Assembly: GCA_963693285.1 (NCBI GenBank)
Contig: OY848930.1
Span: 3,286,001 to 3,350,000 of the forward strand
DNA length: 64,000 nucleotides
DNA from: Xestospongia muta
Lineage: Eukaryota; Porifera; Demospongiae; Haplosclerida; Petrosiidae
Direction: 5' to 3'
Shown in pieces: positions 1-64,000 of this stretch. The notes below the pieces were generated by a model. The model was not told where the DNA came from and did not search any database. It saw only the letters and a list, made by a program, of their open reading frames with translations. A program made the position numbers and the translations under genes. Each line of letters opens with the position of its first letter. Positions within the stretch are counted from its first letter, which is position 1.

Positions 1-66
1 AGCCTCAGACGGACATTCCAATTCCTATTTCCTATTTCTTCCGTCCACCTTCGCGTATTTGAAAAA
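1..66 (+). repeat. Left terminal inverted repeat of the first transposon
   Basis: Pairs with 3733-3826. Shared blocks are the CAGACGGACATT end, internal ATTCCTATTTCC repeats and the inner GTATTTGAAAA. The right copy has an extra 20-bp-scale duplication of the ATTCCTATTTCC motif, so the two are not the same length. Confidence 0.75.
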
Positions 67-206
67 TTAATTATCGACCCTTTATAATTATTCTTTTTCT
101 TCCGTATGAATCAGAACTTCCTTTTTAAAAATACACGAGGTTTCACATGTGCCATTTCCTGTTTTAGCACGTGGTTGGTTAGTTTGTTTGTAAACAGATT
201 GTTAGC

Positions 207-460
207 ATGGACTCTGAATTCAGGGAATCTTTAGTCATGAGAGGTGTAAAACGAGAAAGTATAGATTTGCTTGAAAAAGAAGATATATTGGGAGAAGAGC
301 AATTTTTTCATCTTCGCACGGATGATCTTAAACTGTTTCTGGATAGAGGAATAAAAATTGGACAATACTCCATCATTGCTAGGCTATGGGAAGAAAAAGT
401 GAAAGGTATATACAAGTAGCAACTTAATGTCTATGACGTCTTGTATCGTATATATATGTA

Positions 461-514
<54 letters not shown>

Positions 515-939
515 TATAATTTTTTGTGTGTGTAGTTACTAGAGATGTATCAGGCTTGGGTTCTGATACTAGCAGTACCAGTGGGACAAGTGGTGATGGG
601 ACAAGTATGTTAAAGTAATTATGTTTGCTTTATTATGAAAAAATTAAGGTACACTCTCAAGACAAGAGCTGTTTGAATCATTTCATGCTAAAATGAAAAC
701 AATTAAGTCTAAAAAGTACAATCAAGAACCTTACTCTACAAAGTCTTGTGTAAAGAAATATGAAGAAAAACAATTAATTGCTGTAAGTAGTAATTATTAA
801 TTTACAAGCAGTCATATCCTGTATAGGGAACTGTTGTAGTTTATTGGTATATAATTAGAATTAGTTATGTATGTATGCATATATTTATATATATTTATAT
901 ATATATACAAATATACCCACACACACACACACACACATA

Positions 940-1001
<62 letters not shown>

Positions 1002-1703
1002 TATATATATATTGTTTACTTTTCATACTAGATCCATTTTGGAGGAATGGTTTATGTTTCTGAACTAGACAGAGGAGTAAAAAAGAAATACCTACCATCA
1101 CCTCGTATTGTAGATTTTATGAGATCAGCAAACTACAAAGATGTTATTAAACTTGGGAAAGAGCTATTCTTCAAGGAAGAAACTGATGACCTTGAATTAT
1201 ACTGCCTATGTGGAACTTCAGGAATACCATTTCATATTGAAGACAAAGATAACTGGAATATCTATGATTTTATGAAAGATCATGGCTATCAACCTAGTAA
1301 ATTTTAATTATATGTAATGCTTAAATCTACTGAAGTAAGTTACATACAAGAATGGTTCTATTATGATTTTATATTCTTAAAGCAACATACTAAATACACT
1401 GTCACTGATTCTCCTGTATCAGCTCAAGATCAAGACAAAACAGAACCAATCAGTAAGAATATAATGTAACATATGAATGATGATATAATTTTAACAGGAT
1501 ACACCAAGCCTGTCATAAAAAATTGTGTCACCTGTCAAAAGGAGTTTCTTGCACCTTTAGAGGAGACAGATTGCATACTACCAGATGATACAATTGTTTA
1601 TTATCGAGATCCAATTCTTGAGTGCCCATTATGTGATGAAAGGCAGTTTGGGTTCCAATTAAATCTGGACTTTATGCCAGAGTTGGCATACTTTAAGAAT
1701 TAA
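207..1703 (+). CDS. SAM-like domain protein with C-terminal zinc-binding motif, transposon-borne
   Basis: Six exons can be joined in frame: 207-405, 536-604, 649-782, 1032-1296, 1336-1452, 1498-1703, all with GT donors and AG acceptors, summing to 990 bp (329 aa). The first exon reads as a short helical SAM-like module (about residues 1-65, with ...[19 protein letters not shown]...). A Ser/Thr/Gly-rich linker follows, then a central domain with CLCG near residue 180 and a C-terminal section with CVTC and CPLC pairs that could bind one zinc. If the 39-bp intron 1297-1335 is not removed, the protein stops at 1305. It is convergent with the transposase inside the same TIRs, suggesting an accessory or DNA/protein-targeting role; that function is inference. 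I do not recognise the central domain. Confidence 0.65.
460..1003. repeat. TA/TG/CA microsatellites in introns 1 and 3
   Basis: Introns of the SAM-like gene contain (TG)n(TA)n at about 460-512 and (CA)n(TA)n at about 919-995. Open frames read across these tracts (Ile/Tyr or His/Thr strings) are composition artefacts. Confidence 0.9.
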
Positions 1704-1789
1704 ATTACTTTGTTAGCAATGTATTTGGATTAAAAGACATGACTTGGTACTATTCTGTATTTAATATCATTGAGTTTATCAATCAAAAA

Positions 1790-3539
1790 TTAGTTTTTCA
1801 TAATTTCAATGTCTTGTAATAACTGCAAAAATAATTGGAGTGCTTCATTTGGTGTGGTGGGTGTACTAATACTTTCATCAAGTTTAAACTTGTCAGCATA
1901 GACTCTAAATTCATCTGAAACTAAAGATGATTTGTGTCCATAATTATTTTCTGCATACTGTAACAATGCATAATCGAGTATGCATTTATAGTCTGTGGTT
2001 CCTAGTTTAAGTTTTAAATTTATTATGACTGAAACATATAACACTCACCATATTGTTCTGGTAAAAAATAAAGTATCTCAGGAATTCCACCTATAGTTTC
2101 ACAATATTTGCTTTTTCTAATATTGTGATGATTCCACTCATTCACAAGAACATCTAGTTCCTTCTCAATTATTGGTCCAAAGCAATAACGTGATGTCTCA
2201 CTATAAATTTAACAAAAATGCGTTTGAGTAATTGCAAAGTATTTAGCATTATGAACTCACAGTGTGTATTCCAAAGAATCATCAAAGCAGCCATTGATTT
2301 GCAAATCCTGGCAATTTATTATAATGAATTATAGCTCCTCCATATGCAAGATTTAGCTTACATGGAAAAATTGGATCCACCAGTCAGTCAATCTGCATCT
2401 CAAGAAGGCCCACCAAGCTTCAATTCTCTATATAATTAGCAATGTTTTTAAGTTTTATTTAAAGTATTTACCTGATTAGAGCTAGATCGACCATATCTAA
2501 AACTCATTTCAGCAGACAAGCTATCATTATGAATACTTCTTAATGTTGGTTGAACATAGGCAATTATTGAGTTTTCTGTCCCTCTGTCAGCTCTTACTAC
2601 CCTAGGAAGACCTAAATATGTTATCAATTTATATATATTATAGCTTATTTCATAACTTATACCATTAATTGCTTTTACTGTATCTAAATAGTACTGTGCA
2701 ATAATGTGTGGATCATTGTTAGTACTTGCACATTTCATCCACATAATTCTTCTTGAGTACCTATGTTAAAAAATTTAAAAATAAAGGAATCATGCATGTC
2801 AGCAACATACCCATCAATGCAGCCGTGAATAGTGATACCAAATGGCTTTAATTTATCATATCCATCACAGTGCCAAATAAAATTTGGACCCTAAAAGTTT
2901 TTATAAATTATATTGAATTATGGCAAATAGTTTACTTACCTTACTACGATATATCCTTCTTTTCAATCTCTGCCTACTCCTTTCTTGGGAACCTTCCGGA
3001 TCCATTAAAGGTAACAAAACCATGACTGTATCTCTATAATATTATATAATCTGTAATAGCTACAATGGACATATATAAAGTATAACCTTCTGACATTTAA
3101 CTGATGAGTAATGTGCAATCGGTTCCACATACATCTATATCCCAATAATTCACCAGAAAATTGTAATTCTTTCTTATAATAGAATAAATGCTTTAACATT
3201 TTAAGTACATAACTATATTATTGCTTATACCTGAATGGTATCACCTATTTTCATAATAGATGACTCTTCTGACTTTTGGCTGACACCTAATTTGGCTCTA
3301 ATCCTTCTTATATGTCTCTTAGTGATAGAGTAACCAAATTTTCCTGTCAGTATTTTTTCAATTGAATTAGTAGAAAGTCCACACATAGCAAAATAATGTA
3401 TTAGCTCATTTCTTGAAAATTCAGAGGAATTCATAAGAGGAGACATAGGAATGCCACTGACATCTCTTGAAAATTCAGATGAATTCATAAGAGGAGATAT
3501 AGGAATACCACTAAAAATACCAAGCTCTGTACTAGCCAT
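1790..3539 (-). CDS. DDE integrase-core transposase, 10 exons, one frameshift
   Basis: Exons on minus: 3231-3539, 3087-3172, 2940-3033, 2811-2891, 2663-2760, 2472-2611, 2362-2427, 2261-2307, 2049-2200, 1790-2001. An N-terminal helix-turn-helix-like segment (SITKRHIRRIRAKLG) precedes an integrase core. First Asp in WHCDGYDKLKPFG, second in RADRGTEN, and the Glu in RIEAWWAFLR form the catalytic triad expected of rve-type integrases. Phases agree at all junctions except exon 4: it is 81 bp where the flanking phases need 80, because of an A5 run at 2879-2883 (T5 in the coding strand), which shifts frame just before the first Asp. Without that extra base the protein is about 427 aa. The family occurs widely in animals as integrase catalytic domain proteins. 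Either this copy is recently inactivated or the base is a sequencing error. Confidence 0.75.
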
Positions 3540-3732
3540 TTTATAAGAATAAAAATGTATAAGCACATGTTAAAAATGGAAATTTGAAATAAGAAAGTCT
3601 AATAAAAATTAGAAATGGCCCACGTGCCAAAAATGGAATAGGGAATAAGGAATTGGAACTCACCGACTTGGTAGTTAATTGGAATGGAAACCTATCAATT
3701 AGGTCTTTGAAACCCATCAACTGGGTCTTTAA

Positions 3733-3826
3733 TTGGAATTTTCAAATACACGAAGCTGCGTGGAAGAATTTGGAAATAGGAATAAGAAATTGGAAATAGG
3801 AATAAGAATGTCCGTCTGCGGCTTCC
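3733..3826 (-). repeat. Right terminal inverted repeat of the first transposon
   Basis: Inverted match to the window start: TTTTCAAATACACGAAG at the inner side and GTCCGTCTGCGGCTTCC at the outer side. An ATTCCTATTTCC-type unit is duplicated within it. Confidence 0.75.
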
Positions 3827-4480
3827 GTACATTCCTATTCCTATTTCCAATTTCTTCCGCGCACCTTAAATTCCAATTAAACGCACCTTATATTCCAATT
3901 AATGATACAATTGATGGGTTCCAATTCCAATATGTACGGAAGCCGAAGGCGGACATCCAATTCTATTTAGAATTTAATATACTCTGCTTTGAAGTTTGCC
4001 GACCATGTGCAATTCTACTTTGCAGTTTTCCAAAAATATTCCAATTCTAATTCTATTTTTTATCCTTCGATGGAATATTTAACAGCTAAAATCCTATAGC
4101 CCCACCCTAACCGGAAACATGTCGCTTCGCTCGATTCTAAGAGACACCTCGCGGTGCTCGCGCTCCGCGTTTTACTTCAATGAGCGATGGAAAGTAGAAT
4201 TGGAATTGGATGTCCGGCTTCGGCTTTTGTAAATATGCAACCAAAATCAGGAATCCAAGCAAACTGGAAACATCTCCCTGACGCTCGATTCTAAGAGACG
4301 GCTCGTGGTACTCGCGCTCCGCGTTTTATTAAGTAACGAGAAAGGTCTAGAAATGGCGCACGTGCCAAAAATGGAAATAGGAATAAGAAATTGAACTCAT
4401 CAACTGGCCGTTTAATTGGAATTTAAGGTGCGCGGAAGAAATTAGAAATAGGAATAGGAATGTCCGTCTGAGGCTTCCGT
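3823..4480. mobile_element. MITE related to the neighbouring transposon
   Basis: About 3825-3885 (TCCTATTTCCAATTTCTTCC...CACCTTAAATTCCAATT) is inverted at about 4418-4480. The outer end GTCCGTCTGAGGCTTCC matches the left end of the 1-3826 element better than that element's own right end does. Internally there is a direct repeat of about 60 bp (around 4110-4172 and 4268-4331, both containing CTCGATTCTAAGAGAC) and a second inverted pair (CCGAAGGCGGACATCCAATT near 3945 versus ATTGGATGTCCGGCTTCGG near 4207). No ORF of note. It lies back to back with the autonomous element, with no clear spacer. Confidence 0.65.
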
Positions 4481-4519
4481 ATAAAGGTGCTATAAGAATA
4501 CACCAAATCCGAAACCCTT

Positions 4520-5190
4520 GACAGTCTCAGAGACGCAGGAAAAAAAAGGCACCTCAACAGAGTTTATCGTGTTATCGTTGTGAAGAAAACATGAGCCTAA
4601 CGAGTGCCGATTTAAGGATTCTGAATATCACTTTTGTCACAAGAAAGCATGCTCTCATTACAAGCAAGAATCACTCATTCACGGTAAAGGCGAACATAAA
4701 TAACACCAACTTACAAATGGAAGTTGACACGGGACCCACACGCTATCTATTATAAGCAAAAAGACATACAAGAGGTTATGAGCCACAAAAAGACTGGCTC
4801 CATTGTTGAAGTTCTTCAACGCAATGTTGAAGACGTACACAGTGAACAAATTAAGTTTTTAGGATCTATGGATGTCAATGTGACCTACCAGAACCAAAAG
4901 AGATAGTTACCGTTGTTAGTGATGTCAGGAGATGGTCCATCACTGTTACGCCGAGACTGGCTACAGTAGATATAACGGGACTGGTCAGGGCTAAATGCTC
5001 TCAGTGCTGTAGGTCCAACAAGTCAGTGGCAAGACGTCATTGATCGCCATCCAAAAGTTTTCAGAGATGAATTTGAAAAAGTTGAAGGAACTACAGCAAA
5101 GCTTTATCTGAAGTCTGATGAAAAGATCACCGCTATGAAGAATGCACCTGTTTCAGTCAAAGTATCCCAACCTACATTATGTCGTTAATG
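4520..5190 (+). pseudogene. Decayed Ty3/Gypsy retrotransposon gag-pol fragment
   Basis: Three frames carry recognisable pieces in the right order. Around 4570-4650 there is a Cys/His knuckle (CYRC... then NECRF... FCHKK). At about 4720 lies the aspartic protease signature VDTG, then near 4930-4965 a GDGPSLL.RDWL block typical of the region after Gypsy protease, followed by a stretch ending about 5190 (...HPKVFRDEF...APVSVKV...) that leads toward the reverse transcriptase N-terminus. The pieces are interrupted by at least two frameshifts and stop codons, and no RT core or LTRs were seen, so it is a truncated relic. Confidence 0.7.
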
Positions 5191-5199
5191 TTAATTGTT

Positions 5200-5968
5200 T
5201 TTATTTTATCAAATTAACGGATGTTTATTTAGTTCATAGTATTTAGTGTAATTCCTAGAAGAGGGAGGCCACGAATAAGTTGTACAAAGTCAAGAAGTTA
5301 ATATGGTGGAATTCTATGTAAGAGAAATGAAAAGTACTAAAATACAATACGCTCACCATAGTAATAGCTGAAGTCAAAAGATTGTAATACTGATCACTAA
5401 CATGTTTAGTTTCCTTGCCTTTTAAACTATTGTATACATACCATCCTAGAATCTTACGCACCCATACAGACAAAATGGAAATATATAGTATCCCTAAATA
5501 AACCTTTATAGGAGGTGTATCTTTAGTTACTTAGATTGTCCCTGCATGAAAAACTACTAACCTCATTTTTAACAGAAAAATTGTGCTAATTGTCTATTTA
5601 CTGGAATAATAGATATCTTAAAACTATCAGTCAGTGTATGAGAGAATTATATTGTATTAATTGATCTTTGGAAGATGTAAGTAATGAGTGCATTCATATC
5701 TTTTCATTATATGTGTGTATGTGTGTGTGTGTGTACTGTTACTCACTATCTTTATATTATGTTAACATAAATATACTTTTGTTGTAAATATTTTGTATGA
5801 GATAAAATAATATTAAAAACTTCAAAGAATTTTGTAATTATTATTGGTGAGATAAGACTGAAATATAATAAAATGATTTACAGAACATAAACTAAGATGA
5901 TAATTAATATAGCAATATAACTATAGCAATAATATTATACAATAATTTAATATAACATGATTATAGTA
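5200..5968. other. Intergenic, no supported gene
   Basis: AT-rich sequence with a short TG microsatellite near 5710-5735. A 72-codon minus frame at 5255-5473 has no recognisable domain and no convincing splice context; I do not call it. Confidence 0.6.
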
Positions 5969-7404
5969 TTAATTACATATACTGGTGATTAACTTGATAA
6001 GCACTGATTTGCAACCATGTTTTTTAACTAGTTTCTCAATAATCTGTGGCAAGTGATTCAACATTTCTCTTGCTTTAAAATTGTTGAAGTACATGTTTGG
6101 GTTCTTTATTAACATACTATCATAGAGTCTAATGAGTCAAGAAACAAGTTCCTTCAAGGAAGGTAATACTTCAAGTCAAAGAAACAATAACAAGAAGAAT
6201 ATATACCCTACTACTGATACTGCTGTGTACCAGATAATTCTAGCGAATGTTGTGTCTAATATATTACTTACCACATAAAGTATCATTGTGAATAGTCAAA
6301 TCTTCAGATACAAGTCCTTTTATTGTCAGTGACAATTTCCAAGTTATAATATAACATATTCTGGTAACAAAATACAAATAATTAAAATACATTATAGTTA
6401 TCATTAATTTATATGAATATATAAATAAATTAACAGCCTTTACCCTTCGTTTTTCTTCACATTAACAGTACTGATATTGCCTTCTTTACAGATTAAAACT
6501 CCTGGGACACTTTGCTGCCTGAGCAATAAACTATTTTAATGAAGTATTGAAGTCAATATCAACATTAGAACAGTATGTTAATGTTATCACATTATAATAA
6601 CCCATATGTACTATATATGTGTGTACCTTAATGTGACACAGAGTCTGCTGTCTTTCAGAGACATGAAGTACATATGTTGAGAAGATTTGATATAAGTCCA
6701 TCAAGTCACATGATCTACAAATCCTAAATACTGTAAAAAATAACTTGAATATTGAGCAATGATATTTTTGTATATGAATAAGTATAGTATATAAAATAAA
6801 GAAAAATAAGACAAAAGGGCAAGAACGTTTATAGTATATACCATTGAATAAAAGTTTTGAGTTCAGTAGATACTGTTTGGTCAACTTCAATATGAAGATT
6901 AACAATTTTAGTTAATTCAGGAGTTACCTATTTACAACCAGATAAGAAAACATTGTTGGTATTAGATAGTTTACATAAACAAAATACAAAATACAAATTT
7001 TGTCTATTACCAAGCTGTAATTAAAACAATCCAATAACTAATTATATCATTTTTCTATATCAAGTAAATAGGTGACCAAAACAATATTAAAATACATGAG
7101 GATTTACCAGCTCTTCTATTGTAGTGATATTAGTTTGGAAGAGTAATTCATGAACAATTTCTTTGTCTCTATGAACTCTCCATAATTGTGTACCATCTAT
7201 AAATAAAAAGTATTAATGGATCCTTAATATCATTGTTAGATTGAAATAATATCTACAAGTACTAAATTGATATATACACATGTACATGTAGTACAGCTGA
7301 TCAAACATTGTTCATATAACATCATATATTTACCTTTTCTAATTGTTTCACTTGAAGTTGATAAAAATTCTAGACCAGTTAACACTTTGTTAAGTTCAAT
7401 ATAT
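5969..7404 (-). pseudogene. CENP-P-like kinetochore protein gene with an in-frame stop
   Basis: Seven consecutive minus-strand exons join in phase: 7334-7404, 7108-7196, 6842-6927, 6627-6723, 6444-6514, 6272-6360 and 5969-6168. They encode about 233 residues. The order of features (LTGLEFLS near the start, then a TIEEL/LTKIVNLHIEV strand, a helix-rich CDLMDLYQIF segment, a ...YIITWKLSLTIKG beta segment, and a C-terminal helix ending LIKLITSIC) resembles metazoan CENP-P, a subunit of the CENP-O/P/Q/U/R complex. That assignment rests on pattern memory only. The last exon has TGA at 6137-6139 after ten codons, yet the frame stays open for another 55 codons to TAA at 5969-5971, and the conserved C-terminal helix lies beyond the TGA. 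An upstream exon near 7468-7560 reads open but its phase does not fit, so the 5' end is unresolved. Confidence 0.5.
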
Positions 7405-7727
7405 CTTTGTAAAATCAATTAAAATGAGTTCAAGCATTAGATGAACATCATGAGTGTATGATTATTTCAGCTTAATACCTTCAATGACACATTTCTATTT
7501 ATCATGATAGTGGAGGTAGACATTGTATATATCCTATAATAACTTGGAGCCTGTTCTTTAGTTAGCAGTTTCTTATGCTCAAGGAACAAATGAAACACTC
7601 AAATATTTCTAAGTCAAGATTATAAATATCTACAAAGACTTTTGTAATAATGATCATAATAATCAAAAGAACTTGATTAATTATTAACACACAGTTAAAG
7701 AACTATAATTATAACTTCCATTACCTA

Positions 7728-7848
7728 CATGACACCGACTGTTAAAACTGCTACACAATTTGTTTATCCAGTCTACTTGTGGATTTTGGTAATTGAATTC
7801 ATCAATGATGATGAAATGAGACAAGCTCTTTTATTACTTACTGATTAA
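7728..7848 (+). pseudogene. Internally deleted fragment of the beta-helix/multi-TM receptor family
   Basis: Starts with sequence matching codons for a TPTVKTA.QFVYPVYLW segment of the intact gene at 15,999 and jumps, after ...ATTCATCA, directly to the last codons (DDEMRQALLLLTD and stop). About 800 bp of the family sequence is missing. The 3' flank to about 8350 (TTAGTCATATCCTCAG..., CAATATAGACACTAACATT) is also homologous to the flanks of the other copies, so this is a tandem-duplication relic rather than a processed copy. Confidence 0.85.
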
Positions 7849-8457
7849 GTTTAGTCATATCCTCAGTTATATGTATTAGAAAGTTTGTATGTGATTTTGT
7901 AGTTTAGATATAATAATAATTGTTAGGAAATTTTATAAAACAAATTCATTAGTGAAGAGTGTCTACAAGCTCATCACAACATACACTGACCTAGTTCCTA
8001 ATTCAGTTACACAATCACTGAACAAGCTCCTTACCATGCCACTATAATGGTGGTTTGTTTGTTTTTATGAAGTTACATAACCCCTACAACACAACAAAGT
8101 AATTGTAATAATGGATTTTGTTAATTGACTAATCATAAGGAAGTTCAGTCCCCTTATATGTATTACCACTGTGGTAAATACATAATACCTTATTGACTAT
8201 GTTTGACTATGTAATTGATCATGTTTGTTACTTGAGACAAAATGACTAATTAACAATATTAAAACATCTTTCTTTTGCTAAAAAAGCAGTAATTTGATAT
8301 TGTCTTGTTTGGACAATTTATTTCCTGTACAATATAGACACTAACATTTCTGTGGCCAGTATCTTCTTATTTTAAGGGAATACATGTTGTGTTTGATTTT
8401 TATGTATATAATATTTAACTTATTTGAATATAATTCTTTTATTTTATACCACATTAG

Positions 8458-9346
8458 ATGATTTGCTTAAAACTAAGACGTTTGTCCAAGAACAAGAGAG
8501 TAATGTCAGAGGTATATCATTATAAATACATGTGTGTGTAGATTTGAGTTGATTGATGATGATCCTTAATTAGTTAATGATCTTAAAGGAAATTGAAAAT
8601 ATAGGAGTACCTGTATCTTTAGTTATAATTTCAATGATATAGCTTACAAGTAATAGTTTATAATATAATAATAATGTTACTTTAATAGCGGCTACTGTTA
8701 TATTAAAATACTTTCATTAATTGTTATGTATTGTGATTATAGGATGTATAAAACAAACACACAAAAACACAATTGATTAACAAACTGATGGTAAGTCCAT
8801 ATTACTAAACCTTTGTATTACACAATGGTTCGTGGATAATGATACATTAGAGAAGTACCCATTATATTTCCTTTAGAACAAACATATTTACTGCATTTAA
8901 TTCAAAAGTAGGGCTTCTGTTACATATTATATACTCATGTAATTTAATATAAAGATACATTAGTTAACTACTTCTCTTCTACATTATTTACTAAGTATTC
9001 TTTAATTCAGCTATATTTCCTTTTTTGTTACATTTTGTACGTAGGCACTATTGATCCATCTGAAATATTTCTGAAATATTTTGCTGATATTTGTGAAACC
9101 ATTGAAGTTAAACCACTGTTTATTGTTAATCGACTCCTTACTGCTAGATTGATATCAGTCAATTTTAAAGAAGATGTGAAAAGTATGAGTGGTGATGATT
9201 ATGATAAAGCAGACAAAGTAGTTACTGAGCTACAACAACAGGTTGATGGAAAAGGAATTCAGTTTTTAAAAGTTTTTGTGATTTCCTTCTAAAGCAGAAC
9301 CAGGAGTTAAAGGACATTGGCACAAGAATGAAAAGTCAACTAGAAA
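8458..9346 (+). pseudogene. CARD/death-fold-like exon pair with a frameshift
   Basis: Exon 8458-8511 (phase 1 at its donor) joins 9045-9346. The second exon reads as a helical bundle with LLTARLISVNFKEDV and DDYDKADKVVTELQQQV, a spacing characteristic of CARD/death-like domains found in sponge NLR and ankyrin proteins. The frame ends early at 9290, but one base more in the T5 run 9273-9277 would continue it through CDFLLKQNQELKDIG to a GTGAGA donor at 9347. Neither a start codon nor downstream exons were identified, so this is a fragment or a broken gene. The assignment to the death fold is by motif resemblance only. Confidence 0.45.
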
Positions 9347-9830
9347 GTGAGACATTTTATTATACAACACTATAATTATATTATAAAAATATTATTTGTA
9401 TAACTGAGTCATTAATGATGTTATAATTGAGTAACATACTGTATATGACAAATGTCTTTACTTTCTATGTACTGCAGGCTAACTCCTCCTACTTAGTATC
9501 CGGTCCTCTACATTTTTTTGCTTTTGATACTTTCCTGTACATATATTTCCTTAGTACAGTTGGTTAATGAATATACTTGAACATTAGTGAGTCTAGACAC
9601 TTAGTTTGTTATGTTATGGCTGCTGCTGTTTTTGTTAAACTTTTTATTGTTAAAATTCATGACAAATTAATCCTCTATTATTATATCAATAACATAAAAT
9701 GTGAAGTAATCCACAATTACATAACTACAATATTTCATTACAACAATATACAACATCATTCAGTAATTGTCTAATAATTTTCTATAACACATTTACTAAC
9801 AGCAGTGAGTAGTTATCTAATGTAGTGTCT

Positions 9831-10128
9831 TTATTGATGAGTAGATTGATCAACAAGATGTTTAAAAAGTTGAACTAGTTGTTTAAGTTTATCTTGTACA
9901 TCCTACAATAGTGACATATAACTAAAATATATAAAATAGTACTAACTTGACTAGCCAAGTATTGTTTTGTTTGTAGTATTAGTTCCACTAATCTATTTTC
10001 CAGTCATCAATCTCTCTAGGAGACACACCCTCTATTAGTTGAGGATTAAAACGAAAGAAAGGAATAGGATAACGATATTTTTGACATGATATAGCAAATT
10101 TGTCAGTGGTTGTCTCTGACTCACTAAT
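9831..10128 (-). pseudogene. Unrecognised minus-strand gene, last two exons, one frameshift
   Basis: Exon 9947-10128 and terminal exon 9831-9902 join phase 0, giving a charged, helical C-terminus (...IPFFRFNPQLIEGVSPREID, then QDKLKQLVQLFKHLVDQ and stop). The frame breaks at a T4 run at 9996-9999: exon length is 182 bp where phases require 183, so a base appears to be missing. A possible upstream coiled-coil exon lies near 10,570-10,645 (LLQKEVREMDILETKYKID) but ends in a stop in that frame. I do not recognise the family. Confidence 0.35.
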
Positions 10129-10984
10129 CTATAAGAAATAAGAGATCATATAATATATAAACTAACAATGTTATATAATCAAATAACCTACATGGATATA
10201 ACTGAACACAGTTTATATAGACAAAAATTAAAATATATTTAGGTGAAATGTCTAAGTGTAAACATAAACTTAGAACTAAGGAAGAAGGGACTATTGCCCA
10301 GTTCATGACCATTTTTGGAAGTGAATACAATTAACTATGTCATGAATACAATTAAACATTCCAGTCATCCACAAAGTGTTTCCTGCTACATATAGTCTTT
10401 CAAAGAAAGGAACATAGTACATCATCAAGAAAATACTTTGAGGCTATGGACTTCTTATATTAACAGTACACATCAGTACATCAAGTTAACTTTGGTCAAT
10501 GTGTGTGTTTGTGTGTGTAAGTGATTACTACACATCTTCAAATATCTATCCACTGATCCATCCATTCATCAAGTTGTCAATTTTATACTTTGTTTCCAAA
10601 ATATCCATTTCTCTCACTTCTTTTTGAAGCAAAAAGTGGTCTGTATAAAAAAAACAAAATGATAACCTCAGTTAATACTTACAACTTAGTATACTAGACC
10701 CTTCACTCTAAACTCTGCTACAACTAGCTTTACTTTTTATAAGATATATCATACTTGTTACTAATTTCTCTTAAAAGAATGGATGATTTAGTTACAATTA
10801 CACAACCCACCAAAGAAGTAGCAGTAAAGAGCAGGTTACATACATTGTAGATAACAGTACATGTACATGGAGTCTCAAAGCCAGACATTGTACAAGGGGA
10901 GGTAACATCTGGACAGACTCACATTCGAAGCTACGAATGTTATTATAGTTGAAGATCACATGACTTCCTGTTACAAATTACGTA

Positions 10985-11832
10985 GTGGTAGATATAAACA
11001 TTGACTTATTGTGGGTTTTTGGATTCATCATATTCAGTCATCACTCAACTAGAATCTCAAACAGAACAACAACTTATTCTGTTCTAGTCCTAGCTAGTCT
11101 CATCCACCTCTCCTTCTCCAAAGTTCTCATCACTTGTATAGACATCATAGCTTATGTTCCTGTTCATACAGCACAAGAAGGAACAGTGGTAGTGTGGTAT
11201 GGTGATGGTAATGTTGAATATCTCTCCAGTCTTCAAAATATAGTTCTGTTTACTGTAACTGTGATAAGTTTGTTGTTGTATATAGTACCTTATATATTGT
11301 TTGTTACTTTGGGTAGATATTGTATGAGATGGAGATGTGTAAATAAGTACTTGCGTCCATTTCTAGAGGCTTTTCAAGGTCCTTACAAACATGGACAAGG
11401 TTACTGGTATGGAGTGAGGATGATAGCTGTTGTATATGTCTATTTGATGTGGGCAGTCTTTAGAGGATATAATTTTAACCTAATGTTGTTCATGCAACAG
11501 CAGTTATTATATTGTACATTATCCAGGCATCTCTTAAACCATTTCGTAGTTCCAGGCTAAACTATGTTGATACATTTTGTCTGGTGTTGTCCATATGTCA
11601 ACTTCAGTCAGCTCTTGTGTTTGGTGGTAGGTATTACTGGTTGTCTTTTTTGTGATGGCTTCATTTAACTACATAATTCTTATTTTGTTAATGGTTGTGA
11701 TAGGATGAGTGTTGGCAGAAATTTAAATGCAAGTTGAGAAGAGAAAGAAGTCATAGTCATGGTCATGTAATTATCCTAGTGGATGAAGAGGATGATGAGA
11801 TGAGACAAGCTCTTTTATTACTTAATGATTAA
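10985..11832 (+). pseudogene. Decayed C-terminal membrane domain of the receptor family
   Basis: Open for 191 codons with near identity to the transmembrane portion of the 15,999 gene (HLSFSKVLITCIDIIAYVPV, LRPFLEAFQGPYKHGQGYWY). At about 11,502 four bases are missing relative to the intact copies (CATGCAAC then AGCAGTTATT), shifting frame; further indels occur near 11,648 and 11,704. The tail matches the family end (DDEMRQALLLLND, stop 11,830-11,832). It has no ectodomain; the sequence just before 10,995 is unrelated. Confidence 0.9.
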
Positions 11833-12300
11833 GTTTAGTCATATCCTCAGTTATATGTATTAGAAAGTTTGTATGTAATTTTGTAGTTTAGATATAATAA
11901 TATACACTTCACAACACACAGTGAACAAGTTCTTTACCATTCTGCTATAATGGTGGTTTGTTTGTTATTATGCAGTTAAACAACCCCTACAACACAATTA
12001 AGGAATTGTAATAATGGTAGTTGTTACTAATCATAAGAAAGCTCAATCACTTCTTACCACTGTGGTAAATATAATTGATTATGCTTGTTACTTGAGACAG
12101 AATAACAATTAACAATATTAAAACATCTTTCTTTTACTATAAAAGCAGTAATTTGATCATAGTCTTGTTTGAATCATTTATTTCTTGTACAATATAGACA
12201 CTAACATTACTGTGACAATGTTTTTAAAAATACATCCCATTCAGCTTTCTTGTAATGGGTAAAGTTCACCAACATCTGTTTAAGGGTTTAATTCCACCTT

Positions 12301-12585
12301 TCATCTAATCCACATGGTACCATGGAGAAAGTATTGGAGAAGCTCACTGAGTGTGACAATTGGGTTTTTGTTCATCCTCTGACTACGTTGAGTTGCCGAT
12401 CCACTAGATTCAGTGTTTCTTTGATAGAGGTGAGATAAATGTTTCCAGGATATAATTTGACCATTTTCTGTTGAACAAGGAAGTTTATTTAACATTACAT
12501 ATGGATGTAGTATATACACTTACACAGAGATTTCTTTTTGTATTAGCCAAACAGTTACGAGTAGTTTTAAGAAGATGTGGTGTGT
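12301..12585 (-). pseudogene. P-element/THAP9-like transposase scrap
   Basis: A 62-bp exon-like block (12,524-12,585) between AG and GT encodes DTPHLLKTTRNCLANTKRNL, which matches the D-x-PHL-K-RN signature of P-element transposases. The next open block (12,301-12,467) contains NGQIISWKHLSHLYQ, as expected immediately after it in that family, then loses resemblance. Phase across the junction is not certain and nothing convincing lies upstream or downstream, so it is a remnant. Confidence 0.4.
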
Positions 12586-12829
12586 CTGAAATAAAGTATA
12601 TATACTGATCACTTGAACAAGGGTGCTACTACTCTAGTATCTATGGTCAAATTAAAATATATCTTCAATCAACAATGCTAAAACAGAGACTTGACAAGTT
12701 AGCTTTTTTTGTACTTGGAGAGAGATCTTCCTTCTCCTTTACAGGACAACTTAGATAACTTGGTCGTAGAATTTGCCAAAAGTTATGGAAACTCAAAAAT
12801 CTCATTAACCTAACCGTAATAGTTAATAC
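12586..12829. other. Intergenic, nothing supported
   Basis: No ORF, repeat or motif recognised between the P-like scrap and the MITE. Confidence 0.5.
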
Positions 12830-12838
12830 AGTTATAAC

Positions 12839-13314
12839 TAGTCTAGCGAGCTAGACCCTCCTCCTTTTTGATAAGCTGATGGTCGGAGGAGGGTCTAGAA
12901 GTGAACTAGGCTTACTGCCCCATTGGAATGTATGGAATGTGGGGCAGTACCGCAATGTTTACATAGTGGTTATAAACTGTTATTACAACTGCCACGTGAA
13001 GGGTTTCCTGGAGGGATTCCAAGTTGACGAAAATACCACTTTCCTACATTAGTGAACTGCCGCATTCCATTCTTTTCATGGGTGTAGAGTCGATAGCGTG
13101 GCATTTCAGCTTCCAATATAGAAGGACAACAAACACAAAAAAAACTCATGGATTCACGTGGCAGTTGTAATTACAGTTTATAACCACTATGTAAACATTG
13201 CGGTACTGCCCCACATTCCATACATTCCAATGGGGCAGTAAGCCTAGTTCGCTTCTAGACCCTCCTCCGACCATCAGCTTATCAAAAAGGAGGTGGGTCT
13301 AGCTCGCTAGACTA
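12839..13314. mobile_element. Long-TIR MITE with 9-bp target duplication (MULE-like)
   Basis: Left arm 12,839-13,000 and right arm 13,153-13,314 are inverted copies of 162 bp with only a handful of differences; ends read TAGTCTAGCGAGCTAGACCC. They are flanked by AGTTATAAC at 12,830-12,838 and 13,315-13,323, a 9-bp target duplication whose core GTTATAAC is itself palindromic. Inside each arm is a shorter inverted motif (GGTCTAG...CTAGACC). The 152-bp centre has no ORF. Long TIRs plus a 9-bp duplication suggest Mutator-like mobilisation; hAT or P (8 bp) remain possible. Confidence 0.85.
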
Positions 13315-13323
13315 AGTTATAAC

Positions 13324-14114
13324 ATAATATTTAAAGAAGTTAATAAGCTAGTTGATTAACCACAGTTAATGAAAATAATGAATATTAAAGTTTAATAATG
13401 ACACTTAATAACTCTGCCCAGTTACCCATATAATCCTGTATACGTCTATCTTTATGAAATAATCATATGTAAGTCATCTCTCTCTTCTTCTTGGTAATCT
13501 AAAGACAATGCATGTATGAAAAAAAATAAAATATATAATAGAACAATAGCATTACAGACATATTACTTTTTCAATAGTCCGATGTAATATCAGTGTTGAG
13601 GTTATATCCATGAGCTTCATTGATTACATTAACACTGTACAAATCACATGCTAGTCATGTGGTAATCATTCTAACTACACTTACTTAACAATAGATCCAA
13701 AATATGTCCATGATCCATTATCTTCATTAGCTCATGCCCCAGTATAGCTCCCATCTCATTAGTAATACATGTAGGTACCTATCAACAATAATCCAGATCA
13801 AAAGGAACATGACTGTAATATAGTAGATGAGTTAATCACAGTGAAATAATTATGTCAACCTTTGACTAAGAGTGAACTAAATAATATTGTCTTGATGATT
13901 AGGAAGCATATTTTGTATTAGCTATTTAGCTATTTCACATTTCCCATGATTTTTGGACTAATTATTGTTATAAAAAATTACTTATTTTGCTTAAACACAA
14001 CATGTATCTCATTGACACACTATTAACTAATTTATAGCTACTACAACAAAGATTTAAACCTATAGACTAGTCTATGTCACATACAAAATATTAGACTTTA
14101 CTCAAAAATAATCT

Positions 14115-14145
<31 letters not shown>

Positions 14146-14240
14146 CTTTACATACTCTTATATTGTCATTAATGTAAGCAGTTACAAGTCATATATTATC
14201 AACATGATTAATACATATAATAATAATATCTGTATAACAG
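13324..14240. other. Intergenic, part of the duplicated 5' flank
   Basis: No gene supported. Around 13,890-13,940 (CTTGATGATTAGGAAGCATATTTTGTATTAGC) matches 26,615-26,660, upstream of the second receptor gene, so the tandem duplication unit starts at least this far out. A (TA)n tract lies at 14,117-14,143. Confidence 0.55.
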
Positions 14241-14242
14241 TT

Positions 14243-14846
14243 AGCCTCGTACCCAGGCTAAACGCCTGGTAACTACTGTTTGCGCATGCGTTTAATTCCC
14301 ACAGATTTCTTGGAAAATAGTACTCTAGGAATCCTACGTCAACTATGACGTCAAAATTTCTTTTACCTCAATGTTATAATTGTGATGGCTACTTGTAGTA
14401 CTGATAGAAACTTTTCTGCTGGTCTACTGTATGCTCTAAAGAAGCTAGGAACCAGCTGTTTGAATGCCTCTAAGTCTGCAAGACATTTCTCTAGAGACAC
14501 AATTCGAAGTTTGCACTTAATACAAATATATAAAGAGAGACCCTGATCTCTCGAAACAATAACATCAAGCAAAGAAGTTATTCGAGAAACCCAGTTGTTT
14601 TGCATCCCAACAGCACTGAACAAGTTTGTTGCTATTTTGGCTTCCACTAAATCACTACATAACCGACAAACTCGACTAGCCATGCTTAAACTCGTGTAGT
14701 GAATAAAACGTCATCATTATAAACCCAGCCCATTGATTCGTCATTTAATTGAAAAGTAGTAATTATGATGTCAACATGTTTTAATAAGTATGCGTATGCG
14801 CAAGCAGTAGTCACCAGGCGTTCTAGAACACCTGGGTACGAGGCTA
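14243..14846. mobile_element. Short TIR element carrying a zinc-finger ORF
   Basis: AGCCTCGTACCCAGG at 14,243 is inverted at about 14,831-14,845 (CCTGGGTACGAGGCT). Inner matches (CGCCTGGT.ACTACTG, GCGCATGCG versus CGTATGCGC) extend the arms to about 50 bp, with a small internal mismatch block. TA flanks both ends, compatible with a TA target duplication. The single ORF (14,363-14,683, minus) fills most of the interior. Confidence 0.7.
14363..14683 (-). CDS. ZAD-like zinc-finger protein fragment in a TIR element
   Basis: 106 codons from ATG at 14,683. Begins MASRVCRLCSD, with a CxxC pair at residues 6-9, and a second pair CIKC near residues 54-57 after LLDVIVSRDQGLSLYI; a downstream helix (LEKCLADLEAFKQL) completes the layout of the zinc-finger-associated domain (ZAD), usually a dimerisation module at the N-terminus of DNA-binding proteins. 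No further fingers or transposase domain follow before the stop, so this may be the first exon of a longer transposase retained in a deletion derivative. Confidence is moderate for the domain, low for activity. Confidence 0.5.
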   Translation of the reverse strand: MASRVCRLCSDLVEAKIATNLFSAVGMQNNWVSRITSLLDVIVSRDQGLSLYICIKCKLRIVSLEKCLADLEAFKQLVPSFFRAYSRPAEKFLSVLQVAITIITLR

Positions 14847-15798
14847 TATAACAGTGTGTTCATTTCAGTATTATGTCTCTACATGTGAACATTATAGCTG
14901 ACAGGTTGATGTCATATATAGCAGATGTTTACTGATGACTTAAATAGAACATAACAATATTTCTAATCATAATAACATCTGTATAACTGTGTCCAATATT
15001 ATTGTAGATGTGTCTTGTTTGTTTTGATTCCAATCTGTCAGTTGGACTATGTCTAGATCTCTACTGTTAACACATTATAACTGGCTAGTTGTTGTCATAA
15101 CAAATGTTTATCGATAACTTAAATAGAACTAAAATAATAATTCTAATCATAGTAACATCTGTATAAGTTCTTAATATATGTGTTTTTATTCCAATATGTC
15201 AGTTTAACTATATCTCTATATGTTTACCTGATAAGTCAGTGTGTAGTACATAGTTTATGAGTCACTCAGCTAATTTATAGCTACAACACAAACATTACAG
15301 ACTACACAATAGTCTATGTTACATATAAAATATTAGACTTAACTTGAAAGAATCCTATGTATGTATATATGTCTTTACATGTTGTTTAGATAAAATGACA
15401 AATAAACTGATAGTGTTGTTCTTAACATTACTTAGCATATTTTGTCATGAATATATTTACTATAACAACTTGTCTTTATATGAATAAGGCACAGTAGCTG
15501 CATGCAGATAGAACTTAGAAATTAATTGTCTATCATAGCTCAAAGAGTGGAGATTTGTGAGTGAATTTGTTAATCATAGCCGAAACATTGTATAATATTT
15601 ATTTTTAATAATAAAAATATTCTCATATAAACATCAACAACAAGTTGAACCGGTCCCTGTTCATTATATTTACAGTATCCTTCCTTCATCCTTCTGACTG
15701 AGATCACTGTGGTACGTTATTCATTACACTTAACAGTTTATTAATACAGCTATTGAGTTTAATTTAAATAATCAATATTCATATTCTGCCATGAAGAG

Positions 15799-15891
<93 letters not shown>

Positions 15892-15998
15892 ATTTTATAA
15901 GCACTACATTTTAGAGTGCAGTTGTATACATACATGTAGGTTTTTGATCAATATTATTAACAATAGTCATTGTTCCTTGTAGGATATCATTATAAAGA
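14847..15998. other. 5' flank of the first receptor gene, duplicated region
   Basis: No coding region. Repeated phrases (AATAACATCTGTATAA..., TTATAGCTACAACA) recur locally. The stretch about 15,360-15,560 (TTAGCATATTTTG, GGCACAGTAG.TGCATGCAGATAG) is homologous to about 27,060-27,300 upstream of the second gene. CCTTGTAG at 15,975-15,982 looks like a splice acceptor giving a 16-base 5' UTR before the ATG; the same spacing is kept in the second gene, so an upstream non-coding exon is likely. Confidence 0.5.
15799..15888. repeat. (TA)n(GA)n microsatellite
   Basis: A TA tract of about 60 bases with one interruption runs directly into a GA tract of about 26 bases, about 110 bp upstream of the gene start. 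It is absent from the equivalent place upstream of the second gene. Confidence 0.95.
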
Positions 15999-18900
15999 AT
16001 GGCATCATTACAGAATATGATATTGGTTATACTTGTTATTGCACTATTAAACTTCATTAAACCACTTTCTACTCATATTGTCCAAATTAATACAAGTAAG
16101 CAACTTTGGTTCTGGTTATGTAGTCATAATATACCACTGCAAAATAACTTGACACTTCATTTGACACAAAGTAACTACATACTTCATAACATGACCTTCT
16201 GTGTCATTGAAAATGTTAGTAATGTTACATTAAAAGGAGTGGGATCTGATGGGAAATCATCAATTAAATGTCAATTACAACATAACTCTACTACTGGTTT
16301 TGGCTTTGTCAATATATCCAGTGTTACTTTAGAAAACTTAGAATTTACCGGATGTGGAGCAACAATAACAAAGTCAGCTGTGGCATTCTTTAATGACACA
16401 CACCCACATTTAGGATATAAACAGAAAGCATTACTGGTATTTAATCATTGCCACAATATAACAATACAACGTGTTACTATCACCAACTATATTGGATACG
16501 CTATGTTTATTTTAAATCCTCTTAACTCATCATTATTGATTCATGTTCAAGTCAGAGCAGGAACTAGTGGTATGAACTGTAATGATTCTGGTATGTTTGC
16601 TTGTGCTGGTAGTGGTATATTTGTAATGTTTAAAGACACTCAACAAACCTCTCCTGATATGGCACCAGTTAATGTTATATTGTCACAGTCTAATCTTCAA
16701 TTCAATTTCAACATTATACCAAATGTACCTCCCTTGACACTTATAGGACATGACATATGTAGTCTTCCTGTGGTCGGTGCTGGTGGTCTAACAGTACTGT
16801 TTAATCAGTCATTTCTGGCTAAATTTTCAAGTCAAAGTACAGAGATTGGTTATGGTTTAGGTAATGGTGGAACAATAACAGGAAATATGTTAGTGATATT
16901 TTATAATGGTATGGTCAACTCTCAACTGTCACTGACAGATATTCATATATTTAATGGAATACTTCTTCCTGCGACTAATCAAATTGGTGGTGCATGTCTT
17001 ACTATTATCTCAACTTTGTGTCAAACGTGTTCTATTAATGGTACAAAAGAATTGCCAGTTTGGACACCAATTTCTTTAATTGATGTCCATATAGTTGCTT
17101 GTGGGTCTGGAACTCGTATGGCAACAGAGTTTACTCATGTCAAATATGGAGGAGGACTGTATCTAAACATTTTTGAATTTTGTGGAGCTAAATCAATTGT
17201 CTTACTACTTAAAAGAGTGGAATTTAGAAAAAACTATGCTTACAAATCTGGATCTGGTCTTTATGCTTTTGTATCAAACTCTGTCTTAAGAGACAACAAC
17301 ATATCTATAATAATAGAAGATATTGAAATACGATCAAACCATCAAGGTTTTGCTAGTTACACACTCTATTCTACACTTGCAGTTTTAACATTAATTAATT
17401 GGAACAATGTTACATTTAGAGGCAACAGCCATTTTACTGAAAACAACTCTCCAATGATTACAGCATATAAGATCAATATACACATGACAGGACAACTATT
17501 GTTTAGTAAGATTACTGGTGTCATGGGAGCTGCCATACAACTATTTTCTTCATTCCTTATTCTTCATGAACCACTGATTGCTACATTCATTGACAATAGT
17601 GCTTTATTATATGGTGGAGCTATATATGCTGATAATGTAGTGATCCCTGGTCATCATAGATGTGTAATACAAATTAACACTAACAAAACAGACCTACACA
17701 ATATAGACATCATATTGAAATTCAAAGGGAACATAGCAGGACTTGCAGGTAACAACATTTATGCTACTCCTCTTTACAACTGTTCCTTTCTTTATCCACA
17801 ACATGATAAGTTGGAATTAACCCACTTTGACTGGAAATCAATTGCACATTTTGATACACCAAACTCTCCCAACAATGGACTGGAACCAATGTCTTCTCAA
17901 CCAGTCAAAATATGCTCTTGTCATGTAAACTTCAAATTCTTCAATACAAATAAAGTGGTCAAAAAATGCTCACAATTGTATGCTATACCTAATGTCATTA
18001 GCACTTATGCTGGTAAGATAGTAACCATCTCATTGTGTGCTGTTGATAATTCTGGTGCTATTGTTTACTCTCCTGCTGTTCTTTCTATCACAAACTATCA
18101 CCATAAACAAGATAAATTGTCAGAAAATGTACTGTATTTAAAAGAAGGACAAACACTTGTACCTTTGTCAGGAACTAACTGTACTCAAATCCATTACAAT
18201 GTCCTTAGTAAACTAGATGAATTTAAACATGGAAGGCTTAACATTGCAACACCAGGTAGTCCACCATCTTGGTCAGCTGAACTTTATGTACATCCTTGTC
18301 CAATGGGATTTATGTTAAAAGGAGATGAGTGTGTGTGTGACAGTTTCATTGCTGACATTTTACCCTCTACAAAATGTAATATTACTACAACAACTATTTC
18401 AATATATTCTGGTCTATGGTTAGGTCATATATCTTCTGGGAATAAGAGTAAGTTGGGATTTTCCTCAGTTTGTCCTCCTGGTAACTGTAAAACTGACACT
18501 CTACTATTTAATGTGACAGATCCCTTCTCTATTTGTGAGTCCAGTAAAATGGGTATTCTCTGTTCACAATGTCAACATAATATGAGTGTTGTATTTGGTA
18601 GTACAGAATGTAGACCATGCTCTGATCTGTGGTTAATTACAATAGTGGGATATGCTTTATCTGGTCTGCTACTTGTAGCAATAATGCTTGCACTACCTCT
18701 GACTATATCAGAAGGACCATTAGCTGGTATCATAATAGCTATGAATATCACTTCTGTTTCAACTATTGACTATTTGGATAGTAACAACTGGTTTGTGTAT
18801 ACTGCTAGAGTCTTTGTTTCCCTCATGAACCTTAATTTAGGTTTTCCAATGTGTTTGTACAATGGAATGACACCAACTGTTAAAACTGCTATACAATTTG

Positions 18901-19748
18901 TTTATCCAGTGTACTTGTGGGTTTTGGTAATTGGATTCATCATATTCAGTCATTACTCAACTAGAATCTCAAACAGAACAGCAAGTTATTCTGTTCAAGT
19001 CTTGGCTAGTCTCATCCACCTCTCCTTCTCCAAAGTTCTCATCACTTGTATAGACATCATAGCTTATGTTCCTGTTCATACATCACAAGAAGGAACAGTG
19101 GTAGTGTGGTATGGTGATGGTAATGTTGAATATCTCTCTAGTTATCAACATATTGTTTTGTTTACTGTAGCTGTGACATGTTTGTTGTTGTATATAGTAC
19201 CTTACATATTGTTTGTTACTTTGGGCAGATATTGTATGAGATGTAGATGTGTAAATAAGTACTTGCGTCCATTTCTAGAGGCTTTTCAAGGTCCCTACAA
19301 ACATGGACAAGGTTATTGGTATGGAGTGAGGATGATGGCTGCTGTATATGTCTATTTGATGTGGGCAGTTTTTAGAGGATATAATTTTAACCTAATGTTG
19401 TTCATGCAACTAACACCAATTATTATATTGTGCATCATCCAGGCATCTCTTAAACCATTTCATAGTTCCAGGTTAAACCATGTTGATACATTTTGTCTGT
19501 TATTGTCCATATGTCAACTTCAGTCAGCTCTTGTGTTTGGTGGTAGATATTACTGGTTATCTTTTGTGATGGCTTCATTTAACTACATAATTCTTATTTT
19601 ATTAATAGTTGTGATGGGATGTCAATGTTGGCAGAAATTGAAATGCAAATTGAGAAGAAAAAGAAGCCATGGTCGTGGTCATGTGAATATTCCATTAGAT
19701 GAGGAGGATGACGAGATGAAACGAGCTCTTTTATTACTTACTGATTAA
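15999..19748 (+). CDS. Secreted beta-helix-like ectodomain plus multi-pass membrane receptor-like protein (copy 1)
   Basis: Uninterrupted 1,249-codon ORF. Residues about 1-24 form a signal peptide (MILVILVIALLNF). Residues about 30-640 are Asn/Thr-rich with recurring NVT/NIT strands and GGA.YA, GNG.L turns, resembling right-handed parallel beta-helix (pectate-lyase-like) repeats, heavily N-glycosylatable. A Cys-rich section follows: CPMGFMLKGDECVCDS near 766, CPPGNC near 828, and CSQCQ...C.PC near 855-875. The remainder has eight or nine hydrophobic helices, first ITIVGYALSGLLLVAIML, last ending VVMGCQCW, with a basic then acidic cytoplasmic tail (DEEDDEMKRALLLL). I know of no experimentally defined function; similar large families are seen in sponges. 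The architecture suggests a cell-surface sensing or adhesion role. The neighbour at 27,492 is a close paralogue. Confidence 0.9.
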   Translation: MASLQNMILVILVIALLNFIKPLSTHIVQINTSKQLWFWLCSHNIPLQNNLTLHLTQSNYILHNMTFCVIENVSNVTLKGVGSDGKSSIKCQLQHNSTTGFGFVNISSVTLENLEFTGCGATITKSAVAFFNDTHPHLGYKQKALLVFNHCHNITIQRVTITNYIGYAMFILNPLNSSLLIHVQVRAGTSGMNCNDSGMFACAGSGIFVMFKDTQQTSPDMAPVNVILSQSNLQFNFNIIPNVPPLTLIGHDICSLPVVGAGGLTVLFNQSFLAKFSSQSTEIGYGLGNGGTITGNMLVIFYNGMVNSQLSLTDIHIFNGILLPATNQIGGACLTIISTLCQTCSINGTKELPVWTPISLIDVHIVACGSGTRMATEFTHVKYGGGLYLNIFEFCGAKSIVLLLKRVEFRKNYAYKSGSGLYAFVSNSVLRDNNISIIIEDIEIRSNHQGFASYTLYSTLAVLTLINWNNVTFRGNSHFTENNSPMITAYKINIHMTGQLLFSKITGVMGAAIQLFSSFLILHEPLIATFIDNSALLYGGAIYADNVVIPGHHRCVIQINTNKTDLHNIDIILKFKGNIAGLAGNNIYATPLYNCSFLYPQHDKLELTHFDWKSIAHFDTPNSPNNGLEPMSSQPVKICSCHVNFKFFNTNKVVKKCSQLYAIPNVISTYAGKIVTISLCAVDNSGAIVYSPAVLSITNYHHKQDKLSENVLYLKEGQTLVPLSGTNCTQIHYNVLSKLDEFKHGRLNIATPGSPPSWSAELYVHPCPMGFMLKGDECVCDSFIADILPSTKCNITTTTISIYSGLWLGHISSGNKSKLGFSSVCPPGNCKTDTLLFNVTDPFSICESSKMGILCSQCQHNMSVVFGSTECRPCSDLWLITIVGYALSGLLLVAIMLALPLTISEGPLAGIIIAMNITSVSTIDYLDSNNWFVYTARVFVSLMNLNLGFPMCLYNGMTPTVKTAIQFVYPVYLWVLVIGFIIFSHYSTRISNRTASYSVQVLASLIHLSFSKVLITCIDIIAYVPVHTSQEGTVVVWYGDGNVEYLSSYQHIVLFTVAVTCLLLYIVPYILFVTLGRYCMRCRCVNKYLRPFLEAFQGPYKHGQGYWYGVRMMAAVYVYLMWAVFRGYNFNLMLFMQLTPIIILCIIQASLKPFHSSRLNHVDTFCLLLSICQLQSALVFGGRYYWLSFVMASFNYIILILLIVVMGCQCWQKLKCKLRRKRSHGRGHVNIPLDEEDDEMKRALLLLTD

Positions 19749-20139
19749 TAGTTTAGTCATATCCTCAGTATATGTATTAGGAAGTTTTTTGTAGTTTAGA
19801 TATAATAATGATTGTTTGAAAATTTTTAGAAAATAAATTGATAAATGATTAGTGTCTGCAAACTTGTTACAACACACACTGACCTAATTCTTAATTCAGT
19901 TACATAATCCCTACAACACAATTAAAGAATTGGAATTAATAATTGTAGTTTGTTAATTGACTAATCACAATAAGCTCAGTATGCAGAAAAGCCCTCTTCT
20001 GTGTTGATGATCTAGTTAATGAAGTCTACATCAAGGATATGTGATACACTTATTTGACAAAAACGCTATGATACATGTGTTCTCATAGTTGAGGCATGTC
20101 TGTTTAATGCTTGTAAGGGTCTCCATATTGTTGCAATCT

Positions 20140-20493
20140 TCTATGATTGTCCTGGAATGTTTCATCTCATCAAGATATCAAAGTAGTCTTTAAACAAGGT
20201 GACTATTTTGGGCTTATAAATTCTAAGACACTATTGATCATTATGATTACTCTCCTTTACTTAGGATCAAAGCATATATGCTCCCTGCTGTATCTGTATC
20301 AGCAGAAGATTTTCTCTTTGCTAACTTGAGAATAGATACATTTTTCATGGTCTACAACTCTTGGAAAGGTACTGACTTACTGCTGTTTTATGAAACCTGG
20401 GGTGTGGCTATAATAACTAGCATCATAATAATCAGTGCAATCATGATCATTGTATGCTTCTCATTAATCAGACAAATAATACACAATACATGA
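20140..20493 (+). pseudogene. Fragment of a membrane/coiled-coil protein, paralogous to scraps at 26.5 and 46.9 kb
   Basis: The segment from about 20,400 encodes GVAIITSIIIISAIMIIVCF followed by a short basic tail and stop at 20,491-20,493. The same DNA (GTGGCTATAATAACTA.CA) recurs at about 26,505 and, diverged and inverted, at about 46,890. Earlier parts of the frame give no domain. The RT element begins exactly within the last codons here, so the true 3' end of this gene may have been replaced. Confidence 0.35.
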
Positions 20494-20509
20494 TAAAGTG
20501 TAAAGAATG

Positions 20510-23500
20510 TTAGTAAGTGATGCAGCTCTCTGAGAGAGCCATGTGATAATTAATAGGAAAGTCATTATTGGTTGACGATGGTGATTGTGATCTAGTCTCT
20601 CTCAGACAGCAAATTGTAGATCTTAAAATAGAGAAGGCTAGCTTGCACCTGATAAAATTAACAAGTGTGCTGTATAGTCTCTGGTGCTTCTCTGATTATA
20701 GTGATGCAATACGCTTGTAGACAAGTGATGAAATGGGACCAAGACTGGCTCCAGTTGAGAATAGTAAATGGGAAAAGCATCCAAACTCAACTTCCCACAC
20801 TCGTTGGTCATACTTTCTCTTCTTCTCATCCTCAGCCATCTAGTAACAAGCTTGAAGGGAACGTCCCCGGTATGTTTGAGAGAACGGTTTGACTACCCTT
20901 ATGTCAAAAAACACTCTCTGTGCCGGTACCCCCCAGAACCTGTCTGCGATAACATCCAACCAAGCTCCATCCTTATGGCTGGCTGTTCTATAGGACAGTG
21001 ATTCACCTGACAGTGACTGTAAAGAAGGTACTCTACAGACGTTATGGCAAACGTCTTTGAGACTAGCTGTCAGGTCTCTCAACTCATTGTGGCGATGGGT
21101 TGGATATCCTCCATAAGGACAGGAGAGAGAATGGTCAACAGTAAATTTTGAAGCACATACACAAACAGATGGGAGAAGAGGTGGTCTCCAGCTATATCGG
21201 ATACATAAGGCATCCTTAAATGAGCCCTTATGGAGGTCAAATCCATGTTCTCTCAAAGGCAATGCAGACAGCCATATTGACGCTCCATGTTCACAGGCCA
21301 CATCCATCAATCTCTGGCAATCAGAAGGTAAGCTCTCCCTCACATGTTGAGTCGTGGTGGTCATTTCTTGTGCTGTCAGCTTAGAGAACTTCGAGATAAT
21401 TTTTTCCTGTTCCTCCAACACTTCAAACGGCAATTCCTTACAAAGACTCCTTAAACACCGGACCAAGGGCTGAGTAATGGCCCTCGAAGCTTGATATTGT
21501 TGCACAGATAACAAATAAGGGTAGATCATACCCAGACCTCCACAGTGGTAATTAAGAGCTAACCATTCCCTCTCAACATCACTCACACTAGACCTCCCAC
21601 ACAAGGAAGGAATAAAGACAATCCGGAAACAATTCTCAAGCTGAGATAATAGGTCAGGAGGAATAGAACAAGTCCTGAAGAAATACATCCAACGACTAAA
21701 CAGACCGTGACCGAAAGCACTGAAAGCAGCTTGTGGCTGAACATCAGCCATATTAGAAAGTAACGTTAGGTCTTTAACCCAGTTGTCAACCTTTCTCTTA
21801 ATCTGCTTCTCAACAAATGAATCAATGCCAATTGGTGATCCAAGGAGAATGATGCCATCAGTTCTTATATTGACATGTGTACCCTGGAAGCAGATCTTTG
21901 CTCTTTCAAAATGCTCTTCCTTGACTAGTAGCACTGTCTTCTTGTCATTAGCATAGTAACCATACGAAGGTCCCAGTAACCTGATTCCATCCCACCATAA
22001 ACGTAGTTCTTGTAAGTCGCCAAGACCAGTGGCATCATCAGCATACCAGAGTTGGGTAGTATGTGAAACCTCATTGAGTTGTTGAATCAGCGAAACTGTA
22101 GCAACAGCAAACATACTCATAGCAAGTGGGTCTCCTTGTGTGGTGCCTTCACAAGAAAATATACAATCACCATCTATAAAAAGAGAACAGTCAAAACTAT
22201 AAGTGTTAATCATCAGCCTCCCAAAGGAAGGACACAGATGTAAAATATTGCAGAGAGCCAGCTCCCTATTCAAAGAATTATAGGCGTTAGTAGCATCTAC
22301 ACAAAGGACCCCCTCAACTTCCTCAGAATCAAACAATTCCCTAACACAATGGACAATTCCCTCACAAGATGATTTCTGACCAGCACAAAGTTGCTGACAT
22401 CCTGTCACATCCAAAATATCAGGTTTAATGACAGACAGAACTGATTTACCTATCAGTCGATGACAAACTTCCCCAATGCCGATCGGACGAATTCCCGGAT
22501 TTTTATTAAGAGTGATCAGTCTACAGGCCATAAGGGCTTCAATACCAGAGGGATCAACATAACAAGAACATATCTTTCTTGCTGGACACGCAAGAGAGTC
22601 ACACAAGTCCTCTGACTCCCTAGCAAAAGACGAGCATATTCTTTTCCAACCTGAGACATCTAATCCATATGGGCCAGCACCACCATCCATTCACATCAGA
22701 GTCCTCCTAATATGGACCCCATCAATGATGTCAAACTCAACAAAGTGGGGATTATGGTCATGGGGGGGGGGGAGTGTTGGTGAGTAAACAGTAGTCAGGA
22801 GAGGCAGTAGAAGGCTCAGGATGTTTCAGAAGAATAGCTTCACGAACAGTACCAAGTGAAGGACCAGAGCCTGACAAAGGAGCCGAAAGAGATAGAGGAG
22901 TATCAACTGTGGAGCCAGACTCATTGAGAACTCTCAATGCAGCCCTGACCTTTCCCTCAAACATGAAGCGGGAGAACGACCTCACTAATTCAGACTTACT
23001 AAGAATACGATGGCCCCGACTAAATGTCTTCTAAATTGCTTCTTCCTCTTTCAGCAACTCCTCAAAGTTGCCTTTAGCCCATAGCTTCAATCGTCTCTCA
23101 AGAGCAACCACATGTTCCCTCGCTTTAGACCTTTGGTGAGGTTTCTGTAGCATTAAAGCTGGCATCAGGAAGGCTGCTTTGAGGGCAATTCATTCCATAG
23201 CAGAGTCTTCAACATGAGTAACACTTGTTAATTAAATCAACACATACTACACCTGGCAGATCCCCCTAAGTGAAATTTGGGTATGAAACTGAGCTATAAT
23301 GTTGTAAATCAACAACGTTAACAGGAGTAACTGGCGTATGAAGAGAAATGGACTCAAGTGAGCTTACTATTGGTGGTGAAGGTGATAATGGTGGCGATGG
23401 TGATAACGGTATTGACTGTGATAATGCTGTTGATGAAGATGATTGAGAACGAGAAAATAGATTAGGTGAACAGGCAGACAAAGCAACCGGTGACTTCGCG

Positions 23501-23772
23501 TTAACGGTAGCAGGAGAAGAACCAGACGACAAGGGCTGAGCACGTAGCAGACTTTTAGAGGATGATACAGTCGTGTTTGGCAAATTAACACAAGTACCCA
23601 ACTTCGAGGGAAGGCACAACATACAGTGTCGACCACTCTTCACGCATGAACAACATTGACATTGGCGCTTTCTGGCGCAACGACAGCATTGACGAAACGA
23701 ACCACCAGACGCCATGTATAGGTTAATGTTTTGTCTGTTTTCTTCACAATGGAGTCTTATTATCCTCAACAA
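20510..23772 (-). pseudogene. Reverse transcriptase polyprotein with N-terminal Cys cluster and C-terminal nuclease-like domain
   Basis: Read from 23,772 downward. First block (23,772-23,266): a Cys-rich cluster (CCRCARKRQCQCCSC, then CMLC) followed by a Ser/Pro-rich linker. Then a basic helical segment near 23,170-22,990 (LERRLKLWAKGNFEELL), then the RT: RPIGIGEVCHRLIGK, CVDATNAYNSLNR, GTTQGDPLAM and the YADD box. The C-terminus has KDGAWLDVIADRFWG...FFDIRV, which looks like a PD-(D/E)XK-type restriction endonuclease core, then a conserved ...YKRIASL tail. The reading is broken by stops at 23,031 (TAG), 22,691 (TGA), 20,840 (TAG) and 20,696 (TAA), a frameshift around the G11 run 22,762-22,772, and a stop between the first two blocks. 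The truncated copy at 24,1xx-24,361 lacks the 20,840 stop but shares the 20,696 one. The lineage is common in marine invertebrates; I am unsure of its formal name. Confidence 0.75.
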
Positions 23773-23937
23773 ATTGATAGAGAAACTCTGACATAAAAAA
23801 TGATATCTTTACTTAAATACAACATATATCTCACACACAAGTAGGGTTATATGAGCATAAATTTTTATAAAATGTATTCTCTAATAATCTAATTAAGCAT
23901 AAATATATATAGAACAAATAGAACAAATAGGGCCAGA

Positions 23938-24361
23938 AGACAAATAATACACAATAGGTGATAAAGTGTAAAGAATGTTAGTAAGTGATGAAGCTCTCTG
24001 AGAGAGCCACGTCATAATTAATAGGAAAGTCATTATTGGTTGACGATGGTGATTGTGATCTAGTCCCTCTCAGACAGCAAATTGTAGATCTTAAAATAGA
24101 GAAGGCTAGCTTGCATCTGATAAAATTAACGAGTGTGCTGTATGGTTTCTGGTGCTTCTCTGATTATAGTGACGCAATATGCTTGTAGACAAGTGATGAA
24201 ATGGGACCAAGCCTGGCTCCAGTTGAGAATATTAACGGGGAAAAGCATCCAAACTCAACTTCCCACACTCGTTGGTCATACTTTCTCTTCTTCTCATCCT
24301 CAGCCATCTTGTAACAAGCTTGAAGGGAATGTCTCCGATACGTCTGAAAGAATGGGTTGAT
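23938..24361 (-). pseudogene. 5'-truncated second copy of the RT element (C-terminal part and 3' end)
   Basis: Matches 20,471-20,890 throughout. At the position where the longer copy has TAG this one has AAG, so the lesion arose after the two copies separated; the next stop, TAA, is common to both. Ends abruptly near 24,361. Confidence 0.85.
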
Positions 24362-26283
24362 CGTGTTACTGGTAAATGTACAATGTGATTGTTATTGCTT
24401 ACATTTGTAGTTGAATTTATTTTGAAAAGAATGAGCTGTGTTTAGTGAAACATGATATCACAGATATATAAAATAATATAAAGATACTAATTGTGACATG
24501 ATGGGAAGTATATCAGCTGGAACATTTTGTCTAGACAATGTCTTCTTAGAGAAACGTAGAAATTTATATTTCTTTAATGGAGGTTCATGACATTTCAATG
24601 TCTGTTCAAACTGATCTTTCAATAAACTTTTGTTGTCACTATAATATCAATGTACACACTTATCACAGTAACTCGTATTCAGCAACCATGTTATCATACC
24701 TTAGTTATCAGGTTTTTTCATCTCTATTTTGCATAAAATACTATGTACATGTACATTTAATGTGTGCATACATATTATATTATAGTGAAATGTATGTTGG
24801 CTATAGACATTGTCCTAGTAACCAGCATGATGATGGTGTCTTTTATTTGGATCGTTCATTAATGAGTTATGGTACTAGTGATCACTAATAAACAAAATCT
24901 TAGGCTTGCATATAATGTATATACAATACATATTATCCTTTATCCATTCTATAATGATTATATGTCAAATATATGTACATACATTACATATATTGTACAT
25001 ATTATGTATATACATTTGACATATAAATGTTTATGTTACATATATGTAAAATAATATTACCTGGGTGAAAACTCCTATTACTATCATCAGCTAATTTTTA
25101 AACAATGATTTGTCATCTGTCATTGAACATTATTGTCATGATAATTATAAGGTGTTTCTCCTAAGGAAAATTTAGAGCTTTTAACACAACATTTATTTGA
25201 GGTGTACCCACTATTAAAGAACAATAAGGAAACTACATAAATAAAATCAATAACTAATACTGTTAGCAGAAGGGGAGGTGTCAATGAAAAGATAAGGGAA
25301 GTGGCTAAAATAACATAATAAAACTCTAACTTGATTATTATTGTCCTGTGTAATTGAATGTTTACCAAATGATAACGATTTTTTTTAAAAATTCATTATT
25401 AGTTCTAAAATTTTATAATCAGTCAATTCCGTAGGACAATAGTAATCAAAACAGCATTATACTTGCTTTCAGTCGGTATTATACAATCTGTATAACCACT
25501 ATATTAGTTAATCAATCAACTTGACTTTAGAATATTATTTCTACTTTACATTAAAGAGAATCCAACTATGGACATTGGGCTAAATTCAATCAAGCAAGGG
25601 AAAATGTTAATGGTGCTTCAAAGAGACAACTACAAGTTGAGGACAATGTCAGCAACTTAATATGTATATATATATATATATATGTATAAATACTTTTGTC
25701 TGCAAATATTCTTCATAACTCTCTAATATATACATATACATATATTTTGTTGACTTTTATTTAATAAATAAAGATAAAGGTACAGCGTTTAGTTCAGTAA
25801 CATTCCTTACTCAAATTTTACAGTTTCTCAATAACCACTCCTATTTTGTTTTTAACAGTGTACAAGTAGTAAATAGTTACAATTACAAACTCACTTGAAA
25901 CCAGATCAGTGTTGATATAGATACAGTCTGGCCAACTATTTAATCAGTTTCATACTTATAGAAGTTGCTACTACTTTCATTTACCTAAGGACAAGATTTA
26001 TGTAAACAAATGCAGTAAAAAGAACTATATCTCAACTTTCCCAGTGTCTAGTCAGCCAATTCTGGGAGCTCATTTGGTGAGATCCCAAATTTGGCATGTG
26101 TTGATTCTTCTCTCCAACTTTTATATTATCCAATTGTTCTTTCTCAGCATTTGCAGCATGCACAGGTGCTGCGTCAAGTATATCTACTATATACAATATA
26201 GAATTACCATCAGAATCTGTTTGTCCATGTTGACACTGTGGAAGTGAAGAACTGTGTTCATGATTTCTAATACAACAATAGAT
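24362..26283. other. AT-rich intergenic region with an imperfect hairpin
   Basis: No gene supported; ORFs at 24,577, 24,869 and 25,120 (minus) have no domain and low-complexity composition. About 25,575-25,800 (CTTCAAAGAGACAACTACAAG... ending in TTTATTTAATAAATAAAGATAA) matches 44,815-45,000 and may be a gene's 3' end with a poly(A) signal. About 25,210-25,290 (CAATAACTAATACTGTTAGCAGAAGG) matches about 46,180-46,240. Confidence 0.5.
24961..25023. repeat. Imperfect 21-bp inverted repeat
   Basis: TATGTCAAATATATGTACATA at 24,961-24,981 pairs with 25,003-25,023 with three mismatches over a 21-base loop. Could fold in RNA or be simple AT-rich chance palindromy. Confidence 0.6.
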
Positions 26284-26582
26284 ATGCTATCAGATTGCTG
26301 TAGCAAGTGCTCATCAAGAAAGTGGAAAAGAGACAGCTAAGGAAGAGAGTACATGTATTGGAAAAACACGTAGAGCACTTGGAGGTAATGAATAATTCAT
26401 TTCTGGTGTAGCCTACAGTTGAAATGATGAGGAATATACATAAATTAAAACACCAATTTAGTAGCTATAGAAGAAAAGGTGGTCAAAGAAAAAAATAGGG
26501 AGTGGCTATAATAACTAACACCATAATGATCAGTGACATCATGATCATTGTGTGTTTCTAATTAATCATGATGCTAAATGAA
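26284..26582 (+). pseudogene. Coiled-coil plus hydrophobic segment fragment
   Basis: A block from about 26,318 encodes VEKRQLRKRVHVLEKHVEHL, then GTAATG (possible donor at 26,384). From about 26,500 a hydrophobic GVAIITNTIMISDIMIIVCF stretch meets a stop. Both parts recur, in the same order, on the minus strand near 47,010-46,820. The upstream context (CTCAACTTTCCCAGTGTCTA at about 26,032) is shared too. Function unknown. Confidence 0.4.
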
Positions 26583-27491
26583 ATCTATTAACCTTTGACT
26601 TACAGGGAATTTAATAATTTTGTTTTGATGATTAGAAAGCGTATATTGTATTAGCTAATTCATGAACATTGACTTTTGTCGAGTATAAACATACGTTTAT
26701 AATAATGTCTACTTTATATCTTAATATTGTAATTCCCCTCCATTTCCAGTGAAATTTTATCTACATCATCAATGTCTCATTTAAGTACGTCTTTTTCTTG
26801 CAGCCATAATGTTTTCATTCATAGCATACTATCAGATTGACTGCTTCATCACAATGTTTTCATTCCTAACATACTATCAGATTGACTAAACATACTATGT
26901 ATGTTAAGAAAGAAAACAATGTAATGTTTATTTTCAATTTTCATCAAAATAATTTTACTACATAAATACAACATATACATATGTCTTACTTAAAATATAT
27001 CTATGCATGTCTATACATGCTGTTAGAGATGAATGACAGACAAGCTGAAAGTGTTTTCTTTAGTATCAATTAGCATATTTTGTAATGAATATATTTACTA
27101 AATGCTTATTTTTATATAAAAATTTTCTAAAAGACATAGTAGTTGCCTTCTGATAGAACTTCAACTTGTAAGATATCAAAGTGTGGATATCTGAGAGTGA
27201 CTTACTAACAGCTTGTCTTTAGGTACCATTATTATTTGAGAGGCACAGTAGTTGCATGCAGATAGAAATTTCAACTGTTAAAGATCAGAGTGGAGATCAG
27301 TGAGTAACTTTATTAATATAGCTATTGACTTTTTTAATACTAAACAAGCATGTTCTATCATGAAGAGTAATATATGTATGCTGTATTCTACAAGGACTAC
27401 ATTTTTAGAGTGCAGTTCTGTACATAATTAAAGGATTAGATAAATATCATTAATAATAGTTATTGCTCCTTGTAGGATATCATTATAAATA
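26583..27491. other. 5' flank of the second receptor gene
   Basis: Contains a short tandem duplication (GTTTTCATTC..AGCATACTATCAGATTGACT, about 26,809-26,888) and sequence homologous to 13.9 kb and 15.4-15.56 kb. TTGTAG at 27,470-27,475 is the probable acceptor of a short 5' UTR exon. No coding sequence. Confidence 0.5.
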
Positions 27492-30400
27492 ATGACATCG
27501 TTTCAAAGTATAATATTGGTTATACTTGTTATTGCTCTTTTAAACTTTGTTAAACCACTTTCTACTCATATTGTCCAAATTAATACAAGTAATCAACTTT
27601 GGTTCTGGTTATGTAGTCATAATATACCACTGCAAAATAACCTGACATTTCATTTGACACAAAGTAACTACATACTTCGTAACATGACCTTCTGTCTTAT
27701 TGGAAATGTTAGTAATGTTACATTAAAAGGAGTGGGATCTGATGGGAAATCATCAATTAAATGTCAATTACAACAAGAATCAACTAACGGTTTTGGCTTT
27801 GTCAATACATCCAGTGTTACTTTAGAAAACTTAGAGTTTACTGGATGTGGAGCAACAATAACAAAGTCAGCTGTGGCATTCTTTAATGACACACACCCAC
27901 ATTTAGGATATAAACAGAAAGCATTACTGGTATTTAACCATTGCCACAATATAACAATACAACATGTTACTATCACCAACTATATTGGATATGCTATCTT
28001 TATGTTAAATCCTCTTAACTCATCATTAATGAATCATGTTAGAGTCACAACCAGAGGAGCTGGTGACTGTACTGATTCTGGTATGTTTGCTTGTGCTGGT
28101 AGTGGTATATTTGTAATGTTTAAAGACACTCAACAAACCTCTCCTGATATGGCACCTGTGAATGTTATATTGTCACAATCATTCCTTCGATTCAACTTCA
28201 ACATTATACTAAATGTACCTCCCTTGACTCTTATAGGACATGACATATGTAGTCTTCCTGTGGTTGGTGCTGGTGGTCTAACAGTACTGTTTAATCAGTC
28301 ATTTCTGGCTAGATTTATAAGTCAAAATGCACAGATTGGTTTTGACTTAGGAAATGGTGGAACAGTATCAGGAAATATATTAGTAATATTTTATAATGGT
28401 ATGGTCAAGTCTCAACTGTCACTGACAGATACTGATATATTTAATGGATATCTTCTTCCTACAACTAATCAAATTGGTGGTGCATGTCTTACTATTATCT
28501 CAACTTTGTGTCAAACATGTCCTTTTAGTAGCTCAAAAGAATTGCCCATTTGGACACCAATTTCTTTAAACAATGTCTATATACTTGGTTGTGGATCTGA
28601 ATCTAGTTTGGCATTCGAGGTTACATATATCAAATATGGAGGAGGACTCTATCTCAATATTCTTGAATTTTGTGGAGCTAGATCAATTGTCTTGCTATTT
28701 AAAAGAGTGCTATACAGAAAAAACTATGCTTACAAATCTGGATCTGGTCTTTATGCTTTTGTCACAAACTCTGTATTAAAAGACAGCAATATATCTCTAA
28801 TAATAGAAGATATTGAAATAACAACAACTCGGCGAGGTCCTGCTAGTTATACATTATATTCTACAGTTGCAGGTTTAACATTAATTAATTGGAACAATGT
28901 CACATTTAGAGGAAACAGTAATTTTACTGATAACTATTGTCCAATGATTGCAGTATATAAGAGCAATATACACATGACAGGAAAAATATTGTTTAGAAAG
29001 AATGTTGGTGTTTTGGGAGCTGCCATACAACTATTTTCTTCATTCCTTATACTTAATGAACCACTGATTGCTACTTTCCATAACAATAGTGCTTTATTAT
29101 ATGGTGGAGCTATATATGCTGATAATGTAGTAATTCCTGGTCATCATAGATGTGTAATACAAATTAACTCTAACAAAACAAACCTACACAATATAAACAT
29201 CATATTAAAGTTTAAAGGGAACATAGCAGGACTTGCAGGAAACAACATTTATGCTACTCCTCTTTACAACTGTTCCTTCCGTTATCCACAACATGATAAG
29301 TTTGAATTAGCCAACTTTGACTGGAAATCAATTGCACGTTTTGATAAACCAAACTCTCACAACAATGAACTGGAACCAATGTCTTCTCAACCAGTCAAAA
29401 TATGCTCCTGTCAGCTTAATGCCAATACAGAGGTAGTGGCCAAAAACTGTTCAGATTTGTATTCTAATCCTAATGTCATTAGCACCTATGCTGGTAAGAC
29501 AGTAACTATATCATTGTGTGCTGTTGATGATTCTGGTACCATTGTTTACTCTCCTGCTGTTTTTTCTATAACAAACTATCACCATAAACAAGATAAATTG
29601 TCAGAAAATGTACTGTATTTAAAACAAGGACAAACACTTGTACCTTTATCAGGAACTAACTGTACTCAAATCCATTATAATGTCCTTAGTACACTAGATG
29701 AATTCACACATGAAATGCTTAACATTGCAACACCAGGTAGTCCACCATCTTGGTCAGCTGAACTTTATGTACATCCTTGTCCAATGGGATTTATGTTAAA
29801 AGGAGATGAGTGTGTATGTGATAGTTTCATTGCTGACATGTCACCCTCTACAAAATGTAATATTACTACAACAACTATTTCAATATATTCTGGTCTATGG
29901 TTGGGTTATATATCTTCTGGGAATAAAAGTAAGTTGGGATTTGCCTCAGTTTGTCCTCCTGGTAACTGTAAAACTGACACTCTACTATTTAATGTGACAG
30001 ATCCTTTCTCTATTTGTGAGTCCAGTAAGATGGGTATTCTCTGTTCACAATGTCAACATAATATGAGTGTTGTATTTGGTAGTACAGAATGTAGACCATG
30101 CTCTGATCTGTGGTTAATTACAATAGTAGGATATGCTTTGTCTGGTCTGCTACTGGTAACAATAATGCTTGTACTACCTCTGACTATATCAGAAGGACCA
30201 TTAGCTGGTATCATAATAGCTATGAATATCACTTCTGTTTCAACTATTGACTATTTGGATAGTAACAATTGGCTTGTGTACACTGCTAGAGTCTTTGTTT
30301 CCCTCATGAACCTTAATCTAGGTTTTCGAATGTGTTTGTACAATGGAATGACACCAACTGTTAAAACTGCTATACAATTTGTTTATCCAGTGTACTTGTG

Positions 30401-31229
30401 GGTTTTGGTAATTGGATTCATCATATTCAGTCATTACTCAACTAGAATCTCAAACAGAACAGCAAGTTATTCTGTTCAAGTCCTGGCTAGTCTCATCCAC
30501 CTCTCCTTCTCCAAAGTTCTTATCACTTGTATAGACATCATAGCTTATGTTCCTATTTATACATCACAAGAAGGAACAGTGGTAGTGTGGTATGGTGATG
30601 GTAATGTTGAATATCTCTCCAGTCCTCAACATATTGTTCTGTTTACTGTAGCTGTGATAAGTTTGTTGTTGTATATAGTACCTTTCATAATGTTCATTAC
30701 TTTCGGCAGATATTGTATGAGATGGAGATGTGTAAATAAATACTTACGTCCATTTCTAGAGGCTTTTCAGGGTCCGTACAAACATAGACAAGGATACTGG
30801 TATGGAGTGAGGATGATAGCTGTTGTATATGTCTATTTGATGTGGGCAGTTTTTAGAGGATATAATTTTAACCTAATGTTGTTCATGCAACTAACACCAG
30901 TTATTATATTGTGCATCATCCAGGCATCTCTTAAACCATTTCGTAGTTCCAGGTTAAACCATGTTGATATATTTTGTCTGGTATTGTCCATATGTCAAAT
31001 TCAGTCAGCTCTTATGTTTGGTGGTAGATATTACTGGTTGTCTTTTGTGATGGCTTCAATTAACTACATAATTCTTATTTTATTAATGGTTGTGATGGGA
31101 TGTCAATGTTGGCAGAAATTGAAATGTAAATTGAGAAGAGAAAGAAGTCATGTTCATGGTCATGTGACTATCCCAGTAGACGAAGAGGATGATGAGATGA
31201 GACAAGCTCTTTTATTACTTAATGATTAA
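27492..31229 (+). CDS. Secreted beta-helix-like ectodomain plus multi-pass membrane receptor-like protein (copy 2)
   Basis: Uninterrupted 1,245-codon ORF with the same order of parts as the 15,999 gene: signal peptide, long Asn/Thr-rich beta-helix-like region, CPMGFMLKGDECVCDS, CSQCQ/CRPC pair, then multiple membrane helices and the acidic tail DEEDDEMRQALLLL. The transmembrane part is nearly identical to copy 1, whereas differences cluster in the ectodomain (for example around residues 180-190, 340-370 and 640-660, the last with a small length change). That pattern would fit either relaxed or diversifying selection outside the membrane, or gene conversion of the membrane part; it needs a codon test. 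3' flank is shared with copy 1 and both decayed copies. Confidence 0.9.
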   Translation: MTSFQSIILVILVIALLNFVKPLSTHIVQINTSNQLWFWLCSHNIPLQNNLTFHLTQSNYILRNMTFCLIGNVSNVTLKGVGSDGKSSIKCQLQQESTNGFGFVNTSSVTLENLEFTGCGATITKSAVAFFNDTHPHLGYKQKALLVFNHCHNITIQHVTITNYIGYAIFMLNPLNSSLMNHVRVTTRGAGDCTDSGMFACAGSGIFVMFKDTQQTSPDMAPVNVILSQSFLRFNFNIILNVPPLTLIGHDICSLPVVGAGGLTVLFNQSFLARFISQNAQIGFDLGNGGTVSGNILVIFYNGMVKSQLSLTDTDIFNGYLLPTTNQIGGACLTIISTLCQTCPFSSSKELPIWTPISLNNVYILGCGSESSLAFEVTYIKYGGGLYLNILEFCGARSIVLLFKRVLYRKNYAYKSGSGLYAFVTNSVLKDSNISLIIEDIEITTTRRGPASYTLYSTVAGLTLINWNNVTFRGNSNFTDNYCPMIAVYKSNIHMTGKILFRKNVGVLGAAIQLFSSFLILNEPLIATFHNNSALLYGGAIYADNVVIPGHHRCVIQINSNKTNLHNINIILKFKGNIAGLAGNNIYATPLYNCSFRYPQHDKFELANFDWKSIARFDKPNSHNNELEPMSSQPVKICSCQLNANTEVVAKNCSDLYSNPNVISTYAGKTVTISLCAVDDSGTIVYSPAVFSITNYHHKQDKLSENVLYLKQGQTLVPLSGTNCTQIHYNVLSTLDEFTHEMLNIATPGSPPSWSAELYVHPCPMGFMLKGDECVCDSFIADMSPSTKCNITTTTISIYSGLWLGYISSGNKSKLGFASVCPPGNCKTDTLLFNVTDPFSICESSKMGILCSQCQHNMSVVFGSTECRPCSDLWLITIVGYALSGLLLVTIMLVLPLTISEGPLAGIIIAMNITSVSTIDYLDSNNWLVYTARVFVSLMNLNLGFRMCLYNGMTPTVKTAIQFVYPVYLWVLVIGFIIFSHYSTRISNRTASYSVQVLASLIHLSFSKVLITCIDIIAYVPIYTSQEGTVVVWYGDGNVEYLSSPQHIVLFTVAVISLLLYIVPFIMFITFGRYCMRWRCVNKYLRPFLEAFQGPYKHRQGYWYGVRMIAVVYVYLMWAVFRGYNFNLMLFMQLTPVIILCIIQASLKPFRSSRLNHVDIFCLVLSICQIQSALMFGGRYYWLSFVMASINYIILILLMVVMGCQCWQKLKCKLRRERSHVHGHVTIPVDEEDDEMRQALLLLND

Positions 31230-31949
31230 GTTTAGTCATATCCTCAGTTATATGTATTAGAAAGTTTGTATGTAATTCTGTAGTTTAGATATTATAATGA
31301 TTGTTTGTAAATTTTAGAAAACAAATTCATAGTAATGAGTCCTTTTGTATTTCACTTTGCAACACAGACTGAATAAGCTCTTTACCGTGCCACTATAATG
31401 GTTACTTATTTGTTTTAATGAAGTTACACAACCCTTTACAATCACTTTATTGTGTTGTAGCTACAACACAATAAAGTAATTGTGATAATGGAGTTTGTTA
31501 TTTGATTAATCGTAAGGAAGTTCAGTCTCCTTATATGTATTACCACTGTGGTAAATACTTAATATCTTATTGACTATCTAATTGATCATGGTTGTTACTT
31601 GAGAAAAAATTAACAATATTAAAAAATCTTCCTTTGAAAATAACAAGATATTGGTCACAGAAGTGTTAGTGTCTATATTGTATAGGAAATAAATTGTCCA
31701 AACAAGACTATAATCAAATTATTGCTTTTATCATGATCTATATATCAATATAGACACTAACATCTCTGTGACCAGTATCTTGTTATTTAATCCAGATGAT
31801 GAACCTGCAAAGAAAGTCTCTCCTTCTCAATTTAAAGAAAAACAGAAATGAAGCTAGCTATCTTACAAATTTCATGAGCTCATGGTGCAAAGGAAAGATG
31901 TAAATACATTATGACATTTAATATGATACATTTAATGTTTCTCTATTAA
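31230..31949. other. 3' flank of the second receptor gene
   Basis: Homologous to the 3' flanks at about 7,850, 11,833 and 19,750 (TTAGTCATATCCTCAG). Holds the inverted repeat described separately; no gene seen. Confidence 0.6.
31639..31791. repeat. 44-bp inverted repeat (fold-back)
   Basis: AATAACAAGATATTGGTCAC... at 31,639-31,682 is inverted at about 31,748-31,791 with only two or three differences. The other receptor copies have just the right-hand arm at the same position in their 3' flanks (about 8,320-8,375 and 12,190-12,215), so the left arm appears to be an inverted duplication specific to this copy. Confidence 0.75.
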
Positions 31950-31951
31950 TA

Positions 31952-32337
31952 GAGTAACAGACCAATAGTCGTACGGACCGATTTTCGGACGTTTATATCT
32001 ACTAAATGGTAAATGCTATAAAGCTGATTCTGCAGACACTGGTAGGTGCTTACCTGTACTACTTGTGTACTAAATATTAGCTTGCAAAAATACAGTATAC
32101 AAGTGCTGCAGCTCGAAGATCAACATTGTACGAATACCGCGGTTTTCGTACAGTTGAACCAGTGTTCGGACATCTACCTGGGAAATAGCTGGGAATTGGA
32201 GACAAGCAATGAAACGTGAGATTCTAGTTCATCAATGATTCCTCTTTCAAACCTCCAAGCCCGAGCCCTGCACTTCTTGTATGCCCGCGATTACAAGTGT
32301 GAGAGTGCAAGTGGATCACGTGACCAGTATTCGGACG
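31952..32337 (+). repeat. Left 386-bp TIR of the large transposon
   Basis: Inverted copy of 44,284-44,669. Contains several CGGAC/GTCCG-centred motifs (ATTTTCGGACG, GTGTTCGGACA, GTATTCGGACG) and a near-palindrome TGTACGAATACCGCGGTTTT, plausible transposase binding sites repeated within the arm. Confidence 0.95.
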
Positions 32338-32416
32338 TAAACAATTATGGAAGGTGGTGCATAATGAGTTATAAATAATTTTCCAACTGGTCCTTAATTA
32401 TTAAGACAAAATTATT

Positions 32417-33535
32417 CTATTTCATGGAGATCTTGCAACATGATTTACACTCCCAAACATCAGGAATGTTACCTGGAGTAACATGAACACAGGAACAGTG
32501 AAACCACTGCCCACACACATCACAAGAGATCATCATCTCGTCGTAGTCTTCAGGCATTTTACAGTAACAATATAGGTCAATGATGTGATGATGTCTTGAA
32601 GGTCGAGGTATACATTCCGGCTGGTTGTGCAATTTCTTTGGGAACAGAGACAACTTTCTTCTTTCAAAACAATCAATTAGATGATCACACATTACTTCTT
32701 GGTGAAAACTAGCACATTCAGGATTGTTTCCACAACACACTTCCATTGCCATAGCAATAGAAAAGAGGCCACAGTCCCAGCTCCCTTCCTGCTGTTGTAC
32801 AGACATTGTCTGTATTTTCAGAGAAGATTTTGAGGAATAGGAGTATATTTGTGAAACTTGAAGAAGAGTGGGCTTGTTAAGTGTATAGAATAATGCCAAA
32901 CTGTCCATAATCTGGACAACTCCAGGTCTTTGGGAACATGTACAGATCCAGTGATTAGATCCTACAATAAAGAGTTTACATGAGGAATAATCCTTTATTC
33001 ATTAAATATCAGGGTATTTAATTTTCATTGCACCTACATGTAGGTACATGCACAAATGCTGGGTCAATATTTTCATGGATTATAAATCTCCCATGAAAAC
33101 AACAAAATTTAAAACCCCTCAAAAATTTCTATCCTTACAGTAAGTATGTAACAACTTGACAAGGTGAATTAATAGCAGTCCCTTTGTATTACTACAACCA
33201 ATAAGGATTATTACCAGACATAATTTTTTGCTGTGGAAATTTCTAAACACTTTTTTGTTCTGATAAGGTATTATTAACCTTGCTGCTTAACTTATTAACA
33301 CACATCACTGTACCTGTGTGAAGTATCTGAACAGAGGGTATCCTAGGAACAACTTTAAACTTGAGACGATAACCCAACAATGTATTCTGAAAACCATGTA
33401 TGTGTGGAAATTGTTGACTTAGAAGAGTGTGGGCAGCATTGATCACATTGTCGGAAACTTCAGAACCACTTTCAAGATGATTCTTGTCTGCTATATAAAG
33501 ATTCAGATCTTTTATCCACCAGGAATCTGCTTTAC
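32417..33535 (-). CDS. Ulp1/SENP-type cysteine protease with C-terminal PHD finger
   Basis: Two exons: 33,314-33,535 (74 codons) and 32,417-32,961 (181 codons plus stop), separated by a 352-bp intron, entered and joined in phase 1. The first encodes WWIKDLNLYIADKNHL and HTLLSQQFPHIHGFQ, the N-terminal lobe seen in transposon-borne C48 peptidases. The second starts SNHWICT (catalytic His), then QIMDSLA (Asp), QQQEGSWDCGLF (oxyanion Gln and nucleophile Cys), so all catalytic residues are present. After about 100 residues a PHD finger follows with the full Cys4-His-Cys3 pattern: CYC, CDVC, HCSC, CKSC. No start codon at its head; it reads as the 3' end of the gene that begins with the transposase at 44,186. 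Likely roles: SUMO/ubiquitin-like deconjugation and chromatin (histone tail) reading, both inference from the families. Confidence 0.85.
32962..33313. other. Intron between the two protease exons
   Basis: GT at 33,313 and AG at 32,962 (minus). No repeat or ORF of interest inside. Confidence 0.6.
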
Positions 33536-33573
33536 CTGTAAACAAAAATGACATAATATACATGTACATGTAG

Positions 33574-33949
33574 CAGACATGGGGCAAACACTTGAGTGCT
33601 TGTGCTTGAAAGCCCTTTAAGCAAGTGCTTTCAGGTGCTTTGATACTTTTCTTAAGTATAAGCACTTGTGCTACTTTATATTAAAGTATTATATAATAAG
33701 CACAAAGGTCTGTACATGTACAGAGCATTTTAGTAAGTTTTAGGCCTAAAGGTGCCAGGTTAGTGATAATACGTTTCATAATGTTCATTTTGATGTAACA
33801 AGGTGATTATTAATGAATTTGCTTAATCAAAGTGCTCCTGCTTGTGCTTAAAACAGGTATGTGGTGCTTGAATTTGTGCTTCAATTACTTCTATATTTTG
33901 TGCTTCAATTACTTCTATTAAGCACTTGAAAATGCTTGCCCCATGTCTG
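33574..33949. mobile_element. MITE inside the intron before the protease exons
   Basis: CAGACATGGGGCAAACACTT at 33,574 is inverted at the right end, where CATGTCTG ends at 33,949 (preceded by AAGCACTTGAAAATGCTTGCCC). The interior is rich in AGCACTTGTGCTT-like short repeats. No ORF. Target duplication not clear. It enlarges an intron that elsewhere in the array is 44 bp. Confidence 0.65.
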
Positions 33950-33961
33950 AGTTTGACACAC

Positions 33962-34030
33962 CTTTCATATTTTTTCCAGTTTGGCAAGTCTCTAAAACTT
34001 CAACATCAACAGGCTCAGGGTCGAATAACT
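33962..34030 (-). CDS. Linker exon between mini-exon array and protease
   Basis: 69-bp exon, phase 1 on both sides, bounded by TTTTAG and GTGTGT, the same donor as in the array. Encodes ELFDPEPVDVEVLETC... ending ...NMK. Its layout (hydrophobic/acidic start, basic end, 23 codons) matches the array units, although the sequence is much diverged; probably the oldest unit or the progenitor. Confidence 0.65.
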
Positions 34031-34081
34031 CTAAAATTACATGTATGGTAATAAAGGTAAAGTAATCTCAATTTGACACAC

Positions 34082-37000
34082 CTTTTTTTGGTTTTCTTGG
34101 AAGTGCCATTTCTAAATCATCAGCCTCAGACTTGGAAAATTCTCCTACAACTAAACAATAAAGGTACAATAATTTTAATTTGACACACCTTTCTTCTTAT
34201 TCCTGGTTTGTCTTGGAAGTGCCATTTCTAAATCATTAGCCTCAGACTCAGACAACTCTACTACAACTAAACAATAAAGGTACAGTAATTTAAATTTGAC
34301 ACACCTTTCTTCTTATTCCTGGTTTGTCTTGGAAATGCCATTTCTAAATCATCAGCCTCAGACTCAGACAACTCTACTACAACTAAACAATAAAGGTACA
34401 GTAATTTTAATTTGACACACCTTTCTTCTTATTCCTGGTTTGTCTTGTAAGTGCCATCTCTAAATCATCAGCCTCAGACTTGGAGAACCCTACTACAACT
34501 AAACAATAAAGGTACAGTAATTTTAATTTGACACACCTTTCTTCTTATTCCTGGTTTGTCTTGGAAGTGCCATTTCTAAATCATCAGCCTCAGACTCAGA
34601 CAACTCTACTACAACTAAACAATATAGGTACAGTAATTTTAATTTGACACACCTTTCTTCTTATTCCTGGTTTGTCTTGGAAGTGCCATTTCTAAATCAT
34701 TAGCCTCAGACTCAGACAACTCTACTACAACTAAACAATATAGGTACAGTAATTTTAATTTGACACACCTTTCTTCTTATTCCTGGTTTGTCTTGGAAGT
34801 GCCATTTCTAAATCATTAGCCTCAGACTCAGACAACTCTACTACAACTAAACAATATAGGTACAGTAATTTTAATTTGACACACCTTTCTTCTTATTCCT
34901 GGTTTGTCTTAGAAGTGCTATCTCTAAATCATCAGCCTCAGACTTGGAGAACCCTACTACAACTAAACAATAAAGGTACAGTAATTTTAATTTGACACAC
35001 CTTTCTTCTTATTCCTGGTTTGTCTTGGAAGTGCCATTTCTAAATCATTAGCCTCAGACTCAGACAACTCTACTACAACTAAACAATATAGGTACAGTAA
35101 TTTTAATTTGACACACCTTTCTTCTTATTCCTGGTTTGTCTTAGAAGTGCTATCTCTAAATCATCAGCCTCAGACTTGGAGAACCCTACTACAACTAAAC
35201 AATAAAGGTACAGTAATTTTAATTTGACACACCTTTCTTCTTATTCCTGGTTTGTCTTGGAAGTGCCATTTCTAAATCATTAGCCTCAGACTCAGACAAC
35301 TCTACTACAACTAAACAATATAGGTACAGTAATTTTAATTTGACACACCTTTCTTCTTATTCCTGGTTTGTCTTAGAAGTGCCATCTCTAAATCATCAGC
35401 CTCAGACTTGGAGAACCCTACTACAACTAAACAATAAATGTACAGTAATTTTAATTTGACACACCTTTCTTCTTATTCCTGGTTTGTCTTGGAAGTGCCA
35501 TTTCTAAATCATTAGCCTCAGACTCAGACAACTCTACTACAACTAAACAATAAAGGTACAGTAATTTTAATTTGACACAGCTTTCTTCTTATTCCTGGTT
35601 TGTCTTGGAAGTGCCATCTCTAAATCATCAGCCTCAGACTCGGACAACTCTACTACAACTAAACAATAAAGGTACAGTAATTTTAATTTGACACACCTTT
35701 CTTCTTATTCCTGGTTTGTCTTGGAAATGCCATTTCTAAGTCATTAGCCTCAGACTCGGACAACTCTACTACAACTAAACAATAAAGGTACAGTAATTTT
35801 AATTTGACACACCTTTCTTCTTATTCCTGGTTTGTCTTGGAATTGCCATTTCTAAATCATTAGCCTCAGACTCGGACAACTCTACTACAACTAAACAATA
35901 AAGGTACAGTAATTTTAATTTGACACACCTTTCTTCTTATTCCTGGTTTGTCTTGGAAGTGCCATTTCTAAATCATTAGCCTCAGACTCGGACAACTCTA
36001 CTACAACTAAACAATATAGGTACAGTAATTTTAATTTGACACACCTTTCTTCTTATTCCTGGTTTGTCTTGGAAATGCCATTTCTAAATCATTAGCCTCA
36101 GACTCAGACAACTCTACTACAACTAAACAATAAAGGTACAGTAATTTTAATTTTACACACCTTTCTTCTTATTCCTGGTTTGTCTTGGAAGTGCCATTTC
36201 TAAATCATTAGCCTCAGACTCAGACAACTCTACTACAACTAAACAATAAAGGTACAATAATTTTAATTTGACACACCTTTCTTCTTATTCCTGGTTTGTC
36301 TTGGAAATGCCATTTCTAAATCATTAGCCTCAGACTCAGACAACTCTACTACAACTAAACAATAAAGGTACAGTAATTTTAATTTGACACACCTTTCTTC
36401 TTATTCCTGGTTTGTCTTGGAAGTGCCATTTCTAAATCATTAGCCTCAGACTCAGACAACTCTACTACAACTAAACAATATAGGTACAGTAATTTTTATT
36501 TGACACACCTTTCTTCTTATTCCTGGTTTGTCTTAGAAGTGCCATTTCTAAATCATCAGCCTCAAACTTGGAGAACCCTACTACAACTAAACAATAAAGG
36601 TACAGTAATTTTAATTTGACACACCTTTCTTCTTATTCCTGGTTTGTCTTGGAAATGCCATTTCTAAATCATTAGCCTCAGACTCGGACAACTCTACTAC
36701 AACCAAACAATAAAGGTACAGTAATTTTAATTTGACACACCTTTCTTCTTATTCCTGGTTTGTCTTGGAAGTGCCATCTCTAAATCATCAGCCTCAGACT
36801 CGGACAACTCTACTACAACTAAACAATAAAGGTACAGTAATTTTAATTTGACACACCTTTTTTCTTATTCCTGGTTTGTCTTGGAAATGCCATTTCTAAG
36901 TCATTAGCCTCAGACTCAGACAACTCTACTACAACTAAACAATATAGGTACAGTAATTTTTATTTGACACACCTTTCTTCTTATTCCTGGTTTGTCTTAG

Positions 37001-40000
37001 AAGTGCCATTTCTAAATCATCAGCCTCAAACTTGGAGAACCCTACTACAACTAAACAATAAAGGTACAATGATTTTAATTTGAGACACCTTTCTTCTTAT
37101 TCCTGGTTTGTCTTGGAAGTGCCATTTCTAAATCATTAGCCTCAGACTCAGACAACTCTACTACAACTAAACAATAAAGGTACAGTAATTTTAATTTGAC
37201 ATACCTTTTTTCTTATTCCTGGTTTGTCTTGGAAATGCCTTTTCTAAGTCATTAGCCTCAGACTCGGACAACTCTACTACAACTAAACAATATAGGTACA
37301 GTAATTTTAATTTGACACACCTTTCTTCTTATTCCTGGTTTGTCTTGGAAATGCCATTTCTAAATCATTAGCCTCAGACTCAGACAACTCTACTACAACT
37401 AAACAATAAAGGTACAGTAATTTTAATTTTACACACCTTTCTTCTTATTCCTGGTTTGTCTTGGAAGTGCCATTTCTAAGTCATTAGCCTCAGACTCGGA
37501 CAACTCTACTACAACTAAACAATAAATGTACAGTAATTTTAATTTAAACACACCTTTCTTCTTATTCCTGGTTTGTCTTGGAAGTGCCATTTCTAAATCA
37601 TCAGCCTCAGACTCAGACAACTCTACTACAACTAAACAATAAAGGTACAGTAATTTTAATTTGACACACCTTTCTTCTTATTCCTGGTTTGTCTTGGAAA
37701 TGCCATTTCTAAGTCATTAGCCTCAGACTCGGACAACTCTACTACAACTAAACAATAAAGGTACAGTAATTTTAATTTGACACACCTTTCTTCTTATTCC
37801 TGGTTTGTCTTGGAATTGCCATTTCTAAATCATTAGCCTCAGACTCGGACAACTCTACTACAACTAAACAATAAAGGTACAGTAATTTTAATTTGACACA
37901 CCTTTCTTCTTATTCCTGGTTTGTCTTGGAAGTGCCATTTCTAAATCATTAGCCTCAGACTCGGACAACTCTACTACAACTAAACAATATAGGTACAGTA
38001 ATTTTAATTTGACACACCTTTCTTCTTATTCCTGGTTTGTCTTGGAAATGCCATTTCTAAATCATTAGCCTCAGACTCAGACAACTCTACTACAACTAAA
38101 CAATAAAGGTACAGTAATTTTAATTTTACACACCTTTCTTCTTATTCCTGGTTTGTCTTGGAAGTGCCATTTCTAAATCATTAGCCTCAGACTCAGACAA
38201 CTCTACTACAACTAAACAATAAAGGTACAATAATTTTAATTTGACACACCTTTCTTCTTATTCCTGGTTTGTCTTGGAAATGCCATTTCTAAATCATTAG
38301 CCTCAGACTCAGACAACTCTACTACAACTAAACAATAAAGGTACAGTAATTTTTATTTGACACACCTTTCTTCTTATTCCTGGTTTGTCTTAGAAGTGCC
38401 ATTTCTAAATCATCAGCCTCAAACTTGGAGAACCCTACTACAACTAAACAATAAAGGTACAATGATTTTAATTTGAGACACCTTTCTTCTTATTCCTGGT
38501 TTGTCTTGGAAGTGCCATTTTTAAATCATTAGCCTCAGACTCAGACAACTCTACTACAACTAAACAATAAAGGTACAGTAATTTTAATTTGACATACCTT
38601 TTTTCTTATTCCTGGTTTGTCTTGGAAATGCCTTTTCTAAGTCATTAGCCTCAGACTCGGACAACTCTACTACAACTAAACAATAAATGTACAGTAATTT
38701 TAATTTAAACACACCTTTCTTCTTATTCCTAGTTTGTCTTGGAAGTACCATTTCTAAATTATCAGCCTCAGACTTGGAGAACCCTACTACAACTAAACAA
38801 TAAAGGTACAGTAATTTTAATTTGACACACCTTTCTTCTTATTCCTGGTTTGTCTTGGAAATGCCATTTCTAAATCATTAGCCTCAGACTCGGACAACTC
38901 TACTACAACCAAACAATAAAGGTACAGTAATTTTAATTTGACACACCTTTCTTCTTATTCCTGGTTTGTCTTGGAAGTGCCATCTCTAAATCATCAGCCT
39001 CAGACTCGGACAACTCTACTACAACTAAACAATAAAGGTACAGTAATTTTAATTTGACACACCTTTTTTCTTATTCCTGGTTTGTCTTGGAAATGCCATT
39101 TCTAAGTCATTAGCCTCACACTCGGACAACTCTACTACAACTAAACAATAAATGTACAGTAATTTTAATTTAAACACACCTTTCTTCTTATTCCTGGTTT
39201 GTCTTGGAAGTACCATTTCTAAATCATCAGCCTCAGACTCGGACAACTCTACTACAACTAAACAATAAAGGTACAATAATTTAAATTTAAACACACCTTT
39301 CTTCTTATTCCTGGTTTGTCTTGGAAGCACCATTTCTAAATTATCAGCCTCAGACTTGGAGAATTCTCCTATAACTAAACAATAAAGGTACAATAATTTT
39401 AACTTGACACACCTTTCTTCTTATTCCTGGTTTGTCTTGGAAATGCCATCTCTAAATCATCAGCCTCAGACTCGGACAACTCTACTACAACTAAACAATA
39501 AAGGTACAGTAATTTTAATTTGACACACCTTTCTTCTTATTCCTGGTTTGTCTTGGAAATGCCATTTCTAAATCATTAGCCTCAGACTCGGACAACTCTA
39601 CTACAACTAAACAATAAAGGTACAGTAATTTTAATTTGACACACCTTTCTTCTTATTCCTGGTTTGTCTTGGAAGTGCCATTTCTAAATCATTAGCCTCA
39701 GACTCGGACAACTCTACTACAACTAAACAATAAAGGTACAGTAATTTTAATTTGACACACCTTTCTTCTTATTCCTGGTTTGTCTTGGAAATGCCATTTC
39801 TAAATCATTAGCCTCAGACTCGGACAACTCTACTACAACTAAACAATAAAGGTACAGTAATTTTAATTTAAACACACCTTTCTTCTTATTCCTGGTTTGT
39901 CTTGGAAGTACCATTTCTAAATTATTAGCCTCAGACTTGGAGAATTCTCCTACAACTAAACAATAAAGGTACAGTAATTTTAATTTGACACACCTTTCTT

Positions 40001-42433
40001 CCTATTCCTGGTTTGTCTTGGAAGTGCCATTTCTAAATCATTAGCCTCAGACTCGGACAACTCTACTACAACTAAACAATAAAGGTACAGTAATTTTAAT
40101 TTGACACACTTTTCTTTTTATTCCTGGTTTGTCTTGGAAGAGCCATTTCTAAATCCTTAGCCTCAGACTCAGACAACTCTACTACAACTAAACAATAAAG
40201 GTACAGTAATTTTAATTTGACACACCTTTCTACTTATTCCTGGTTTGTCTTGGAAGTGCCATTTCTAAATCATTAGCCTCAGACTCGGACAACTCTACTA
40301 CAACTAAACAATAAATGTACAGTAATTTTAATTTAAACACACCTTTCTTCTTATTCCTGGTTTGTCTTGGAAGCACCATTTCTAAATTATCAGCCTCAGA
40401 CTTGGAGAATTCTCCTATAACTAAACAATAAATGTACAGTAATTTTAATTTAAACACACCTTTCTTCTTATTCCTGGTTTGTCTTGGAAGTACCATTTCT
40501 AAATTATCAGCCTCAGACTTGGAGAACCCTACTACAACTAAACAATAAAGGTACAGTAATTTTAATTTGACACACCTTTCTTCTTATTCCTGGTTTGTCT
40601 TGGAAATGCCATTTCTAAATCATTAGCCTCAGACTCGGACAACTCTACTACAACCAAACAATAAAGGTACAGTAATTTTAATTTGACACACCTTTCTTCT
40701 TATTCCTGGTTTGTCTTGGAAGTGCCATCTCTAAATCATCAGCCTCAGACTCGGACAACTCTACTACAACTAAACAATAAAGGTACAGTAATTTTAATTT
40801 GACACACCTTTTTTCTTATTCCTGGTTTGTCTTGGAAATGCCATTTCTAAGTCATTAGCCTCAGACTCAGACAACTCTACTACAACTAAACAATATAGGT
40901 ACAGTAATTTTTATTTGACACACCTTTTTTCTTATTCCTGGTTTGTCTTAGAAGTGCCATATCTAAATTATCAGCCTCAAACTTGGAGAACCCTACTACA
41001 ACTAAACAATAAAGGTACAATAATTTTAATTTAAACACACCTTTCTTCTTATTCCTGGTTTGTCTTGGAAGCACCATTTCTAAATTATCAGCCTCAGACT
41101 TGGAGAATTCTCCTATAACTAAACAATAAAGGTACAATAATTTTAACTGGACACACCTTTCTTCTTATTCCTGGTTTGTCTTGGAAATGCCATCTCTAAA
41201 TCATCAGCCTCAGACTCGGAGACCCCTACTACAACTAAACAATAAAGGTAAAGTAATTTTAATTTGACACACTTTTCTTCTTATTCCTGGTTTGTCTTGG
41301 AAGTGCCATTTCTAAATCATTAGCCTCAGACTCGGACAACTCTACTACAACTAAACAATAAAGGTACAGTAATTTTAATTTGACACACCTTTCTTCTTAT
41401 TCCTGGTTTGTCTTGGAAGTGCCATTTCTAAATCATTAGCCTCAGACTCGGACAACTCTACTACAACTAAACAATAAAGGTACAGTAATTTTAATTTGAC
41501 ACACCTTTCTTCTTATTCCTGGTTTGTCTTGGAAATGCCATTTCTAAATCATTAGCCTCAGACTCGGACAACTCTACTACAACTAAACAATAAAGGTACA
41601 GTAATTTTAATTTAAACACACCTTTCTTCTTATTCCTGGTTTGTCTTGGAAGTACCATTTCTAAATTATTAGCCTCAGACTTGGAGAATTCTCCTACAAC
41701 TAAACAATAAAGGTACAGTAATTTTAATTTGACACACCTTTCTTCTTATTCCTGGTTTGTCTTGGAAGTGCCATTTCTAAATCATTAGCCTCAGACTCGG
41801 ACAACTCTACTACAACTAAACAATAAAGGTACAGTAATTTTAATTTGACACACTTTTCTTCTTATTCCTGGTTTGTCTTGGAAGAGCCATTTCTAAATCC
41901 TTAGCCTCAGACTCGGACAACTCTACTACAACTAAACAATAAAGGTACAGTAATTTTAATTTGACACACCTTTCTACTTATTCCTGGTTTGTCTTGGAAG
42001 TGCCATTTCTAAATCATTAGCCTCAGACTCGGACAACTCTACTACAACTAAACAATAAATGTACAGTAATTTTAATTTAAACACACCTTTCTTCTTATTC
42101 CTGGTTTGTCTTGGAAGCACCATTTCTAAATTATCAGCCTCAGACTTGGAGAATTCTCCTATAACTAAACAATAAAGGTACAGTAATTTTAATTTGACAC
42201 ACTTTTCTTCTTATTCCTGGTTTGTCTTAGAAATGCCATTTCTAAATCATTAGCCTCAGACTCGGAGACCCTACTACAACTAAACAATAAAGGTAAAGTA
42301 ATTTTAATTTGACACACTTTTCTTCTTATTCCTGGTTTGTCTTGGAAGTACCATTTCTAAATCATCAGCCTCAGACTCGGAGACCCCTACTACAACTAAA
42401 CAATAAACGCACATTAATTTTAATTTTACACAT
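34082..42433 (-). repeat. Array of about 72 tandem 116-bp units, each a 72-bp mini-exon plus 44-bp intron
   Basis: 8,352 bp, equal to 72 periods of 116. On minus each unit has acceptor TTGTTTAGTTGTAG, a 72-bp exon, and donor AAAG/GTGTGTC; the intron is 44 bp. Exons enter and leave in phase 1 and encode 24 residues of the type V-E-L-SESEANDLEMALP-RQTRNKKK, acidic first half, basic second half. A minority type (GEFSKSEADNLEMVLP) is 23 codons. Units differ at a limited set of sites (A/V, L/F, N/D, S/F, E/K, G/E). Splicing of all would add about 1,700 aa. The unit's 3' end (GGAATAAGAAGAAAG) matches the 3' end of the transposase exon, so units probably arose by duplicating that exon end with its intron. 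One unit (42,203-42,273) is 71 bp and out of frame. Confidence 0.92.
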
Positions 42434-44186
42434 CTTTCTTCTTATTCCTTCCACTTCTCTTTGTTTGGGACTGTTCTCTTTTGGCTTTTGCCTTATCTTC
42501 TCTAACTCTTTTCCGCTCATCCTTTTGTAGAGCTTCCATTTCTTTCTGTCTCTGTCGTTGCCACAGAAATTGGATATGATGACGGCTGGTAAGAACTTTT
42601 CCTGCAGATTTTGTAGTGGCTTTACTTGGTGGTAAAAATGCAGGAACTAAAAAATTGCCAATAGTTGATGCAGATCGAGTTGGTAACGAACCTTCTCGAA
42701 AAGATCTCTCGTGCAAGTCTGGATCAGACAACGACCTTTCCAAGACCATAGATCTATCTGAACTAAGAAACGTTCCATTGCTGAGGAGCTCATGATCCTC
42801 CATTGACCGACGTGGAGTACTAGTAACAGCTTGACAATGGGACTTTGAATGTCCAAGAGCAGGGCTATATAATGGAATGTAAGCTAGGCCTGTTTTTTGA
42901 GCAAAAGCTTCGGGTTTGAATAGAGCAAAGTCTTCATTATCATTTGGCTGCAACACATGTGCTTTAGTAACTGACCGATCAAGTGGGTACACTCCAGTGA
43001 CTCTAAAACTTGATACGATGTTTTCTATTGAAAAAGCTTTCGACCAAGCCTGAGAGAAAAGTTGACAAAAATCATACTGAGATACTGTCTTTCCAGGGTT
43101 TTTAGCAACGAATTGGTGGCAAATCTGTCTCCATGATACTTTTAATGGTGCAAAGCATCCTCTGTCCAGTGGCTGCATCACATGTGTTTTATGAGGTGGG
43201 AGGGTGAAAATAATAACTTGATTTTGAGCTGCCATATTGATAGTATCAGGACAATAATGAGTAGAGTGCCCATCCAGTAGTAGAAGCAGTGGGCGAACTT
43301 GTGGGGCATATAGTAGGAAATGCTTTGTGAACCAATGGAAAAAGAGATCCCTTGACATCCATCCACTGTCAGACAGGCCGTAGAGTGTCCCAGGGATTTC
43401 TCCTCTAGTTAACTCCTAACTTAAAGATTTTCTGTTAAAAATGATGAAGGGAGGTATAACGTAACCAGCTGCACACGAGCAAGCCAAAACAGTTATTTGT
43501 GCTTTAGTATTTCCAGTTATGTGGCTAGGATTTCTAGAACCAATCTTGTCCACTATCTTTAAACATTTTGGGCTAAGTGGAAGCCCAGTTTCGTCGCAGT
43601 TGAAAATGCGAGAAGGATCATCAAGTATGCCATTGGTTTCTAAAGTTTCTTCAAGCATATCAAAGTAATGATCGAGTACTTCTGGATTGGTTGCAATTGC
43701 CCTTCCATAAGATAACGGTACAGCCATCTTCAGAGTTAATTTGGGATGTCTTCCCAGAAATCTCTCCCACCATCCATTTGATAGTGTTGTTTCAATTCCC
43801 TTTCCCTCAACAATTCTTTGAACTAAAGCCAGTACTTGTTTCTTGGTATGCGGGTACCCAATCTTAGCAGTTTGGATTAAAAAACTCGCTAATTCCTCTT
43901 CTTCTTCAAAACTTAAATAAGGGGTTGGACCTGATCTTGCCTTACAATCAACTTTGCCACTCACTCTATCATGGAGTGAAGATTTTGGGACTGAGAAGAT
44001 TTCACAAGCTTGTCTGATTGGCATTCCCAACTCGACTTCCTTAACTGCTTTTTCCATACTCTCGCTGTTCCATCTCCTGTATGTAGTACCACGCCGTGGC
44101 AAAGAGCAGGATGAGGTTTCCTTACTCGAAGTAGATCTATGCGGCGCTTTTACGACTCTTCTTGAAATGGGTGGGTGAGAATACAT
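42434..44186 (-). CDS. Pogo/Tigger-like DDE transposase (one nonsense codon)
   Basis: 1,753 bp from ATG at 44,186, one exon, 584 codons plus one base (phase 1). A psq-type helix-turn-helix (MEKAVKEVELGMPIRQACEI, then VPKSSLHDRVSG) is followed by a CENP-B-type second HTH (HTKKQVLALVQRIVEG...NGWWERFLGRHP). Catalytic Asp residues lie in IFNCDETGL, LLLLDGHSTHY and HVMQPLDRGCFAPLK. The C-terminus is a basic coiled region (RQRQKEMEALQKDERKR...). TAG at 43,416-43,418, after NRKSLS, is in frame with open sequence on both sides, so this copy is interrupted. At the exon end AAAG is followed by ATGTGT rather than the array's GTGTGT: the donor has lost its G, and translation would stop two codons later. 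The product acts on the element's TIRs; in this copy it is probably inactive. Confidence 0.85.
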
Positions 44187-44283
44187 CTAGATCTGTAAAT
44201 AAAGAAAAACAAGTCAACCAGACTGAACCAGTCAACCAGGCTACAGGCTACCTTAAATTGTATGAGTTTCTATCTTCCACGTG

Positions 44284-44669
44284 CATCCGAATACTGGTCA
44301 CGTGACCCACTTGCACTCTCACACTTGTAATCGCGGGCATACAAGAAGTGCAGGGCTCGGGCTTGGAGGTTTGAAAGAGGAATCATTGATGAACTAGAAT
44401 CTCACGTTTCATTGCTTGTCTCCAATTCCCAGCTATTTCCCAGGTAGATGTCCGAACACTGGTTCAACTGTACGAAAACCGCGGTATTCGTACAATGTTG
44501 ATCTTCGAGCTGCAGCACTTGTATACTGTATTTTTGCAAGCTAATATTTTGTACACAAGTAGTACAGGTAAGCACCTACCAGTGTCTGCAGAATCAGCTT
44601 TATAGCATTTACCATTTAGTAGATATAAACGTCCAAAAATCGGTCCGTACGACTATTGGTCTGTTACTC
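44284..44669 (-). repeat. Right 386-bp TIR of the large transposon
   Basis: Inverted copy of 31,952-32,337. Ends ...CTGTTACTC immediately before TA. The transposase ATG lies about 100 bp inside, so the TIR probably contains the promoter. Confidence 0.95.
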
Positions 44670-44671
44670 TA

Positions 44672-46816
44672 TTATATTGTACACCTTTTGTTTTACAATC
44701 CTCTAGATTATTTAAAGTCAGATCCCAAACATAAAAGATCTGTTTTTGTGTTATGGTCTAGAAACAAGTGTGTTGGGTAGTTTACTTTAGAAGTGATATT
44801 GCACAAGACTATACTTCAAAGAGACAAGTACAAGTTCGAGAGAATGTCAGCAACTTAAAATACATACATAACTAAAGAAATATTTTTACTTCATTTTGTC
44901 TGCATACATTCTTCATAAAAGAACATTATATGTATATATAGTTTATTGACCTTTATTTAGTAAATAAAGATAACACACACAGTGCTTAGTTCTTAACATT
45001 AATTACTGACTAACAGCAATATGACAAATTATGAGAGGGTCAATTGCTCAAATAAAACAAGCAATGTATTGATTTAATTTTGACTCACAGTGAAACAAAT
45101 TTTATGTAATAATAATTACACATTATTTAGTACTCATAATCATCCTATAATTTTTGTAATTCTATATCTAGGTCACAGGACACTAATAACACAAACTATC
45201 TAATTAAGTTAATGTTATACTGTGTCATTGCTAGTTTAATGGAACCTTAAACTTTTAAATGGAGCCTCAGACTACTATGAATTATGCAGAAGGCATTGTA
45301 TGTGCTACAACACACAGTAAAATAAAAAATAATTAAGTTAAATACACAATAGTACATTATAGTACATTAGGTTTAAGTGTACATTTTACTTTTATGTTTA
45401 TCGAAGCACCCTTAGGTTCATGAATAGAAATTACAGCAATTACTACATACCCTGTTTTGATAAGTAGTACATGTAAACACTAACATTATAATGCTGTCTT
45501 ATTGGGTGTCATCACTATAACATACACTTATCACTGAAGTCTAAGATAGCATTACAGCATTGACTGCTAATCTGAAAACAATAAAAGAATGTCATTTCGT
45601 TCTGTTTGGAACTCATCGTCATGATGTACTCCATGTATATACATACATATTAAGTATGATTAACTGAAGAAAACCTAAGGCCACATTCTTACAATACTAA
45701 CAAACTCTTATCATTAAAGTATTTGAGTGAATAAAATGTCTTTAATTTCTACGAGTATAAGAGTAAAAACATTTGTATTAATTAAAACATTATAGGTCTT
45801 TGCACATAATCAATTTAGTAAACTAATTTGATAGGAAAAGTTTAGTATATCTGCAATAAATAATCCATTAGATCAAATCATAACAGACATTTCCTTGTTA
45901 TTTTTTTAATCTGAATATGACCTATTTGTTTATGGCACTGACAATTCATGGTATATACTGACTATACCTTGGTTATCTTCTTTGTTATTGAGACAACTAT
46001 TGATATGGAAGACAGAATAACTTCTCAATTAAACCAAAGCACACCTGATTTTAATCACTGTACACTACACCAAAATCTGTCATCTTACTCCATACATACT
46101 TCCTTGATGACAGCTTTCCATGTTCTTCTTTGTTAACAACTTTAAGTGAATAACAAGTCAATAGCATTAAAGAACAATAAAGAATGTTCATAAATAAAGT
46201 CAATAAGTAATACTGTTAGCAGAAGGGAGGTGTCAATAAAATATTCCATAAGACAAATTAGGTCACACACACACACATATAGGATTATTATGAGTAAGAC
46301 CTGTCATTGTGAGAACTGATTGTGTTGATTTAGCCAATATAAAGTTATACAGATTGTTGTATGTAGCAAAATTATTTGATACAAATTGTAAATAACACTG
46401 TTTTCATTTCCAATGCACTTAGATCTTTGATGTAGTAGATATAATTTAACTAAGTGATCTATTAACAAGCTGTATATTTTAATATTGACAATGAAATAGC
46501 TGAGAAACAAATATTGAGTAAGTTATTAGTATCTATCTGCTATGATAACAACTTACAAGCAATAATGTAAAAATGTAGAAACATATTCTAACAGACTGAC
46601 TGGAATCTAAACAAACTAGATATATTGACATATATTTAGGACACAGTTTAACAGATGTAACTATGATTGTTTACACTATGACTGGCACAAACAGCCATAC
46701 TTTAATGAGAAATTACTAGGTAGCTACTAGCATGTACAACAATATGAATGTAGATTCATTTAACACAATGTTATTCAGTTCACTGTAAGTCAGATTTCAT
46801 TTAGCATCATGATCAT
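44672..46816. other. AT-rich intergenic region
   Basis: About 44,815-45,000 is the paralogue of 25,575-25,800, including AGTAAATAAAGATAA, a possible poly(A) signal. About 46,150-46,245 matches 25,210-25,290. Minus and plus ORFs at 45,948 and 46,304 lack domains and are not called. Confidence 0.5.
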
Positions 46817-47150
46817 CTACTTAATGTAAAAGTGTACAGTCATCATGATGTTACAGTTTCCAAAGATAATATGGTTGTTGGTTATTTTAGCCACTCTCCT
46901 AATCTTCACCTCCCCTTCTACAATGTTTGTAATACATTTATTATATACATTATGAATGAGTTCTACATGTTTTTCCAATAAATATACTCTCTTCCTCAGT
47001 TGTCTGTTTTCCACCAAAGAACATTTACATTTGATTAGTCTAAATGTTGAAGTGAAGAATAAACACACATCAAATTTAAGATCTTATCCAAATGAGTTAC
47101 CTGAATTTGCTGATTAGACACTGGGAAAGTTGAGGTATAGTTCTTCTTAC
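46817..47150 (-). pseudogene. Coiled-coil fragment paralogous to 26.0-26.6 kb, inverted
   Basis: Minus strand encodes VENRQLRKRVYLLEKHVELI and then IVEGEVKIRRVAKITNN in one 83-codon frame with stop at 46,817. The upstream 47,100-47,150 (CTCAACTTTCCCAGTGTCTA on minus) and downstream (CATGATGCTAAATGAAATCT) sequences both match the plus-strand region 26,030-26,600, so the whole block is an inverted diverged duplicate. This copy is open where the other carries a stop, but no complete gene could be built. Confidence 0.4.
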
Positions 47151-47700
47151 TGCTTTTGTATACACAAATCTTGTCCTTTTACTTGTTTTTCCATGACAAC
47201 TGGAAAAACAAATATAGCTGACTTAAAATTTGAAATATACATGTATTTATTTATTACATGTGTACATTTTCAGTGTACATTACATATATACAATAATCAG
47301 ATATACATTTCTACTGGTTTCTTGTAGACTCAATTAGAGGAGGAGTTAGGACAAAGGTCACTTATTTGTTAAATCGCTAGTGAAAAATCTGTCAGATGTA
47401 CTAGACCAACTAGTCATCTTGTGTATGTAACAAAGACTGTGATATAGAAATTGACATAAAATCATTAGTAGTCAAGTCTAGTATAGATATCAGACTAGTA
47501 TTATCAAATTTAGAGAGAGGGACGTAACCATTCCTCTTAAAATAAATAAAGCAATGCTGCTATTTTCAATTGCAGAGTTGAACCCGAACCAAAGCAGAGT
47601 TAAAGTCTACTTATCGAAGTAATTATAATTAAAATACATTTACGTCTGCATAAGGAGCTTGAGGTTAGCCCCTGTAGTTGAAAAGGTTGAGCCCCACCTA
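47151..47700. other. Intergenic, no supported gene
   Basis: A 65-codon plus ORF at 47,130 is hydrophobic/low complexity and unsupported. Nothing else seen. Confidence 0.5.
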
Positions 47701-47789
47701 AATTGCCTATGATGTCTTAAAACGTCACGTGATGGCGCTCTTTCCTAGCAAAGAAAGAAAAGTGGGTGTATATACGAGTGACTAAGTTG
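47701..47789 (+). promoter_or_regulatory. Probable first non-coding exon/promoter of the ankyrin gene
   Basis: Locally less AT-rich, with ACGTCACGTGATGG (CRE/E-box-like) near 47,723. A good donor TTG/GTAAGT lies at 47,789/47,790, and the next acceptor TTATAG at 48,265-48,270 leads to the exon with the start codon. ATGs before the donor meet stops quickly, hence non-coding. No expression evidence is available from sequence. Confidence 0.35.
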
Positions 47790-48320
47790 GTAAGTGATAT
47801 AAAGTAGATGTTAATTAGTAGTATTGTATGTAGATAATATGAGTCATGGGTCATGTTAACACTTTCAGTACTACAGTGTTTACTTGTTTACTACATACAC
47901 GAGATATGTTACTTTTTATGACATTTGATTGAAGAGATAGTACATTCTTTTCTATGACTTCTGGTAGCAAGAGATTATTTCAGACAATACAAAGATAGAA
48001 GAGTTAAGGTTTTGTGAATACAAGCTATGTTCATTTGTTTTTGGAGTTCCAACTTTTTCACTCTCAATGATTGAAAAAAGTCTCTTTATTTGCTTCAATA
48101 TTTAAGATGTTGTACTTGAGATGATGTTGACATGATTATGTTGTATACGATTGTACAAGGACAGTAAATAAAGATCATACGTTTTGTTGTCTTTGTTATA
48201 TAAAGTGATATATATAGTACATTATAGTATAACTGATACATGTACATTGATATCTAATGTTCTATTATAGAACTAGATCAACTTAACAGTACCAGCCAAG
48301 GGCTGCCAGCCCTCCTGGCT

Positions 48321-51300
48321 ATGGCAGCTCAAATATCAGAAGAAGAGCAGACAAGTATTGTAAGTATATTAGTAACTAACATAGTATATAAACTACATGT
48401 GTTAGTGTACAATCAATACATTACATATTATTATTAAGTATGGTATGGTTTATATGTAGAGAAAGGCATGGTAAAATGGTTGTCACACTCAATCTATTAC
48501 TGTATATTGTTAATTTTCCCTCATAAATTTATTTCAACATCACTTGCCATTATTGAATATTTTAGAGGTAATAAGTTCTTTGATAATGTTATAAAGTATT
48601 ACTAAAGTGGAGAACTGGGAACTAGCTAAACAGTCAAATTGTTTCTCTTAATTCTTGTATTTCATTTTACAAAAATAGAACAGATTGCTTGGAAATAGAC
48701 TACATAGCTTCTTTATAACTCAAATTCATTAAGTGATAGTTTATTACAAGCCTTTAGTTGAGTGATGTTTTATTTGAATATCTGTGATAATTACTCACAT
48801 AATTAATATTCATTAACTTACAACTGATTATGTTCATTACCACATGATAGATACTATCAGTTATGTAAACAATGGTTGTATCTACTATCATTCTATGGAC
48901 CTGTTCTTAGTACTCACTTTAATACTTGAATAATGTCCAGTTATTACTATTACTTGATGATATCACATATCAAATAAATATTAGCAACAAAAGAATGGAA
49001 AGATTATTGAACTATTTATTAGTAGTTAGTGTAATCTTGTATTTGTAGTATAGTCTAATTGTCATTGTGAGTTATATACATAATACTAATTACATCATGT
49101 TCCTTTTTTAAATATTGTCACTTTGTGTATTGTATATTTGACCTGTGCTATAGTTTTATTAGTCTCATTAATACATGTAGTTGTGTATGATTTACTAGTT
49201 TTAAACGTAATGACTTGTTTTATTATTATATAGGACTATGAACTTTGGATGTCTGCTAGAGATGGAAAATTAGAGAAAGCAAAGTTAGCCCTTCAGAAAG
49301 GAGCAAACTTTAAATATCATTCTTTGGTAAGATCCTATAAATTTTACTTTAACCTACTGTTATTATTTGTGTCTACTAACTTAAGTAATTAATTCAAATT
49401 ATGTAGATTTAGTGAGTATTAAGTCATTTTAGCCACACCTAAATATTAACTATGAGCTTTAACATTTGCACAATTTATTAATTATTATTCTATTTGTTAA
49501 AGTTACTGAATTAGTATCTACACTTAATAACATACATGATCTTTACATGTATAGTATTTTTAATATTGTCTTATAATTTAATTGAATGAAAGCCATTATA
49601 TTATATGATAGTAATGTCTTAATTAATGATACATGTCAATGTAAAGTAATAGCTTGTATTGTGTGTACACAGATATGAAATTGGATTTTATTTCATATAT
49701 TAAAATATATTTTTTATTTTATAGATTGATGATGATGAATATTATATATCAACAACACCTCATACTGTAGCTTACATCAATGGTCATAACACAATTGTAC
49801 AACTCTTAAAAAATGCAGGTGCTACTCCTGATTATGTAAGTATATACACGTTATGTAGTTGAGGTCAATATTTAGTATAACTCAAGTGTTTGATAGTTAC
49901 ATTGATATTATGTACATGTACATACTTACATTAAAATGTCTCCTATTTATTGCCCAAGTCTTTATACTCATAACAATCCATTTAATGGATAATTATTATG
50001 ACCTTTACTGATATAATTGTTGTGTAACTATGTTCTCTTTATCTCCACAATACCTTTCTTTTAATATTGGTTTCTATAGCTAGTAACTATCATTAAAACA
50101 TTAGTTTAAAACATATCATGTAACACTAAGATACAGCAATGTTACCAATTGACTTCATATAAGATTTATAATTACATTAATTAACATTTACAATTACATT
50201 AATTAAAGTCAACATATATTGCTGAGTGTCTTAGCACTAGGTAAATGTTTGTATATATGTCATGTTTAGGTATGTAATTGATTGGTTTCAGAACATATAA
50301 CCACAGGAATATTTCTTCATGACTAATAAAATTCAATAGACCTCATGTCATAATTAACACCCACACGCACACCTTATAAATGGCTTAGTGAGTTGATTTT
50401 AGTATTTCATATTTTCCTGGCTTATATTTAGTCTTTAGTTTTTGTGCCAATTGGTTTATAATTTTTTTTAGAAGAAAAGTAAACTGGACTGAATGTATTC
50501 TAAACAATGACTAAATTGTCCTTGACTAGTCACCCATCTTAACCCTATGGTAGCACTCCAAATCATTCATCATAAAGGAGATCTTTATCTATCTATTTGT
50601 GAATGTTAGTATTAATGTCTTGAAATCATTTCAGATAAAGAAAGTGTACTTTCATATGTTATATATATAGTTATATAACACTGTACATGGTCATGTACTT
50701 TATATAGTTAACAATGGAGCTTCTGGAAATCTGGATCATGTGACATTTACGTACACGTGTATTCCTAGTATATACTGTTGTATTTATTATGATATACATT
50801 ATCTGTATTTACTTATTGTGATTTCTTAGGATGAAATTATGTTAGCAGCTACCGAAGAAGGACTATTAGATATAATGAAAGAATGTTTAAAGAAGAATGC
50901 TAATGTGAATGCTAAAGAGGAAGATGGAGTAAGTTATATCTTATTGTAATAAATGACTCTTTCTAGTAAAGGATAGCTAATTAATTTAACAATTATAAGT
51001 TTATTATTAAAAAATATAATATTTTCATGAGAAGTCAGATATACAAGATTTAATGGTTTGAATGATATTTTCTGTCATAAAATATTCAAAAACTAAGGAG
51101 CTATACTGTATATGTCATGACATTGTAATATAGGAATCAATATGATGATGAAAACACTAGGATATTGTAATAGTTTGTGTGTTGATACCAACAATTAAAA
51201 ACCAAAGTATGATACTCAAAGCCACATTACATAATAATAATCCATAGTTCAATGTATAATTTGACTTCTATGTTATAAACTTACTATATCTAGATACCAC

Positions 51301-54300
51301 AATAAACGATGTTGTATTACTATGATAGACAAGGAATTAGACTAATTCTGTCATCAACAAAGTCAATGCTTCTTCTGTGTACACATACATTTTAAAATTG
51401 TTACTAACTTTATAGTATGATGTTCAACATTGCTATGATATGCTACGATATCTTCACTATACTTTAACTGATTAGCAGACTTAGTTATCTTTTCTTACTA
51501 TAGTATTTTAAAAATTGTAGTAGTCATACTTTAATTTACATTCTTTGCTATTTTATTATTAGAATGAGAATACAGCTTTGCATTTAGCCTTGGGTAATGG
51601 TCACACTGAGATAGTTCAATTTCTTCTACAATCAAATGCAGATCCTAATATTTATAACAAGGTCAGTGTGTATTGTGTCTAATTTATATTTCATTTATTA
51701 TCTCTACTACATGTACATTATGTAGCACTGACTGTCTAATAGGACAGGATATACATCAAAACCAATGTAATGAGTACAATTCAGTTAACCTTTTAATGCC
51801 ATGCAATTAATTTTCAATGAAATATGTGTGGACAGGACAAAGTAGCTCTTATTAGTTGTTTGGTATATAATTATTACTAACATGACTGGAAAATGTAATA
51901 AACCTAATATGTAATACAATATATAAAACATTAATGTGTTCTTACATGAAATAAACCTGATCAGTGCTAAGATTGTTTTAGACCATGTGTGTATGTATAT
52001 TTCTATATATGTCCACTTTATCAAGTTTAATCTATTATTATTATTAAGCAATTTATTTCATATCATAGTGGGGACATAGTCCACTTCATATAGCATGCTG
52101 GTATGGTCATGATAACATTGTTAAGCTGTTATGTTCTTTTGGAGCAAAAGATATAGACCAAGTTAGAAATGCAAGTGATAAATGTAATAATATATTTACT
52201 GTATATGATGACATGGAATAATGACCTTATATGTTATGATATATTATAAAAATGATCTAATTATACGTGGGTACATATCACAATTATAATATATTATTTA
52301 TTTTAACAGGATGACTTACTTTTGACTTCAGCCAAAAATGGTGATATAGAAAATGTAACTCTTTCAATTACATCAGGTGCTCATGTCAATATTCATCATG
52401 GTGGCTTAGGGAAGGTTAGTACACTGATTAAATAGTACTAATTACTGTTGTTTGTTAGTCTTTACTTTTTAAAGTAATCTATTCTATAACAAAGGTGATG
52501 TTTTACAGGCACTTAAGAGATTTAGCCCCACCCACTCTTGTAGTAGACATTGTTTCATCAAGAAGGCTGTTTAATATCTCTTTTCCTATTTCCATAAAAC
52601 TTCTCTATCACTTTCTCTATTGACGTTGTCATGAACAAGGAATTTATTAACCCAGACTTTTAATTAATATGCCTATTTTGACATTTTGACAAACTTCCTT
52701 GTTTCACAATATTCGACAATTATTGTTAAACACCAATGCAGATCCCAATATTTGTGACGGGGTCAGTGCATATTTATTGTTTGTAGAGATTACTACATGT
52801 TACTAGATTTAAATCAGTATTTAATAGATGTAGAATGTTATGGATGTGACTATTAGAAATTTCTACATTGACTTGTTGTTCAAATGTTTGTTAGTAAATG
52901 ATTAACAAAGATAGTCAGTGTCAGGTATCAGTAGGTAGGAAGGTTAGTACACTGATTAAATAGCAATATATTACTTTTGTTTGTTAGAATTTACTTTTTT
53001 AGAAATCTATTCTATAACAAAGAAATTCATTACAGGTATTTAAGACATTAAGCCCCACCCATTCTTATAGACATTGATTCATCTAAAAGGCAGTTTAATA
53101 ATATCTCTTTCCATAAGACTTCTCTATCAATTTACTGTATTGACATTGTCATACAATATTAATGAAGAAGGAATTGTTTGACCCAAACCTCTAATTTATA
53201 TACATATTAAGTTCAGCAAAGGACTATTATTTTATTTATAAACTGGTAGATTTGTAATTACTGATGTTATCTTGATATTTATGGTCAGTGAATGTCAGCC
53301 TACAAATGACATGAACATTTCTATTATTAAATTCTGTTGACCTAACCTTTGAAGTCTACTTAGTTTGTGGACTAACATTACACCAGGTAGTATTCCTTAA
53401 AAGAACCCTGGTATTCATAGAAGTACCACTGCATGTAAATATAGTACAATGGTGATGTTATCTTGTGTCATAAAGAGTTATTGTCGGAATAATGGTGTTG
53501 TTCCTTGTTTCAGACCAGATATTACAATTGTTATACTATTACTTTACATGCTAGACATGAGATGGTTTGGACTGTGTTTATAACTTTATATACAATGTCA
53601 ATTTCCATTTTTATACATAATTCAATACTAGCATATAGATATATGTGAATATTGAAGGTAGTGAATGAAATTTCATTGCATATAACAATTGTCAATGCAG
53701 TTAGCAACAAATGAATTTACTTCACTCTTCCCATCAATAACTCATCCTGAGCATGACTACTTGAAGAAAAAGTGTTTTCTTCCAAATGTAGCTTCTTCAA
53801 CCCTTAATTATAAGTGTTCCTTTTTATTATTGTTATATATTATAATATTTTATATAAATTTAATGCTACTATAATCAATAAGAAATACTTGTGTACTTCC
53901 TCTAGGATCAGCAAACAGCTCTACATTTAGCAGCAAAAGGACGTTATTGTGATATTGTACAACAATTGCTAAACTCCAATGGAGATCCCAATATTTGTGA
54001 TGAGGTCAGTGTATATTATTTGTAGAGATTACTACATGTTACTAGATTTAAATCAGTATTTAATAGATATAGAATGTTATGGGTGTGGCTGTTAGCAATT
54101 TCTACATTGACCTGTTGTTCAAATTTTTGTTAGTAAATGATTAACAAAGATAGTCAGTGTCAGGTATCTGTAGGTGTGGCCTGTTATAATAGTAGTACAT
54201 ATTGACAGGGCTCCCACTAGTATAGTGTATCATTTCTGTCAAACAGTTCTGATGTTTGTGTAAGAGTTATATCATCAGCATTATGCTATACATTTATATT

Positions 54301-57300
54301 ATTATATGTAGGTGTGGCTTGTTATAATAGTAGTACATATTGACAGGGGTCCCACTAGTATAGTGTATCATTTCTGTCAAACAGTTCTGATGTTTGTGTA
54401 GGAGTTATGTCATCAGCATTATGCTATACGTTTATATTATTACTAGACTTCCATCAAAAACCTAAACCTTAAATACTTAAGCATAGGAAGGACATCCAGT
54501 AGTGAGGCATTTGTCTCTATTATTCTATGATAACTGCTTCAAATCTCTAGTTTTCAATAATAGAGAAAACAACTGCAATACCAATATATCCTAAAGCATC
54601 TTAGGACAAGCTTTGTAATTTTAATCCTGTTTAAATTTTAATAAATATTCCATTTTATTATTTGTATATATTATAATATTTTATATAAAATTTAATCCTA
54701 TTATAATCAACAATAAATACTTGTGTACTCCTCTAGGATCAGCAAACAGCTCTACATTTAGCATCAGAAAGAGGTTACTGTGATATCGTACAACTATTGT
54801 TAAACTCCAATGCAGATCCAAATATTTGTGATAAGGTCAGTGTATATTTTTTGTTGAGTTTACTACATGTTACTAGATTTAAATCAGTATTTAATAGATA
54901 TAGAATGTTATGGATGTGACTATTAGAAATTTCTACATTGACTTGTTGTTCAAATTTATGTTGATATAGGATTAACAAAGATAGTTAGTTTCAGGTATCA
55001 GTCGGTGTGGCCTGTTATAATAGTGCATATAGTTGGAAACATGTTGATATTCACAGAGGTCCACTAGTATGTTGCGCCGTTTGTGTCAAACTGATCTGAT
55101 GATTGTAGGCATTGAATCATTAGCATTATACTATACTTCTATACTGTTACTAGACTTGCAGCCATGGCCTAAACCCTTGAGCATAGGAAAAACATCCAGT
55201 AGTGAGCCATACTTCTCTATTATTCTATGTTAACTACTTCTAATCTCCATTTTTTGATATTAGAGAAAACAACTGCAATACCAATACTTCCAAAAGCATC
55301 ATAGCACAATTTTTTAATAATTCTAATGCTGTTTAAATTTTAATATGTGGTCCATTTCATTATTGATATGTATTATTATAATCAACAATAAATACTTGTA
55401 TACTTCCTCTAGGATCAGCAAACAGCTCTACATTTAGCGACAGAAGGAGGTTACCGTGATATTGTACAACAATTGCTAAACTCTAATGCAGATCCCAATA
55501 TTTGTGATGAGGTCAGTGTATATTATTTGTAGAGTTTACTACATGTTACTAGATTTAAATCAGTATTTAATAGATATAGAATGTTATGGGTGTGGCTGTT
55601 AGCAATTTCTACATTGACCTGTTGTTCAAATTTTTGTTAGTAAATGATTAACAAAGATAGTCAGTGTCAGATATCAGTAGGTGTGGCCTGTTATAATAGT
55701 AGTACATATTGACAGGGGTTCCACTAGTATAGTGTATCATTTCTGTCAAACAGTTCTGATGTTTGTGTGAGAGTTATATCATCAGCATTATGCTATACAT
55801 TTATATTATTATTAATAGGTGTGGCTTGTTATAATAGTAGTACATATCGTTGGAAACATGTTGGTATTCACAGAGACCCAATAATATGTTGTGCCATTTG
55901 TATCAAACTGCTCTGATGATTGTAGGCATTGTATCATTAGCATTATAATAAATCTAATATGTAATAAACCTAATATGTAATACAATATATAAACATTAAT
56001 GTGTTTATACATGAAATAAACCTGATCAGTGCTAAGATTGTTTTGGGCCATGTGTGTATGTATATTTCTACATATGTCCACTTTAACAAGTTTAATATAT
56101 TATTATTATTAAGCAATTTATTTCATTTCATAGTGGGGACATAGTCCACTTCATATAGCATGCTGGTATGGTCATGATAACATTGTTAAGCTGTTATGTT
56201 CTTTTGGACATATGGACCAAGTTAGAAATGTAAGTGATAAATGTAATAATATATTTACTGTATATGATGACATGGACATAGTGATTTTATATGTTATGAT
56301 ATATTCTGAACATGACCTAATTATACGTGGGTACATGTCACAATTATAATATATTATTTATTTTAACAGGATGACTTACTTTTGACTTCAGCTAAAACTG
56401 GTGATATAGAAAATGTAAGACAAGCACTTATATCAGGTGCTCATGTCAATATTCATCATGGTGATTTACCAAAGGTTAGTACATTGATTAAATAGTAATA
56501 AATTACTGTTGTTTGTTAGTATTTACTTTTTAAAATAATATATTCTATAACAGTGATATTTTACAGGCACTTAAGAGATTTAGGCCCACTCACTTTTGTA
56601 GTAGACATTGTTTCATCAAGAAGGCTTTTTAATTTCTCTTTTCCTATTTCCATAAGACTTCTCTATCATTTTATCTATTGACATTGTCATGAACAAGGAA
56701 TTTTTAACCCAGACCTTTAATTAATATGCCTATTTTGACATTTTGACAAATTTCTTACTAGTCTTGTAATATTAGTACAAATTTTTCTCAAAATCAAGTT
56801 TAGCAAAAGACTATTGTTTTATTTGTAAACTAGTATATTTGTATTTATTGATATAATCTTGCCTTTGGTAAATGATACTCATAGTTTGTGAATGTCAGCC
56901 AACAAATGACATGAACATTTTTATTATTAAATACTATGGATCTCCAGTTTTCAGTAATAGAGAGAGCAACTGCAATACCAATACATCCAAAAGCATCATA
57001 GGAAAATTTTGATAATTTTAATCCTAATTAAATTTTAATATAATGTCCATTTTATTATTGATATATATTATTATAATCAACAATAAATACTTGTGTACAT
57101 CCTCTTGGATCAGCAAACAGCTCTACATTTAGCATCAAAAGGAGGTTATTGTGATATCGTACAACTATTATTAAACTACAATGCAGATCCCAATATTTGT
57201 GATAAGGTCAGTGTATATTGTTTGAAGATATTACTACATGTTACTATATTTAAATCAGTATTTAATAGATATAGAATGTTATGGGCGTGGCTGTTAGCAA

Positions 57301-60300
57301 TTTCTACATTGACCTGTTTAAATTTTTGTTAGTAAATGATTAACAAAGATAGTCAATGTCGGGTATCAGTTGGTGTCGCCTGTTATAATAGTAGTACATA
57401 TAGTTGGAAACATGTTAGTATTCACAGAGGCCCTGTAGTATGTCGTGCCATTTGTATCAAACTGCTCTGATGATTGTAGGGATTGTATCATTAGGATTAT
57501 AATAAACCTAATATGTAATACAATATATAAACATTAATGTGTTCTTAAATGAAATAAACCTGATCAGTGCTAAGATTGTTTTGGACCATGTGTGTATGTA
57601 TATTTCTATATATGTCCACTTTAACAAGTTTAATTTATTATTATTATTAAGCAATTTATTACATATCATAGTGGGGACATAGTCCACTTCATATAGCATA
57701 CTGGTATGGTCATGATAACATTGTTAAGCTGTTATGTTCTTTTGGAGCAAAAGATATGGACCAAGTTAGAAATGCAAGTGATAAATGTAATAATATATTT
57801 ACTGTGTATGATGACATGCACATAATGACCTTATATGTTATGATATATTATAAAAATGACCTAATTATACGTGGGTACATGTCACAATTATAATATATTA
57901 TTTATTTTAACAGGATGACTTACTTTTGACTTCAGCTAAAACTGGTGATATAGAAAATGTAAGACAAGCACTTACATCTGGTGCTCATGTCAATATTCAT
58001 GATGGCGGTTTAGGGAAGGTTAGTACACTGATTAAATAGTAATAAATTACTGTTGTTTGTTAGTATTTAATTTTAAAAGTGATCTATTCTATAACAAAGA
58101 TCTTTTACAGGTACTTAAGAGATTTAGCCCCACCCACTTTTGTTGTAGACTTTGTTTCATCAAGAAGGCTGTTTAATTTTTTTTCTCTATTTCCATAAGA
58201 CTTCTCCATCATTATCTCTATTGACATTTTCATGAACAAGGGATTTTAACCCAGACCTTTAATTAATATTCCTATTTATCATTTCGACAAACTTCCTACT
58301 AGTCTTGTAATATTAGTACAAATTTTTGTCAAAATCAAGTTTAGCAAAAGACTATTATTTTATTTGTAAACTAGTAGATTTGTACTTATTCAAATAATCT
58401 TGCCTTTAGTAAATAATCATAATTTGTGAATGTCAGCCAACAAATGACATGAACATTTCTATTATCTAATTCTATGGATCCCCAGTTTTCAATAAAAGAA
58501 AAAACAACTGGAATAACAATATATCCAAAAGCATCTTAGGATGATTTATATAATTTTAATCCTGTTTAAATTTTAATATGTGGTCATTTTATTATTGATA
58601 TATAGTATTATATTAAACAATAAATACTTCTGTACATCCTCTAGGATCAGCTAACACCTCTACATTTTGCATCCATAAGAGGTTACTATGATATTGTACA
58701 ACTATTGTTAAACTACAATGCAGATCCCAATATTTGTGATGAGGTCAGTGTATATTGTTTGAAGATATTACTACATGTTACTATATTTAAATCAGTATTT
58801 AATAGATATAGAATGTTATGGGTGTGGCTGTTAGCAATTTCTACATTGATCTGTTGTTGAAATTTTTGTTAGTAAATGATTAACAAAGCTAGTCAGTGTC
58901 AGGTATCTGTAGGTGTGGCCTGTTATAATAGTAGTACATATAGTTGGAAACATGTTGGTATTCACAGAGGTCCACTAGTATGTTGTGCCATTTGTATCAA
59001 ACTGCTCTGATGATTGTAGGCATTGTATTATTTGCATTATACTATACTTCTATACTGTTATTAGACTTGCAGCCAAAGCCTAAACCCTTGAGCATAGGAA
59101 AAACATCCAGTAGTGAGCCACACTTTTCTATTATTCTTATGATAACTACTTCAAATGTCCATTTTTCAATAATAGAAAACACCTGCAATACCTATGCATC
59201 CAAAAGCATAATAGACAATTTTTATAATTTTAATCCTGTTTAAATTTTAATATGTGGTCCATTTTATTATTAATATTTATTATTATAAACAATGATAAAT
59301 ACTTGTGTACATCCTCTAGGTTCAGCAAACAGCTCTACATTTAGCTTCAGAAGAAGGTTATAGTGATATTGTACAACTATTGTTAAACTACGATGCAGAT
59401 CCCAATATATGTAACATGGTCAGTGTATATTGTTTGAAGAGATTACTACATGTTACTTGATTTAAATCAGTATTTAATAGATATAGAATGTTATAGGTGT
59501 GGCTGTTAGCAATTTCTACATCAACCAGTTGTTCAAATTTTTGTTAGTAATGAATAACAAAGATAGTCAGTGTCAGGTATCAGTAGGTGTGGCGCCTGTT
59601 ATTATAGTAGTACATATAGTTGGAAACATGTTGGTATTCACAGAGGCCCACTAGTATGTCATGCCATTTGTGTCAAACTGCTCTGACGGTTGTAGGCATT
59701 GTATAATTAGCATTATACTATACTTTCAGCTGTTACTAGACTTGCAGCCAAAACCTAAACCCTTGAGCATAGGAAAAACATCTAGTAGTGAGCCATACTT
59801 CTCTATTGTTTTATGCTAACTACTTCAAATTACCATTATTCAATAATAGAGAAAACAACCAAAATACCAATATATCCAAAAGAATCATAGGACAATTTTT
59901 GTAATTTAATCTTTTTTAAATTTTAATCTGTGGTCCATTTTATTATTGATATATATTATTATAATCAACAATGAATACTTGTGTACATCTTCTAGGAACA
60001 GCTTACAGCTCTACATTTAGCATCAAAAGGAGGTTACTGTGATATTGTACAACGTTTGTTAAACTACAATGCAGATCCCAATATTTGTGACAATTTGGTC
60101 AGTGTATACTGTTTATAGAGATTACTACATGTTACTAGATTTAAATCAGTATTTAATAGATATAGAATGTAATGGGTGTGGCTGTTAGCAATTTCTACAT
60201 TGACCTGTTGTTCAAATTTTTGTAAGTGAATGATTAACAAAGCTAGTCAGTGTCAGGTATCAGTAGGTGTGGCCTGTTATAATAGTAGTACATATAGTTG

Positions 60301-63300
60301 GAAACATATTGGTATTCACAGAGGTTCACTAGTATGTTGTGCCATTTGTGTCAAACTGCTCTGATGATTATAAGCATTGTATCTTTATCATTATACTACA
60401 CTTCTATACTGTTATTAGACTTGCAGCCAAGGCCTAAACCTTTTAACATAGCATAGGCGGATGAGTCACTTATATTTTGGGAATGCTCACACCATAACTA
60501 TCTGATGAATATGCAGACACGAATGTACCCATAATGCAGAAACTATATAATCACAATCAGTATTACCAACATTAATTTAAATGTACCAAAGTATTTCCTT
60601 CATTCATCATTTACCATAACAAACTCCTTATTTATTTCAACAAGATCACACTCATTAGTTATGCATTTGTGTACATTAAGGACCAGACAATTGTTAAGCT
60701 GTTTTTTCGTAATAGTTGCCAGCTAGTAGGTCAAAACTTTTGACAGTTTCATCAACACCTACAAGATTAACTTAGATTCTCTTTGTGGCCTAAGTAGCAA
60801 ACAAAAAAATTGGGGGCTGATCCCCCTTTTTAAGTATTAGGGGAAGGTCTAGCCCCTCTAGCCCCCCCCCCCCTCTCCCCTTCAGCCTCCTATGCATAGG
60901 AAAACATCCAGTAGTGAGCCATACATTCTATGATAACTATTTCAAATCTCTATTTTTCAATTTTTAAATAATAGAGAAAACAACTGCAATACCTATGCAT
61001 CTAAAAGCATCATAGGACAATTTTTATAATTTTAATCCTAATTAAATTTTAATATGTGGTCCATTTTATTATTTATTTATATTATTACAATCAACAAGAC
61101 ATACTTGTGTACATCCTTTAGGATCAGCAAACAGCTCTACATTTAGCATCAGAAAGAGGTGACTGTGATGTCGTACAACCATTGTTAAACTCCAATGCAG
61201 ATCCCAATATTTGTGATGGGGTCAGTGTATATTGTTTGTAGAGATTACTACATGTTACTAGATTTAAATCAGTATTTAATAGATATAGAATGTGTGTGGC
61301 TATTAAAAATTTCTTCATTGACTTATTGTTCAAATTTTTGTTAGTAAAGGATTAACAACGATAGTCAGTGTCAGGTATCAGTAGGTGTAGCCTGTTATAA
61401 TAGTAGTACGTATAATTGGAAACATCTTGGTATTCACAGAAGTCCCACTAATATGATTTGTTTGTGTCAAATTGCTCTGATGATTGTGAGCATTGTATCA
61501 TTAGCAATACTATACTTATTTTGATTCACATTCTTTGCTGTTTTATTATTAGAATGAGAATACAGCTTTGCATTTAGCCTCAGCTAATGGTCATACTGAG
61601 ATAGTCCAATTTCTCCTACAATCGAATGCAGATCCTAATATTTACAACAAGGTCAGTGTATTGTGTATAATTGATATTTCATTTATTATGTCTACTACAT
61701 GTATGTAGTACTAACTGTCTAATAGGACAGGATATACATCAAAACCAATGTAATGAGTACAATTAAAATAACCGTTTCATGCCATGAAATTAATTTTCAA
61801 TGAAATATGTGTGACAAGACAAAGTAGCTCTAATTTGTTGTTTGATATATAACAATTACTAACATGACTGGAAAATATAATAAACCTAATATGTAATACA
61901 ATATATAAAACATTAATGTCTTCTTACATGAATAAACCTGATCAGTGCTAAGATTGTTTTAGACCATGTGTGCATGTATGTTTCTATATATGTCCACTTT
62001 AACAAGTTTAATCTATCGTTACTATTAAACAATTTATTTCATTTCATAGTGGGGACATAGTCCACTTCATATAACATGGTGGTATGGTCATGATAACATT
62101 GTTAAGCTGTTATGTTCTTTTGGAGCAAAAGATATGGACCAAGTTAGAAATGTAAGTGATAATGTAATAATATATTTACCTGTATATGATGACATGACAT
62201 AGTGACTTTATGTTATGATATATTCTAAACTTTACTTAACTATATGTGGGTACATGTCACGATTATAATATATTATTAATTTTTACAGGATGTGTTACTT
62301 TTGACTTCAATTAAAGATGGTAATATAGAAAATGTAAGACAATCACTTATATCAGGTGCTAATGTCAATGTTCATCATTGTGGTGAAGATCAGGTTAGTA
62401 CACTGATTAAATAGTAATAAATTACTGTTGTTTGTTAGTATTTACTTTTTAAAGTAATCTATTCTATAACAAAGAAATCCATTACAGTTATTTAAGAGAT
62501 TTAACTCCACCCACTCTTATAGACATTGTTTCATCTAAAAGGCTGTTTAATATTTCTTTTCCTATTTCCATGAGACTTCTCTATTATTTTGCTCTATTGA
62601 CATTGTCATACAGTGTTAATGAAGTAGGAATTGTTTGACCCAAACCTCTAATTTATATACCTATTAAGTTTAATAAAAGACTATTACTTTATTCATAAAC
62701 TAGTAGATTTCTAATTACTGATGTTATCTTGTTTTTGGTAAATGATATTCATAATCAGTGAATGTCAGCCCACAAATGACATGAATATTTCTATTATTAA
62801 ATTCTCTTGACCTAACCTTTGAAGTCTACTTAGTTTATGGATGAACATTACACCAGGTAATAATCCTTCAAAGAACTCTGGTATTCACAGAAGCACCACT
62901 GTGTGTAAATATAGTACTATGGTGATGTTATTTGGTGTTATTAAGAGTTATTGTCAGAATACTGGTGTTGTTCCTTGTTTCAGACCAGGTATTACAATTG
63001 TTATACTATTACTTAACATGCTAAACATGAGATGGTTTTGGACCATGTTTATATACAATGTCAATTTTCATTTTTATACATTATTTTATACTCACATATA
63101 GATATATGTGAGTAGTGAAGGTGGTGAATGAATTTAACTGCATAAAAATTGTCCATGCAGTTAGCAACAAATGAACTTAATTTACTCTTTCCATCAGAAA
63201 TTCATTCTGACCATGACTACTTGAAGACAAAGTGTTTTCTTTCAAATGTAGCTTCTTCAACCCTTAAGTATAAGACTTCTCTATTATTTTATGATAACTA

Positions 63301-63599
63301 CTTCAAATATTCAGTTTTCAATAATAGAGAAAACAACTGCAATACCAATACATCCAAATGCATTTTAGGACAATTTTTATAATTTTAATCCTGTTTAAAT
63401 TTTAATATTGTGGTCTATTTTATTATTGATATATATTATTATGTTCTATAAAGTTTAATTCTGTGATAATCAATAATAAATACTTGTGTTCTTCCTCTAG
63501 TATCAGAAAACAGCTCTACATTTAGCGTCAGAAGGAGGTTACTGTGACATTGTACAATTATTGTTGGACTCCAATGCAGATCCCAATATTTGTGATGAG
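48321..63599 (+). CDS. Large ankyrin-repeat protein, one repeat per exon, 3' end outside window
   Basis: Start MAAQISEEEQTS at 48,321. Exons, all phase 0: 48271-48359, 49234-49326, 49725-49835, 50830-50928, 51563-51661, 52069-52170, 52310-52414, 53906-54004, 54737-54835, 55413-55511, 56134-56229, 56370-56474, 57108-57206 (acceptor lost), 57672-57773, 57914-58018, 58645-58743, 59320-59418, 59996-60097, 61122-61220, 61553-61651, 62050-62151, 62289-62393, 63501-63599. Together about 750 codons. Four exon types recur: N (NENTALHLA...), W (WGHSPLHIACWYGHDNIVKLL), D (DDLLLTSA..GDIENV) and Q (DQQTALHLAS..GYCDIVQLLL), each about 33-35 residues with the ankyrin TALHLA/G..IV..LL pattern. No other domain is visible yet; a C-terminal effector may lie past the window. 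Role: protein-protein interaction scaffold, otherwise unknown. Confidence 0.85.
52715..52761 (+). pseudogene. Truncated ankyrin Q-type exon
   Basis: Only the last 47 bp of a Q-type exon (ending NADPNICDG and GTCAGT) are present; the first half and acceptor are gone. Lies in the intron 52,415-53,905. Confidence 0.75.
52920..53900 (+). repeat. Intron block duplicated at about 62,400-63,500
   Basis: The two introns that follow D-type exons share long stretches, for example ACACCAGGTA.TA.TCCTT near 53,381 and 62,849 and CAGTTAGCAACAAATGAA near 53,697 and 63,159. Short ORFs shared by both (at 53,689 and 63,149) are similar only because the DNA is duplicated; no splice sites flank them. Confidence 0.7.
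53906..61220 (+). repeat. Tandem Q-exon units of about 0.7 kb
   Basis: Seven Q-type exons (53,906; 54,737; 55,413; 57,108; 58,645; 59,320; 59,996) and an eighth at 61,122 are each followed by the same intron start (GTCAGTGTATATT...CTACATGTTACTAGATTTAAATCAG) and preceded by the same AATAAATACTTGTGTACTTCCTCTAG. Units therefore duplicated as exon plus intron. Higher order: Q, W, D blocks were copied as well (W/D exons at 56,134, 57,672 and 62,050). Confidence 0.8.
60458..60893. mobile_element. Short insertion with GCATAGG ends in an ankyrin intron
   Basis: The intron sequence common to other units (GAGCATAGGAAAAACATCC) is interrupted here after GCATAGG and resumes at GCATAGGAAAACATCC at 60,894. 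Ends read GCATAGGCGGATGA and, inverted, GCATAGGAGGCTGAAGGGG, so there is a short imperfect TIR or a 7-bp target duplication. Includes a C14 tract. No ORF. Confidence 0.6.
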
Positions 63600-64000
63600 G
63601 TCAGTGTATATTCTTTGTAAATATTACTACATGTTACTAGATATAAATCAGTATTTTATAGATACAGAATGTTATGGATGTGACTATTAGAAATTTCACA
63701 TTGACATATTGTTCAATTTCTTGTTAGTAAATGATTAACAAAGATAGTCAGTGTCAGGTATCAATAGGTGTGGCCTGTTATAATAGTAGTACATATTCAC
63801 AGAGGTCCCACTAGTATAGTGTACAATTTCTGTCAAATAGTTCTTATGTTTGTGTGGGAGTTATATCATCAGCATTATGCTATACATTTATATTGTTACT
63901 AGACCTCCATCGAAAACGTAAACCCTAAATACTTGAGCGTAGGAAGAACAACCATTAGCGAGTCATTCTTCTCTATTGTTCTATGATAACTACTCCAGTT
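63600..64000. other. Intron of the ankyrin gene running off the window
   Basis: Standard Q-type downstream intron sequence (CTACATGTTACTAGAT..AAATCAG, GGTGTGGCCTGTTATAATAG). No exon before the window end. Confidence 0.7.

Follow-up and report, generated by a model that had tools for sequence, protein, structure and literature searches.

Tandem symmetric exons are already known from a few host genes. Davis et al. (1988) reportedly described exons of Schistosoma mansoni that recur in tandem and encode 81-base repeats; their size is similar to that of the mini-exons discussed here. The micro-exon genes of S. mansoni likewise contain numerous short exons, most with lengths divisible by three; according to the part of the text available, however, they are host genes with introns of ~100 to 5000 bp (PMC10526429), whereas the present gene belongs to a transposon and has introns of 38-51 nt. 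Compared with the S. mansoni systems, what differs here is the mobile carrier and the presence of up to 177 near-identical units. The PEVK region of titin, as presented in the accessible part of its source, is also a short-exon array (113 annotated in human) that encodes an extensible linker and has gained and lost exons (PMC6469411). It differs in being part of a host gene with diverse exons and documented splicing.

Two groups of mobile elements share other features with this locus. Ginger1 DNA transposons have introns and a C-terminal Ulp1 domain on the transposase, in one family also a PHD domain; their transposase is of the integrase type, their introns number 0-4, and a mini-exon array is not mentioned in the sections available (PMC2836005). 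Ginger1 is defined by a Gypsy-integrase-type transposase and the present transposase is DDE_1, so that only the C-terminal module is alike. A separate locus in the same genome (L034) resembles a Ginger1-type gene. The Tetris foldback element and the TIR-220 satellite repeats show that tandem repeats of varying number can occur in a DNA transposon, but these repeats lie within the inverted repeats, and the portion of the report at hand mentions no coding or splicing role for them (PMC4079207). In the open-licence literature searched, no published description of a mini-exon array like the present one was found.

The window (a stretch of 64,000 nucleotides from the sponge Xestospongia muta) contains a pogo/Tigger-like DNA transposon of 12.7 kb with 389-bp inverted repeats and a gene on the minus strand [Table 1]. 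The initial annotation had placed an array of mini-exons inside a transposon gene, and this holds: the array is flanked by the DDE_1 transposase exon on one side and exons for an Ulp1-like/PHD module on the other. Terminal inverted repeats, a DDE_1 domain and a psq/CENP-B-type DNA-binding domain assign the element to this type, as does the TA at the outer end of each repeat, which is the likely target duplication. As in other pogo/Tigger-like transposons, psq-type and Tc5-type DNA-binding domains accompany DDE_1, although the additional Ulp1-PHD module and the mini-exon linker set the present element apart. The Tc5-type domain of the window copy falls slightly under the Pfam cut-off; in copy L012 each domain is above its cut-off (DDE_1 82.6 bits, HTH_psq 29.7, HTH_Tnp_Tc5 23.3). 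No relatives of the transposase were found in viral contigs.

Table 1. Positions of the element and its parts in the window.
Feature	Position	Strand	Basis or remark
Terminal inverted repeat, 3′ end of gene	31947..32335	.	389 nt, 99% complementary to other arm
Ulp1 exon B with PHD finger and stop	32417..32961	-	ORF; PHD by Pfam
Ulp1 exon A, 222 nt, phase 1 at both ends	33314..33535	-	Same exon in L009
Short element with inverted ends, in the intron between last mini-exon and Ulp1 exon A	33574..33949	.	20-nt inverted ends, 90% complementary
Last, diverged mini-exon, 69 nt, ELFDPEPVDVEVLETCQTGKNMK	33962..34030	-	Beyond the previously annotated interval 34082..42433
Penultimate mini-exon, 60 nt	34082..34141	-	Spacing 107; counterparts in other copies
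71 core mini-exon units, 116 bp each	34189..42386	-	Exon 69 nt with last acceptor, intron 47 nt
First intron	42387..42433	-	First two bases not GT in window copy; GT in other copies
Transposase exon (HTH_psq, DDE_1)	42434..44186	-	ORFs and Pfam; premature stop 43416-43418
Terminal inverted repeat, 5′ end of gene	44286..44674	.	389-nt arm, pairs with 31947..32335

Tandem Repeats Finder reports the array at 34089-42449 with a period of 116, 72.0 copies and 93% matches. A donor-anchored scan of the minus strand gave 74 anchors at intervals of 115-117 bp, except at the far end, where the intervals are 107 and 120. The anchors represent the point where the transposase exon ends, the 71 core units, a penultimate unit whose exon is 9 nt shorter than the core exon, and a diverged last unit, which falls outside the interval annotated earlier. 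Nearly all core units were said to keep splice sites and frame, and the counts agree: 69 of 71 begin with GT, the acceptor AG is present in all 71, the exon measures 69 nt in 70, and 68 lack an in-frame stop (all four features in 66). With donor, acceptor, 3n length and a single phase, the units constitute a tandem array of symmetric exons, phase 1-1 as previously annotated. The length of the mini-exon is ambiguous, since three in-frame tandem acceptors (TTTAG, TTGTAG and TAGTAG) can be used, giving exons of 78, 72 or 69 nt. The 72 bp originally proposed is one of these three options; the last mini-exon and the relatives favor the last AG.

In a search for chains of open, phase 1-1 mini-exons of 36-84 nt separated by introns of 36-62 nt, the window linker yielded 39 consecutive mini-exons, whereas 200 dinucleotide shuffles averaged 1.8 and never exceeded 4. 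The figures refer to a relaxed version of the test; a stricter one gives shorter chains because donors such as ATG/GT and AAA/GT are left out. The chain of 39 is inflated by tandem copying, and the relatives therefore weigh more as evidence.

Including the window copy, the genome has 18 elements with 1 to 177 core units each, as expected if, as had been suggested, copy number can change without breaking the frame. GT, AG, frame and absence of stops are retained in 392 of the 472 units. Units of large arrays have their nearest neighbors mostly within their own array; the arrays have been amplified and homogenized inside single copies in the manner of a satellite, and this is compatible with their being coding. 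Moreover, two other lineages share the design. Subfamily 2 (L029 and L030; ~62% transposase identity) has the same plan and another unit sequence: each of the 23 array exons between anchors is open and has a length of 72 nt, GT at the start is present in 22 of them and AG also in 22, and the introns are 40 nt (one is 39), so that exon length differs from the window family by 3 and intron length by 7. The third lineage amplifies its own 54-nt mini-exon, and its phase 1-1 chains (9 in L031, 5 in L032; shuffle maxima 3 and 4) include several mini-exons of differing sequence. Chains were not above shuffles in L016 (2, maximum 3) and L017 (3 and 3). A chance satellite with accidental splice signals, already doubted in the initial annotation, was dropped as an explanation because the plan recurs in the other lineages although their unit sequences differ.

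Under the exon model used, a premature stop is met in all 18 copies. The transposase exon is free of one in L009, L012 and L015, and L029 has a stop within its first mini-exon. The window copy is defective: its transposase exon contains a stop, and its first donor lacks the GT; because of this donor its frame ends at ...RNKKKDV-stop, and the full protein can probably not be made from it. In other copies, reading through the first intron leads to ...RNKKKGVSN-stop, and two publicly available ORF predictions for the transposase, P0001 and P0002, terminate at this stop. This feature raises the question of whether the transposase simply ends there, its 3′ piece and the adjoining DNA having been amplified as a noncoding minisatellite with incidental splice-like features copied along. 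Tetris, in the part of its description available, offers a precedent for transposon repeats giving rise to satellite-like arrays (PMC4079207). Variant densities in the window fit as well, being equal in exon (0.43 per site) and intron core (0.47). Equal substitution rates in exons, splice sites and introns had been named beforehand as part of what would refute the mini-exon reading; equality was observed between exon and intron core, although the splice dinucleotides are conserved. In the nine arrays with at least five units, non-majority bases occupy 7 of 1556 splice-dinucleotide positions vs. 393 of 11,670 in the intron interior, i.e., variation is ~7.5 times lower, while in the decayed copy L027 donor variation exceeds that of the interior (15/134 vs. 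86/2010). In the seven better-preserved copies, frame-changing lengths occur in 4 of 292 exons vs. 23 of 292 introns, ~8 times rarer per base in exons; in eleven other copies they occur in 25 of 180 exons, and a one-base exon insertion is common to 14 units of four decayed copies. Conserved GT and AG, the relative lack of frame changes in exons, the matching phase of the downstream Ulp1 exon and the recurrence of the phase-1 plan in two lineages with different units make a minisatellite unlikely.

General selection on the encoded amino acids is unsupported: a shortage of nonsynonymous variants was seen in L012 (8 nonsynonymous, 10 synonymous; P 0.0036, uncorrected) and was absent from the remaining eight of the nine unit sets. 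Nine arrays share one intron consensus but show differences in 8 of 69 exon columns (Fisher p 0.02); adding L027 changes the figures to 2 of 47 intron and 9 of 69 exon columns (p 0.20). One might take the nine-array comparison to mean that the unit is kept as a series of binding sites, e.g., for the transposase, its coding appearance being a relic of the transposase exon, whose 3′ end gave rise to it. For Galileo, the available part of the Tetris report (PMC4079207) mentions internal repeats that contain transposase binding sites, but splicing signals would explain intron conservation equally well, the array is central rather than close to the element ends, copies with a single unit exist and the 3n bias of exon lengths would be unexplained. 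We regard this explanation as very improbable. The same holds for a working transcript that joins the transposase exon directly to Ulp1 exon A, with the real mini-exons skipped as one intron. The phases permit it (both exons are phase 1), and two stops in the L009 units would be avoided. Splice sites would, however, not stay conserved under such skipping, and in Amphimedon, exon skipping is the rarest alternative mode according to the portion of the study at hand (PMC4432959).

Collectively, the sequence makes it likely that the array is a series of symmetric mini-exons (phase 1-1) within a coding gene of a pogo/Tigger-like transposon. The product of this minus-strand gene would start with a DDE transposase, encoded by exon 1, and continue with a linker built from many short phase 1-1 exons, whose introns measure ~38-51 nt; an Ulp1-like domain and a PHD finger would form its C-terminal part. 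Junction phases are consistent from the transposase exon through Ulp1 exons A and B. The Ulp1-like sequence has HW, MDSL and DCGLF motifs, which we take to be the catalytic motifs of the Ulp1 (C48) protease; activity here is putative. The joined Ulp1 exons of L009 score 18.5 bits against Peptidase_C48, under the cut-off of 20.7, and in a comparison with solved structures the alignments land on the PHD finger among the matches listed. Pfam C48 has three matches in the genome, none at the mini-exon transposon family, and the profile is therefore too weak to map the module.

The ancestor probably already had a chain of distinct mini-exons. A single one could then be duplicated, perhaps via unequal exchange or repair after excision, without breaking the frame, because all junctions are phase 1 and each unit has its own donor and acceptor. 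Amplification and homogenization of a unit took place separately in different lineages and different large copies, leading to the 1-177 copies present. If spliced in, each unit would lengthen the linker by 23-26 residues, acidic first and then basic and probably disordered, and since each mini-exon could be included without a frame shift, protein copies would differ greatly in linker length. We infer that transcripts exist, are spliced at the predicted sites and include most units. In this context, introns down to 37 bp occur in Amphimedon ribosomal-protein genes, as stated in the available text (PMC3412847). In the protein collection searched, no protein spanning mini-exon junctions was found, with P0001, P0002 and P0121 among the matches listed; P0121, considered as a joined-exon product, is a 269-residue Ulp1-PHD protein that starts with MINWW and has no mini-exon sequence. 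No spliced retrocopy was found among the genome matches listed, and the retrieved sequences of two candidates turned out to be other Ulp1 genes.

The three lineages in one genome, with different units separately amplified, raise the question of whether satellite-like DNA can grow within a reading frame because it is spliceable. Their natural series of unit numbers bears on how the spliceosome pairs many identical sites and on how long a linker a transposase tolerates. These findings also suggest that repeat masking may treat arrays of this kind as satellites and that gene finders may overlook them. A more speculative reading, improbable as a whole, is that the array serves a selfish gene as a splicing device tunable by its length. 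Retention of the first intron would give a stand-alone transposase (...RNKKKGVSN-stop) and full splicing a transposase-linker-Ulp1-PHD fusion, with array length setting both fusion frequency and end-to-end distance; copy-number change would keep resetting array length, so that each copy has its own setting. In this scenario the intron would be conserved better than the rest of the unit, a pattern that the array consensuses suggest. A minor observation concerns the intron that follows the last mini-exon: the start of the short inverted-end element found there recurs after the last donor in other copies.

The gene architecture of the window transposon is real and unusual. On the minus strand, a transposase exon is followed by the array and then by two exons, Ulp1 exons A and B, with a Ulp1-like region and a PHD finger; an inverted repeat encloses the whole, and the placement of the array inside a transposon gene by the initial annotation is borne out. 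The outermost two bases of the repeat are TA at both ends of the element and are taken as the target duplication. The transposase exon carries HTH_psq and DDE_1, with HTH_Tnp_Tc5 slightly under its cut-off; in L012, an open copy of the same subfamily, HTH_Tnp_Tc5 is over it. Phase 1 is kept at every junction between the transposase exon, the mini-exons, and Ulp1 exons A and B. Peptidase_C48 matches the joined exons of another copy, L009, with 18.5 bits, under the Pfam cut-off of 20.7, and the Ulp1-like region has HW, MDSL, and DCGLF motifs, which we take to be protease motifs. This weak match and these motifs, together with a likeness to the C-termini of Ginger1 elements (PMC2836005), lead to the assignment as a putative protease. 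The transposon family is a pogo-like transposase joined to a Ulp1-PHD end of the kind described for Ginger1. Elsewhere, at locus L034, an apparent Gypsy-type integrase (judged by eye) precedes a Ulp1-PHD end; the genome thus seems also to harbour a Ginger1-like element whose C-terminal module is related. In the window element, the last linker intron contains a short element with inverted ends. Since other copies show the start of this short element in the matching position, it probably predates their spread.

Positions of features in the window and of two side loci
Feature	Position	Strand	Remarks
Inverted repeat	31947-44674		arms of 389 nt, 99% complementary
Tandem array	34089-42449	-	Tandem Repeats Finder: period 116, 72.0 copies, 93% matches
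Short element	33574-33949
Transposase stop	43416-43418
ORF, 1249 aa	15999-19748	+
ORF, 1245 aa	27492-31229	+
ORF, 616 aa	20840-22690	-
Tandem repeat	54165-54442		138 bp, two copies, 95% matches
L033	G000 C5:5243600-5246800
L034	G000 C15:2004600-2007700

A donor-anchored scan of the minus strand of the window gives 74 anchors: the transposase exon end, 71 core units (mini-exon plus intron), one penultimate unit with an exon shorter by 9 nt, and one diverged last unit. Hence, the repeats first reported as about 72 units of 116 bp at 34082-42433 are present, but the diverged last unit falls outside that interval. A GT start is found in 69/71 core units, AG in 71/71, a 69-nt exon in 70/71, and no stop in 68/71. 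All four features are combined in 66/71, for which the proposed succession of acceptor, exon, and donor in one frame holds; the 72 bp proposed for the exon is one of three lengths, as three in-frame acceptors per unit yield exons of 78, 72, or 69 nt. Since the last acceptor alone is present in the last mini-exon and in the related subfamily 2, 69 nt was adopted as the core exon length. Use of the first acceptor would start the unit with VVVELSESE, which presumably resembles a SUMO-interaction motif; the position of this candidate motif beside a Ulp1-like domain is suggestive.

The sample comprises 18 subfamily elements, the window included, and further copies exist in the genome outside these counts. 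In the 18 elements, the core units counted between donor anchors number 1, 1, 1, 2, 2, 3, 3, 3, 5, 5, 7, 14, 29, 40, 41, 67, 71, and 177; L011 and L025, where a unit rather than the transposase end serves as first anchor, must each have at least one more core unit. The minimal plan (L017 and L023) is a transposase exon, one core mini-exon, the penultimate, and the last mini-exon. Altogether, 454/472 core units have a GT start, 466/472 AG, 443/472 an exon length divisible by three, and 421/472 no stop, while 392/472 pass everything. Failing units are concentrated in decayed copies (passing: L027, 39/67; L018, 21/40; L020, 29/41; L024, 6/14). At locus L033, a short piece of transposase tail precedes thirteen array anchors; neither a Ulp1 match nor a terminal repeat is among the genome matches listed there, so the locus appears to be an internal piece that was captured.

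The copy in the window is defective. A stop interrupts its transposase at a place where the reading frame is open in L009, L012, and L015, and the first donor lacks GT, so that the frame ends ...RNKKKDV-stop. With the scripted exon model, none of the 18 elements is fully open, a premature stop being present in 18/18. L009 comes nearest, with open transposase and Ulp1-PHD exons and stops in 2/29 core units, one variant occurring twice. L012 has 0 stops across 177 units; it is defective through three units whose exon or intron pattern gives a length not divisible by three and through Ulp1 exon A, which contains a stop.

Subfamily 2 (L029 and L030; 62-63% transposase identity) has the same plan with a different unit. 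Between anchors, 23/23 of its exons measure 72 nt and have an open frame; GT starts occur in 22/23 units and AG in 22/23, and the introns are 40 nt, one being 39. Relative to the window subfamily, exon length differs by 3 nt and intron length by 7 nt. The first mini-exon of L029, ahead of the first anchor, contains a stop, its L030 counterpart does not, and the last mini-exons of the two subfamilies are alike (...VVEKCPIDKNK and ...VLETCQTGKNMK). In the third lineage (L031 and L032; transposase identity 39% and, over a partial span, 58%), phase 1-1 mini-exons form a chain in which several differ from one another and one of 54 nt is repeated. When the longest mini-exon chain is compared with the maximum in 200 shuffles, L031 and L032 reach 9 and 5 versus 3 and 4, L029 and L030 17 and 9 versus 3 each (a few chosen boundaries depart from the 72-nt units), L009 19 versus 5, and L022 5 versus 2; L016 (2) and L017 (3) are not above their shuffle maxima of 3 each.

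The nearest unit lies within the same element for 177/177 units of L012, 67/67 of L027, 65/71 of the window, 27/29 of L009, 40/41 of L020, 37/40 of L018, and 11/14 of L024; in most short arrays this applies to few or none (L015, 0/5; L026, 2/7). Identical units recur at spacings of 24 and 31 in L012, 15 and 17 in the window, and 8 in L009. The large arrays thus grew separately via multi-unit duplication; unequal exchange or repair after excision would each produce this pattern, any choice between the two being inferential.

In nine arrays with at least five units (L027 excluded), splice dinucleotides are non-majority at 7/1556 positions versus 393/11670 in intron interiors; the decayed L027 shows the reverse (donors 15/134 variable, interior 86/2010), and these ratios serve as description, not as tests, because array units are mutual copies. 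In seven better-preserved elements, a grouping chosen by us, frame-changing lengths affect 4/292 exons and 23/292 introns, so that per base they are approximately 8 times rarer in exons; the corresponding numbers for the remaining eleven elements are 25/180 and 72/180. Running counter to this, 14 units across four decayed copies have one base inserted in the exon. The expected difference between exon and intron substitution did not appear in the window (variant density 0.43 per site in exons, 0.47 in the intron core). A shortage of nonsynonymous variants is absent in eight of nine unit sets (P 0.19-0.92), L012 being the sole exception (P 0.0036, uncorrected). Consensus columns differ among the nine arrays at 0/47 intron and 8/69 exon positions (Fisher p 0.02) with L027 excluded post hoc, after inspection, and at 2/47 and 9/69 (p 0.20) with it included; if anything, the intron is better kept than the exon between arrays. 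This pattern fits, without proving, a linker whose residues matter little and whose splicing signals matter. For transposase exons, pN/pS is 0.28-0.85 (seven copies, 21 pairs) and for the summed Ulp1-PHD exons 0.60, so that constraint on the gene as a whole is only moderate.

Judged from the sequence, the mini-exons are probably spliced. The protein collection search gave no product spanning exon junctions, public transposase ORFs stop at the first intron, and no spliced retrocopy is among the genome matches listed. Ribosomal-protein introns of Amphimedon queenslandica measure 68 bp at the median and 37 bp at the shortest, the genome median being 81 bp (PMC3412847); among the modes of alternative splicing in this species, intron retention is the common one and exon skipping the rarest (PMC4432959). 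In the literature searched, no description was found of such an array in a mobile element, of introns this small in it, of so many and such uniform units, or of their separate amplification in several lineages.

The window also carries a two-copy tandem repeat and other long ORFs. The 1249-aa ORF, for which Pfam gave no match, and the 1245-aa ORF are clearly related, and both probably have membrane segments towards the C-terminus; the 616-aa ORF has a reverse-transcriptase match of 28.5 bits, slightly under the Pfam cut-off of 29.6.
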